From positions 62,001 through 126,000 of the forward strand of contig JANBPT010000003.1 of assembly GCA_027575765.1 (NCBI GenBank): 64,000 nucleotides of DNA, given 5' to 3'. The notes under the pieces are model-generated. The model did not search any database, was not told where the DNA came from, and was given only the letters and a program-made list of their open reading frames with translations. Position 1 is the stretch's first letter, and every line of letters starts with the position of its first letter. Positions 1 through 64,000 of the stretch are shown piece after piece. Both the position numbers and the translations under genes were made by a program. This DNA comes from Tieghemiomyces parasiticus (taxonomy: Eukaryota > Kickxellomycota > Dimargaritomycetes > Dimargaritales > Dimargaritaceae).

Positions 1-1269
1 TGTGCAGGATACCCATAAACTCGGCCATGTGGTCCTCAAAATACTCGGGCAGGTCCTGGCAGTTGAGGCTGTAGAAGATTTTGACCAGCAGCAGCATGGC
101 TGGGAGGAGGGTTTGCAGGGCCTCCTTGTTGTCCTTATGGGTCTCGATCAGTTGGTCGGTTGTCTTGAAGATTTCAGTGAAGGGGCCCGTGAACTGCTCC
201 AGGACGAAGCGGATCTCGAGGAAGAGGTCGTTGGAGCGGAATTCCTTGCGCCACCGCTTGAAAATGGCGTGGGCGGTCTGCAGGACCCCGTTGTTGACGT
301 GGTAATTTTGCGGACTGAGCTTGCTGTTGAGGGTCTGTGCCGTGCGAGAGGGGAGGTTTGGGGTGGCGCAAAATGACAACAATAATATTGATGGGCGGTA
401 ACGGTGGTCAGTTTAGTGGTGATTCTCAGAACTTTGGTGGGCACTGCACAGGAGCGAATGATATCGTACACGTCGGCAAAATCCAACAACTTACCGCAAT
501 GAGCGTGGGCCACTTATCCGGGAAATCGTGCTTGGCAATTATGGCCAGACCGTCACTGATCTGGAGCTGTAGGTTAGTGGGCAGGCTAATCATGAGGTCG
601 ACAATCTTGTCCTTGACGGCCTTACGGTCCTCTTCAGCAATGACGTTCGCCTGGTCCTCGTGCTGTCGGGGAAGGAGTAGACAAGGTGGTATCGAGGGTT
701 CAATAGACGTTAGGAATGCAGACTGCCAAAGGGGACCCAAGTGGGGGAGAAGGGTTGGAGACGTTCGGGATAGCGGGTGCGGGGAATTGACTTCGGAACA
801 AGCTCGCGCCGTACGCCAATGTGACACGGGGTCTCGTGGTATTACTTACGATTTCCCAGTGCTTTTTGACATAGTTCTTAAAGTAGAGCGAGGCAGCAAA
901 GCGCACCGCCGGGTCGGTCGTATCGGACCCGGCCAAGGTCAGAAGGGAAATGATGAAATGCGGGGTCTTTTCGGCTGCCTGCAGGAACTGCTCGGCTATC
1001 GTGCGTTAAAGGGGCGTGAGGGAAGTCGGTCCGAGGCAAAAGAGGGAAGAGCGTCCAGGGGTGCGCGGTGGTCAGGGGATGGCGGTGGTTAGTCAGGTCA
1101 GCGTGGCTCGTCGGATGGCTGCCGGGAGAGAGTGGCCGGCGGGGCTCCAGTAATTGGGAAGCCGTTAGCTGGATCCCCTTGTTAACTCACCTTGTTTACG
1201 GGTGCCGGGTTGCAGCGTCTGCTGGAGGTATTGGGCCAAGGCATCGAGGGTCGGGGCTTGGACGGCCAT
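1..1269 (-). CDS. CSE1: Exportin-2 (importin-alpha re-exporter), 5' part
   Basis: This karyopherin returns importin-alpha from nucleus to cytoplasm with RanGTP. Four exons are readable on the minus strand: 1269-1191, 995-850, 662-495 and 335-1, the last running off the window. Introns have GTGAGT or GTAAGT donors and TAG/CAG acceptors, and the joins keep frame. The product starts MAVQAPTLDALAQYLQQTL, followed by KQAEQFLQAAEK, the importin-beta N-terminal (IBN) motif. It continues with VRFAASLYFKNYVKKHWEI, LMISLPTNLQLQISDGLAII, HDFPDKWPTLI and NNGVLQTAHAIFKRWRKEF. This is the CSE1/CAS order of HEAT repeats. About 242 residues of an expected ~960 are present. The ATG at 1269 gives an N terminus of normal family length. 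I see no damage; the truncation is only the window edge. Confidence 0.93.
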
Positions 1270-3410
1270 GTTGAAGGGTGGAATGGATAAGGGTGCTGAT
1301 TGAATTGGGTTGACTAGTAGCAGCAGCGGTTAGGCTCGAGACGGCGGAGTTTAGGCGAATGATGTCAGGGGAGAGGTAAACTGTGCGGTTTGGCTGACCC
1401 ACAGGTACAAGCTTTATGGCGGGCAGGATTCAAAAGAGCTATGTGGAAAACAATCGACAAGGTGAAGAAATGGTCAACGGAATGCGGGTAAGAGGGGACT
1501 GCCACGCAGAAATGGAAGCGCGGAGAAGCGAACCGACAGAGGTGGATAGTCCCGATGGTGGGGAACGGTGGGGCCGGGTAAGGGTAAACATTAGCCAGCG
1601 ACTAATAAAAAAAATGCGCCGCAAACAAGGTCAGGCGGGACGCGGTTATGGGTATGTAGTGAAGGGAGGGGGGAAATGGCACAGTGATGGGGAGTTTAGG
1701 TGGCAGTGCGGGCGCTGCGGCACTCGGCAGCAATGGTCCCACCATCTATATTGGGCTGCCATCAGACAGACGTACAGCACTTTACCACTGGACTGCGCGT
1801 AGTGCCACATTGACCAGGCCTGGTATGCGACGGGAGCATCCTTGCAGCATTACTTGCGAGGTACTTCGGGTACCTTTAATCTTTTCATGCGGGCAGCCGG
1901 TGGAAATGGGTCCAGCGCTACCGCGCTATCCCGGGTTTGCTCTGTAGAGTCCACCGCGTTTAAAGCGCAGTCTAATACCGTATGTCCTATCTGGGCATTC
2001 TTCAACGGTCGTCCTTGCAGGCAATAACGACTATAGCTCGGCTGCAACAGCCATGCCCAAGGCCAAGGGGTCATTTCGTCTTCTCGATACGTGTGTCCTA
2101 TGAGTCCATTCCTAGTCACGCCCCGCTGGCTGCAACCTCCTCCTACCTCTGCTGACCAGTGCTGGCAAATCAGCGCTGCCTATCCGATGCGGTGCGAGGT
2201 CGAGACTCGCCACCACTAAGGTATGTATTTACGATATGCGAACCCCCGGCCTTTGCCCAATAAAGTACGGCCAGCATCTGTACTCAGATGGCGCAGGCGG
2301 CTATTCCTCACTAGCCCCAGGGTCTCACGTGAAACCCTAAGCACCTGCAGCGATCGACCAGGGTGGCCCAGTGGGCGTCTATCCGATGCGGAGGCTGCTG
2401 GACAGTGGCAGCCGAGCGCACGACGGTTGTCGTCACAAGGCCAAAACCATTGCCGAGATCAGTGCGGTTGACAGACGCAAACTTTCACTGCAGGGTTCCG
2501 CGGTTAGACCGTCGCAACGATCCGCGTGGTCATGCCTCTCGAGCTCTCGTCCAAACAATTACACGGGCCAGAGTACGCGGTTATTACACCGGACGGTCGG
2601 CGGATACAATGCCCCAGGCGTGGACTCAGGGGCGGCAGCGTGGGCAAAGTGTGCGCAGCAGGTTATGGGGATTGGACTGCGCTCGGCCAGCCCCTTGCCC
2701 TCCACTTGCGAAGCGGCACGGATTGTAGGTTTCGCCTGGGGTCGCCAGCATCAGTCGAGTCCACCGCCGCTACTCCCCACGCCACCTGGTATCACATTTT
2801 GACCCCCAGCCCTCGCCCTGTGTAGGCCTCCCATGCTGTGTTCACCTGCTCAAGGTGGAGGAGCCTGGGAGGAGGGGACGGCGACAAGTGCGCACGCCCC
2901 CCACACATGTGCGCCAGGGTGCTGGATACGGCGGGCAGCTGGGGAGCGCCTTCACCCATGTCGTCGTGATACCCGCCCCATCGGCGTCGTCATCCGCCCC
3001 CGCCCCGCCATTAATTGGACGGCTGTCCACAACTCTTCTCGTCTTTAATCCCAATTAGCTGTCTGTTACTCGTCCTTTGGCCTTTATCTCCTATCCTTAT
3101 CCTCCGCTTGATCCAATTAACCTGCGAGCCCCCTAGTCCCCGCTACCGCCCGGGTTTCTGCCCCCCCCACCACTTTCGCGCACTTACTAAACCTTCACCC
3201 TCCCTTTGGCTAGAGCGCTTCTTTCGCTGCAACCACCTATTTAGTCCGTTGCCCTGCACTGTTCACCTCGACGCTCCCTGTGGTCTAGCCGCCCGACCCT
3301 TACCTCCCGTACAAGCTACTATCCTGGCCCCGCCCCCCTCTTCCTCCCCCTTCCTGTAACCACATATTCACTCCGATCCTCCGTGCCCAATAATCCCATT
3401 CGCCGTCTCC
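1270..3410. other. Intergenic, CSE1/GUT2 divergent promoter region
   Basis: About 2.1 kb lies between two divergently transcribed genes. I find no open frame with a recognisable product; the longest frames have random-looking composition. The last ~330 bases are strongly pyrimidine-rich and are listed separately. No tRNA or repeat was recognised. Confidence 0.5.
3085..3405 (+). promoter_or_regulatory. Pyrimidine-rich promoter tract upstream of GUT2
   Basis: The strand carrying GUT2 has a long C/T-rich tract just upstream of the ATG at 3411, with many CCCT and CTTT runs. Such tracts are common just upstream of highly expressed fungal genes. A promoter/5'UTR role is inferred from position only; no TATA box is evident. 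Confidence 0.35.
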
Positions 3411-6400
3411 ATGTGGCGCCGAATCCCCACCCTCATGCACCGCCGGCCCGTGGTGTCGGCGACGCTTGCCGCGTCCGCCGCCCTCGGTACCGGCTACCTG
3501 CTGTACAGCCAGCGCGAGGCCCTCCGCGCCCGGAACCCGTTCGCGCTGCTGGGTGCGACCCCGCGGGCCGTGCATGCCGACGCCGAAGCGAAGCCCGAGT
3601 CACCCAACGCCGTCAACGACCGCCCACTGCCCTTCTGGTCGCCGCCCTCTCGCTGTGAGATGCTCAACATGCTCCAGGGCAAGACCAAGGAAGGCCAGGC
3701 CCTGGCCCGCCCGGAGGACGAAGAGTTTGACCTGCTGGTCATTGGTGGCGGTGCTACCGGTACCGGTGTGGCCCTGGACGCCGCCACCCGTGGGCTGCGC
3801 GTGGCCCTCGTGGAGCGTGACGATTTTTCCGCCGGGACCTCCTCTCGCTCCACCAAGCTTGTCCACGGTGGCGTGCGCTACCTTGAGAAGGCTGTCTGGG
3901 AGCTCGATATCGGGCAGTACTACCTGGTCAAAGAGGCCCTGCACGAGCGCAAGACCTTCCTGGACATCGCCCCTTACCTCAGCCAGCACTTGCCCATTAT
4001 GATTCCGGTCTACAAGTAAGTCATGAAGGGCCGCCCCACCCCTTACGACGCGGCTGACCCCGTTGGGGATGTGTTGTTTGGGAGGTGAGAACATCCCTCG
4101 GCGGCCGTTCGCGTTGACGAAGCGTCCCCTGGATCGTCGTTACTGGCTCTCCAATCGCGAAGGATGTCTTGGGCCAGTAGGTATTCCCCCCTTACCAATC
4201 ACTTCGGCCGATTTGTCGTTTTCTGGTTGGAGGGGGGGGCAGCATGCTTAAACGCCCTATGTCGAATGGGCGATTATCTCCCCCTCCCTGCTTCCGTGAC
4301 CTATGTGACTAACGTTCCGCTTCCTCTTGTATCACCTATCAATTTCTCGGCTTGTAGATGGTGGCAGATGCCCTACTTCTGGGCCGGCTGCAAAGCTTAC
4401 GATTTGCTGGCTGGCAGCCAGGGGCTGGAGAGCAGCTACCTGCTGACGCGCGGCAAGGCTATCGACGCTTTCCCCATGCTCAAGAAGGACCAGCTTAAGG
4501 GTGCCCTGGTCTACTACGACGGTAAGTATGGTCGAATAATACCGAGTAGCCGTTCTGCATTACATAGTGATCAATGTCACACGGTATGATGCCGATGATC
4601 TGCAGTCATTTGACACGGACCAATCAGCTGGTGGCGTCAGTGCTTCCTCCGGACCACTCACCTTGTACCCAGCCTCTACCATCGCCTTGCTGTGGTGCTA
4701 TAGGGTTGGCTGGTCAGGCGGACAAGTACTTGGCTTGGCCTCGGCTCCCACGATTTAGGCGCGTAGCCCTTAACTGTAGGCTTTACGCCCTGGCAGACCA
4801 AGGGGCATCGCTTGGGCTGCAAGGCCATCTGGTCGAATTTTCCGACCTAGAACCTTACTAATTGTCTCCGCGTCACACCGTCTTTGGCACCGGCATTCCC
4901 TCCCCCTCCTTCACAACTGGTACGTTCAGGCCAACACAATGACTCTCGCATGAACGTGGCCATCGCCCTGACCGCCATCTCGCATGGCGCCGTGGTGACC
5001 AACCATACCGAGGTCACCTCGCTCATTAAGGAGAAGGGCGCTGACGGCGCACCCGAAGCGGTTCGTGGAGCTGTCGTCCGCGACGCCCTGACCGGTGAAG
5101 AATTTACCGTCCGGGCGAAGGGAGTGATCAACGCCACAGGCCCCTTCAGCGACGCCATTCTCAACATGGATAACCCACAGGCCAAGGATATTGTGGCACC
5201 CAGCTCGGGTGTGCACATCATCCTGCCTAAGTACTACAGTCCGGATAACATGGGCCTCATCGACCCCAATACCAGCGATGGCCGAGTTATCTTTTTCCTC
5301 CCCTGGCAAGGCCACACCATCGCCGGCACCACCGACTCCCCGGCTCCTGTCGAGGCCAACCCGATACCCAAGGAGGAGGAGATCCAGTGGATCCTGGATG
5401 AGGTCCGCGGCTACCTGGATTCGGACATCAAGGTGCGGCGCGGGGACGTACTGGCGGCGTGGTCTGGTATTCGCCCGCTGGTGCGCGACCCGGCGGCGAA
5501 GAACACCGCCGCCCTGGTGCGCAGCCACATGATCAACGTGAGCCCCGGCAAGCTGTTGACCATCGCTGGCGGAAAGTGGACCACCTACCGTAACATGGCC
5601 GAGGAGACGGTGGACCGGGCCATCCAGGAGTACGGGCTTCACCCGACCAACGGATGTGTAACCAGCACCACCAAGCTGATCGGTTCGCACAATTACACCG
5701 AGAACATGTTCATCAAACTGGTGCAAAGCTTTGGTCTCGAAACGCCGGTGGCCCGCCACCTGGCCCAGGACTACGGCGACCGCGCCTGGGCGGTGTGCGC
5801 CATGGCCGAGCCCACGGGCAAGCGTTTCCCCATCTTTGGCCGCCGCCTGTCGCAGCTCCATCCGTACATCGAGGCCGAAGTGCGCTATGCCGTCAAGAAC
5901 GAGTACGCCTGCACCGCCGTGGACGTGCTGGCCCGCCGTACCCGCCTGGCCTTTGTCAATGCCCAAGCCGCCAAGGACGCCATCCCCGAGGTGGTGGATA
6001 TTATGGCTAAGGAACTCGGCTGGGACGCCGCGCGGATCGAGAAGGAGAAGCGCGATACGGTGGAGTTCTTGCACGCCATGGGCCTGCCCACCGCTGAGGA
6101 TAGCAGCTCACCCCTCCCGCCCGACGGCCGCCGACTCGTGGCGGCCCTGACGGGTAACGATGACGCCAAGGCCGAGTCTAGCAACCGTACCGCCAACCCC
6201 TTCGCCTCCTACGCGCCCATGTACGAGGAAATCTCGATGCGCTACAATCAGGGCCAGTTCCACCCGGACGAGCTGGGCCGCTTCATCGCCGCCTTTGAGG
6301 AGCACGACCGCCGCAGCGCCGGCGAGATCACCCGCGCCGACCTCAAACCCATCCTGGCCGGCCTGGGTATTGAGATCAACTCAGCCCAGCAGTCCTCCAT

Positions 6401-6551
6401 CGAGTCCCAGTTCAAGCTCAGCCAGGCCAACCGGATCGGTTTCGAGCAGTTCCTCGATATCCTCGGGTTTATCAAAGAGAGCCAGTACGCCGCGTCTAAG
6501 CCCGTTGACCAGAAACGCATCCCCATCTCACGGAGCGGCGGTGGCGTGTAA
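3411..6551 (+). CDS. GUT2: Mitochondrial FAD-dependent glycerol-3-phosphate dehydrogenase
   Basis: This enzyme oxidises glycerol-3-phosphate to dihydroxyacetone phosphate and passes electrons to ubiquinone at the mitochondrial inner membrane (glycerol catabolism and the G3P shuttle). Exons are 3411-4015, 4358-4521 and 4930-6551, giving 796 residues. The N terminus MWRRIPTLMHRR is basic and is followed by a hydrophobic stretch (residues 14-32), fitting a presequence with a membrane anchor. The FAD-binding motif VIGGGATGTG lies at about 110-119, followed by VERDDFSAGTSSRSTKLVHG. The DAO-type core continues with FLPWQGHTIAGTTDSP and IAGGKWTTYRNMAEETV. Unlike yeast Gut2, it ends with an EF-hand pair like metazoan GPD2 (IAAFEEHDRRSAGEITRADL and FKLSQANRIGFEQFLDILGF), but the loops have poor calcium ligands. 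Intron 2 is 408 bases. Confidence 0.95.
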
Positions 6552-7478
6552 AACGCAAAAAAAGAGTATATACAAGAAGAAGACAATGAGCGACGGCTGG
6601 TCGCCTGGACAAAAAAATTGCACTGGACTCCGACGACCGGTGATAACGGCCGCAAAACCTCTGGTTCCTTCATCAGTACAAACGTATTACACCCTCGACG
6701 ACCACGGCGAGTATGGCCGCCGGAATGTATCGTTTGTTGCCGTTTCACCTCCCAAATTAATATCCTATGCAGTAAGGCAGGTAATGTTAGGCTTGCGTTT
6801 TCCACCGCCTTACTCCTTATCATGACAGCTAGATAGCGTTTTAAATATACAAATGCAATTGAATGGTGGTTCGATACAGCCGAACGGGAGACATGGAATC
6901 TACCAACGGGGTTACATGGCTGATGTTGTCTTTTGGACGGTGAAAACTAGGGAGGGTAGGTGGATAAACCAAGAGCCACATTATAAATGTAAATACGGCC
7001 GAGTAAGTCGGCGCAGGGTCCCCACCAGCGCTAATGAAGGAGGTGCCCGCATTTTATAGCGGACGCGGGTTTAGCAGTGGTCTGCAGACACCTACAACAT
7101 CCATTCCACTCGACACCATAGGAGGAGAGGGCGCTTCGTCCAGCACCTCCGACCAAGCCTTCCTCGGGCGAATTACGCAGCAGGGGGGCGGGTTTCATTG
7201 GAGACCCTCGGCCCGGTACCTGCTGCGGTAAGTTGTTTACCACAGCCAGAGTAAGCCCTAGGCGTTCGGTCGTTTTGCCACCAAAAACACAATGTATATT
7301 GTCATTATTGCTGTGCCTCAGGCTCCGTGTATGCTGTAAAAGGTTATTTTCGGACGCCTTCGTCCACCAGTCAATTGGTTGCGGATTTAGCTTCCCTCCA
7401 CTACGCCGTTTACCTAGTATTTCATTACAAGACATCCACCGAAGCCACTGGGCCGAATTGCTTCTCCGCCTCCCCCCC
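6552..7478. other. Intergenic, GUT2 to TopBP1-like gene
   Basis: About 0.9 kb between two same-strand genes, AT-richer than the flanking coding DNA. An open frame continues upstream of the chosen BRCT-gene start from about 7233, but it has no ATG in frame before 7479 and no BRCT similarity. It probably holds the GUT2 3'UTR and the next promoter. Confidence 0.45.
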
Positions 7479-10400
7479 ATGCCCGAACTCCCGCTCCACG
7501 GTTGCGTGGTCTCCTCCACACAGCTAGGGTCCGGGTTACGCGAGACCGTCGAGCACGCTGTGACCAAACTCGGCGGCACCTACGAAGCCAATTACACCAA
7601 CCACGTGGACATTTTGGTGGCCGACCGGTCGGGTTCTGACAAATACAAGATGGCCGTGCGGGCGAATCGGCCCATCGTGGGGCCCGAATGGGTGTTTGCG
7701 CACGAGCAGGCCTTCGACGCGGGAACGCCGCTTGACCCAGACAAGGCCCTTCGGGAGCACACCCTCCCAGCCCTGCACGGGTGCGTTGTGCATTCTACCG
7801 GCACCCGACAGCTGACGGTCCGCGAACAGATCGCCGCGCTGGTCGAGGCGCACGGTGGACGGTATACACGAGTATTCGGATCCGACTGTACTCACCTGAT
7901 CGTGGTAGATACCGGCAACGAGAAGTACCGGCGGGCCCGCCAGGCGGACATGCACACGGTGACCCCACAATGGCTCTACGACAGCGTCAAGATGAAGGCG
8001 TGCGCTGATGAGGATTTGTATGAGGCCCGCGACCTCTTGGCACCTGAAATCGAGGCCGTCGCCGCCCAACTGGGCTTACTACATCTACCGGGCCACCTGG
8101 CCAAGGGCCTCACCCCGCAACTGCAGCGGGCGTACACCGTGCCAGGCAGCAGCGGGTCGACTGGCGGAGGTGCGGGCCGTCGTCTACTCCGCGCGGCCTC
8201 TGAGACCCGCAATCCGCTAGGGGCCGACTCTAGCTCCCTGACTGGCACCTATGCACCCACCACCCCGACCCCGGCAGGCAGCCGCACCCCGTCGGACGAC
8301 CCGCCGCCATACCTCCGGGGCTGCGTTGTGTACTTAAGCCCTAAGCTCAGCGAGACCAAGCAGAAGCACCTGGACAAAGTCGTGATATCCGGCGGCGGTG
8401 CTCGGGCCACGCGCTTCCCGTCTTCTAGAGTCACCCACTTCGTTACGCTCAGTGCCCAGCTGGCCGCCAGCGACCGCGCTCTGCTCGCGACCCGACCCCA
8501 CGATAGTCTTCGCGTCGTAACCCAGCGTTGGTTGCAGGACTGCTACAGCCGATGTCAACGTGTGGACGAGGCCGGGTACGCTGTCAGTCTACCCGCGAAA
8601 GCCGACCCTGAGCCCATGCCTGGCCCTCTCCCCCGTTTAGCTTCACTGGCCAACACCCCGCCGACGTCAATGCCGCCCAGTGACCCAACCTCGGTCGCCG
8701 ACGGCTACGAAACACCCACTCCGTTGACTCGACGCGCCCCGGCAGCCGACGTGGTCACGTCAACTCCACCGGGCAAGCCAGGTCACCCTCTCCTCGCCGC
8801 GCTCCCGGGACGACGGCCCATTACGGTCCGAAAGTCGGGTGCTGGGCCCGACAACTTTGCCTCACCCTTCCCAGTGACCACTGCGGGGGGTAATAGCGGC
8901 CGGACGAGCCTGCGTGCCCCTATCATCGTTTTCCGACCTGATCCCGCTTTGCACGGTGGCGAGGTTGTTCGCCTCCCACCAACTCCCGCGGCCGAGGTGA
9001 CCGGCCGGCGCAGTAGCACCGTCGCTACTACGGCACCGCCAACGATGACCGCGTCCGCTTATCCCGGCGTGGTCTTTACGGCCCTGTATTTTACCCCCGA
9101 GCAAACGGCAATCGTCCGGCAAACGCTGAGCGACCCGGCCCGGGCCTTTGTCGCGGGGCTCTTTATCGATGACTTGGTCACCGAAGCGGTCCTCACAGCC
9201 CCGCCCTCTGATTGGTCCAACTTGCCACAGACTTGGGCACCGCCGCTCCGGGCAGCCTTGGCTCCCTATACGCTGCCGTCCCCCCTCCCGGTCTACCTGC
9301 TCGTTCCGCTAGCCGTCTCGGCCTCCGACCAGCTGGGTCGGGCCTTTCACGCCTTTCAATCAGCATTCCAGTCCTCTGGGTCACCCTTCGATCTGCATAT
9401 AGTGACCGAGTGCTGGCTGGAGCGTTGTCTGGCTGCCCGCGCTCTCATCGACGAGTACGCCGCCCCATTATACCGACCTCTGCCCGTTGACGTTCCCCTC
9501 CCGGCCGTCAGGGACCGCACAGTTGCCATCACCGGGTTTGACGGTCTTGAAAGGCAACATCTCCTACGCCTTTTGGGCGTACTCGGGGCCCGGGGATCGG
9601 AGAAGTTCTCCCGGCGTCACGATTACCTCGTGTGTCGCGCCCTGGAAGGTCCCAAGTATGACAAGGCCCAGGAATGGGGCATCCCCGCGGTGGGCGTGGA
9701 GTGGCTGTTCGGCCTCTGCACCCCATCCCCCTCCCTCGCAATTACCGTCGAGAGCGCAGCGGGGCCTGTCGAAATGACCGCGGAGGCGTCGTCCACATCT
9801 AGTCAGAGTAGTATGCACCTATACGCCACCTACACGCCCGCCCGGTCGGGGCCTCCGGCCGTAAGCGCCCCCCCGACCGCCCACTCTAGCTGTGCCACTC
9901 CGGGCGCCCCTGTACCGGCTGCTCACCTCGCCCCTAGTCCCACGGCATGCCTATTTCTCCCCCACGCCCCGCCTGTCCACGATCCACCGACGCCGCTCGC
10001 TGCCCAACCCACGCCGGTCACCCGTCGTCCGCTTGAAGGTCGGTTCAGCTTGGACTCGCCCTCAGGGCTCCAGTTTGACCTGACCGGCGCCCTCTCCGAC
10101 CTCAAAACCCCCACGCGTCCAAACAGTTACGATTCGTCCTTGGCCCACCTCCCGATGGCAAACCCCCTGGGAGCTGCCGACTCTGCCGAAGACCTGACCG
10201 AACGACCACTGAAGGGGCTGGTACTGGGCCTGAGCAGCCGCCTCAGCGTAAGTTGCTTTCTCAGGACATCTAGGGGAAGGAGTGGAGACCCGGCAAGTCT
10301 TAATTCTACGTACCCTTATGTTGCCTTCCCCCCCTTAGCTCGCACCGGTCTGCGTGGCGCCGATGGTCAGACATTTCTAACCGGCCAATCCAATGCTTAT

Positions 10401-12947
10401 ATCCCTGCTGTATCTACATACATGTACCCCACCCAACCTATAATCTAGCACCGCCGCACCGAACTTGTGGACCTGGCACGCGACCTGGGCGCCGAAGTGG
10501 TGATGGGAATCAGTCACAGCTGCACCCATTTTATCCACCAGGGCAGCCGAACCAGCGAGACCTTTGGTGAATTCCGCACGGCTCGGGAATTACGTCTCCC
10601 CATCGTTTCGCCTTGGTGGCTGCAGAAATGCCACGATGACGGCCAGCGGCACCCGGAAGCCATGTACCCGCACACGTTCAACCCGATGCTGATGTTGGAG
10701 TTGCAGCCGGTGGCGGTGGGCTCACCCCTATCCATGGATGGGGCACCGCCGCCACCCGGGCTTCCACCGCCGACTACGACAGCAGAGGCACCCGCAGCCC
10801 CGCCGGTCGATGCGCCAGCCGAGCCCCTGTTGGCAGAGGACCCACCCGGTCTGGCGAGCAAGCCTGAGCTAGACGAGCAGACCCCAGCACCACTCCGCGA
10901 CTATTCCGGGGATATTGAAGCCCTACTCGGCCAGCTCGCAACGCCACGCAACTCCCGGACGCAACCTAAGCGACGCTACCGTCTGGTCGACGTGGCAGCC
11001 AACCAGGTTGAGCCAGCAGAGCAAGGGGCGGACTTGACTTCGACCCCTATACCGGCCGTTCCTGTTGCCACGTATGCTAAACCCGACCGGCCACAGTCGC
11101 CAGACGAGCCCACGGCCACCCTGCGGTTGGCCAGCCAGGAACCGCTGACAGTACAGTATACGGATCCTGACGCCCAGGCCGAAAAATCACGTCTCCTGAG
11201 CCGGCTGCGCGGTCGACCGACCCCGCGCACAGCTGTCCCCGCTATCCCGTCACCGGCGGCGTGTCAAATAAAACCGGAGCCTCGTACAGGTGCTGATCCG
11301 CGCCCAGAGGAAACCGGTGGTCCACCGTCTGGTCGGAGGCCCTCGACGGCTCACCCGCCGCTACCGACGTCTGAGGAACCCCCTACGGTGGATACCTTAC
11401 CCATTGTGCCGCCTACAATCCTCGTACCGCGACCTGTGGACAGTCTGTCGAGGTCGTCGGTCCCAGGGCAACCGGGTCAGCTACCGCTCAGCCCCTCGGA
11501 ACAGTCGGCCTTACCAATCATGGGGCCGCCGCTCCGGTTCGGCAGCCCCACTTCGCGCTTGGAGGCCACCGCCCTGATCTCACCCACCGCGACGGCTTCA
11601 CCCCCAGCACCTATGCCATTATTAACCGTACCCAGCGCTACCCCTTCACCGGCCCCGTCGGCTGCCACCACCCATGACACCCCACCTCCAGTGGAGCCCG
11701 TCTCTCTCCGTGCCCCATCCGTTTCGCCCCCGATACCATCCGCACCCTCGGTGGCCGCCGTTGCCGACCCCTCCGACCGTGTATTCCAATTCTCGGGGAT
11801 TCCCAATACTAAGCGTCACCGACTCACCCAGCAGATTGTCCGTCTAGGCGGTCGGTCTGTGATGAGCGAGGGGTTTGACCCGGCGTGTACCCATATGATT
11901 GTGAGCTACGCCAACCAGAGCGAGAAGATCACGGCCGCGGTCGCCGCCGGGCGCTGGTTACTCAAGGCGACGTACATTGAGCGCAGCGCGGAGGCCGGAT
12001 ATTTCCTACCCGAGGCTGACCATACGCTGGAGGCCGCCGAGAACATCACGTCCCAAGAGGAACGCATCATCAAGGCGGCCCATCAATGGCGGCGGTACCT
12101 TACCTCGCAGGTGGCCCGCCACGCGCGGCCCGTTGGGGCGTTTCAGCACTGGCGGGTCCTCCTCGGCGCCCAGGGTCCTCGACACGACGGCTACGTACGA
12201 CTACTGAAAGCCGGCGGCGCACAGGTAGAGGAGTTTAAACCCAGTGAACAGCGGGAGCAGCTGTCGACCCTCCGGTCCAAGGTGAGTGGAGTAATGTGCG
12301 GAGAGAGGAATTGTGGAGGCTACCTTCGCGATGCCCACGTGTCTCACGGTAGCCCAACGGGAAACTAACAACGGCTCCCTGGATATCATCGACAGCTGCA
12401 GTAGACAGAATCTAACCCCATCATCCTTGCTTACTTGCCGGCGAACCCCTGCTCTGTTGACCCCTTGCCTTCTTTTTATCAGGACCTCACCCACTTCATT
12501 ATAGACGTCGATCTGAACGTCGTCCTCCGCCGAGACCTTTTACAAATGCTAATAGCCGAAAAACAGTGTCTGTGTGTTGATATTAATTTCATTAAGGAAT
12601 TTCTGGCACTCGACCACGACGAAACCGGTCTCCCATTGGGTCTCCCACCATGGCAGCCGAATCCTACGGGCCATCAAGCCCCACCATCCGCCATCGAACT
12701 CGAAACCATGGCCCAGTGCCTCATACCCTCTCCCCTAGTGCGGCAGGCGTTTGACGCCCACCTGGTCGAACGAGGTCTCAAGTTTAACGACTGCGGAGCG
12801 GCTGCGGCGGGACTGAAGCGGAAGCAGCGGACGGAGCCGAACGATTTGGAGACCCCGCTTAAAACCGTGTCAATGGCGAGCACTAAAACGGCCAAGTCAA
12901 GGAAGAGTATTAGCTTGTCTACCGTACGGCGCAAGCGGGCTAGGTGA
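7479..12947 (+). CDS. Multi-BRCT replication/checkpoint scaffold, TopBP1/Rad4/Dpb11-type
   Basis: This family bridges phosphorylated Sld3/Treslin, the 9-1-1 clamp and ATR(Mec1) during replication initiation and checkpoint signalling in the nucleus. Exons are 7479-10247, 10449-12281 and 12483-12947, all phase 0, giving 1688 residues. I count about eight BRCT-like segments: near residues 3-90 (starting LHGCVVSST), 95-185 (LHGCVVHST, with WLYDSV), 274-370 (LRGCVVYLS, with WLQDCY), 526-650, 677-750 (VAITGFDG, with WLFGLC), 910-1000 (spanning intron 1, with WWLQKC), 1366-1450 (FQFSGIPNT) and 1487-1600. The BRCT Trp is visible in most. Long Pro/Ser/Thr-rich linkers separate them. The C terminus (KSRKSISLSTVRRKRAR) looks like a nuclear localisation signal. 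Budding-yeast Dpb11 has four BRCTs; this layout is closer to animal TopBP1. The ATG at 7479 puts the first BRCT at the N terminus as in Rad4. Confidence 0.88.
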
Positions 12948-13625
12948 CCGAAGGCATCAGATCACCCCGCTGCGCCGTGACCTGCAGCGAGAAGGCATGC
13001 TAGGCACTTGGATTAATAAGAATAGATATGGACTGACGCATACACCCTAAACCCGTTCTTGAGAGTGTGGCCATAGTTAGATGCCCACCTCCTTCTCCGA
13101 AAACCTACCGCCAGGCATGATCCCAGCATGGACCGGGACAACTCTTCCATGGGGGGAGGGGTTTACGTTTTTTTTTCTCCCACCAGTCAGACGCCATCCC
13201 CCAAGAATTCCAAGGCGGGGGGCTGATGGGCGGCAATGCTATATGGGAGGGGAAGCGTGAAACGCTTGCTCTGAGAAGGAGAATTCAGGGCTGGTCAGAT
13301 AGGCCCAGCCATTCGGGCGCACCTGTCCCCCCATTCCACTCCTAGGCCTTGTTGAAGTCGGCCTTGAAGCCGAATTCCCTTCGTATCGTTCAATACCAAC
13401 CTTTCTAGCTCCCAATCACCCCCAGGAGACTCACCCTTTCCCAGTTGATCTTGCTAATTCTGACGTGTCCCCTCGCTCCCACAAATCCACCTAACCGGGC
13501 TCTGTGTTGAGCTAGGTCTCGCTTTCTCCATCTATATCCACACGCCATTCGATCCTAGCGAAGCGTAGCAGGCTCTCCTGATCCAAATCTTCTCGACTTT
13601 CCCACCCTACGGCCCCGAACCCGGC
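12948..13625. other. Intergenic, promoter of PPR gene
   Basis: About 0.7 kb between two plus-strand genes, with no recognisable coding frame. The last ~200 bases before the ATG at 13626 are C/T-rich, as for other genes here. A poly-T run sits near 13168-13177. Confidence 0.45.
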
Positions 13626-14843
13626 ATGAATCCTTTACGTCGTTACTCCTTGAACCAGTGCCGGGCACAAATCCATGGCCTACGAATGATGGGCGCTCGG
13701 ACCGTGGCTGGCTTGGCTCGAGTTCAAGCGGCCGAAGCCACTGCCTCCGCTACCTCCCCGATCACTGCTTGCCCACTGATGCCCCCGCCCTTGCCGACCA
13801 ACCCGCCGGAGCTCGGGCCCCGCCGTCTTACGGTGCAACCGGTCTCGCCGATTCTCTCCCGCCTCCGTCGGGCCCTATGGGAGTTCAACCGCACGGAGGT
13901 GTGGGACATTTACCAGCATCTAGCAAGCAATAGCCAGCTCTCCCAGCTCTCCCTCAATGACCATCGCCACGTATTACACTCCATTACCTTGAAATCATAC
14001 CTCTGGCAGACTGACGACACCGTGCGCCAAGAGCTCCGGAAATTCCTGTACGTTTGGCACCGGTTTCGGGAATGCGGCCATCGGCCAGGGCTGCGCGAGT
14101 ACAACCACCTGTTGGAAATCTTGGCCCGCTCCAAAGATATCGAACAGCTCCAGGCGGCCTTCAATGAACTACAGGCCACGCCAGACCTCGCGCCCAGCTT
14201 CTTCTCGTGGAGTATGCTCATGTACGGGTACGCCAAGGCGGGTGACAGCGCCAATACTCTCGCTACCTTTGAGGTGCTCCGTACCAAATTCCACCACCGG
14301 TCAGGACTACCCCGCACCATCCTGATTGAGCTGTGCGGCGTGATGGGTCAGGTTGACGAGGCCATCAAGATTTACGAGCAAGTAGGGATCAACACCCTAC
14401 CGGGGGACCGGGCCCACTTTGTGCGCAACACTTACACGACCAACGCTCTCCTCCGCGTACTTGGGGCCCACGGGCGCCTACCGGAGATGCGCAACCTGTT
14501 TTCCGCGGCGTGGCAGCGACAGGGCACTAACGGCCTCGATTTCCGGTCGTTCCAGATCATGATCCGGTGGCACGCCAAGCATAACATGCTCGACGGTGCT
14601 CAGCGTTACTTTGAACTCATGCAGGCCCCGCCGTTCGGGTTTGTACCGAACGCCGAAACATTCCGCTTCCTGGTGCCGCCTGCCGCCTGCACGACAGATC
14701 CGGAGTTCGCCCATCGATACGTCAGCGAAATGGCCAACCGGTACAATCTGCAACCGCTAGATTACATGCTCAAGTACCTGGTAGAAATGTACGAAGGAAA
14801 GGATAGTCAGTTGATGGGCGAATCAATGGCCAGAGAGCCCTGA
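13626..14843 (+). CDS. Mitochondrial pentatricopeptide-repeat (PPR) protein
   Basis: This intronless gene encodes 405 residues. PPR proteins bind organellar RNA through tandem 35-residue helical hairpins and act in mitochondrial RNA stability, processing or translation. The N terminus MNPLRRYSLNQCRAQIHGLR is Arg-rich and lacks acidic residues, typical of a matrix presequence. PPR-like units include REYNHLLEILARSKDIEQL (about 158-190), FFSWSMLMYGYAKAGDSANT (about 195-228), TNALLRVLGAHGRLPEMRNL (about 274-305) and FQIMIRWHAKHNMLDGAQRY (about 310-345). The exact fungal orthologue (Rmd9, Ppr or Aep type) cannot be named from sequence alone. The stop is followed by a polyadenylation signal 53 bases downstream. 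Confidence 0.8.
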   Translation: MNPLRRYSLNQCRAQIHGLRMMGARTVAGLARVQAAEATASATSPITACPLMPPPLPTNPPELGPRRLTVQPVSPILSRLRRALWEFNRTEVWDIYQHLASNSQLSQLSLNDHRHVLHSITLKSYLWQTDDTVRQELRKFLYVWHRFRECGHRPGLREYNHLLEILARSKDIEQLQAAFNELQATPDLAPSFFSWSMLMYGYAKAGDSANTLATFEVLRTKFHHRSGLPRTILIELCGVMGQVDEAIKIYEQVGINTLPGDRAHFVRNTYTTNALLRVLGAHGRLPEMRNLFSAAWQRQGTNGLDFRSFQIMIRWHAKHNMLDGAQRYFELMQAPPFGFVPNAETFRFLVPPAACTTDPEFAHRYVSEMANRYNLQPLDYMLKYLVEMYEGKDSQLMGESMAREP

Positions 14844-14895
14844 CCTACGGCCTGGACTACCACGTGTCTATCGTATAGTACCCGGTAGCATCTGT

Positions 14896-14901
14896 AATAA
14901 A
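14896..14901 (+). terminator. Polyadenylation signal AATAAA after PPR gene
   Basis: A canonical AATAAA hexamer lies 53 bases after the stop of the PPR gene, a normal spacing for a fungal 3'UTR. No experimental cleavage site can be read from sequence. Confidence 0.45.
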
Positions 14902-16944
14902 CGGCTGGCAGATGGTCAAAAATCCCCCCAACTTAAACCATCATGATAGGATTATTTTGTAAAACGTTACCCCCTTCCGAACATTTGAACCTACCTCAGT
15001 CACTTAAATTATCAGCATTAGTAACGCTGGGCCACTACCCTTGTCCCTTGCAGATATAACCGAATCTTTGTAATGATACACCGTCCATGCCAACAAGGCC
15101 ACACAGCCATGTAGTGCTTTTCCAGTCGAGGTTGCGGCCAGGTCTTCTCCAGACGCAGGCCCATGGTCACGACTCTGGGTGCTCCTTTTAAAAGTTTCAC
15201 CTCCAAACACTCGCAGAGGATGCATAAACATCCACAATACATTACCTTTTTGCACCCCTGTCCATATAATCAACCATAAAACCTGACCACAGGAACGCAG
15301 CAAACACACAGCGATGGATAAAGAGTTGACGTTACATTCACCCGACTTACATCTACCTTAAGGAATACTTACGCTGGGTCGAGACTCGGAGGCTGGTTTA
15401 TTCAGAGGAATACAACGTAGATAAAAATAAAGATGAGGTAGTCCTTATTAGTTAAAGCATCTAAGACGGATGGACCATGGCCTTTATAAATCCAGCATCC
15501 TACGTTCCCCCTTATTATTCACTCTGCTACTAGCACTAGCACACCTGGATACCAAGGTGGCCACATTACTTCCCCAGCGGACTTTGGCACCATTACAGGT
15601 TGTGAGGAGCCCCCATTGTAGATCCTTATCACTACTAGTGCGGACGACGCCGAGCTACTGGCCCATACAATTGCTACGACCGGTCAAAACCCGCTCCCTT
15701 GTTCGAAGTCGGTGATATCTTACCGATGCGGGCCAAGTCGGTAGTTTAGTAGACCCTCGATGGGCAATGCCAAGGGGTGTTAACCCTGCATCCTTAGGTG
15801 GTGTGGCGCTGTTTAATCTCCCAAGGCCGCATCAGTAGGATGTAAAGTAAGGTAAGCTTGCCAGCCACCTGCTCACCAGTGCAAACTGCCTCGCTTTAAG
15901 GTTCTAGATGCGACCCAGGGTTACTAGTACCAACATAATTACTTGTTAATGAGACCGGAGTTCGCGCTAAAGATGATTGAAGCTATGATAGCAGCCTATC
16001 AGAGCGTTCTCTGACCAGGTCGCAAACGAGCCAAAAGGTGGTTGACCCGACGGTGCAACCCCTTCCACCCGTGGCCGGTCGTACCGCTTAACCGACGGGA
16101 TAAGGGTTCAACCGACACTTTCATCTCTAACGATACAGCATCGACCGACTACATTGGCCGCGGTCGATAGAATGGGGTCTTCCTAAGGGTCATACCTCCG
16201 AGGCTGCGTGGGATAGAGAGGAGACATAGTACACACTATGACACAGCCATCTTGGTTGCCTCAGTCTCCTCCGCCCTTGTCTTCATATTAAAATGAGGTG
16301 TAGCTAATAGTATGGCTATAGACCTATTCCGAGTGTAAACCGAGTCATAGTTCTTTGCTTCGGATCGGTTGAAGGGGAGAGACAAGGACAGAAGCAGACC
16401 CAGTAAGGGAAACATGGTGACACAGCCCGAATCACGGAACCCCTTCGTGAATGGTTGGCACTGAGCAGCGTGCCTGCCCTGCATCAATCACCATGCCTGG
16501 TATCACCTACAGAGGGGTGGTATTGGAAGAAAGACGCAGGTCGGTGGTTATGGTACGGGATGACCTGTGTAAGGCCCCAATGGAAGCGGCCGACTCCTTT
16601 TGTCTTTACTCGACCGACAGGCTAAGGGACAAGATGATTCGGTAGGAGACGACGACGGTAACACACTGTCTGCCGTAGAGCCCAACATCGGTGTCCTTTA
16701 TACGCATCACCTGGTCCGACTGCAAAAAAAGACAGAGCACGACTCTGGCACTTATAAACCCTTCCGTCGCCACCCCAGCGCTGCCACCGTGTCTTCCCTA
16801 CCCCTTACCATTTGCTGCTCTACTGCCCCGGCCTCCGTCAGACCGACGGCCCTGCTCATTGTCTTGACCTGGTACCAGTTAACCCATTCTTTCTACGCTA
16901 CTCCAGCTCCAGCGGCTCACCACAACCACGCTTGGGCTGCCGTC
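14902..16944. other. Intergenic, no recognised gene
   Basis: About 2 kb with many stops in all frames, AT-richer than the genes. Short frames at 15004-15309 (minus) and 15470-15715 (plus) have no recognisable motif. An open frame runs into the secreted-protein gene from about 16600, but without an in-frame ATG before 16945. Confidence 0.45.
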
Positions 16945-17931
16945 ATGACTGCCGCGTTTCCCATGCTCATTATCGGCCTCGTGCTGGCCCTTACACCCTC
17001 GTCCCAAGCCGGAGCCATCCGCCCCACAATAAATGGCGGTACTACGAGGCCCCCAGTTTCCCATCCGTACTACAGGCCATTAAGGGATAGCGTTCACGAC
17101 ACACTGGGCCCCTCCACTCTACCAAGTGCCCAGTCGATCGAGAAGTCCATGGAATCTTTAGAAAATCTATTCTGGAGTGGCCACTATGACCAACAGGCCA
17201 TGAATAATCTAGCTGCCACCTCAATCCCGCCCTTCCCCTTCGATTCTGATTCTGCAAGCTTCCAAACGGCCAATCATGCTATGACCTCAATCAGCAATGA
17301 TGACCCTGGTGTTGCCAAACCCGCTTGGAAAGCCATCGAAGACTGGTTATTAAATGACTCTCAATTCATAGGAGTTATGTACACCCCTTATCAACGTAGG
17401 GAGTTCCTTTATAGACTAGAGAATATCGGCCGCGCTTGCCACACCCGTTCCATCACTGAGCCAACGACCAACAACGCCAAGATCAGGCCGGAGGTCATTA
17501 AGAAAGATATAGCCACAATGCGGTACAGAGTCGGTGGAGTATCTACCAAGGCGGTTGGTAATACGAGAGCCGGTGGAGACCTAAAGAGTTGGCCCAGAAA
17601 GGCCAAAGGACTCGACTCCGCCATCTGGTGTGTAGAAAATCCCAACTGTATGCCCGCCTTTGTGACCATAGATACCACCCAGTCCCCCCGAAAGGTCGAG
17701 TTCACTGTACCCTTCCATGCCGCCCAAGGGCGCCCGGCAAGCCTGGACTGTCCAGCCTTAGTCAGGCGTCTGGCGTCGATCAGAAACGATTACGTCTTGG
17801 TCAGCATACCGACCGAGACCCCGTCAGTCGAAATAGTCAGTTATTTGGCTGAGTACATAGGAGACAATATTTCACCGGAGAGGGTAATTGATAAGGATGC
17901 CCTTATTAAAATGCGTAGGGCAATAAACTAA
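16945..17931 (+). CDS. Predicted secreted protein of unknown function
   Basis: This is an intronless 328-residue product. The chosen ATG begins MTAAFPMLIIGLVLALTPSSQAG: a short polar start, a hydrophobic core and an A-x-A-like cleavage region near residue 22, so a classical signal peptide. The mature part has four Cys (in ACHTRS, IWCVEN, NPNCMP and LDCPAL), consistent with two disulfides. Other visible segments are AWKAIEDWLLNDSQFIGVMY, YQRREFLYRLENIGRACHT, PAFVTIDTTQSPRKVEFTVP and RRLASIRNDYVLVSIPTETP. I recognise no catalytic motif or family. The product could be a cell-wall, mating or host-interaction factor, but nothing here decides that. It lies alone between two gene-poor stretches. Confidence 0.6.
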   Translation: MTAAFPMLIIGLVLALTPSSQAGAIRPTINGGTTRPPVSHPYYRPLRDSVHDTLGPSTLPSAQSIEKSMESLENLFWSGHYDQQAMNNLAATSIPPFPFDSDSASFQTANHAMTSISNDDPGVAKPAWKAIEDWLLNDSQFIGVMYTPYQRREFLYRLENIGRACHTRSITEPTTNNAKIRPEVIKKDIATMRYRVGGVSTKAVGNTRAGGDLKSWPRKAKGLDSAIWCVENPNCMPAFVTIDTTQSPRKVEFTVPFHAAQGRPASLDCPALVRRLASIRNDYVLVSIPTETPSVEIVSYLAEYIGDNISPERVIDKDALIKMRRAIN

Positions 17932-19368
17932 CGTATGGACTGGTGAAAGGTTGTTCCACCTGGATTAAACCATAGCCTACACCATTCGATCGTACCCGCG
18001 TTCCTGACTAGAGCAGCCTGAAAGGTTGGAACCACAAGGTTCAGGTCGTAGTAATAAATAGTCATCATGGGTAAGCGATCAGGCCTGACATTGGTAATAA
18101 GATGGTTGTTCCGAACGGGATAATGCGGTCAGGGTAGTGTCCAACGTCCGGTTGTATCGTAATGCGACCGAGAGAAACGGGTGAGGAACGTGGGGTGTGG
18201 TACTTGTCGAATCCTGGTATGCTTTTTGTCAGTACTTAGCTATACTGGGCGTGAGCCTGTTGGTAGCTAGTTGTGCTCGCCGAGTGAAAGCGCGGAAGGG
18301 AGTAAGGGCGTGCGGCGAAGAGATGTGTCACACCAGACTTAATAGTCGGTCAAAGTGGGGCGGCCGAGCGGCAGGGTACGGGAAGGCGCGAACGTGTGTG
18401 TGTAGGTAAGGGAGAGCAGGTGACGCCTTAACGTCAGGGAAGTGGGTCGAGGGTATAGGGCTAGTAGGGCATGGGGGGAGTCTGGGTGGCCGTGGTGGCT
18501 TCGGGTGCGATAATAAGGATACTACTATATACTAGGAAGCTCAGTTAGGATCCTTAAGCAATGTACAGTCGGCTATAGACCACTGAGGACCAGAACGGAA
18601 CTCTCTTAAAAGCCCCGTGAGGTGTGAATTGGGGTTGCTATTCATTGCAAACCCTAATACCAATGAAAAAATGACCAAGGGGTTACTGTCGGCATCCAAA
18701 AGCCAACGTTCACTGAAATCCTACAAGCCACGCCAATACCTTGTAGGAACGACCACGACCTCCGTAGCAATTGGCAATTGGCCGAACCAAGCGACTCACA
18801 AAAACCTCTGCATGACCGACCACCAAGCCCCAGGCCAAGATCCATCCCCCCACAGTTCCCAGCTATATAAGCCTGCGAATCTAATCACTAATGTGTAACG
18901 TATTATCAGTTCTATCTAAACTCACGCTAATTGCAATAAACCACCGCTTGGGGTTTCGGATGACCACAGTGAGGTGTGGGATGGTCTTAAAGGCCCCCTG
19001 TCATGTTGTAGTCATCGAGTATCATACTCCCCAAAGATGACCCTATACTAACAAGGCCCGCCGTGGTCATCCGGAAATAAGGGACTCGTCAGTTCTCGAC
19101 TCCGTAACTTTATATGGGATATTTATATTGGAATATATATCGGACTAGTCGGACCGTTCACTGGATTAGAAAATACCTCTGAATAAAAGCAATCAGAAAC
19201 AGGTTAATCTGGAGTTGACTTTTACCACATACTTGATTCAGATTTAGGCCCGACAGTAGGTAGTGGAAATAGGGGTGACTATAGCATTCGGAGCGGAGTG
19301 GGGGAGGGCAGTGACTAGTCAGCACCACACTATGGTGTATCCGTGGTGTAATCTTCTGGTACAACCCT
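17932..19368. other. Intergenic, convergent 3' regions
   Basis: About 1.4 kb between the secreted-protein gene and the minus-strand PMA1, so both 3'UTRs lie here. AT-rich patches occur near 19110-19145. A 93-codon frame at 18617-18898 has no recognisable motif and is not called. Confidence 0.45.
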
Positions 19369-22140
19369 CTACATGACGGCGAGCGGCGCCAGGGTTTGCT
19401 TCTCGGACAGGGTGCTCTGGAAGGCGCTGACGGCATAGACAACCTTCGCCACGGCGCGCAGTCGGCCAATGTTGTGATGGACACGTTGGTCAACCTCGTG
19501 CTGGACCTTGCGCTGGGTCAGTTTGGACCGGTGGCGGCGGGAGGGCCAGAGTTTAGCCACCAGCTCAAAGGACCAGGCCCGAATCACAAAGACTTTGACC
19601 ACGTCCAAAATCACAAAGTAAGCGAGGGAAACGCCCATGATACCCAGGCCCCAGCCCCAACCGATGGAGGCGGTGAGCCCCGGGACGCCAAAGATGGAGA
19701 TGAACATGGCGAACACCTGGGTCCCCAGAATGGCCACAGTGAAAATCCAGGAGGGCAGGTTCTCCCAGAAGAAGCCGGAGAGCCGCGTGGAGAAAATCAC
19801 AAAGTGTGGGCAGGACGAGATGTGCAGGTACATGATGGTCTCAAGGCGGGGGTCGTCCAACGGGATACCAAAGGCGTCCTTGGCGACGAAAAAGTGCGCA
19901 AAGGACATGATGGTAAGAAAACAGGCCAGCACGAAACTAAGCGAGATGAGCTGGCCGATCCGCCACTTGTCAGGGGATCGGGAGATCTGGGCGTTATCGA
20001 CCGAGATAACCAGGGTGGCGGCATCATTAAGCACCGCAATAAATATCAGCAGGATGGCCCGCATTTCCCACTCGAAGGCTAGAGTCACGATGAAAAAGAA
20101 CATGAGGAAGTGAATGGTGGAGGTGATACGGTACAGGGCATAGCTGCGCATGCGCTGGAAAATCTGGCGCGACGTCTCGATGGCGGTGCATATGACCGAC
20201 AGGCCCGGTTGGAGCAGGACGATATCGGCGGCGCTGCGGGCGGCGTCGGTGCACCCGTGGACAGCGATACCCACGTTGGCCTTCTTGAGCGCCGGGGCGT
20301 CGTTGACTCCGTCACCCGTCATACCAACAAGGTATCCGGCCTGTTGCAGGAGGTCAACCACGCGGTACTTGTGTTCCGGGATGACCTGCGCAAACCCGTC
20401 GGCGTGGTAGCAGCGGCGGGTGATTTCAGTCTCGCTGGCATCGGGGTCCACCAGCTTCTGCGTGTCCAGGATGGCGCGCTGCATGCCCAGGCGACAGGCC
20501 ACCTCCTTAGCAATCACTAATTGATCACCCGTCACCATCTTGACCACCACGCCTAGCTCGGCGCAGCGCCGAATAGTATCGGCCGAGTCCGGTCGCGGCG
20601 GGTCCAGGAGCGAGATCATGCCCACCAGCTCCCAACGGTCCAGGTCACCGGGGAAGGTACGTGCCACGCCGAGGGCGCGTAGGCCCCGCTTAGCCAGCGC
20701 ATTGACCGCCCGGACAGCGTCGTCGTCGTCACCCACCAGGGACACGATGACCTGCGGGGCGCCCTTGGCCACCATGAAGGTGTCGCCGGAGTCGCCGTGA
20801 CGGACCGTGGCGCGGGTCATCTTGGTGTCCGGGTTGAATGGTACAAAGTTGGTCACCTTGTAGCCCGGGATGTTGTGGCCCTTCACGTCGTGAAGAAGCG
20901 GTACACCCTCCTGGGCGGCGGTGCGGACCGCCACCTCGATGGGGTCGCGGGTTCCCGGTTCCGAGGAGAGGTACGAATACAGTAGGATGTCCTCTTGCGA
21001 GTATCCCGGCTTGAGGTAGGGCTCGTCGAAGGTCAACTCGTTCAGGGTAAGGGTACCGGTTTTATCCGAGCACAGCACCGAGACAGAGGCTAGTTCCTCC
21101 ACCGCCGTCAGGCGCTTCACAATGACCTGCTTCTTGGCCAACTGCTTAGCCCCCACTGCCATGGTTACCGAGAGAACGGTGGGCAGACCCACGGGTATGG
21201 CGGCCACCGTAATGACCAGCACGCTACGCAGCACATCGAGGACCTTGTCTTTGCCCTTGCGCACGAGGAGGAAGGCGAACAGCACAATAACCATGACCAC
21301 GGTGATGATGACCAGGAAGTTACCGATCCGGTTGACAATCTTTTGGAAGTGGCCGGCCTCAGCGGTCACTGAAATGAGGTTGGCGGCACGACCGATGAAG
21401 GTGTGGGCGCCCGTCTTGGTGACCACGGCCATCATCTGGCCCTGCTTCACGACGGACGAGGAGTATACGACCCCGCCTTTACCCTTGCTGACCGGCAGTG
21501 ACTCGCCGGTCAGGGCCGACTGGTCAATCTGCAGCTCGTTGTCAGCAATCTCACCTGTGGCGTCTAGGCCCAGCAGTCGGGCGTCGGCGGGCACGATATC
21601 ACCCAGGCGGAGCACCACCACATCTCCAGGGACCAGAGTGACCGACTCCACCTCGATCAGCTCGCCGTCACGCCACACTTTGCTCCTGAGTGCGAGAGTG
21701 CTCTTGAGGGCGTCCAGGGCGCTCTCGGCGCGGGCCTCTTCCACGAACCCAATGATGGCATTGAGGAAAAGTAGGCCCAGGATGATCCCAAAATCCAGCC
21801 AGTCGCGGACCACGGCCGACAGGATGCAGGCAATCTCGATGAGGAAGGCGATGGACCCGGTGAAGTAGCCGAGGAACTTGAGGATCGGGTTGGTCTTGTG
21901 TTCTGAAATTTCATTACGACCAAATTGGGCCAGGCGGTCCTCGACCTCGGCGGCCGTCAGACCGTGACCTGGATCGGTGTGCAGGAGAGCCTCGAGTTCC
22001 GGGGGAATGTCTTCGGCAACCTCGACATGGATCGCCTCATCGACCTTGAGCGCCTTCTTCTCGTGGAGGGCCGGTTCCGGAAGCAGGGAGCTATCAAGAT
22101 CCGACCCATGCGATCCTGTGGTGCTGTCAGTCGTGGCCAT
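19369..22140 (-). CDS. PMA1: Plasma-membrane proton-pumping P3A ATPase
   Basis: This enzyme hydrolyses ATP to export protons, energising nutrient uptake at the plasma membrane. It is intronless, 923 residues, close to the usual ~920. Motifs in order are DQSALTGESLPVSKG (actuator TGES), the transmembrane segment with AIPVGLPTVLSVTMAVG, CSDKTGTLT with the phosphorylated Asp at about residue 359, DPPRPDSADTI, KMVTGDQLVIAKEVACRLGM and MTGDGVNDAPALKKANVGIA. Downstream hydrophobic segments include ITSTIHFLMFFFIVTLAFEW. The ATG at 22140 is preferred because it has A at -3 and G at +4. An in-frame ATG at 22242 would add 34 residues (MANINDLLTHGLDMYVGHYI and on) unlike typical Pma1 N termini. The C-terminal regulatory tail is present but not obviously the yeast Ser/Thr pair. 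Confidence 0.95.
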   Translation of the reverse strand: MATTDSTTGSHGSDLDSSLLPEPALHEKKALKVDEAIHVEVAEDIPPELEALLHTDPGHGLTAAEVEDRLAQFGRNEISEHKTNPILKFLGYFTGSIAFLIEIACILSAVVRDWLDFGIILGLLFLNAIIGFVEEARAESALDALKSTLALRSKVWRDGELIEVESVTLVPGDVVVLRLGDIVPADARLLGLDATGEIADNELQIDQSALTGESLPVSKGKGGVVYSSSVVKQGQMMAVVTKTGAHTFIGRAANLISVTAEAGHFQKIVNRIGNFLVIITVVMVIVLFAFLLVRKGKDKVLDVLRSVLVITVAAIPVGLPTVLSVTMAVGAKQLAKKQVIVKRLTAVEELASVSVLCSDKTGTLTLNELTFDEPYLKPGYSQEDILLYSYLSSEPGTRDPIEVAVRTAAQEGVPLLHDVKGHNIPGYKVTNFVPFNPDTKMTRATVRHGDSGDTFMVAKGAPQVIVSLVGDDDDAVRAVNALAKRGLRALGVARTFPGDLDRWELVGMISLLDPPRPDSADTIRRCAELGVVVKMVTGDQLVIAKEVACRLGMQRAILDTQKLVDPDASETEITRRCYHADGFAQVIPEHKYRVVDLLQQAGYLVGMTGDGVNDAPALKKANVGIAVHGCTDAARSAADIVLLQPGLSVICTAIETSRQIFQRMRSYALYRITSTIHFLMFFFIVTLAFEWEMRAILLIFIAVLNDAATLVISVDNAQISRSPDKWRIGQLISLSFVLACFLTIMSFAHFFVAKDAFGIPLDDPRLETIMYLHISSCPHFVIFSTRLSGFFWENLPSWIFTVAILGTQVFAMFISIFGVPGLTASIGWGWGLGIMGVSLAYFVILDVVKVFVIRAWSFELVAKLWPSRRHRSKLTQRKVQHEVDQRVHHNIGRLRAVAKVVYAVSAFQSTLSEKQTLAPLAVM

Positions 22141-22242
22141 ACTGACTAACGGAGTCGCGTTGTAAACCGATGGCAGTGGCAGTATGTAATGACCGACGTA
22201 CATGTCGAGACCATGGGTAAGTAGGTCGTTAATATTGGCCAT

Positions 22243-24640
22243 GGATTAGTCCAGCCGCGAGTTACCCGTCCGATAAGAGATACGGCATAATGGCGAGGAG
22301 CCATCGAAGCTCCGCTGGTAGAGTGCGACAGGGAGAAATGCCCCCCCCCCTCACTTACTTGCGAAAACCCGAGTTGGGACAGTCACGGCAACTGGAACAA
22401 GATATGTCAATGAACCCCCTTCCCACTAGGTATGTTAGAGCGACCCAAGCACGGGACTCACGGTTGGCATTCAATAGGCCGGGATATAATGGACGCTAGA
22501 TCAGCGACCACAGAGCTGTCGGCTATTAACAGAGACAGTTACGTGCCGTGAAACTGAGTGCATGTCGGGGAGGAGTGTGTGTTGGTAAAGGAAGAGCAGG
22601 AAGAGGCCCGCAGCGATGAACGCACGCAGAGTTAGCAGATCATTGAGAAGCCGCAATACGCGGTCGCACTTGAAATCAAGTTGACGGGATACGCCAGCTC
22701 ACGCTCCGGAGGTTGCCCAGGACGGAGGCCAGAGATCCACAGCGCCCTGGTCCTAACCGAGTGTTGAGTAGAAAGGATACGACTGCAGGGTCCTACCTGG
22801 GGCGTATTATTGCAAACGGGTGCAGGGTGGGGTTGAACGAAGCCACGGCGAATACCGCGTCAGAGATACAGATAGGGAGATGGTCTACGGTAAGCGACCG
22901 GAATGGTAAATATGAGGTCGACGCAATGGGCCCGAGCCGGTAGGGAAGTGAACAGAGTCGGAGAGAAGCCGCCTAAGGAGCCAAGGTACGAACGGGGGCC
23001 ATGCCAAGCGGAGGTACCAAACGCATAGAGGGATCAAGAGCGTAGAGAGGTCATGAAAACAGTGTATGCTATCCTCCGTGGTGGCTAGGGCAAGGACGGC
23101 AAGCAAATTTTATATTGGCAGAGCAGGCTACCCCGCGGCGGAGAGGTTTCCGTGGGCGGCTGTGGCGAGAGCCAGGCCGAATCCATTGCCCCCAGCTAAG
23201 CTACGGTGGACGAATAAAAGGTTGAGGCAAATTGGGAGAGCTGCACATTCCTGGCCTGGACGGTCACCAGGCGGCGTGGGAAAACCGCTCGACCCATTCG
23301 CGCCCAATGCTGCATACCACGGTCGACCCGAGGCGCCCGTTGCTTGGAAGGGGTCCATGGTACAGCTCGAAGTAGTGTGCTACAGTCGCCGGCGGGCCAT
23401 TCACCAAGGTGGCCGTCATCCGGCCGCGGGCTAGCGTATACGCTACTGTAGCATGCTATAATCAGATCAGCCCTTCGCATTCTGCAGCCCCTAGCGCGCA
23501 TGTCACGCGGCACGCCAGTCACCACGTGTGGGCAAAACGCTTGCGACCAGGTATACCGGAATGGGCGGCCTCCCCGCTACTGGTTTATATCCACAAGGCA
23601 CAGGCTGCATACCCATACACCAACAAATGCGTGCGCTGGACTAGCCTGCATGGCAAGCCTGGCACTGCCCACGATGCCACCCAGGCTTTGGGAAGGGTTT
23701 GGCTCGCGGCCTCCACGAAGATCATGGCTGTATTGGACCCTGCCCCTCCGCGCCAGGGATGTCAAGGGTGCTTTTAAATGCCTTGGTAGCAACGAACAGC
23801 ATATACGCATAGATCCTGCATTGGTGAACGGTCATGACGACGTTCTTGGGTGCCTCTAGGTGGCTCCTTTAGGACCTAGCCGTATATCCCAGTCCGACCG
23901 GCTAGCCGTCCATGGCCGACCCCCTGGGATGGGTAGTGGCGCACCCACCAACCGGCCCCGGTCCGGGGTAACTGCCCCGCGGTTTCCCAGGGACCGTCAG
24001 CCTACTGAATAACTAACCCCCCCCCAGTCAGCGTGCTCGGATACAACCTGGCTGATACGACAATGCAACTCTGTCGGTGTAAAAAAGCAAAAGCTATCTG
24101 TCGTAACCGTGCGAAGGAACGTGACATCTTTGAGGTTTGTACCAATATTGTTTTGGTACGTTAGTGTCGGAGCCGGTGTTTGCTTATCCCACCCTTGGAT
24201 ACTGGGGCCAGTTTGGGATCGTACCATACACCCTTCTTGCCCGGATCGACCCTGGTGACGTTCCTAGACTCCTAGTCCGCTGACGCGGGGCTGCAACCCG
24301 CTCACCGGTGACCACGCGGACCGGCAGGGTCCTGCGCTTTCCATGGCAGATCGTCACACAAGCCAAAGATACAACACCCGCCTAGATAACCCCCCGGCTG
24401 GGGCTGCCGGCCAGGTAACGTCTGCCCCAGGTCTGATAGCCCGGTCAGCTAGTAGCCCCGTAACCCCGGCCCAGTGCCGGTGGGCAAGAGGGGCATGTGA
24501 CACCTCCACAAGGCCGGGGTCAGATACGGCCCGCGTCTCGTGGCTTCATTTGCGCCTTTGGAACCTTCCAAAGTTTCCAAACTATGCACGGAACGGTTAA
24601 CTGGCCGGCCCCTAATACAGGTGTGTGTATAGGGGGCGGA
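22243..24640. other. Intergenic, no recognised gene
   Basis: About 2.4 kb upstream of PMA1. Several frames of 60-120 codons overlap in different frames on both strands, a pattern expected by chance in GC-rich DNA. None shows a family motif. A nine-C run lies near 22339. No tRNA or rRNA was recognised. Confidence 0.4.
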
Positions 24641-24646
24641 TTTATT
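24641..24646 (-). terminator. Polyadenylation signal after ARL6IP4-like gene
   Basis: AATAAA on the minus strand, 43 bases beyond the stop codon at 24689. Spacing fits a 3'UTR; role inferred. Confidence 0.4.
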
Positions 24647-24688
24647 TATGACAACTGAGATCCACAGTATTTTGTACGCCGGCCAAGT

Positions 24689-25564
24689 CTAGCCCGAGGG
24701 ACCTCGCCGGGTCATTTGTGCGAGGCGGCTGGTATAGCTCAGGGCATCGCCCTCCGTGGCCATCCGGTTGATGTGTCGTTGTTCCTCCTTGCTCACGATA
24801 CGTTCAATCACTTCGCCGTCGCCCTTGATGAGTCTGGGAGGTGGCCAGGGTAAATACAAGGGATGAGGCTGATGGGTTAGGTGGGGCCGGTAGTAGGCGG
24901 CCTGCCACAGGAGGACCGGAACGAAGGTGCCCTCATTACGCGGCGGCCCTTCCCCAGTAGTGTCAAGGCTATGCCATGTGATGACTTACCTCGTACGTCC
25001 GCTGAGCGGATCGAACACTTGACGTATCACTGACTGCCGTCGGTCGTATTCCTCTTTGGTCATGGGCACCATAGGGGCTGCCCGCCGGCGAACGGGTTGT
25101 GTGAGCTCCACTGACTGGGTCGTTGCAACTGGGGCCGTAGGTCCTGGCTTTGGCTTTTCGTCGAGAGATTTATCGACGGTACCATTTTCAGGAGGCGGCG
25201 GCGGTACAGGGCTAGCGACCTCTCGACGTGGCTTCGAGGGGTTACGCTTGGGTTGCCGGGTCCCTTCCAAGGGCCGACGGCGACCATGTGAGCCCCTTGG
25301 GCTTCGCGACCGGGAAACCGACGTTGCAGAAGAAGAGGATGATGAAGCCGAACGGGACCTCGACCTCCGGCGTCGACGGCGGCGTTCCGTCGGTGAGCGG
25401 CTCTGCGAAGCCGGCTGACGGCGGCGCTCGGACCGGCGGTGCTTACGATGGGACTGCCTCTCCCGTTCGCGACGGTGCCGGCGGCTATGGCTGGCACTGC
25501 GTCGGCGGGTGCGACACGAGCGAGAGCGAGACCGTTCCCGGTGGCTCGAACGACCGCTACCCAT
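24689..25564 (-). CDS. SR-rich nuclear protein, ARL6IP4/SRp25 family
   Basis: Two exons, 25564-24990 and 24833-24689, join at a split Arg codon to give 239 residues. The N-terminal two thirds is an extended Arg/Ser domain (for example [20 protein letters not shown]), a proline patch [11 protein letters not shown] follows, and the C terminus carries the conserved family block [39 protein letters not shown] and [20 protein letters not shown]. This block is diagnostic of ARL6IP4 (SRp25/SRrp37), a nuclear-speckle protein linked to splicing. Function in fungi is inferred. The ATG at 25564 has G at -3 and starts immediately before the RS domain; the open frame extends upstream but without similarity. 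Conservation across the splice junction strongly supports the gene model. Confidence 0.85.
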
Positions 25565-26264
25565 GACGCAGGTCCCAACGGTGAGCTGAAGGGTTGTCGG
25601 TGGATTGGCAATAGTCAGACCGACGAAGGTATGGGCCGCGGTCCCGTAACCCAACCAATATGGATGGAGGCGGGGAGTAAACGAATGACACTGGGCATGA
25701 ACGGTACATGGAAACAGTCGCTCAATTGAACATGTGCCATCTGCCAGGCTGGAGATGGGCCCGCACAGTTAGAAATCGGCGACGGCTGGACTAGCCCGCC
25801 CTTCTCCCCCCCCCCGTTCCCCACGCTAAGGAAGTAGGCCAATCCACTGCCCTCCCGATTAGATCCGCCCTGAACCGTATAAGCCTGGAAACGCGTATCT
25901 ATACTGGCCACATCTCCTACGGCCTAGTGACAGTTGCTTCGATCAAGCCTTAACGCGTACAGCGCACGCATCGCTATATATTTTTTTTCGACTGACGCAC
26001 CCTCCCCCTCTGAGTGCTCCCCACCGTGCCTCCTTGGCCATTTTTTTTTTCCCTTCCAGTCTTGTTACCCAACACAACAGCCACACCCTATTGGCGTCCT
26101 CATCTCCTCGCCTCTGGACCTTTCCTTCCACTGTAGAATATCCCCCGCGTTGCATTACCTTTCCCCCCCTCACCTTCACGATAAACTTTCCTCAGTTGAT
26201 CCTGATCCATCCGCATACGATCTTCGCTCTCTCTTCCCCTCCCGATCAAGTACATTCAATCACC
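25565..26264. other. Divergent promoter region, ARL6IP4-like and RRM genes
   Basis: A 700-base stretch between two divergently transcribed genes. On the right, 25981-26264 is C/T-rich with two T runs near 25982-25989 and 26040-26049. Fungal housekeeping promoters often look like this. No gene was seen. Confidence 0.45.
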
Positions 26265-26825
26265 ATGTTGTTCCGTCGCTTCGCCACCGCCCTTACCACC
26301 CCGGCCGCTGCCGTCTCGCAGCGTGTCGCGCTCTTCAGCACCTCCCGGCTCAGCCCGTTGGCCCACCGCTCCATTTACGTCGGCAACATCGCGTGGCGCT
26401 CGGAGGAGGAGCAGCTTCGCGAGCTGTTTGAGAGCTTCGGCGGAGTGGTCAAGTGCCACATGCCCAAGGACCCCATGGGCCGTGTCAAGGGTGTCGCTTT
26501 TGTGGATATGGCCACCGACGAGGCCGCCGACTCGGCCATCGAGAAGCTGAACGGTTACAACTTCCTCGGCCGCGACCTTCGCGTGTCCTACAGCATCAAC
26601 GAGCGCCGCTACAACCCCAACAACTTCGAGCAGCGCTCCCCCCGCTTTGGTGAGGCCTCCGGCCAGCAGCCCAGCGCCCGCTACGCCAACTACAACGCCG
26701 ACCAGCAGGCTTCGAGCAACAGCTCGGCCCCGGCCAGCGAGGGCTACCAGGTCTTCGAAGAGACCACGACCGAGACCGCCTACCCTGAGGATACCTCGGC
26801 CCCCAACTCCCAGGGCAAGCAGTAA
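26265..26825 (+). CDS. Mitochondrial RRM RNA-binding protein
   Basis: Intronless, 186 residues. The N terminus MLFRRFATALTTPAAAVSQR is basic and hydroxylated without acidic residues, and RVALFSTSRLSPL resembles an R-x-F/S matrix cleavage region, so import into mitochondria is likely. One RRM follows at about 38-118: RNP2 is SIYVGNIAW and RNP1 is GRVKGVAFVDM, with ADSAIEKLNGYNFLGRDLRV completing the fold. The C-terminal ~65 residues are Gln/Ser/Asn-rich and low in complexity. Similar small single-RRM proteins occur in plant and fungal mitochondria and act in RNA processing or stability. No specific orthologue can be named. An open frame extends upstream, but 26265 is the first ATG giving a good presequence. 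Confidence 0.82.
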   Translation: MLFRRFATALTTPAAAVSQRVALFSTSRLSPLAHRSIYVGNIAWRSEEEQLRELFESFGGVVKCHMPKDPMGRVKGVAFVDMATDEAADSAIEKLNGYNFLGRDLRVSYSINERRYNPNNFEQRSPRFGEASGQQPSARYANYNADQQASSNSSAPASEGYQVFEETTTETAYPEDTSAPNSQGKQ

Positions 26826-27378
26826 ACAGATTGCACCACCGCCCCGGACCATATCCGATCCAGCCTTCAATTTTTCTCTTCATCAACAAGATAAATACCG
26901 TTTCCTATTGATAACTCTGTACAATTCCGTTCGCCACTTCTCCTGTCGTCTGGCGCGGTGAGAGGTCTTAGCCCCAATACTGGCCTGTACTAGGTTGTAT
27001 TCCTTTTATTAGAACCTTACCAACCAAAATATAAAGCAGTTAACCTCATCAACATGTGCTACCCCTCAGTATGACGACCCAGTTGGCGACATGCAGTGAT
27101 AGTTATCACAGCTATAGTGCGTGAATGAGAGGGAGGAGTTCAGATGTCTCTGGAGAAGCATCATGCGAATCGATCAAGTTCTCTGCCAGCAGGATAAAGT
27201 GGGACCTAGGAAAACTACGCACGCCTATCCCTGGCGGTTGCTATTTATTTACCAGCAGAGACCCCGTCCAGCCTCATGGGGTGATAATAAAACCGGCTGC
27301 CCCGAATGCAGACCGAAGAAGGGGGCTAGACGATAGATGCAGACGTCTCTATGTCGCCGCCGTACCAATGTACAGTGT
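26826..27378. other. Intergenic, convergent 3' regions
   Basis: About 550 bases between the stop of the mitochondrial RRM gene and the stop of the minus-strand PABPN1-like gene. It holds both 3' ends; a minus-strand AATAAA at 27244-27249 could serve the PABPN1-like gene. No coding frame of note. Confidence 0.45.
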
Positions 27379-28346
27379 TTAGTAAGGTTGGAAACCGCCG
27401 CGGCCCCTACAGCAAAGAACAAGGTTAAAAGGCAATGATAAAAAGATGGTTAATAGATTAATGGGATTAGAAAGGCTAACCAAGGGAGCAGTCAGGTATG
27501 CTTCCACCCTTCCCCCAAGAAAAAAAAACAATAGTAACGTATACCGAACTACCCAGCCCACTCCCTCTTGCATAGACCCAGGCTGGCACTCGTCCGCTGC
27601 ACACGCCCATTTTTTTTTTCGATACTTACCGGAAACCTCCACCGCGTCCGCGGAACCCGCCCCGGTAGGGACGCCGACCGCGACCCCGACCGACACCGGC
27701 GACGTTCGTCCGCTTGGGGACGACTTTAAGGGGCCGGCCTTGAAACTCGACCTCGTGGAGGGCCAGGGCCTTCTGGGCCATCTCGGGCTCAGTAAACTCA
27801 ATGTATCCATACCCCTTGGGGGCACCCGTCACGCGGTCGCAAATGATGGTGACGCGGTTAACCTCGCCACAGTCCTTAAAGTGCGCCTGCAGGTCCTCCG
27901 GTGTGGCCGCGTATTCGACGTTGCCCACGTAGATTGACCGGCTATCAACCTCGTTCGACGCCACCACCGGGACCTCGCCGGGTAGTGACGAAGCCGGGGA
28001 GCCAGACACTGCGGTTGCGATCGGGTTCCCCCCTAGTTGCTTCTCCACCTGCTGCTGCATAGTGCGAAGCTTGGCGGCCTCTTGTTCCATCTCGGCCAGC
28101 TTCTTCTTCATGACGGCCAGTTCCTGCAGGGTTGCCAGTGGCGGGTAGTAATAGGACGAGTCGGAGCCTGTCAGCTGGGTTAGAGGGTCTTGCAGAGGGG
28201 GACAAGGGATGGGCTGCCATTAGAACCATCCCACAGCCTACCCTGCTCCCATCACGAGCGCCGTAGTGGAACATGAAGCTTACATCGTCGACAGAGGGTT
28301 TAGCACCAGCAGCAGCCGGCTGATCTTGGAGATTGTCGTTGGACAT
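27379..28346 (-). CDS. Nuclear poly(A)-binding protein, PABPN1/PABP2-like
   Basis: Three exons, 28346-28284, 28174-27630 and 27406-27379, total 636 bases and encode 211 residues. PABPN1 proteins bind nascent poly(A) in the nucleus and stimulate poly(A) polymerase. The order matches the family: an acidic or neutral N terminus ([20 protein letters not shown]), a coiled-coil helix ([20 protein letters not shown]), a single RRM with RNP2 SIYVGNVEY and RNP1 KGYGYIEF, then an Arg/Gly tail ([20 protein letters not shown]) ending in GRGGFQPY, like the Arg-rich C terminus of PABPN1. The last exon codes only nine residues plus stop. The exon 2 acceptor (28174) was chosen because nearby AGs break the frame. 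RGG arginines would be methylation targets. Confidence 0.88.
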
Positions 28347-31300
28347 GGTTTATGGCAGGGATGTGAAATAGGCCAATGAAGGAAGCGGTTGAGGCAATGA
28401 AGGGAACGTAGCTGGCTGTCGAAATTAATGATGCAACCGTGGTGAAATGGACAGATCTACGCTGGCAGCTAGACGTATGCGACACAAGGGTTGCTAACTA
28501 AGATTCTGGAAAGTGGATAGGCGCTGTGCCTTCACCAGCACGATCAGGTTAATAATTAGCCAAGTGGGTAACAAGCCGTAGCTTTAATGATCACATGATA
28601 CGACGAGACGTGCGACGCGCCAACGGAGGCAAGGATGGCCGTTGCAGGTAAACGTACCCAGTCATTCAGTCCACTTCGCACGAGAGCACCGCGTGCGAAA
28701 AATGCGGACAGATGGTTGAGACAAAGGTTGCTTTCAATGGAAGTTAATGAAAAAAAATATATATAGAGAAAAAACAAAGCTGAACATTTTAGACCTTAGC
28801 CCTGTTAACAAGACTTGGTTCTGGTCGAGACACTGAATGGTCGGAACCAAATGATATCTTCCTAAGGATGATTGTCGTATAGAGTTTGGCTGTCGCTTGC
28901 CGCATCATCACTGATGGAATGGTTAAACCTCCATCATACGGGCCGTGACCCACCCTATGACACCGCTGGCTTTGGCCAACAACTTAATGACACTGGTGAA
29001 TTCGTAAACGATAGGAACCGGCTCTTACTATCAATAGCACCCTATTAAATCCGGAGTTAATTGGTCTGGTCCCGTCACAGTTGACCTAGAGTAGTCCGGA
29101 TGGCACCATGCCTATACCCCAAGGCCCCCAGCCAGTTCAATTGTGAAGCTCTTAATAGCAATGGAGTCTCCCAGCCCTGTTTCCAGGTCTATTGGCAGCC
29201 AGCTTTATGAGAGAATTTATCCAAGTCTAGTACTGACAGCTTCCAGGTAAATTACACTGGTGAGGATCCTGTATCTACCACTATGATCTGCCCACTGACG
29301 CTGGCGCGTTTCCACCGTGGCCCTCTACGTTGAGAAAGCCGGAACCACAATGCAGATGGGCCTTAGCGATAGGTTGTGTCGTGGGGCGTGGTACATCACT
29401 ATTGATATTCTAATCCTAAATCAACTACGTCATCACCATTTGAGCCATAAAATATGCTCGGGGATCCATAGGCCCAGGCAAACGTGATAGCGCGTCAAAG
29501 CTCAGCAGGTTGCCTACGGTAGTTCTGCGGTAGTAATAGGCCTATTGGCTGTTTTGGCAGTCTGATAAGTCGATGGTGCCACCACTGCAATAATACAACA
29601 CTCAGAGCCACTTGATGGTTTCTGAACTAGCCCCTTGCGACCTCTGGGGGGAGGCTCAAGGTCCTCAAGTAACAGTCGTGGAGCAGGATGGCTTCTACAC
29701 CTGAAGCCACCGTGGCCTCTGGACCATCCATCCCCTCTAGGTTTCAGTCCCGTGGGTAGGGGGGGGGGCGGTTGTCAATGGAGTGCATGGGTTTGCTGGG
29801 TAGCTCAAGATGATTAGTGATTTGAGCACAGTATATGCTAGCTTCAAGTCTATGACCATATTTCGTTGTTTAGGATGTCATGCACTTTGTAAGGGGGGAT
29901 GGTAGGACCAACATCACCCTCTTCTATTCACCTAATCGGATGCAGATGTTTCATCAAGATCTCCACCAAACCATGGCGGCCACAGGGCCTAATCGGGTAT
30001 TAGAATATACCCAGTATTATCAGCTGGAGCAACGGACTGCTACCGGCTGAGTGTCTGTAAAAGGGTAGAGAGATGGGCCTTGTGTTGATTTATCCGACCC
30101 CGAAGTGCCCCCGCAGCATTCAAGCCGTAAAGACTACAATCGAATACACCCTGTACCACCTTACTGTCAATAATGGAACCTGGTCACAACCCTTGTCATC
30201 TCTGGCGTGGTTAATTGAGGGGGGGCATTTCAATGTACCAACCCTGCATGATGGTAACCAACTAGTGATGAACATTGGACTGGCCTGGTACAGCCACAGG
30301 TTGAGCTAAAAAGACCAGGGGCGGGGGCACAGGTGGTTCCGGTGCCTTCAGACTGAATCCATACGTCAAACACATAGGCGAGCTAGCCCATTATGCAGCC
30401 CGACGGTCGAGGGTATGCCGTAGTTCTTTTCGACGACAGGATGCAAAGTTAACCAACTGTTTGGCTAACCCCACTACAAGTTGAGCCTGCGGGTTCGCTT
30501 ATACTGCCGCTGTATTGCCTGTGCTGCACCGGGCACACTTTCAGGCACATTCGCTTCATTGCTTGCATGCAGGAAAAAGGTTCCGTGGCCGGAGTTTATC
30601 GGTGCCACCACGCCCACCGGCAGAGCATTGTGTGACGCTACCTAGGACCTTGCTTCATCAGCTTGGGCCATTATAACACCTTTATGTGAAGGCCTCTCCA
30701 TACGCTGTTACTTGCTTGTCTAGAGTGCTAGACCAGGTCTGATCAGTAGCAACTTAATGGGCCTAACATGGTTGCTGCATATTGCTATCCCACAGGCATC
30801 AGTATGCACACTATAATACCCAGGCGGTGCTAGGTCTGACTAGATGCAGCCGTTCATTCCGCAAATCTGATGACTTCGCTCTCTAGGGCTGGACGGGTGG
30901 TTGGTCGCCAGGCCCTTACTAGTCGGCTTGGGTAGGCTGGAGGTCAGCCAGGATCGATCCAGCGGGCTACAAGTCGCACTGAGGCACTGGCGTGCCCCAA
31001 CTTCCTATTGGATGCGGATGGGTGCGCTATCCTCTACATCCTTATCACTTTGAGGGCTCGGGAAAAAGGGGCCAAGGCTTTTAAGGTACATACAAACCCG
31101 TCACTATGTTTGCAATGTACATGACGTGTAGCAAGTTTTCAGGAGGTACATGCCATATGGCCGGGTGGCTCACCTCTGGCCATTTCAGCGTGTGTTCGAC
31201 CTTAGCCGGGCCCTAGCTAGTCCACTGATTTGAATTCATTAGTATACCGTGGAGGTTTGGCTCGGATACCCGGTCCGGATTACCTAACTCGTACCTTACC

Positions 31301-34300
31301 CTGGCCTGCATCGTCCCTAGCATGCCGACCAGCTTCCACACGATGCTTTTTTTTTTGTTCCCTTCCGCACAAGGGTATCGTAATGGTTACACCAGCCTCT
31401 ACCATATGGTCATCGCAAAGCAGCAACCGAGCTCGCGGTCGATCAGCCCAGTGCCACTCAACGGAGGACCCCGGCAGTCAAGATTATGGGCCACGAACCA
31501 CCGCCCATTATTGATTGACCGGGAATACTAATCGCAGATATATTCGAGATCTCTTTGTTTCTTTGTCCCCCTTTTTCCTCTTCTCCTACCTCCCATGAAC
31601 GCTTGCTACCAGCCCAGTCCCGTCGGCAGACGTACACCACTCAACAGACGAACTGGACCGCCGCTGGCATTCCTTTCGCTACCGAGAGGCTCTACCCGTC
31701 TAGGCCCTTTTCACCAGGTTCGCACTTACATAGCGTATTACTTGACGGCGGGCGGTCCTCGCTAGCCTTTGGTGGGCCCTTTCCACCGCCCACAGGAACC
31801 CTATGCCGCCCACCGCTTCCCTCAGTTGGTTGGTACTCAGCCGTTGAAAGACACCGCAGTCTACTCGGTGTACACCCAGCCCGGCTCACCGGAAGATTAT
31901 TGGTGGGGATGTGTTCCACCGAGATGTGGTGGCCGCCACCTCTTAGCACCACGGTGCCACAGCCACTGGCAATTAGCAGTATTCGCCCCCCTGTTCCTTT
32001 AGTCCGTCTCCTCCATTTTTCCCTTGTAGCCGAAACCTCCCCCTTTCGTTTTCACATTGCGTACCAGCCAACTGGGAGCTCACCAAGCCTCTCCACTGTT
32101 GTTTACTAGGCCGGGAGCTGACCGGGTCCCTTGCGCCTCCCACCACGGCCGACCACACCTCTTTGCCCAATGATAGTCCACTGTACCACTCAAAATCGAA
32201 CCTTCCGTTTCACCCGTATGTTTTCAAGGTGCAGTGGATAAAACGAGACCAGCTTTGCCAAAACCGAAACCGGGAATTATCAATCACCCTTCTCCGCTCA
32301 ATTGAGGATTTTTAGTCCCTGTACCCCATTTGACTATCCCTGTATCCTTTCATTTTTAGATGCATAGTTGTATTGCGTTTCCCCTCTCCGCTCTCTCTTT
32401 TTTTATACCTTTTTACCTCCTTTTTGCTTCAAGCTCAAAGTATCAAAAGCACAATACCTCAACAACTCCAGATGCCCCTAGCCTCTCTGGGGTTTCCCCT
32501 CCGTTTTATCATCTATACCCCCTCCCTGTCACACACACCCTGCATTCCTATAGTTTCTGCTTTCTAGCCGTAAGCGGTAGTGGTAGGTTATTTAGTAGTA
32601 TAATTTCATTAGCTAGTCCCTATCCAAGTGCTGCCGTGGTAGGCCCGTTAGTACTGCCTGCTGTTTACCAGCTCTACACTCCTCTTCCGTTTTGTAGAGG
32701 AACCACGGACTAACGGCGACTGCCTTAGAGGGCGGGGCTACCTAGCCCTTCTTGGCTCAGCCCCCTAATACGATTATCCCTCCTTTTTCTGTACACTTGG
32801 CATCCGTGGCAACCTCACTGTGCGTGGTGTTCAGGTCTGCAGGGGAGGGGGTTTACTTCACCTCGGAAAGTCATCAAGCGGCCGTTTAACAGGGTCATGG
32901 TTGTCGTGGGGTAGTGAGAGGATGATGTTATTGGAGCGGGCTATAGCGGGAAAATGGTCGTTGTTGGGCAAATGAGAGGCTAATAATTTGTACCCGAGAG
33001 TGGCGCTAAGCCTCAAGATACCTCCTGCACCAAACTACGTCCGTTCTCCACCTAGGAAGCCCACCCGAGCGCCTCAAATGACCTCGCCCTCCGACATGGC
33101 TTACCTACAGCCCTCGGCAACCTTTCTTCCTGAACCCACCTGACCAAGGAGTCACCGAGAGTACTTTCCTTTAGACACAAACACACGCAAACACGTCAAT
33201 TGCTATCCGAATTGTAAGGTGTACCCCTCACGACATGCATAATGTCATGACCACTTCTCTACACTTGCACTTCTAATAAACTTTTTATTTTCCCCTCGGC
33301 ATTTAGCCTACCGCAGTAGGCCATTACTAAAATTAAACCTGCTGCTCCTGGGCTAATGGTATTGGGCAAGAGGGAAATATGCACCGCCAATGATACATAA
33401 AGTCGACATTTCCCCCAATCTCAATCATATTTATTATAGATGATGGCCACTACTCTGTGCAGTTTGGGGCGCTCTTCCTAGCCATCTAGCAGAGTGGGCT
33501 CTACAACCAATTGGCGGGAGCCTGACAAGCTCCGATTGCCAAGCGTCCACAGCCGACCCCAGTGCGATTAATTTCTTACCGAGCAACCACCACTTGACAT
33601 TCCCAAATAGCGAAAATTCGCAGGGGGGTTAGATAGTAGCAGAGCGGGCCCCTGAGAAACCTCTCAATTCATTGCTACAGCTGACCATTGAAGCTGGACT
33701 ACCGCCAACAACCAATCACGGTTTTGTGATTAAAAAGGGCGCGACTTTTCGACTTCGGAAGCGAACTCGGTGTGATGCCGGATCCTCCCCTCCATGGAGA
33801 AAGACTCAGAACCAAGTTCCTCAACTACACCTAGTGGTTCTCTCGCCACCAGCAGGACCCGCTTATTTCAAGAGGATGAATTGCCCATGATTGTAGATCT
33901 GCTAAGCGGGCAATACATATCATTATTTATTCATCCCGGCCTACCCACCCCGCGACCCCCTCTCATTCTTTCCTCTGGTTGCTCCCCCCCTCTCGGGCTA
34001 CACACTTCGTCACAGTACTTGTGGTGCGTGTCCCGTGAACTTGTGTTTCAATGGTGGCAAATTTTGCGTTTCATGAGCCAAGCCGTTTACGTATGCGTTT
34101 GCATCGATGGACATACGGCAAAGTGGGAAATGTTAGCAGGATGGCCAAAGGTTAAGCCTATCAGTACGTTATCTCCCAGCAGGCTACAGCTATTCCATCT
34201 CTTTCTTAGATGGGGCTCTCTGCCCAGCCGACTCACCTTTAGGGTGCCTCCCTTCCATTGCATCGCATGGAGAGTGGCCCGAGTAGCTTGCTTTTATCAC

Positions 34301-34880
34301 ACTTTAGTCCTGCAATAACAGAACTGGAGAGTTCAGTACAGTCCTAGCGAGGAACAGCCTTTGTGCTTGGCACTTCACCCGTGGCTTCTTATCAGCAGTA
34401 GTAGGGGCCTTCTGCTTTGCAGCCTTGGCAGGTGCCAGATCACCACCACCACCATTCTGGGACGTTGTACACTAGAACTACTCCGGAATCTCACCATTGG
34501 CCCAAGGGTTCAAGAGGATGGGAGTGTGGTAAATATACAGGGGTTGAGAGTACGATATAAAAGCAAAGGATTCTAGGGCAGTCTCTCATTTATTGAGGTG
34601 GCTGGTGGACAGATACTATATATCCATTCCGGCCTTGACTTCCAACGGTAGATGTGAAATGGAAGCAGCGATTAATGCATCAAACGGTGCAGGCGACTTC
34701 GATGCACTCGGCTTATCGTCATCATTCCGAATCCAGGTGAGAGGTCGCTGTTGAGGCTGTGATCATAAGTTGGCGATGATTCCGACCACAATAATCATCG
34801 ATGGTGGTGAATAATATCCCCGATTAGTTTTCAGCCCATCCATCAACGGCATTGACCTAGGCTGGTATGGCAAGTAGCGT
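28347..34880. other. Gene-poor region of about 6.5 kb
   Basis: I find no credible gene. All frames are interrupted often, composition is AT-richer than the genic parts, and open frames such as 31555-32109, 32360-32713 and 33794-34318 lack motifs and mainly follow C/T-rich or low-complexity DNA (for example 32360-32580). The stretch looks like decayed repetitive DNA, but I cannot assign an element family. A poly-T run is near 31348-31357. The right end runs into a dispersed repeat shared with 45.5 kb. Confidence 0.4.
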
Positions 34881-35117
34881 CTACCTGGCACTGTCGGTGC
34901 AGCTCGAGGACCAGGCGTCAGCGACAAACAGCAATAGGCGCAATGCAGGATCCACTCCTTCTGGTGCTAAATGCGACGACGCATACTGGCTGGCCACAGC
35001 CCGTGCCAACAACGCGTCACCCAAGACACACAGTTGGCGAGTGGGTAATGCACAAGATTCCCATCTCAGCAGGTGCCAAAATAAATATGCTGCTATGTGA
35101 ACACCTCTGAAAAACAC
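34881..35117 (-). repeat. Dispersed repeat, copy 1 (inverted relative to copy 2)
   Basis: Read on the minus strand, this segment matches 45530-45718 on the plus strand over about 180 bases. Shared blocks include CAGAGGTGTTC, CATAGCAGCATAT, CCAACTGTG, TATGCGTCGTCGCATTT and GAGTGGATCCTG. The minus strand is open through the segment and reads PTRQLCVLGDALLARAVASQ; the other copy reads PTHQLCVVCDALFARAVAS, so protein-level similarity persists. The family is not recognised; the remnant of a transposon coding region is the best guess. Confidence 0.7.
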
Positions 35118-35511
35118 AGTAGGCGAGCCAAGTAAATAGAGGGAAATTCGAGCTTAAGTGGGACGGATTTGAGTCTATCCCTGGCATAAGGAGCCGCACC
35201 GAACGCCTGAATAAAAAAATGATAATGAAGTGCCAGTACTCCGAAAACAGCAGCAAATCGCCCCTGAGTTCTGTACAAACAGAATGACCCACAAGGAGTC
35301 TCGCAGCCGACCCGTCCGTCATCCACCCGGCGGCTCAGGGTCCCACGTGTTCCCACTTGGGCACGCACATCTGTGACTGCCCCTCGCCATAGTCATTTCA
35401 CCTTCCGGCATCCATCCCGGCCCATCTAGCTAGGCACTTCCTCTAGTCCACTCATTCTTTAGCCACTCCCCAGGTTTCCTTAGCCCATCTCCGTTTTCCA
35501 GTCTGTCTGCT
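35118..35511. other. Upstream of pterin dehydratase gene
   Basis: About 390 bases between the dispersed repeat and the next gene. The minus strand is open over 35093-35368 and may continue the decayed element, but similarity to the region left of copy 2 is not convincing. The right half is the C/T-rich promoter of the dehydratase gene. Confidence 0.35.
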
Positions 35512-36046
35512 ATGGTCACCCTCCGCATTCCAAACTCGGTTCTCCGGCGTGCCTTGCCAGTCGTTTCCCTTAGGATGGGTCAGGCGGTACAGCCCTTCTC
35601 GACCACCTTTGTCGGTTCCGTGCAGCGTCTGGACGACGAGCAGCGCCGAATCCACCTCTCGCCTTTGCTTGGAGATTCGCAAGCGACCTGGTCCCTTGTG
35701 CGCGACCGCGACGCTATCCACAAGACATTCACCTTCGACGATTTCAACCAGGCCTTCGGTTTTATGACTCGGGTGGCCCTTAAGGCCGAGACCATGGGTC
35801 ACCACCCCGAGTGGTTCAACGTAAGTTTCTAATCGTTGCCCTGATTGACGGCTGAAATTGAAGGGGTACGCACGGTTACGCCCCCAACCTCTTGGAGTTA
35901 ACCATGTTCAGACACACATAATGTACCATTTCCTCTAGGTGTACAACCGCGTAGAAGTGACGCTGTCGACCCATGACTGCCACGGCCTATCCAGTAACGA
36001 CATCGAACTGGCCAAGTTCTGCGATGAAGCTTGCGGCCGAGCATAG
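35512..36046 (+). CDS. Pterin-4a-carbinolamine dehydratase (PCD/DCoH)
   Basis: This enzyme dehydrates 4a-hydroxytetrahydrobiopterin (EC 4.2.1.96) to recycle the pterin cofactor. Exons 35512-35820 and 35939-36046 give 138 residues. The family signature spans the intron: GHHPEWFN, then [20 protein letters not shown] and [13 protein letters not shown], with the catalytic His pair and the later His and Asp all present. Upstream, [19 protein letters not shown] matches the conserved helix. The N terminus [20 protein letters not shown] is basic and amphipathic, suggesting mitochondrial targeting; an internal ATG at 35575 would give a cytosolic form starting [12 protein letters not shown]. The gene is convergent with URA3, 248 bases apart. 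Confidence 0.92.
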
Positions 36047-36116
36047 ACCGCAACGAGCCATGATTTGCACCATGGCTGTCACATAGCTATTGTTACGGCG
36101 TTGCGACCCTGACCTA

Positions 36117-36122
36117 AATAAA
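36117..36122 (+). terminator. Polyadenylation signal after pterin dehydratase gene
   Basis: AATAAA 71 bases after the stop, in the short convergent space before the URA3 3' end. Role inferred from spacing. Confidence 0.4.
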
Positions 36123-36294
36123 TATACCGTGACGAATATCCTGGTGCCCAATGTTGGCTGGAATCAACGGTGGTTTACTGATGGGATTGCCACCTCTAGT
36201 AAAGGCCAAATGGCCATAGTGGGAGGGGACAGCCTAGTCTGTACAAATAGGATAATTGGGGAGGGGTAATTCTTCACTACCCACGTCGTGTCGT

Positions 36295-37074
36295 CTACCG
36301 GGCGAGATAGGCCTCCCAACCAGCTTTGCGATAGCGTTGGGCCTCGGCTACGACGTCCTTACCGGGGCCGTAGATGCCCCGGCCGACAATGATGATATCA
36401 CTCCGGTTACGCGTGATGATCTGCTCGGGCGTACGGTACTGTTGACCGAGGCCGTCACCAGTGACGTCGAGTCCGACGCCGGGGGTCATATAGATGAAGT
36501 CATGGTCGTCAGTCAGGCGACGGCTGGCGATGAATCCAGCCACGAAGTCGGTGTGCCGCAGGGCCATCTCGACGTTCTGGGCGGTGTAGGTCGGGGTGTT
36601 GGCGAGGGATCCCACGGTGGACATCTCGGCCAGCAGCAGCAGGCCACGGCCCAACGGCTGGCCCACTTCCTGCAGCCCCTGGATGATGCCCTCGCCGGGG
36701 ACCACGTGGCAGTTGGTGAAGTGCGACCAGTCGGCGATACGGTAGATACCGGCGCCGTACTGCATCTTGACGGTATTGCCGATATCAGCGAACTTGCGGT
36801 CCTCGAAAATCAAAAAGTTGTGCTTGGCCGCCAGGCGGGAGAGCTGCTCGACCAGGTCGTTGTCAAAGTCCACCAGAATGTCAATGTGCGTCTTGAGCAG
36901 GCAGATATAGGGGCCCACCTGGTCGGCGAGGTCCAGGAGGGCCTGCTTGGTCTTGACATCGGCGGCCACCGAGAGGTTCGTTTCCTTGGTCACCATGATA
37001 CGGAGAAGGTCCTGCACCACCGGAATGGTGGCCCGGGCCAGTCGGTCCTGGTAATTGAGGCTGGGGGAAGCCAT
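36295..37074 (-). CDS. URA3: Orotidine-5'-phosphate decarboxylase
   Basis: This enzyme catalyses the last step of de novo UMP synthesis in the cytosol. Intronless, 259 residues, the usual monofunctional fungal length (about 265). Catalytic elements are visible: [12 protein letters not shown] with Lys61, and [20 protein letters not shown] with the D-x-K-x-x-D triad at Asp92, Lys94 and Asp97. The phosphate-binding C-terminal part shows [40 protein letters not shown] and [20 protein letters not shown]. There is no fused OPRTase domain. It shares a 590-base divergent promoter with the small MED29-like candidate at 37664. Confidence 0.96.
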
Positions 37075-37663
37075 GGCTAACGACGTAGGGAACGGGGGTT
37101 ATGTGGAGACAGTGGATAAAAGCCGAAGCGGACTACGGTGGGGGCGAGGTAGGGGGGTCAACGGACGGAGGGAATGAGTAAACCAAGTGGGTAAAGTTTA
37201 GGGAACAAGTTTTATGGGTTGTACGGCAAGTGGGCGTGGTAGCAGGGCCAAGTGAGTGAACCAATTAAGGTGAGAGCAGTTACAGTTTTTCTCAGGACAC
37301 TGCGGGTGGGGTCCTCCCTCTCCTCTCCCCCTCTACAGTAAGACCCTCCCTCTCTCCAGCCTTTGACCCACCCGATTTCCTCTCAAGAGGAGTTGGCTGG
37401 TTGAAATCACGTGGATTAAAGTGGAGAGAGTAAAGCTGAGCGAAGTGGTGGTTAGCTGGTGGTGGGCGAGGAGGATGAAGTGACATGCTCAAAAGTGACT
37501 GAGGTGAACCGAATTTCGTCTAGCGCATTTGCTCCCCGCATACCATCGTCTTTGCATTACTACCTCCCCCCCTGTTTACTCCAATTTGACTTAGCCAACA
37601 AGGGACCCTTGCCACCCGCTCCCTGTCCACTGCACCACGACTTAGCAAACTCCATAAATTGCC
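37075..37663. other. Divergent promoter, URA3 and small candidate gene
   Basis: 589 bases between two divergent start codons, with purine-rich (plus-strand) sequence on the URA3 side, meaning C/T-rich in the URA3 sense. No gene seen. Confidence 0.45.
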
Positions 37664-38266
37664 ATGTCAGACGCCCACCAATCGAACCCCGCCGGCCCCA
37701 CTGCCCCGAACGACGCGGTCTACTTGAGGCAAAGTTTTGAGGTAAGAAGCCGGTTCAGCAATGGCCCCACCTGCCCCAGCCTGTTGCCGTGCTAGGGTGC
37801 CCCGCATGCATTCAACAAGACACCATCCGACAACCTGACGTCGCCGGCGTCTTCGTTCGTCGACTACCATACCGCACTATCCCTCATCTCCTATACACAT
37901 CTTGCCCCGGCTTAAACTCTACGCATCACCCACCTTCAGCGCATGCTGGTCCACGCCGGCGACGTTATCCGGCACTCCGGGAACACGCCGGACGCTGCGG
38001 ACGAGCAGGCGAAAGCCAGGGACGGCTTGACGCAAGAGCTCGAGCGGTTTGACGACATGTGCGACTCTATCCTGATCGCCCTCAAGACCTTGAAGCACCA
38101 GGTCGGGGCTGCGACCCAGGACTCACCAGTTACCACGACGGCGGTCCCTGTCTCTATGACCCCGACGGTGTCAGATACAGAGCCAAGTGTCCGCAGTGGG
38201 GCGGATGACTGGAGGCGGGCCCAGTTGGATGAACTCCGGCGGCTAGTACTAGATCCCTTGGCATAA
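37664..38266 (+). CDS. Small helical protein, candidate Mediator tail subunit (MED29-like)
   Basis: Two exons, 37664-37741 and 37940-38266, join in phase 0 with GTAAG/CAG sites to give 134 residues. It starts MSDAHQSNPAGPTAPNDAVY, then forms helices LRQSFERMLVHAGDVIRHSG and DGLTQELERFDDMCDSILIA, a Thr/Ser/Pro linker, and RRAQLDELRRLVLDPLA. The pattern of an N-terminal helix followed by RFDxxCDxxxxxLKT resembles the MED29/Med2 family (RFDxxLEEFYxxCDQ), a subunit of the Mediator tail that links activators to RNA polymerase II. This is a weak motif match, so the name is tentative; other short coiled-coil proteins remain possible. The gene model itself is supported by clean splice sites and a compact setting. 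Confidence 0.5.
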
Positions 38267-38438
38267 TCTTATTATTCGTTGCCCATCGGTCAATTTCAAT
38301 AATATTATGTGTTCATACAGGTCATCGGCCGCTTTGTAAGATACTTTGCATATCCTGACCGATCGTGCTGCAATTTCGATAGCCAATTTACTGAGACCCT
38401 TCACAATAATTGAGTGGAATAAAAGCTGTTGATTGACC

Positions 38439-39143
38439 TCATCGCTGGTGCGAAGCCTCTACCTTCTCGGTCGGCAACTCCGGCGTGATTGCCGTGACCA
38501 ATTCGGGATTGGCAATGTGCCGGCCCCGTATGAGGTCTAGCTTGCGGTGGGACATGAAGGTCGGCCACGCCAGGCCGTGCTTCTCGACGCAGTTCCGCAG
38601 GGCCTCCTGCTCCCAGTACAGCTTGACCTCGGGCATCGCCTCACGACCTAACTTGGCCTCCAGATACATGTAGATGCGGCACAGGTCGGTGACACGGTCT
38701 TCGATCTGGTTCATGATTTTTGGGATGCGTTCCCGCTTGGACAGCGCGAGCAGTTCAGGGGTGAGCTCCTTCTTAGGGATTCTGGCGAAGAGCAGGTGCG
38801 TGCGGAGGGCGAGGTCCGGCGTCAGGTTACCGGCCACGACGAACGGGGTCCAGAGGTCCTCTCGAATATGGGGCGGGCGGAGGGCCACCTCCTTGATCTG
38901 CTTCAGCGACCGGGTCTGAGGACGGAGTGCAACGGGTTGGTAAATAACGGATATGGTTAGACAGGAGGGCTGCTACAAGTTAGGGCGGCAGTACTTAGCA
39001 GACCGCAGGTAGAGCCGGTTGTTTTGCAGCACAGCTGCCCTCCTCTGGTGGGCTAAGGCACTCACCGTAAGAACAGGAGACACAGAGCCGACGACCTGCT
39101 TGGTCCCGAGGTTCCGAAACATATAGTAGGCAGACGAGGACAT
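38439..39143 (-). CDS. MHR1: Mitochondrial large-subunit ribosomal protein mL67 (Mhr1 family)
   Basis: Exons 39143-39066 and 38915-38439 join in phase 0 and give 184 residues. The N terminus MSSSAYYMFRNLGTKQVVGS matches the Mhr1 pattern of a strand carrying FRN followed by QV-x-S. Exon 2 begins TRSLKQIKEVALRPPHIRED then LWTPFVVAGNL, matching the conserved R-x-DLW-x-PF block, and ends with AWPTFMSHRKLDLIRGRHIA. In yeast this protein is both a mitoribosome component and a factor in mitochondrial DNA recombination. A fungal-specific family, so it helps place the organism. It is convergent with the 37664 gene, 172 bases between stops, and divergent from the REEP gene. Confidence 0.8.
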
Positions 39144-40003
39144 GACGATCAGGCGGAGCGGAGGTGCCAGTGGGGTGGTCGGATTAGGAGGGTGGGGGAT
39201 CTATCTAATGACGATCGCTGGGGTCGGGTGTCTGGAACAGATTAAACGGCGTCAGAGATAATTGATTGAGTGGCAGAAGCGAGTTGGGCAGATGCCATCG
39301 GCCCTGGTGATTCTCTTGCCCACCCATCGACCTTGCACGACTGCGATTCTTGGCCTTGGAGAAGGCAATTCCTCACTGAGCCGAGCCAACCGCCAGAGAT
39401 CCCAGTGTATGCTGGCTTTGACTTGAGCAGATGAAATCACGTGGTTAATATATTAATAGGACGTAAACAAAGACCACCAATTTCACCGCCTATCGATCGC
39501 TCACCCCCTGGTGCTTTCGAACACCATGGGCCAGCCCGTAAGTGCTGCGGTTATTAGGGTCGAAGCACACTACAGCCATGCCAAGCGGCTTGAATGACCA
39601 CCCTTCCGCCCTCCGTCACTGCACCGCTGTCTTGGAAGTGCCCTTTTGTTTAACCCGAAACCTGGACCCAGGAAAGCCGAGGCCTTCCTCTTCCCTCTTC
39701 TCCGCTTGCTAGGGTATACCCAGAAACGACCCCTTGCCACTGTCACTTGTATGTTGCCATGCAGACACTCCGCCCGCCCGTTTCTTAACCCTGACGCTAG
39801 TCCCAGCAACCTGAGCCAACACGCGCTTGCGAAGTTTGACTACCTGCCGACCCCCCTTTCCACCCGCCCGGACTGGCGGCCGAGTGGTATAGCTACCGTA
39901 TGCCAGCTTTCCTCTTCCGCCCTTAGCCTTAGTACTTTCCTTCTGCCCCCTCACCTTCTTAGCTCTACTGCTACCTTGCCATAAATCCACCAAGCGCGCC
40001 AAG
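39144..40003. other. Divergent promoter, MHR1 and REEP genes
   Basis: 860 bases. An ATG at 39526 starts MGQP followed immediately by a GTAAGT donor. Splicing from there to an AG just before 40004 would add four residues to the REEP protein in frame. This is possible but unproven, so the CDS below starts at 40004. The rest is C/T-rich. Confidence 0.4.
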
Positions 40004-42469
40004 ATGGACCTCGCCATCCAGGGAGTACGCTTCGCCAGGTAGGTCTTGCACACCACCAAGTTATCGACTAGGGGCTGTCACGCCTCCCGTTCCCGCCCTG
40101 GCCTCCACGCAGCGGGCAGGCTTCAGTTACACGCCTTGTATGCGTGTACCCTAACCAGCCTGTAGCCCAACTCCCTGACCCGCCTTACACACACGCCCCC
40201 CCTCCTGCCCAGTTTCGCACTGGGCTTCCACCGCTCGGTCCGGGCGCTACAGTCCGGCCGACCAGACGATATCCGTGACCTGGTAGCTTTCTGGGTGGTC
40301 GTGACCCTGTTCGGTACCTTGGAGGGACCGGCCGACGCGACCATTGCTTGGTTGCCATTCTACGCCGAACTGAAAACTGTCCTGCTAGCCCTACTCGCGC
40401 TACCCCCGTCATATGTGAGTACATTTCCTATTGCGCCAAGGGCCCCGCATCTCCCTCCGACTCCGACAATAGCCCCTCGGTCGATCCGTTGGAAAGTCCT
40501 AAAGTACGATACTAACCCAAGGAATCCCCACCGATTTAAACACCACCTATTACCTAGGGCATAACAAGCATTTACGCATACAGTGTTCAACCCACCCTGG
40601 ATCTCATAGAGAAGGACATTGACTATGCCCTCAACAATGTAAGCTGTCCTTGTGATTACGGAGCCAGTACTCTACCGCTGTTGGCTTTACACGTTATGTG
40701 TCGTTTCGAGCCGAGCTACCCTTTTCTAATCATCTCTGCATTTTTACCGACTAAATACATCTACTTTTGTCATTCACAGTACGGTCGTTACCTGCGCAAC
40801 GCCATGTGGCAGGCTGTCCGGTCCCTGTTCCACTCGCTCACGGGCTACAGCGTGGATATGATCAACAATGTAAGTGGTGAGCCCGTTGTCAAGGTGTAGC
40901 TTGGCTGACCAACAGCTTAACCTATATTGCCCGCGTCCTGCTGAAGCCATCTAACCCGGCATCCTTTATTTTTATCCTATACCCAAAAATTACCGACCCA
41001 TGCAGCGCGTGTCACAGTCTTGGCTGAACTTGTGGCTGGTGTCCTACTTCTCTAAGCCTATCACAGACCCACTAGTTCACCCGGCCGATCGCATACGTCC
41101 GTCTGTCTACGACACTACCCTCGTTCACCTCCCCGAGGAGCACATCATCCCACTGACGGTACCACGGCGGGGCACGTCCACCGCCGGTTCCGTGCGAGGG
41201 CTCGCCGCCTCCTTCGAAAAAGGCACCCAGCCGCGTCAGACGCAGGCCGCGGCTGCTAAACCCCCGCGTGCAGCCGCCCTTCCCCGAAGCAGGGCCGGCC
41301 AGCGTGGCAACGGCAGTAAGCAGCCGATTATCACCAAAGGAAAATCGATACCACCCGTCCTCAGTCAGTCAACCTGCTCGGTAGAGGCTGTCGAGTCGGA
41401 GGACGAAGACTTTGTTCCGGGTGGGTTTCTGCCGGCCAAGAAGCTCCGCATGGGATTGCCAACGCCGCCGACCTCTCAGGCAGCGAGAGTGGACATGTCA
41501 ACTGTGGCCTCAGAGATGAGTACAGAGGGGGAGGCCACAGCCGCCCCCGTAGGAGTGCCCATCAAACGACGCCGCTCCGCCACTTCCTTGGTCTCCATCC
41601 CGGAGGGTGGCGTCGAAGTCGTTATACCCGATACCCGGGTCACCAGTAAGGCCGCCCGTATTGTACGCAAGACCAGCACCAGTCGACCTTCAGTGACCAG
41701 GGCCCGCATAACGGCGGCCAATGACGAAAATCGCGCGCCTGCCTCCGATACGGTGAAGCCCATCGGCCGCAAGGTTAGCCGGGCCGGACCTACGCCGCTT
41801 GCCGCCACGCTGAAGCAACCGGCCCGGATAGCCGTAACCCGCCAGCCCAGGCCCCACCTGTCTGTGTCAGTTTCCCAAGCCACGGACGGGCCGGTCTCCC
41901 GCACTACCCGCAAGGCGGTTGGACTGGGTGATAAGCGCCGACCGGAAACCATCGTGGTTAGCCCAAGCGAGTCCACGGCGTCAGAAACCACCGTCAGTTC
42001 GTCAACGTCACACACAACCAGCGACTCCGAACCAGAAGTTGAGTATACCCCACCCTACCGGTCCGTCCGTGGTCGGGCGCAGCGCGGCTTTGCCACGGTT
42101 TCCAACGTGACGGTCGACGTTTCCCATACAGATGATCTGGTTACCACCCAGTCCACCATATGTCCCCACCGCGCGGACCCCATCTGCGCTGTTGGCGAAG
42201 CTACCCAGGAATCCGCTCGAGAGTTTGAGTCGCCCTCCCTCGCCCTGGCCTGCTCCGACAACGCCCCGTTGTTTCGCCGCCGGGCCCGCCGACGTTCCAG
42301 TGCCGCCACCGGCCAGACGGACGCTGGCAGCGCAGTGCCGAGGGGGGGAAGAGGTCGCGGCCGTACCATGCCAAAGCTTCAACCAGTAATCACTGACGAG
42401 GGGATTGGTACCCAACCTCCGCTCCGTCATAGCCCGCGCCACAAACCCCGCATCAACTACCGCGAGTGA
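40004..42469 (+). CDS. REEP/TB2/DP1/HVA22-family ER-shaping protein with long tail
   Basis: Five exons, 40004-40038, 40213-40414, 40558-40638, 40780-40869 and 41006-42469, give 623 residues. REEP/Yop1 proteins insert hairpins into the ER membrane and curve tubules. The domain occupies about residues 1-140: GRPDDIRDLVAFWVVVTLFG, ATIAWLPFYAELKTVLLALL (the family's SWFPFYYELK block), PPSYGITSIYAYSVQPTLDL and IEKDIDYALNN, arranged like animal REEP1-4. Exon 3 starts after TAG at 40557, the acceptor that keeps frame and restores the G-x-x-x-IY motif. The last exon adds ~480 residues rich in Ser, Thr, Pro and Arg, with basic clusters (IKRRRSATSLVSIPEG, FRRRARRRSSAATGQ) and acidic VESEDEDFVPGG. It is probably disordered and perhaps microtubule- or phospho-regulated. 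Yeast Yop1 has no such tail. Confidence 0.82.
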
Positions 42470-42861
42470 TGGGGTTCGCTGTCTGGTGCAGGCCTTATGC
42501 ATGTGGTCTGCCCGCCCCCCCTCACCTCTCAGTCCTCTAAATAATTACAATTTGTACCAATACATCGTATTATCTCTCCCTCCCACTCCTTTTTTTTTCC
42601 ACTGCGGTCCATTGTGGCCCTATTGAGCCTCTGACTAAAATGCGTTAACCCGCTCGGTATCTTCGTGTAGCATAGTATTGGCCTGACCGTTGCTTATAGG
42701 AGGCTATTGGCTCCCACGTCACACTTGATGAGCCGATCCATGCTTCCTAATCGTCAGACCAATTTCAGCACAGTTAAGACCCTCTACTAGTAGGACATCA
42801 TTGAAAAATGCAGGTCTATAATGAATGAATGTTGTGATGAGTCCCGGATGGAGCTGTCCGA
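42470..42861. other. Intergenic, convergent 3' regions of REEP and GUP1 genes
   Basis: 392 bases between two stop codons. It includes a T-rich tract near 42590-42600. No coding frame. Confidence 0.5.
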
Positions 42862-45303
42862 CTAATGGACGCTGGCTAACGGTCGCAGCGGGATGGTGGA
42901 CTCGTCGTTGTCGCCGTCCTTTGCGTACCGGCCAGATTCATCGGTCTCAATGTCACCGCCCGCACTCCGGCCGGTGGCCACTTTCAAGCCCGCTACCGCC
43001 GACGACGGCAGGGGCCGGTCTGGGTATCGTAACCGCCAGTCCTCGACCTTCCGGACGTAGAGCTTCCGGTACTCATGTTCTCGGATTTCAAACATGACCT
43101 GGATGGCGATGAAGATACAAATCAGCGAGGCCACGATAAAGACGGCGCCGCGGAGACAGAAAATCTCGGTCAGCATGGTACGGATTCCGTCGACGCCGAC
43201 GGCGAAACCGACCAGGTTGGCCACCATCATCATGCAAATGTTGAGCACGCAGCCGACGGCGCAGAGGTGGCGGAAGTACCGGTGCTGCGAGTAGGGTGGG
43301 CGGTTAAAGACGTAGGACAGGAGGAGCTCCGGGGCGAACATGAGAGAGATGAGCCAGGCCCAGGCCAGCAGCCGCAGGGAAATGTCGTGCCACAAGGCAA
43401 CGAACGTGAACACCGCCCACACGTTATACGCGGCATAGCGGCGGCCCCCCAGAGGGACGTAGACGTAGCGGACGAGCCAGCGGTTGAAGCTGCAATGCCA
43501 GTCGCGCCAGAAACTCTGGGCCGAGTAGTTGTTGCTCATGCACCGTCGCATGTTTTCCAGGACCTCCAGCCCGTCGGCTAGGGCCCAGAACCGGAAGAAC
43601 CGCCACATGATCAGCAACTTGAGCCAGATGAACTTGAGACTGAAATAGCCAATCATGCTGATTTGGAACGGCGAATACCCCGACCAGGCGTGTGCACGGC
43701 TGATGGCCACCACGTAAAATAGGTGTTGCATGCATTCCATGAGGAAGAGGGCGCCCAGGAGACGTAGGCCGTAGGTCACGGTGCCCCGCGTAGTGACCTC
43801 GCGCGACGGGAACCGGTGTTGCCAAATGAAATTGTTGAAGGTGATGATGGGGCCCGCTAAGTACAGTGGTACGTAGAAGAGGTAAGCCAGATAGTGCACC
43901 CAATTGTAGTCGCTAGGGGCCAGGGGCTGGGTGATGCGGTCGCGATCGGTGCTCGGCCGGGGGTGGCCGTGCCAGGAGGCGGGGACCGGGGCGACACCGT
44001 CGGTGATGGCAGTGGCCGGGTTCACATCGGCGACCCCTACCGTCGCCGGGTCGGCCGTGGGGCTGGCCGGGTCGTTCACACCCTGCGAGGATTCCGTATG
44101 GGAGGTTGCGGCCCTCGATGTCCGCTCAGCCAGCAAGGACCAGTGGTAGTCCATCGCGAAGGACACCATACGTAGCATGGTGATGTTGAAAAATATGTCC
44201 CACCGGGTCATAATCCCGCGGTTGTGGTCCAGGAACGCCAGCCGGGGCGCGAAGTCGGCGAAATGGTAGCCGTGGTACGTTTCGTTCAAAAAGAGCATCC
44301 CCACATTGAAAACCCAGATCGTGATGGGACCGACAACGGGCCAGCCGCCTAAGGCCCGGGCCAGGCCGTAGTTTATCCCCGTGAGGAACAGGATGATGAG
44401 CAGGCTGTTGCCAAACACAATGTACAGGACTGCCAGCGACAGGATAAGGGTCAGGTACAGGCGCGGGAGGACCCGTGGCCAGCCACAGCAAGTGGTCGCC
44501 GAGCTGAACAACCGGGCGGGGCCGGACGCAGGTGAGAGCGCCGGGCTGGCCACCCCGGGCATATTGCCGGCGGTCGCTCGCCGACAGGCCCTTAACAGGG
44601 CGGCGCCGCCTCCACGGTTCAAAGCGACAAAGGCCAGCATCCCCAGGCTGAGCAGTGGGAGATGATTGCGAAATCCGCGGTACTGCGTGTCGCTGTTGTC
44701 CATGGGTCGGCTACCAAACAGCCAGCCCTCGCTCAGCTCATGCTCGTAGACCTTGAAGTTGGGTAGCTCGGGAGAGCTCAGTTGGTAGGTCGAGTAGGCC
44801 ATGAACGGCACCACGGTAAGAAACCCGACGTAGTAGAAATAGAACTCCGGGGTGCGCCAGCGAGACGGTTTGGGCGGCTTCATCCTGAACTCCGAGTCAC
44901 CGCCGCCGGTGGAGGCGGAATGGGACGCCGTGGAGGACGGCATGCGATCCAAGGGGGAAGGGATGGACGACGGTGAGTTATCGACAGTGGGATGTGGAGA
45001 AGCGGTGGTGGCGACAGCTTCTAATGGGGTGGACAGGGAGGGTCCTCTAAACAAAGTAGAGTGGTGGAGGTACACTGGTAGGGATGAGTACGGACGGGAT
45101 GAGATCCAGTCCCTGATAAGGTAGTCGCTGCAGAGGGTTGAGGAGGAGGACTGCGTCGGATGAGCCAGGGAGCTTGCTGAGCAAGAAGACATAGGGTCTA
45201 GCGCGAGTGGGAAATTCGGTGGCGTATGGAGCACGCTAGCGTGGGCGATGCCAGCCAATACCGAATTTAATGATGCATAGGACGAGGGATTAAGCGGATA
45301 CAT
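42862..45303 (-). CDS. GUP1: MBOAT O-acyltransferase, glycerol uptake protein 1
   Basis: Gup1 is an ER membrane-bound O-acyltransferase that remodels GPI-anchor lipids and was first found through glycerol uptake. Intronless; 813 residues from the first in-frame ATG. The conserved part begins KPSRWRTPEFYFYYVGFLTV and includes YEHELSEGWLFGSRPMDNSD, TQYRGFRNHLPLLSLG, NYSAQSFWRDWHCSFNRWLV and VFTFVALWHDISLRLLAWAW, with the MBOAT catalytic His at about residue 640 and several hydrophobic segments. It is longer than yeast Gup1 (560): a Ser/Pro-rich N-terminal extension of about 140 residues precedes the first membrane segment. An internal ATG at 44943 (MPSSTASHSASTGGGDSEFR) would give 693 residues and may be the real start. 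The C terminus is a short hydrophilic tail. Confidence 0.9.
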   Translation of the reverse strand: MYPLNPSSYASLNSVLAGIAHASVLHTPPNFPLALDPMSSCSASSLAHPTQSSSSTLCSDYLIRDWISSRPYSSLPVYLHHSTLFRGPSLSTPLEAVATTASPHPTVDNSPSSIPSPLDRMPSSTASHSASTGGGDSEFRMKPPKPSRWRTPEFYFYYVGFLTVVPFMAYSTYQLSSPELPNFKVYEHELSEGWLFGSRPMDNSDTQYRGFRNHLPLLSLGMLAFVALNRGGGAALLRACRRATAGNMPGVASPALSPASGPARLFSSATTCCGWPRVLPRLYLTLILSLAVLYIVFGNSLLIILFLTGINYGLARALGGWPVVGPITIWVFNVGMLFLNETYHGYHFADFAPRLAFLDHNRGIMTRWDIFFNITMLRMVSFAMDYHWSLLAERTSRAATSHTESSQGVNDPASPTADPATVGVADVNPATAITDGVAPVPASWHGHPRPSTDRDRITQPLAPSDYNWVHYLAYLFYVPLYLAGPIITFNNFIWQHRFPSREVTTRGTVTYGLRLLGALFLMECMQHLFYVVAISRAHAWSGYSPFQISMIGYFSLKFIWLKLLIMWRFFRFWALADGLEVLENMRRCMSNNYSAQSFWRDWHCSFNRWLVRYVYVPLGGRRYAAYNVWAVFTFVALWHDISLRLLAWAWLISLMFAPELLLSYVFNRPPYSQHRYFRHLCAVGCVLNICMMMVANLVGFAVGVDGIRTMLTEIFCLRGAVFIVASLICIFIAIQVMFEIREHEYRKLYVRKVEDWRLRYPDRPLPSSAVAGLKVATGRSAGGDIETDESGRYAKDGDNDESTIPLRPLASVH

Positions 45304-45529
45304 TTTGGGACTGCCGGGTGGCACATGACAAGGCTCTCCTGTGCAACTTGGGCCTGTCCCAAGCTCACTGGTGGGTCCTGGCCAGGGAAGCGGGTCGTTG
45401 GGCCACCATTATTATCAGGTACCAATCTACTTTGCAGCGCCAAGCCTCACTCCGCCCGCGTCAATCCTCTCCAGGTCAAGGTGGCAGAAAGATGGCGGGG
45501 CCGGCACCATACCCTGGACACCGACTGTA

Positions 45530-45718
45530 TTATGCAGAGGTGTTCGCATAGCAGCATATATACATCTGTGCTTGTTAAGATGAGAATTGCGTACTACCCA
45601 CTCACCAACTGTGCGTTGTGTGTGACGCGTTATTTGCACGGGCTGTAGCCAGCTAGTATGCGTCGTCGCATTTTGCACCAGACCGAGTGGATCCTGTGCT
45701 GCACCTCTATATAAATAT
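45530..45718 (+). repeat. Dispersed repeat, copy 2
   Basis: This segment matches the minus strand of 34881-35117. The reading frame is now broken: PTHQLCVVCDALFARAVAS is followed by a stop and then YASSHFAPDRVDP, where copy 1 reads on openly. A 2-base length difference separates the frames of the left and right halves. It ends where the CpG-poor Fanzor segment begins, so it may be part of that element's insertion site or an older element into which it jumped. Confidence 0.7.
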
Positions 45719-46029
45719 GTAAGGCTGACAGGTGGTTACAAAGGCTAGATGGCCAAGAAAAAATAAGGTCCTAGAAGAAAAAAGGGTCCAACAAAAATAA
45801 CCAATAGGAGCCACTACTAAGGCCAGACATCAAAATTTCCACATTTAATAACTTTAGTGCCCCACTTTACCTTCTTACACAACATGTTTCTTTTCCCTTT
45901 TCTTTGAGCTCAGCACTCCCCTTGCCATGCAATTACTCAACCCTTTATTACGCCATTAATGGCCAAAGGCAAGGCCAGTATCCTTAAGACCTCTCTGTGG
46001 TCTGTTGGGTGGAAGTAGAAGGACCAGGA

Positions 46030-48110
46030 GTCACTGGAGGAGCTGGTGTGGACTACCCACTTTCTCACAACACACACATACCAGTTGACATGCTGGATTT
46101 TCCTCCACAAGCTGGAGAGGAGCCATGACTTTGACCTCAGTGACTTCCTTGGCCAGACATTCTTTTACAAAGTCTTCCTCAGCCTGGCCGGGAGGAAGTT
46201 CATGCAGAAGAAGGTTAAGCCATCCACTGAAGTCATTAGGGTACTCAAAAACACTTGGACGGCTACACAAAGACTGCCAACAGTAAGCCTGGGAAACACA
46301 ACAACATGGCCCAGGTGGCAGCCTATGTCAGCACCATCATGACTGCCTGCAAGATCAATGTCCAGCCGAGGTTTGGCGAGCACCTTCAGTGCACTATCCA
46401 CACCCTGCTGAATGTGTGCCAGCAAAAGGAGGTACTGCGCAAGTAAATGGCCAGCAGCAATCAATACAAGTTCCACCATACCTGTGAGGAGAGGATCTGG
46501 GGGCCAGTATGCCAGGTCAAGGAGGCATTGTGATGCAGAGACCCTGATTGCAGCAAGCTCCCACCAGAAGGGCAGCTCATTCTTGTTAATCTGTTACTAA
46601 TCCTCTAAGTGTATGATGTCACTTATCTGATTCTTGAGTATGACATTTATTATGATGTCAAGAAGTCTCCAGAAAAGCATTTCAAGGTGTGGTGATTGGG
46701 AACCACCACATTAGATCATCCCAGGGTAAAGTCCAAGTCTACTATTTCAGAACCACAAATTCTGTGATAGTAGAATAGCCTTTTGGTTATGGTATTAGAC
46801 TTGGGCCTAGTATCAACACACAAGGCATTTTAGGAGCTCTGCAAGTTCCTGGAGGTGAGGGAGGCAAAGTCAGTCCAGTGCTTTCCTCTCCAGACTTCTT
46901 GGGTGCCATGCCACCTGCACATAAATATGTGGATCCTCTGCCAGCATATCTTAAAGTGGGCATCCAAGAATGAGCCATTGATCAACGAAATATAGGGGGG
47001 GAGGCTCTTGACCTCCATTGCAAGGTATTCAAGGACCATCATGGCAGGAGGTTCTTAAGGGCTATCCAGACAGGTGGGGTGTCTGTATCATTCATACTCA
47101 AGGCCCCCAAGACAAAGAGGAACCTTAGTTGCAAGCTAAGCCAGACTGATGCTGATGGGGTTTCCACCAATGACAGTGCCGTGGAGCTCAAGGACAAGCA
47201 CAAGGCTGACAGCATGAGGGACCAGGGCACTCAAAGGAAGCAGAACAGGAGTGACCACTCCACAGACTGCTCCTACACACACACACACACACACACCATC
47301 CCACGCAGTGAGCTACAAGATACAGAGGGTAAGAATCTCCTCATTGATCTGGGTCATTGTGGTATTCACTATGATGATGACAGCACCATCCAAAAGACCA
47401 AGGCTAGGCTGGCACAGGTATGCTGCAGCATCATCAATGCCACCAGGTATAAGCTCTACCTTGAGGTGTGGGAAGGGAATGGTTGCTGCTCAGCAGCTTT
47501 TACAGCAGGACCACAAATGCCCATACAACATCAATGCACACCATGCACAAGTATGGCCCAGTGAAGAGTGGCTGGGGGAAGCATCAGGCCAGAAAGATGC
47601 ATCTGTATACTGGCCATGTGACACACAATTATCCACTCCATCAGAAATTTTGCCTCTATGCCTCTATCAGCCAGAGGTAGGCTGATGCTTGGCTGGTGTG
47701 CACACTACGGCACAGGTTCAACAAGGACATGGTACTCATCATGGGAACCTGGTCCACTACCATGGGCCCATCTGTGACAAGGGCTGATGGGTAATGTTCA
47801 AGAGGCATGGATTGAAGGTCTATCTGGTGGATGAGTACCACACACCCATGACCTGTCCTGAGTGCTGCAACTATCTGGAGACCTTAGACCATGTCCCCAA
47901 CCCATGACCATGGCAGTGAGTAAAGCATCCTAAAGTTAAATGATGTGGGCTTCTAAGGTGTATAAACCTAAATTGTTTGAAGTCTATGGAATATTCTAGG
48001 AAACCATCTTGCTTACAGCTGTGGAGGTGGGCTATGGTAGCAGTGCTCAACTTCAGGCACATCCCCTTGAGCCTCCAGGCCAAAGGTGGGATTCCAGAGC
48101 AGTCCCAGCA
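46030..48110 (+). pseudogene. Fanzor (TnpB-like RNA-guided nuclease) pseudogene
   Basis: Intact Fanzors are eukaryotic TnpB relatives that cut DNA under guidance of an RNA from the element's end. Blocks in order: THTYQLTCWIFLHKLE and DFDLSDF (near 46064-46145); AAYVSTIMTACKINVQPRFG (near 46315-46375); TGGVSVSFILKAPKTKR (near 47070), the usual TDGVSVSF strand with D changed to G; KNLLIDLGHCGIHY, RuvC-I, with the Asp codon at 47346-47348; MHLYTGHVTHNYPLHQKFCL (near 47600); VLIMGTWS at 47732-47755, for the usual GDWS; KVYLVDEYHTPMTCPECC, with the CPEC zinc pair at 47854-47865; CGLLRCINLNC after a TGA (from 47944); and LWRWAMVAVLNFRHI at 48019-48063. Families have WNRD there; here Ala (48031-48033) replaces the RuvC-III Asp and Trp replaces Arg. 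At least four frameshifts and several stops make it non-functional. Confidence 0.85.
47274..47297 (+). repeat. (CA)n microsatellite inside the Fanzor relic
   Basis: Twelve or so CA units interrupt the pseudogene between its TDGVSVSF-like strand and RuvC-I. They translate as alternating Thr-His, so this is an expansion acquired in a linker or after decay. Confidence 0.85.
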
Positions 48111-48300
48111 TGAAAATCCCAACACAAAGGCTGTTCCCCACCGGGTCCATAAAGAACTTTCCGGCCCTGTTATTACAGGGCTAAGCTGTGGTAAAAGCAA
48201 GCTGCTTGGGCCACTCTTCATGCAATGTAATGGAGGGGAGGCATCCTAAAGGTGAATCAGCTGGACAGAGAGTTTCATCTAAGTAATGGGTGGAATATCC

Positions 48301-48875
48301 ACAGCCTGCTGGGAGACAACGTACTGATAGGCCCGACCTTTAGCCATTCTGCTATTTCCCACTTTGCTGTATGTTCAATAATACACATGCAAATGGCTTG
48401 GCTTATTAAACACAAAATTTGCCTCCATCAGAATGAAAATTCACGGGATATACACTACAAATACTACACACTGGTGGCATGATATCCATCATCACATGGC
48501 GCAAACTCATTTTCAAATAATAGTAGATTAACCGACCCCTTCCATCCGCCCTGGCCTCAATATCTCGTCACCTGCAGCCAACCGCATTGGATGGCAATGT
48601 TTTGTAAACCATTATTCCTGTGCAAGCCCTGTGGTGAGTTTTTCGCCACTATGCGCGACAACGACGCAGCTAACCCCGCCAGCCCTGGTTGCCCATGCAC
48701 CCTTTGACTAATACCCTTCCATACCTCGCCAAACCCAGGCCCTAGCTTTCCGCATTGCCCGTCTAACTGCCCTCTCCCCACCCCCTCCGAAGTCATCTTT
48801 CAAAATCTGCCTACAGCCTACAACATTCTACTCCGCTGGTCATCCTATCCACTGCCCCACCCCCACATTGCTACC
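48301..48875. other. Between Fanzor relic and HAD phosphatase gene
   Basis: AT-rich until about 48480, then normal GC with C-rich promoter sequence before the ATG at 48876. No coding frame of note. Confidence 0.45.
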
Positions 48876-50789
48876 ATGACAACCACTGACTCCCCCGCCC
48901 CGAAGATCACCCACTGCATCTTTGACATGGACGGTCTCCTGCTCGTAGGTCTTTGACGCCTTACCCGCCTGCTCACTCTAGGGTTCTGAGGATGTAGCAT
49001 CCATAGCCAGACCTGGCTACTATACAGCGTAGAACTGGGCCTAACCTAGCAAATGTATCGGCTGTTCTCATGCTACGCTCCCCGCCGGCACTTCCTGCCG
49101 TCAAGGACACCGAGCGTATCTACACAGAGGTCACCGGTAAGTCGCAAACAGCCAGCTCTCTCCTCCTCCGTTAGAATACATGGAGCCAATGTCGTTGGCT
49201 GTAGACCTTACCAGGGTCATATAATCCACTACACGTAACCAGGGATCGATCCATTACAGGCACAGCCCTTATCCCTCATACTAACCCCGCTCTCCCTCGT
49301 ATGTATGGCTGGTGCTACATCTGATCCCCTTCCTCGCTTGCATACTATAGAGGAGATCCTGACGCCACTGGGCTGCACCTTCGGCTGGGACACCAAAATC
49401 AAGCTGATGGGGCGCACCACTCATGACGTAAGTGGGTGTGGCACCGTGTAAATTAAACCGGTAGGATATGGCGTCGCAGGATAGTGGGCACGTACGGGCG
49501 AACTAAGTCTGACCAGAGGCACCTTCTTCCTCCCACCATACCAGTCCATCCGTACCCTTCTGGAGGAGACAAGTGCCCCGATTAGTCACGACGATTACTA
49601 CCAGAAAAGCAAAGAGCTGCAGGTAAGAATGAATTGAATGCTTGCAGTAACAGGTTATGTGTCTTCGCACCTAGGCCCGGCAAATACTATGTCAAGTCTT
49701 CGTCTCACACTTATCATACCCCGGTTTCCATGGCCCCCTCAATGCAGCTGGCCAAATTCCACACCTGCCGCCCACTTCCTGGCGTCGAGGTAAGTCTCCG
49801 CTGTACTCACCTGCCAGCTCTGTCCTCAGACCTTAGGCCCCGGGGTCCGACCCTCACTGCTGAATAGGGTAGTGCCGGGCTGGTCGGATCCTGAACTAAT
49901 GGATATATATATTTTCATTCCATGCTTACCGACCAACGTAATTTCCCATTATCAGCGCCTAATTCGCCACTTGAAAAATTCTGGAGTGCCCATCGCCGTA
50001 AGTGTTCGAGTGGAGTGTGCCCGGTGACTCCGATACCGACAATTAGGTTGACAGCGGCGGCGCCACCCGCCCCGATTCCCTTGCCATTTGGCACTTACCC
50101 TCCCCCCGCATACACACACACGCGCGTCTCGCAATGTATTTTGTTCCATTTCACCACCATGCTTTACAGGTCGGCACCAGTTCCACGGAGACCTTCTTCA
50201 AGCTGAAGACCCAGGAGAACCAGGACCTCTTCACCCAGTTTGACACCATCACCTGTGGTGACGATCCCAACGTCAAACTGGGCAAGCCTCACCCGGATAT
50301 CTTTGTGGAGGCCCAGCGTCGACTAGGCAACCCGCCAGCGTCCCAGTGTCTGGTGTTTGAGGACGCCCTGAACGGGGTTAAGGCGGCGTTGCGGGCCGGG
50401 ATGCACGTAAGTTTTAAAAAACCACCCACCCACACACGGTCTCTCCCCCTCTTGGCAAGGATAAGAACACGCCATGCCTTGGATCGTGGCCTCACATTTG
50501 GCACGCTACCGGGGTTCGCTGTGGAAGACCATGGATCCAACGATGACTTACTGATTAACTGCGGGGTTCGTTTGCTCCACGGCCACCACAACCTCCCCCT
50601 CCTACACACACCGCCCTTTCTTTTCACCCCCATCGCTTTACACAGGTCGTGTGGATCCCAGACGTCAATGTGGTTCAGCTCGGCCTTCCAGAGGACCACG
50701 GGGCCATCGAAGTCATCACATCCATGGCTGATTTTAACCCCGAGAAGTACGGTTTGCCGCCCTTCAATGATGTGGCCGCTTCTGGATAG
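48876..50789 (+). CDS. HAD-superfamily phosphatase, pseudouridine-5'-phosphatase (HDHD1)-like
   Basis: Eight exons (48876-48944, 49106-49136, 49351-49427, 49545-49622, 49748-49789, 49956-49997, 50170-50406, 50646-50789) join in frame to 239 residues. HAD motif I is split by intron 1: FDMDGLLL then DTERIYTEVT, with nucleophile Asp and acid/base Asp two residues on. Then come KIKLMGRTTHD, the cap domain, LPGVE and RLIRHLKNSGVPIA, motif II VGTSSTE, KLGKPHPDIFVEAQRRLG with the motif III Lys, and motif IV CLVFEDALNGVKAALRAGMH. The end PEKYGLPPFND resembles HDHD1. That family hydrolyses pseudouridine-5'-phosphate or small sugar phosphates such as glycerol-3-phosphate; substrate cannot be fixed here. 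Several exons are only 31-78 bases, unlike the intron-poor neighbours. Confidence 0.9.
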
Positions 50790-51568
50790 GCACTGAACGA
50801 GGCCCGAGTGCCGCCGTGAGAAGAAGGTGTGTGCAGAGAAGTGCATGGCGATTATAGCTTGCGTTTACCCGTTCTTTTCGGCTTTGGTCGTGCTCCTCAC
50901 CCCGATACCAAAGGATTCTAGTCTGGTGTAGTTTTGGTAAATCTCTAAGGGTGCATTTGGGACCATGTAGTATATCAGGTATTTATGATTGGGTGAGGTG
51001 GGCGGATATGGAGGCGGATGGAATGAACCGGCTCGTCACCCCTTTACAATCGGTAGGATGAGGTGGACGGAAACGAGCGTGTGCAACAGAGTGGAATGGC
51101 ATAGTAAAGTACGTATCATGCAGTGAGGCAGCCATCGGGGTCCATTGGCCAACAGACCCTATCCAAAATCAGGCACGGCAAAAGATAAAGGGCGAAAAAT
51201 ATAAGATATAGTTTTACAAGGGTGAGGGAGATCACCTCGTGGACGAGCAGGGATCGGAGGGGGGGCGGTAAACTGTGTAGGCGAGGTATAGTGCACGGAG
51301 GATGGATCTCAGGAGTCACCAGACCAAAACAAAGCGAGCTGGACCCCCCTTCCATTCGTTCGGTATTGGCTGCGGAAGGGCGGATAATGTGAGGTCAGCC
51401 GTCAGGGGGCAGATGCCAGGTAGGCAGATGGTTGGACATGAGATGAGGCGGAGGGCAAAAAAACAATGGGGCTGTGTTTTCTCAGGCCGAGAGGGAGGGC
51501 AGGGTAAATCTGGTAATAGGGAAGGGCACCAAGTGAGAAGCTGGCAAGAGAGTGGTCAAGGCAGGCGC
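50790..51568. other. Intergenic, convergent 3' regions
   Basis: About 780 bases between the HAD gene and the minus-strand repeat-protein gene. Purine-rich on the plus strand near 51230-51560. No credible gene. Confidence 0.45.
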
Positions 51569-52621
51569 TTACAGATACCGGCTAGCGGCGCCAACCTGGC
51601 CCTGCATGACCATACTGGCCTCCTGCCGAGCGACCCGTTTGATTTGGCGGGTGGCATGAAGCTCCGCGCGGCGCATATTCCGCTCAGTACGGTTCCGTTC
51701 ACGCTCCACATTACGGATAGTGTCGGCATGTTTCTTGCGGCGCTCTCCCCGGCTCTGCTCGTCTAAGCCTTCCAAAACCAGAGTACTGTTGTTGGTAACA
51801 GCCCCGTAAAACTTCTTCATGGACCCGGCGATGGAATCGATCATGCCACCCGCGCGGCTGGGGTGCTCGCCCTTGGGATGGTAGCCGTTGCACTCGATGC
51901 ACACCTCCAGCTCGGCGTTGGGTAGACTGCTGATGGCGGACCGCTCACACGTAGAGCGGGACTGGCTAAACACTCGGTGGCCGGCATATCCGTCAGATAG
52001 GACGCTGTTGGGGTGGACGTTTACGCGGGCCGGACGCGGGGGCGGCGGAAGGACCGGCGGAAGGACGGGGCCCGCCATGGACATCCCCCCAGGACCCATC
52101 ATGGACATCGCCCCAGGACCCATCATGGCCATGGCCCCAGGGCCCGCCATGGACATCGCTCCGGGACCCATCATGGACATTGCCCCGGGGCCAGCCATGG
52201 ACATGGGTGAGTGTCCAACATGGGACATGGCCGCCAGGGGCGGGTGACCCATGTGCGGGTTGCGCGGGGCCAGGAGGGCCAGGTCGTCGCGAGTTCCGGC
52301 CATACCGCGACTAGCGGCGTAGGGATTCAATGGAGGCAAATGCACGCCGCTGGCAGAGTTCATGGGTCCGGGACCGCCGTAGGGTACCAGCTGGGCGCGG
52401 GAGGCGGCCATCATGGAAGCCTGGGGGCTGTTTCGGCAGTAGTTGCTACAGAACCCCGAACCCGGAGAGTCGGCCGGAATCGGGGTGCGGCAAGTGGCGC
52501 ATTCCACATAGCGACCAGCAATGGTGTTGCGGCGAGCTAAAGTGTGGCTGGGCATTGCCGCGTCGACCAGGGAGATGTTACTTGCTGCCAGGTTGGCGTG
52601 GGAGGGAGAGGTGCCGTACAT
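51569..52621 (-). CDS. Uncharacterised protein with Met/Gly octapeptide repeats
   Basis: Intronless, 350 residues, no family recognised. The N-terminal part has a possible zinc-binding cluster, RYVECATCRTPIPADSPGSG then FCSNYCRN (C-x2-C, C-x3-C). A central low-complexity stretch repeats an eight-residue unit close to MSMAGPGA about five times (residues ~140-185), followed by a proline run VLPPVLPPPPRPAR. Next comes a second Cys pair in LEVCIECNGYHPKGEHPSRA. The segment SIAGSMKKFYGAVTNNSTLV is probably helical, and the C-terminal ~70 residues are strongly charged (RRKKHADTIRNVERERNRTE), likely a coiled coil. It could be a scaffold or nucleic-acid-associated protein; this is inference. The upstream region is a long C/T-rich promoter in the gene sense. 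Confidence 0.65.
   Translation of the reverse strand: MYGTSPSHANLAASNISLVDAAMPSHTLARRNTIAGRYVECATCRTPIPADSPGSGFCSNYCRNSPQASMMAASRAQLVPYGGPGPMNSASGVHLPPLNPYAASRGMAGTRDDLALLAPRNPHMGHPPLAAMSHVGHSPMSMAGPGAMSMMGPGAMSMAGPGAMAMMGPGAMSMMGPGGMSMAGPVLPPVLPPPPRPARVNVHPNSVLSDGYAGHRVFSQSRSTCERSAISSLPNAELEVCIECNGYHPKGEHPSRAGGMIDSIAGSMKKFYGAVTNNSTLVLEGLDEQSRGERRKKHADTIRNVERERNRTERNMRRAELHATRQIKRVARQEASMVMQGQVGAASRYL
52072..52208 (-). repeat. 24-base coding minisatellite
   Basis: Tandem 24-base units with small variations encode the Met/Ser/Ala-Gly-Pro-Gly octapeptides of the surrounding gene, about five and a half copies. Unit length is a multiple of three, so copy number can change without frameshift. Confidence 0.8.
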
Positions 52622-55286
52622 GGTAGGGTCAATAATACAAAGGTATGTCGGGGCTTGAAAGGCGGGCGAAGCGAATACTCAGGCAACGGCCAATAACAGA
52701 AGGGGGGCTGAGGGCTACAATTTCAGCAGGGACAAGCAGAGGAGTTAGTAACGTTGGCCACGGGCGGACGGTGGATGGTCAAGGAAGATAATTTGGACGC
52801 TTTTTTTGGAAAACCACAGGTGTCGAAGGTTTGGAACGGAGTAGTAAGCGAGTTAAAGACTTTGGAGAGTAGGTTGTGCAGGGGGTCTAAAAGTGCAGGG
52901 CGGAAGGCTGTTTAAGTGCAACAGGGAAACAGGGTGTGTAGTGTGTGTAAATGCGCGGGCTGTAGAGTAGCAGCGGGAGGGCAACGCGAGTCGGTGCAAA
53001 TAAAGCGGGGATCCTAACTGATACCGGCGGGCCGTATAAGCGGTAACGACGTACAGGGAGATAAGGATGGGCGGTGGGGGGGATGTGAGGGTGATGGCGA
53101 TGGTGACGGCACAAAACGAGAGAAGGGGAGGGGCAGCGCAAGGTCGGACTTTAATACCTGCCGTGCGACAACCGCCACTGGCCCCTCGTGTGGAACAACG
53201 AAGCGGGAGAGGAGGAGGAAGAGAAGGGGGGCCGACGGAGTCGAAAGGCGTGGTGGAGAAAATGTTTCTTCTCCATCCCACACAACCGCGCTAGCGGCAC
53301 TGGCGGGCCCAGCGCTGTGTCGCGAAATCGAAGGCGGCCTGGGGCCCTCCACCCCCGCCCCCCTCCTCTCCACCGCCCCGACCAAGGCAGCATACAGTAC
53401 CAAGGGAGGCCCCGGGGTGCATTATAAGGCGTAAAAGACGGCGGATACTTGGCCATTGTGGGGTGATCCGGGGACAGGGCCCTGTGACCACCCTCTTTCT
53501 TTCGCTCTCCCCTCCCCACCTCCTGCCCTGTCCGCGGCCTGGGCCTCTACATTGCTGACACAGACTCGTAAACCTCTGTCTGTATGCACGTCGTGTCAAC
53601 TGGCCCCTTCCCACCATCACGGCCTAGTCTTCCGCCCTAGAACCCTGCGAGTCCACCGCCGCCACGTCGGCTCGCCTAAAGCATGACGGCAGGACCCGCG
53701 TCCTATCCGGCCGCTTTGGCACTGGCCTGGTGTGCCCAGTATCTACCCTCACTTCCCATGCCGCACGAACCCACCCCGCCGATATGGCCACGGACTGGCC
53801 GCTCAAACAACTTCCATAAGGACGACGTGCCAGCCTGCCGCAGCATGCCTGGATGGCCCGGCTAGGAAACCCCGCGCCTCAACAATTATCCGTGGGTGCC
53901 ACCGAGCCGGCTCAGCTGTCACCATATCGTCATGCATGGGTGCCAGGCCGAACCGGTGCACGGAAGCACAGCGGAGCCGCCCGAGGGACTAGTTGTCCCC
54001 CCGGGGTGAGCCAGCAAATGCCACGGCCGGCCCGGTCGCCGAGATTGCCTTGACGTCATCACGGTCAATCCGTGACTATACGCGGTTAGCATATATTGAG
54101 AGCCCGGGGTAATGCGGCTGCCGGTGATTTGTGACGCTAGGGGCTTCCCAAGTGCAAGGAGGCGGCTGTTGAGCTGGGAAGTATTTGCTGGCCAGGGACT
54201 CTGGCAGTCGGTCCAGGGAGGGCCGGTGGATTGCGCCCGCATCCGTGCCAGTTCAGGACCCTACCCTAGCAGTGCCCGATACCGTCCCGGATATGCCCCC
54301 AGTCCCAACTTCTCAGCAAGGCCCATGAATCCCAGAGCAATTTGGCAGGGGTGGTGTCCCAATCTCCGCCACTCTACAGCCTATCCCCTCCCCACCTGGT
54401 CTCAAGCTTCGGGCCAGGATTGGTGGCAAGAATCAGGAGCCTGGCGGGATTAGTCAGATTGTCCCATCGCGGGGTGTCGCTACCTGGCAAAGGTGAGGAT
54501 GGCTCCACAACCAACAGGTTGGATCCAGGTATCGCTATTAACTATAATCGGGCTGCCCCTCTACCCCTCTCTGTCCACGTGCGGGGGAGGGGAGGACTGG
54601 GCGGTACAAGAGCTGGAAAGCGGGCCCGTGGGTCGATGCTAATTGATTCCTCGAATCGGCAGTGGCGGCGAGGTCAGCGCAGTACCCCTCAGGCCGGTCT
54701 TTTAAGTGCTTCGACAGCCTACAGCGGAGTAAGCCGCAGTGGGCTGCGCAACCATCAGCCGATGTCGGCTGCTGCTGCCGCCATTTATAGCCTGCAGCGT
54801 GGTCTTTGCTTGGCAGGTGATTTAACCTCACTGCACTAGCCATGCGGTGCCCATGGTCTCTCGGGCCAAAAGCCTTTCCCTCGCGGCCATACCGTGTCCA
54901 TGTAGGGTACAAATAGCGCATAGTCACCATCGAAAGCTCGGGGATGCAACTGGGCGTTGGCAGGCGCGCCGGCTGTCGCCCACTGTGACCGCGAGGCCGG
55001 GGCGGTTTCCGCTCGCGCCGTCGCGCTTCAACCTCTCACTTAATGGTAGGCCATGTGGATTCCGACCTGCTCATGCTCTCTGCTCCGCTGGCCGATCTGC
55101 ATCCCGTCCAAGTTTACATTTCCCTTTTTTCCCTTCTCACACCAGTCCACGATAGAGAAAGCGAGATTTAGCTGCGCTGTCCTTGCAATCCCTAGTTTTT
55201 GCATTCCTCCATCCATCTCATCTGGCACTTTTATCTCACTTTACCTACGCCTCTAGCAGCCTTCTCGCCTCCTCCTGTAGCCCACG
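52622..55286. other. Divergent promoter region upstream of RPB2
   Basis: About 2.7 kb between two divergent genes. Overlapping frames of 60-165 codons on both strands (for example 54342-54839) have no motif and random-like composition. Purine-rich (plus) sequence to the left and C/T-rich sequence at 55070-55286 are the two promoters. No RNA gene recognised. Confidence 0.45.
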
Positions 55287-58200
55287 ATGGAGTCCGCCGA
55301 CCAGTACCAGGAGGAGTACGAGTACGAGCAGGACGATGAGATCTCGCAGGAGGACTGCTGGACCGTCATCTCGTCCTTCTTCGAGGAGAAGGGCCTGGTC
55401 CGCCAGCAGCTCGACTCGTTCGACGAGTTCATCCAGAACACGATGCAAGAGTTGGTAGACGAGAACCACAAGCTGGTCATCCAGACCACCACCCAGGGCA
55501 ATTCAGTGGACAGCGAGCTCATCAAGCGCTACTTTATCAAGTTCGGCCAGGTGTATCTGTCCAAGCCCACCATGACCGAGGCCGACGGCAGTACCAACAG
55601 CATGTTCCCGCAGGAGGCCCGTCTGCGCAACCTGACCTACGCGGCCCCGCTCTACATGGATATGGGTCTCCGGGTGACCACCGCTGACCCCAACGACCCG
55701 CGCTACCAGGGCCGGAACCCCTTCACCGAAATGGAGCGCGCCGGCATCAAGGAGGACGTGTCTCCCGAGGAGATGATGAAGGTGTTCATCGGCAAGATGC
55801 CCATCATGCTGCGATCCGACTACTGCGTACTTAAACACAAGACCGACGAGGAGCTGCACGCCGTGAACGAGTGCCCCTATGATCAGGGCGGCTACTTTGT
55901 CATCAACGGTTCCGAGAAGGTGCTGATCGCCCAGGAGCGCATGGCCACCAACACCGTCTACGTGTTTGCCAAGGCCCCACCCTCGCCCTACACCTTTACC
56001 GCCGAGATCCGCAGTTGCTCCGAGAAGGGTTCCAAGAAGGCCAGCACCGTCTTCATCAAAATGTACGGTCGCCAGACCGACCGCGGCTCAAACCAGGGCA
56101 TCAAGGCCACCATCCCGTATATCCGTCAGGATGTGCCCGTCGTGGTCATCTTCCGCGCCCTTGGACTGGTTGCCGATCGTGACGTGCTCGAGCACATTTG
56201 CTACGACACCAACGACCCGGCCATGCTGGAGCTACTCAAGCCCTGTATCGAGGAGGCCTTCGTGATCCAGGACAAAGATGTGGCCCTCGACTACATTGGC
56301 AAGCGCGGTAGCACCCTGGGCAGCACCCGCGACAAGCGCATCAAGTACGCCACCGACATTTTGCAGAAGGAGTTCCTCCCACACATCGGCACTGATCCGC
56401 ACAATGAGACGCGCAAGTCTTTCTTCTTTGGCTACATGATCCACCGCCTGCTCCTGGCCGCCCTGGAGCGCCGCCCTCTGGACGATCGCGACCACTACGG
56501 CAAGAAACGTATGGACCTGGCGGGCGCCCTGTTGGGACAGCTCTTCAAGACCCTATTCCTCAAGCTCACCAAGGACATTAGCAAGTACCTGCAAAAGTGC
56601 ATTGACTCGGGCCGCGAATTTAACCTGACCCTGGCCGTCAAGTCCCAGACCATCACCAACGGGCTCAAGTACTCGCTGGCCACCGGTAACTGGGGGGAGC
56701 AGTCCAAGGCCATGCAGACCCGTGCTGGGGTGTCACAGGTGCTCAACCGGTACACCTTTGCCTCCACCCTGTCCCATCTGCGGCGCTGCAACACCCCCAT
56801 CGGCCGTGACGGTAAACTGGCCAAGCCTCGCCAGCTGCATAACACCCACTGGGGCATCGTCTGTCCCGCCGAGACCCCCGAGGGCCAGGCCTGTGGGCTG
56901 GTCAAGAACCTGGCCCTCATGTCCTACGTCACCGTGGGCACCGCCGCGGCCCCCATTGTTGAGCTGCTGGAGGAATGGGCCATGGAGAATCTGAACGAAG
57001 TGTCCCCGACCAACATCGCCGGCGCCACTAAAATCTTTGTCAACGGTGTGTGGGCCGGCATCCACTCGGGCCCCGCCGATCTGGTGCGCACCTTCAAGGA
57101 TCTGCGGCGCAAGGGTGATATCGACCCCGAGGTGTCCATTGTGCACGACACACGCGAGCGCGAGCTGCGCTTCAGCACCGACGCCGGCCGGGTGTGTCGC
57201 CCGCTGTTTGTGGTGGAGAACCTCCGGCTGCTTATCAACAAGGAGCACATCAACCTGCTCATCAACACGGTGACCGACGAGGGTGACTCGTATGCCTGGC
57301 CTGAGCTTATCCACTCGGGCGTGATGGAGTACATGGACGCCGAGGAGGAGGAAACGGCCATGATCTGCATGACGCCCGAGGACCTACGCGACTCCCGGAC
57401 CCTGTTTGAACACGGGTACAGCCAGGAGCCCGAGCGCGACTCGACGGCGCGCGTGCGCGGGTCGTCGTCCTTGTACTCGCACACCTGGACCCACTGCGAG
57501 ATCCACCCCAGCATGATCCTCGGTATCTGCGCCAGTATCATCCCATTCCCGGACCACAACCAGTCTCCGCGTAACACGTACCAGTCGGCCATGGGTAAGC
57601 AGGCCATGGGTATCCACCTGACCAATTACCAGTCCCGCATGGACACCCTGGCCAACATTCTGTACTACCCGCAGAAGCCGCTGGCGACCACGCGGTCCAT
57701 GGAGTACCTCCGTTTCCGTGAGCTCCCGGCCGGCCAGAACGCCGTTGTGGCCATCCTGTGCTACTCGGGCTACAACCAGGAGGACTCGCTCATCATGAAC
57801 CAGAGCAGTATCGACCGCGGTCTGTTCCGCAGTCTGTTCTACCGAAGCTACATGGACCAGGAGAAGAAGCTCGGCATGGTGGTCATGGAGTCGTTCGAGA
57901 AGCCCGGCCGTGACAACACGGTGCGGCTCAAGCACGGGACCTACGAGAAGTTGGAGGGTGACGGTCTGATCGCGCCGGGCATCCGTGTGTCGGGCGACGA
58001 TATCATCATTGGCAAGACGGCCCCGCTGGCCGAGCACTCCACCGAACTGGGCCAACGCCTGGTCACCCACACCAAGCGCGATGTGAGCACGCCACTGCGC
58101 AGTACCGAGACGGGTATCGTTGACCAGGTCATGTTGACCACGAATCAGGAGGGCCTCAAGTTCGTCAAGGTGCGCGTGCGCAGTACGCGTGTCCCCCAGA

Positions 58201-58937
58201 TGGGTGACAAGTTCGCTAGTCGTCACGGGCAGAAGGGTACCATTGGCATTACGTACCGTACTGAGGATATGCCCTTCACGGGCCAGGGCATCACGCCCGA
58301 CCTCATCATCAACCCGCACGCCATCCCCAGTCGAATGACCATTGGGCACATGGTAGAGTGTCTACTCAGTAAGCTATCGACGCTCACGGGGTCCGAAGGC
58401 GACGCCACGCCCTTCACGGACGTCACGGTCGAGGCCGTATCCAACGCCTTGGCCGAGCACGGCTACCAAAAGCGAGGGTTCGAGGTCATGTACAACGGCC
58501 ACACGGGCCGTAAACTCACCGCCCAGGTGTACTTTGGCCCCACGTACTACCAGCGTCTCAAGCATATGGTGGACGACAAGATTCACTCGCGGGCCCGCGG
58601 GCCCGTGCAGATCCTCACCCGCCAGCCCGTCGAGGGTCGGTCGCGGGACGGTGGCCTGCGGTTCGGGGAGATGGAGCGGGACTGCATGATCTCGCACGGG
58701 GTTGCCCAGTTCCTGAAGGAACGCCTGTTTGACGCGTCCGACGCCTACCGTGTCCACGTGTGCGACCTCTGCGGCCTCATCGCGATCGCCAGTCTCAAAA
58801 AGAACGCGTTCGAGTGTCGCGTGTGCCGTAATACCACTCAAATCTCCCAGATCCATATCCCTTACGCCTGTAAGCTGTTGTTCCAGGAACTCATGTCCAT
58901 GAACATCGCCCCGCGTCTCATGGTCAACCCGTTGTAA
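55287..58937 (+). CDS. RPB2: RNA polymerase II second-largest subunit
   Basis: RPB2 forms half of the Pol II active centre. Intronless, 1216 residues (yeast 1224). The start [20 protein letters not shown] is acidic; [20 protein letters not shown] follows as in other Rpb2. Recognisable blocks are [49 protein letters not shown] [51 protein letters not shown] and the anchor region [20 protein letters not shown]. The C-terminal zinc site is CDLCGL then CRVC. The family order and length are complete. Codon use is strongly G/C-ending, as expected for a highly expressed gene here. The ATG at 55287 is the first in frame after a C/T-rich leader. Confidence 0.98.
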
Positions 58938-59525
58938 GGACCACCGGGTGCCTGTGCATGTGTGTGTGTGTGTAGGTGGGTGGTTGAGGGGAAGAGGGTG
59001 ATTATTATTTTAATCTGATGGAGAGGGGTGCATATGTACGGTCCGGCATCACCTTCAAGTGGTTTTGTGGTGTTCATCAGCTTGTCTCCCCCCCACCTCC
59101 CCCCTCACCCGCATTCTGAGCTCTCGAGTGTCTTCTTCTTTCGGTTTCTCCATTCTCCCCTCCCCCCCTCCCTCTCCGTATTAGCCTCAACCACGCTCTC
59201 TTGTTAAATAATATACCAGTGTCTAACCGATGAGGACAATGCCGTTCGAGGATGAAGGAGGGTGAACTTTGAGCGACACAACAGGCCAGGGGGTTTTATG
59301 TTGGTGACATGTGAGGAGATGGGCAAAGGCCGCGGTAAATATTTACGGCCCAAGCTTGCGTGATGACGGGGTATGGTGTATGGTGCGGAGTTGACAAAAA
59401 AAACGTAGTAATAATGGCAATAATAATTAAGAGAATCTATTAAACACGAAGGCGAATAATATGGGCGGAGAGGAATGTATAAAAGAAAATATAATGAGAG
59501 CCATGCGAGTTTCCTGTGTGGATGG
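58938..59525. other. Intergenic, convergent 3' regions of RPB2 and AFI1-like genes
   Basis: 588 bases with a (TG)n run at 58959-58973, C/T-rich patches at 59090-59190 and AT-rich stretches at 59395-59460. No gene. Confidence 0.5.
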
Positions 59526-62096
59526 TTATATTGGGTGATTAAACCCTGGGGCGGGTACGTAACCGCTGGCGCTCGGCCCCTGGCCATTCCATCCCTCGGT
59601 CAACCCCGTCGTGGTGGCCACTGGGGAGGTGGACAAAGTAGGGTGGGTGGTGACACCGAGGCCGCTGACCGAGGTAGCGAGGGCGGGCGGGGTGGTGGAG
59701 TGGGACTGGTAGACCGGATGGCCCACGGCCGTGAAGCCCGCCATCCCACCACCACCACTACCACTACCACTGCCCGTACTGTTACCACCCGGGGTTGTAT
59801 TGACGTTAGCGCTGGTGGCAAACTGGAGTCGCTGGGCGTCGTAGGCGCACCGGAAAAACACATTCAGACTGCGAATGAACCGCGACCCGGTCCGATCCTG
59901 GTGGATACGGTTGAGAATGCGGACGGCGAGGTACCGGATCTGCGGGGACGCGTGCAGCAACCCGAACGCTAAGGGGGCCAGGCCGCCTTCGTTCTGTGGG
60001 AGGTGAGACAATAGCTCAATGACCTGGGCCTCGGTGGTGACCGCATCGGCGAACGCGCGGAACACCGTTTCCACCTCGTCGTCGGCCAGGTAGTGTCGAC
60101 CGTCGCGGAGCTTGACCAGCTGGTGCTCGACATCGAACGCGCGGATCGTACGATGCTCGAGGAAGGCCTGCGTGTCCCGACGGAGGTATTCGTAGGAAAT
60201 CGTACCGATGAAGCCCTCGATGCGGCCCTTGTTGAGGGCTAGTTCGCGCAGTTTGGCCTCGCCGTCCGAAAAGGCCAGACCGAACCCGAGCTGCGACGTG
60301 AACGATGCCGGTGGGCTATGGCCACTAGGGTGGGGGTGCGCTTCAAAGCTCTGCGGCGTGTACCCGATATCCGTGCTCCCGGTGGTCTGGTACTCGTAGA
60401 GGGCGCAGAGGAGAACGAACCGGCGGATATAGTTTTGGATTTTGGTCCGGATGGTCAGTTCGCCGTAATGTTTGCCGATGGCGGCCATGAGGTCCATGAT
60501 GAACTCGGCGTCGACCGTGCCGTAGCGTTCGACTTGGGCATCCTTTTTGGCCCCCGAGGAGGACGAGGAGGAGGTGAGCGATTTGACGTGGGTGACCTCG
60601 ATGCTCTTGCGCAGGTCCTGTAAGGGAGCGGCGGCGAGGGCCGGGTTGGCCAGTAGGGGGCTGACAATAATCTTGCCCGTGTTGATGTTGCACAGCACAT
60701 CCCACCACTGCGGGTGCTCCTCAAACGCCGGGTTGGTTACCCCCGCGATGAACCCGGGGAATTCCAATAGCTGGTCCAGGCTCGTCAGGTTGGTGTACGG
60801 GAACGCCCGGTTGGTAAATCCGCGCAATACCCCACCGGAACCGCTCCCGAGGGCGCAGGCAGCTAGTACGTAGTTGGCTACCTCACCGGACGGCCGGCCG
60901 TGGCCCAGAAAGATGATGCGCTTCTGGGTGAGCAGGGCGTTGATGAGCAGGATGAGCGGGTGCGGTTGTGGGCTCCCGGAGTCCAGGTGCGGGTGGAGTG
61001 GCCGCGGGGCCGAGACCTGACCATTGGCGAAGGTCGTGATGAGCTTGTTCATGAAGAACTCGCCCACCTCCTCGCGGTAGATGGTGAGCGGGATCTTGAC
61101 GGAGATCTTGATGCTTTGGTAGAACACTTCCGTCTCGTAAAAGTGGCGGTCCTTGTTTTTGGATGTGATGTTGTCCTTGCGCTGACCCGATGACAGGTCA
61201 ATGTAGGTCTTGCGCCGGTGTCGTTTGCGCGCCTCGGCCTCCAGCTCGCTCTGTGAGGACCCCACCCGGCTCATCCGCATGTTCTCCTGGAGGCCAGTGA
61301 TTTCGGCCACGTCGGCCTCGATGAACTTTTCCTCAAACATGTTGTTGGTCTCGGCGAAGCGGAGAATCAGCTTTTCGTGGTTGGATAGTTTGGGCATGTA
61401 GGTCAGGTCCATGCTATTGACTGCGTCATAGAGGTTAGCCAGGACCTCGATGGACGGGCTGGTGAAGTAGTTTTCGAGAGCCAGAAAGAGAATGTGCTGT
61501 AAAGAGTAGGCGAATAGGACGTTGAGGCAGTTTGAGTGTGGGGAGGGAGGTGAACGTAGGTGATAGTCGATATACGAGGGGGGGGGGTTGGGGTGAGCGG
61601 TCCAGAGTTAACGACCCGGAGCAGAGATTAGTGGATCACCCCGGTTTCGGCAGATGGTGTTCGATGCAGGCGTACACTTGCGCCAGGACCATTCCCTATG
61701 ACCCAAGGACAAAACTTTACCCCGTCCTTTACTCACCTTGTACTGATCCAGGAACCGGTGTCGGGTGCAGATAGCCATGGCCTTGACGGTGGCGCCTCGC
61801 CGAGCCTCCCGGTCGTGACGGGTCTGTACAAGGTTCAAGACGTAGAGGATAGGGTTGTCCTCGTCGTTATCGGGGTCGGTGTAGGGCAGCTCGGCCAGGT
61901 TGCTAGGCGGCACCTCCTGGTTAAGAAAGAAAATGGTCCAGTCATTCTCGCGGAGATGAGCGCCATCGGGCAGCATAAGCTCGGCCAGGTAGTGTTCGTC
62001 GGTCGGCACCGGCCGCGGGTGCTGGTGCGTGAGCGAAGCGCCCTTGTCCACGTCGAACTCGGCCAGCAGGATGTACTCGGCGTGATTGCGGGTCAT
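59526..62096 (-). CDS. Afi1-like DENN-related protein (Arf3 docking)
   Basis: Exons 62096-61737 and 61496-59526 join in phase 0 to give 776 residues. The N terminus MTRNHAEYILLAEFDVDKGA followed by SLTHQHP is the Afi1 docking-domain signature. Then come DWTIFFLNQEVPPSNLAELP, ILYVLNLVQTRHDREARRGA, LENYFTSPSIEVLANLYDAV, VKIPLTIYREEVGEFFMNKL and LILLINALLTQKRIIFLGHG, the last matching the DENN-like core. Later parts include FPGFIAGVTNPAFEEHPQWW and DVLCNINTGKI. In yeast Afi1 docks the GTPase Arf3 at the plasma membrane for polarised growth; in fission yeast related proteins also act in polarity. The C-terminal ~120 residues are Ser/Gly/Thr-rich, with a GSGSGSGGGG run. The role in this fungus is inferred from the family. 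Confidence 0.88.
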
Positions 62097-64000
62097 CTCT
62101 CCGGTTCTCTAGGGCGGACGGTGGTCAAGACGTCGGGTGATGGGCTGGATGACGGCGAAGGGGATGAGCGTCGACTCTACGGGTGAGGGATGGGTAGTGG
62201 GCCGACGAGCGGAGCGAGGGAGAGTGATAGGATAAGGTAGAGCATGGGCTTTGACAATGCACACCGAGACGGGCCAAACCGGTTCACTCTCAGCAGCTCA
62301 GTCAGTATGTAGTCTGATTGGGCCCGTAGTTCGGGGTTTGTAAACCGTTGCCTTTCTGGCCCAGCATGGCGTTACTAACAGGTTGAGCTTCATACGGAGA
62401 CTGAGGGGGGAGGCGCTCACGTGGAACGGTGCCACATGCAATTGTGAGGCAGAGCGGCAAGGTGCTGTATTTAGGTCCTAAAGGCGAGGCCTTTGAGCAC
62501 TTGATGTCGGGCCAATGGGGCACGGTTGCGAGCCCAAGCGCCTCTGTCTCGCTAAGGGCAGTCAAATTAATGTGAAGCAGTATCGTATGCGCGCTACCCT
62601 CGCCATTCACTCACACATTGCTTGATAAAGCCTAGCCATCGAGTAAAAAATAAGCAGGCCTCACGTGCGGGAATTCTTGAGAGCCTGTGGGCGTCGGTGC
62701 AACGACGCGAGTCCTGAGTAGCTCTCCAGGTCCGGCGGCGGAGTCCGCCACCTCTTGCAATGGCAGACCCAAGCGACCAAAGCCATGGCGCCTGGGCGGT
62801 CTTTTGTAGAAGAGGAGATATACGCGTAACCAGAGTAGGGGGGCGCAAAAGTGGAGAACCTGCGCGCCCCCGGGCAAAACGTGTACCAGGCGGAACAAGT
62901 GGACGAATAGGGCCAATTGTCGGCGAAGCTTCGGCAGTAGCTGGACAACTTCTGTGCCGGCGCACAGGTATCATGGGATTGCTCCTCGGTTGTTTGGTTG
63001 CCAACCCTCTCCCAGATGATTGCCCACCGTCCATCGATATCCCAATGGGGGGTTGGGTGGCAGGGGAGCTAGTGACCAGCATTGCGGGCGCGCCCTCCAC
63101 TGGCAGCAGGCGAAGGTCGTCATCCGAGGCCAGCTGTTCGCGCCCAATCCCACCGCCTGTGATTATAGCATAAACTACGCACATGTGTCGAGGTGGACGA
63201 GGTCCAAGGCGAAGGATGGCCAAGTGTCAGTCACCACCAAGGGGACAGGCTGCGGCCGCTCATTGTTTGCCATATCGGCCTTTTCCACCGGAGCCGGCGG
63301 GCAATCTAAGGCTCCTCTATTTCGAACACGGGCGCCAAGTAGCATGCCGCCTCAGCCCACCACTACTAGGCAAAAGTGTCTATTGCGGAGCAGAGCCGCG
63401 GGCCCTCATGGCCTTGGCCTGCACGCCCTTTCGAACGGCGGTGTGCAGGTAAGCGTGGCGTCCAGGTCGCTGCGAATGCCTGGCGCTTGCCCTCGCAGAC
63501 GATCCTGCCACGCCAACAGGCCTTGTGGTGGAATGGCTGTGTAACCCCGAACGCAGCCGCAGCAGGTGGCTACGTGGCCCGATGCTCCTCCCCCCTCCAG
63601 CGGGCCGCTCTATTCTCAGCCAATGTCTCCCGCGGAAGCTGTGATGCTCCTTCGGTGGCCGGTGGGCCCTTGGGGCGCGTCTGCTCTCCCTCCTTCACAC
63701 TCGCCGGCCTTTGGCGGACGGGGGCTTCTGTATTCCCTTGGGCCGCCCTTGCCCTGCTGGGGTGTGTCCAAAGCCCTGCCCTCGCGCTCGGCCCCAATGT
63801 AGGTGGATGTCCACGTCTGGCCTGCCGTCTGCGCTCACGCCCCGCCCCTTTGCCACCGCCGACCTACCTTATAACCCGCCAATCACCTCGACCCTCACAG
63901 CACTTGCTCATCCACTACGTCCTCGTGTACGCCTTACCATCCGACAAGACCAATTGCCGCACCGGTCTGTGAAACGAAGGCCGTCTTGGACCCTTCGCCG
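62097..64000. other. Right-end intergenic region
   Basis: 1.9 kb to the window edge. No recognisable gene: the longest frames (63020-63544 and 63376-63972 plus, 62594-63223 minus) overlap one another and lack motifs. The last ~250 bases are C/T-rich on the plus strand and contain GCCAATC near 63877, so a plus-strand gene may start just beyond the window. Confidence 0.4.

Follow-up and report, generated by a model that had tools for sequence, protein, structure and literature searches.

The window (the whole 64,000-nucleotide stretch of DNA that was analysed) carries on its plus strand, at 46019-48099, a broken Fanzor1 gene spread over three frames. Fanzors are eukaryotic RNA-guided nucleases. 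The element that contains the gene sits between a minus-strand membrane-protein gene at 42862-45408, which by eye on its translation we take to be MBOAT-like, and a plus-strand gene from about 48900 that is presumably phosphatase-like, again judged from its translation. The features of the locus are as follows.

45523..45524, no strand: left target-site position, GA in the window and TA in the allele on contig C569
45525..48523, plus: whole Fanzor1 transposon relic (3.0 kb), left end CTGTATTATGCAGAGG, right end CAAATAATAG, from copy alignments
45525..45548, plus: left terminal inverted repeat, about 24 bp, imperfect, from copy alignments
46019..46264, plus: Fanzor N-terminal block, frame 2, from the read-through match
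46261..46687, plus: Fanzor block with in-frame stops, frame 1
46688..46820, plus: nested 133-bp mobile element with TG...CA ends and a 5-bp duplication, CAAGG, at 46683-46687 and 46821-46825
46822..46993, plus: Fanzor block LCKFLEVREAKSVQCFPL, frame 1
46995..47470, plus: Fanzor block with TGGVSVSF and RuvC-I LLIDLGH, frame 0
47358..47375, plus: site of a deletion of about 40 codons; the lost block is present in the related proteins P0001-P0004
47471..47790, plus: Fanzor block up to IMGTWS, frame 2
47788..47904, plus: RuvC-II Glu and first zinc-ribbon half VYLVDEYHTPMTCPEC, frame 1
47944..48099, plus: second zinc-ribbon half CGLLRCINLNC and RuvC-III LWRWAMVAVLNFRHI (48019-48063), frame 1
48100..48523, plus: 3' non-coding right end, by analogy the candidate place of a guide-RNA scaffold
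48500..48523, minus: right terminal inverted repeat, 17 of 24 positions matching the left end
48524..48525, no strand: right TA target-site duplication, from copy alignments

We translated the window copy across its breaks into 659 residues, writing X for stops and XXX for the insert, and searched this read-through against the PDB. It matched two Fanzor1 proteins, PpFz1 at E 5.7e-58 and SpuFz1 at E 1.1e-20, along two colinear stretches in each case, which rules out chance as the source of the window peptides. The search, at E up to 10, returned six rows; the third was a TnpB-type transposase (E 0.053) and the remaining three were unrelated (E 0.27 or worse). The sister copy C1192 alone matched PpFz1 (7.3e-10) and SpuFz1 (3.2e-6) and nothing else. 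This highly significant, colinear homology to experimentally solved Fanzor1 proteins supports the assignment of the window gene to Fanzor1, and bears out an earlier note that had proposed a Fanzor relic here. Neither six open pieces nor four read-through pieces gave a Pfam match above the cut-off; the best sub-threshold match, PF07282 (E 0.0027), is by itself too weak for identification. That match, and a TNB zinc ribbon common to Fanzor1, Fanzor2 and bacterial-type TnpB, are what could be said for a Fanzor2 or TnpB relic. We consider such an origin exceedingly improbable, since only the Fanzor1 chains score significantly, and the closest protein found for the window gene, P0001, matches the Fanzor1 of Guillardia theta (E 5.1e-4).

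All peptides that the earlier note had quoted as a Fanzor block order over three frames were located on the plus strand: the N-terminal part (46019-46264, frame 2), the predicted TDGVSVSF-like strand, which reads TGGVSVSF (47070-47093, frame 0), LLIDLGH of RuvC-I (47337-47357, frame 0), IMGTWS (47738-47755, frame 2), the zinc ribbon VYLVDEYHTPMTCPEC (47818-47865, frame 1), CGLLRCINLNC (47944-47976, frame 1) and AVLNFRHI (within 48019-48063, frame 1). Two motif assignments need amending. IMGTWS lies upstream of the catalytic glutamate, which is the E of VDEYHTP, and the RuvC-III segment around AVLNFRHI has lost its catalytic aspartate in the window copy: alanine replaces it at 48031-48033, with WRWAM where P0001 has WNRDT. 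Of the RuvC triad, the window copy has two residues left, an Asp in LLIDLGH and the Glu of VDEY, and has Ala in third place. Both Cys pairs of the TNB zinc ribbon are present (CPEC and CGLLRCINLNC), with stops in between. The stitched copy has 10 stops and no intact reading frame; with its frameshifts, a missing conserved block, the lost RuvC-III Asp and a nested insertion, the gene is a relic. The interval first given for it was 46030..48110; the whole element is larger, at 45525-48523.

The genome (46.5 Mb in 1363 contigs) contains at least 14 Fanzor-bearing copies at 8 sites; the copies on 13 other contigs are a lower bound, with 40 of 418 candidates scored. Six of the eight sites occur as pairs with 92-96% identical flanks (left flank only for C729/C847), so that two haplotypes seem to have been assembled. 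One report suggests that Dimargaris cristalligena is non-haploid (PMC10386755). Between the eight sites the flanks are unrelated, and they stop at one common right end and, where it can be located, one left end. We set the element ends where the flanks begin to diverge when up to 13 copies are aligned. The right end, GCAAATAATAG-TA, is seen in 13 copies, and the left end, TA-CTGTATTTTGCAGAGGTGTTCGCA, was located in 10; C134, C457, C729 and C847 do not show it. Judged by eye, TA stands at 9 of the 12 right ends that align without a gap (exceptions C424, C1192 and C935; C457 is gapped there) and at 9 of 10 left ends, the exception being the window. The 17 of 24 matching positions of the inverted repeats were likewise counted by eye, on family-majority letters. 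An imperfect 24-bp terminal inverted repeat and a TA duplication are found, as in Tc1/mariner-type transposons, and the element may be of mariner type. We saw no empty (unoccupied) target site. The 350-500 bp or so behind the left terminus differ between copy subgroups. What the locus holds is one dead copy of a DNA transposon with inverted repeats and flanking TA, in a Dimargaris-like mycoparasitic fungus; a Fanzor1 gene is the only cargo recognised. In the right end, a candidate guide-RNA fold gave alifold z values of -1.7 to -6.1, with structures that change with the span chosen. Two further regions, L075 and L076, contain long host-like ORFs; their likeness to the family is limited to short stretches of the left end, with no further blastn match to the copies.

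The earlier note had called for a search of the genome for intact copies. With three Fanzor queries, broken copies were the only ones among the genome matches; local identities were 41-67% with the D. elegans query and 38-50% with the Dispira query. The same searches returned a short broken C-terminal Fanzor fragment, C721:87556-87744. Stitched copies carry 1-12 stops each. The block of about 40 codons after RuvC-I is absent from all four copies that cover it (window, C858, C729 and C1192, at four different sites), and this common deletion indicates that the gene was probably already dead when the family spread or was homogenised. Differences between copies are spread evenly over the codon positions (734/635/627 in nine copy pairs), which means that they diverged as pseudogenes. 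In P0001 numbering, all eight copies that cover position 572 have a TGA there, but this is a change from CGA that may have recurred. The window and five other copies have a TAG at position 172 (46831-46833, in block LCKFLEVREAKSVQCFPL), where the window's allele C569 has Y. At position 89, 6 of 12 copies carry a TAA, among them the window, and C569 has E. Because these stops are shared across sites and missing from the allele, gene conversion or recurrence must have acted. Of 11 relic copies with sequence at the RuvC-III Asp, 9 keep it; the window and C134 have lost it. That the Fanzor gene died before the family spread is likely but unproven; the shared stops cannot serve as proof of it, two of them being missing from C569.

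The insert that interrupts the window copy belongs to a mobile family of its own. Of 41 matches to the 133-bp element, 23 are 100% identical (40 of 367 candidates scored). It occurs in 12 of the 14 Fanzor copies, as 14 insertions in both orientations: 5 have clean duplications, 8 lie without one at deletion junctions and 1 is cut by a contig end. This far exceeds a random expectation that we estimate, from 367 copies and 46.5 Mb, at roughly 0.2-0.3. TG...CA ends and a 5-bp duplication are those of a solo or short LTR, the duplication being missing in some copies; the element could possibly be a MITE. We rejected an introner (GT...AG with a duplication), given the varied 5-bp duplications and the two orientations. 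Three non-allelic copies, C465, C965 and C935 (L039, L040 and L041), have one insert junction, from window 46517 via the 133-bp element to 48010, and the alleles of two of them, C424 and C911, have different junctions. The common junction suggests gene conversion between dispersed copies.

A derivative of about 1.25 kb, without most of the Fanzor gene, has the same ends as the full element. The family-majority left 35-mer occurs 88 times in the genome when up to 3 mismatches are allowed, against 0 for a control, and the right 384 bp lie at no fewer than 40 places (40 of 154 candidates scored). A left motif on the same strand within 4 kb accompanies 22 of the 40 scored right ends, against 0 in the opposite-strand control, and in 18 of these 22 pairs, alleles still included, the ends are 1.13-1.27 kb apart. 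One short copy, L077, was read, and the other 17 are known from end spacing alone. L077 is flanked by TA on both sides and has the ends of the Fanzor element; it consists of the left 185 bp, a middle unmatched to the copies, and the right 569 bp with C-terminal Fanzor remnants. A search for a partner transposase (DDE_3, 39 matches) placed none near the listed element ends. Four contigs have a DDE_3 match as well as one of the listed left-end motifs, and there at least 12 kb separate the two; the only match inside a family copy belongs to a mariner nested in C569, whose inverted repeats differ. This nested Tc1/mariner-like element (L037, oriented about 3245-4680; TIR CAGGTGCCTCAAATTATTGTGAGG, TA, a 413-residue frame) itself contains a 133-bp element.

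These observations bear on whether the copies arose through transposition of dead elements. Duplication, recombination or gene conversion could instead have multiplied them or made them alike, as the long flanks common to six pairs, the identical junction at C465, C965 and C935, and the stops shared by several sites and absent from the window's allele would allow; the shared deletion, too, could have been passed between copies by conversion. However, the pairs, with flanks 92-96% identical, behave as alleles, eight sites with unrelated flanks have the same right end and, where located, the same left end, and the end spacing of about 1.25 kb recurs at 18 further loci. We therefore regard this alternative as quite unlikely and favor transposition of dead elements.

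Mutation in the family is focused on repeats and on CpG. The observed/expected CpG ratio is 0.16 in the window element (insert excluded) and 0.12-0.20 in four other copies, against 0.88 in the rest of the window (SD 0.10, minimum 0.63, in 55 overlapping 3-kb stretches). Between alleles, the frequency of CpG-site transitions is 0.427 in elements (five pairs) and 0.079 in flanks (four pairs), that in other contexts 0.106-0.141 and 0.058-0.070, and overall divergence 0.119 and 0.049, respectively. CpG methylation is presumably the cause.

The RPB2 gene of the window (55281-58934) is 90% identical to that of Dimargaris cristalligena, 81% to Dispira simplex and 75% to Dichotomocladium elegans, which identifies the window species as a Dimargaritales fungus near Dimargaris. 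Among 5.8 billion proteins, the window read-through found four, P0001 from D. elegans (E 1.4e-201) and three from Coemansia, in a search that is seeded on shared 5-residue words, may miss relatives and did not have PpFz1 among its matches. P0001 is the hypothetical protein BX666DRAFT_1063248 of this member of the Mucorales and matches PpFz1 at E 1.1e-102. A profile search extended the set to 74 relatives, mostly from Coemansia and Mucorales and including one partial protein from Dispira. Five long relic copies are 59.3-63.3% identical to the D. elegans protein over 549-577 residues, 35.7-41.7% to the Dispira Fanzor over 264-297 residues, 30.2-40.4% to three Coemansia rows and 28.9-34.3% to rows from Pilaira and one Rhizopus. 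Two gene models stand out among the relatives: P0004 (Coemansia sp. RSA 1933) joins an HTH_32 DNA-binding domain to a C-terminal Fanzor half, which may be either a genuine fusion or an artefact of the gene model, and P0195 (D. elegans) joins a second Fanzor fragment, 72% identical to P0001 over 16% of it, to a PPR model. Pattern matches among viral contigs numbered 47, none of which was a relative by tblastn.

We built a tree from 27 chosen proteins and five relics, a selection that is not exhaustive and leaves out PpFz1 and Fanzor2. D. elegans joins the relics with 100/100 support, on the Coemansia/Dispira side of a midpoint root, the other eight Mucorales rows group apart with two further rows (97/99), and Coemansia rows occupy five places. 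Constraining all nine Mucorales rows to one clade was rejected (lnL -483.5, AU p 3.6e-59), as were clades of the relics with Dispira (AU p 7.7e-20) and of the relics with Dispira and D. elegans (AU p 7.3e-5), with p-values that are overconfident because the clades were tested post hoc, eight rows are compositionally unusual and the relic rows are stitched.

The best reading of these sequence comparisons is that Mucorales and a Dimargaritales-like lineage exchanged the element horizontally, for which genome-level confirmation is needed. Descent is hard to accept when the two species differ by 25% in RPB2 and, even after decay, by only somewhat more in the transposon protein. The evidence covers one Mucorales species, with D. 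elegans seen as protein, relic rows stitched and some rows compositionally unusual. P0001 is without the N-terminal 70-80 residues or so that the relics and PpFz1 have. Ancient paralogy with losses would require a Fanzor lineage that predates the split of Mucoromycota and Kickxellomycota and was kept only in these species. Hidden paralogy is real, as Kickxellomycota hold several diverged Fanzor1 lineages (the five places of Coemansia), and the tree took in only part of the known proteins. Nevertheless, decayed relics that still stand at 59-63% to the D. elegans Fanzor are not far under the 75% of RPB2, while the Fanzor of Dispira, from the same order, stands at 36-42% and two other Mucorales rows at 29-34%. 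The rejected clade of relics and Dispira points the same way, in a test that alone does not exclude paralogy. On balance we find paralogy unlikely. Contamination of the D. elegans culture by a mycoparasite before sequencing would also make the D. elegans copy group with that of a mycoparasite, and mycoparasites are grown on Mucorales hosts. This explanation is very unlikely: P0001 lies on one 413-kb contig, P0195 is joined to its PPR model on a 2.06-Mb contig, the D. elegans RPB2 (1.65-Mb contig) is 75% identical and not Dimargaritales-like, and at 59-63% identity P0001 did not come from the window species.

Horizontal transfer thus being preferred, its route and direction can be considered. 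Dimargaritales are described as attacking mostly Mucoromycota hosts and as coming mostly from dung (PMC10386755), and a closest known relative in the order attacked by such parasites suggests that the element crossed between phyla. Placement in the thinly sampled tree suggests the direction Kickxellomycota to Mucorales. No paper pairing Dichotomocladium with a mycoparasite was found in the literature searched, so a direct host-parasite pair is not documented there. A specific scenario, in which mycoparasitism carried the Fanzor1 transposon from a Dimargaritales-like parasite into its Mucorales host range, with an open Fanzor frame surviving in Dichotomocladium, and the parasite's family died, was mutated at CpG and kept spreading as a non-autonomous element derived from the Fanzor one, is one that we hold tentatively, at somewhat less than even odds.

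A general account can be given more firmly. By analogy with other Fanzors, the intact protein would have cut matching DNA under the direction of a guide RNA from the element's right end. Fanzor guide RNAs originate at the end of the element, and for TnpB, cutting of the emptied donor site is thought to let repair copy the element back. The ends would have been mobilised in trans by a mariner-type transposase, so that Fanzor activity may not have been needed in cis for later spread. That spread probably proceeded without a working Fanzor in cis, with a trans copy supplying Fanzor or none being needed. Silencing by CpG methylation, followed by deamination, may then have eroded the copies. The lineage would have exchanged the element with D. 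elegans, its ancestor or an intermediary, rather than sharing it by descent. Taken whole, this account of a dead Fanzor1 transposon, trans-mobilised spread, CpG decay and exchange with the D. elegans lineage has, in our estimate, a probability of about 0.9.

In the paper on the PpFz1 structure, the authors speculate on a possible role of Fz1 when genes pass between Parasitella, a mycoparasite, and Mucorales hosts (PMC11423790). A mycoparasite of another phylum, with a Fanzor1 family whose nearest protein found is in Mucorales, makes this idea testable. In this family a Fanzor element may have outlived the nuclease that it once encoded, a point relevant to the question of whether Fanzors help transposition in cis. 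The family also shows CpG mutation confined to repeats in an early-diverging fungus.

Intact Fanzors are reported to cut DNA guided by an RNA (PMC10432273, PMC11423790). The view that few fungal lineages have described copies, put forward in the earlier note, is only partly right, against a source in which Fz1 is called highly spread in fungi (PMC10432273). In the literature searched, no paper naming both Fanzor and Dimargaris was among the matches listed, and none naming both Fanzor and Coemansia was found. The Coemansia and Dispira Fanzors (P0002-P0004, P0125-P0133, P0142 and others) are Fanzor-like and from the same phylum as the window species, but the four rows compared are 30-42% identical to the relics and lie on other branches of the tree. 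P0001 has the same Fanzor1 block order as the relics. Unlike them, it is an open gene model of 656 residues with DPG, DEYRTS and NRD motifs, whereas the relics are broken and without the block of about 40 codons; as the model is without the N-terminal block seen in the relics, P0001 may itself be truncated. PpFz1 (Parasitella parasitica, PDB 9cf0), with colinear homology to the window relic, is likewise from a mycoparasite (PMC11423790) and differs in being a functional protein with a solved structure. PpFz1 has a RuvC insertion domain. As far as our searches go, what is new here is the host order, the close Mucorales relative, the short family derived from a Fanzor element and the CpG decay. 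Fanzor1 in elements with inverted repeats and TA duplications is already known from SPu-1 of Spizellomyces punctatus, about 2.1 kb with 33-bp TIRs, in which SpuFz1 is likewise the single ORF (PMC3627910). SPu-1, however, is described in nine copies with intact ORFs, whereas in the window family no intact copy was found and a shorter derivative is common.
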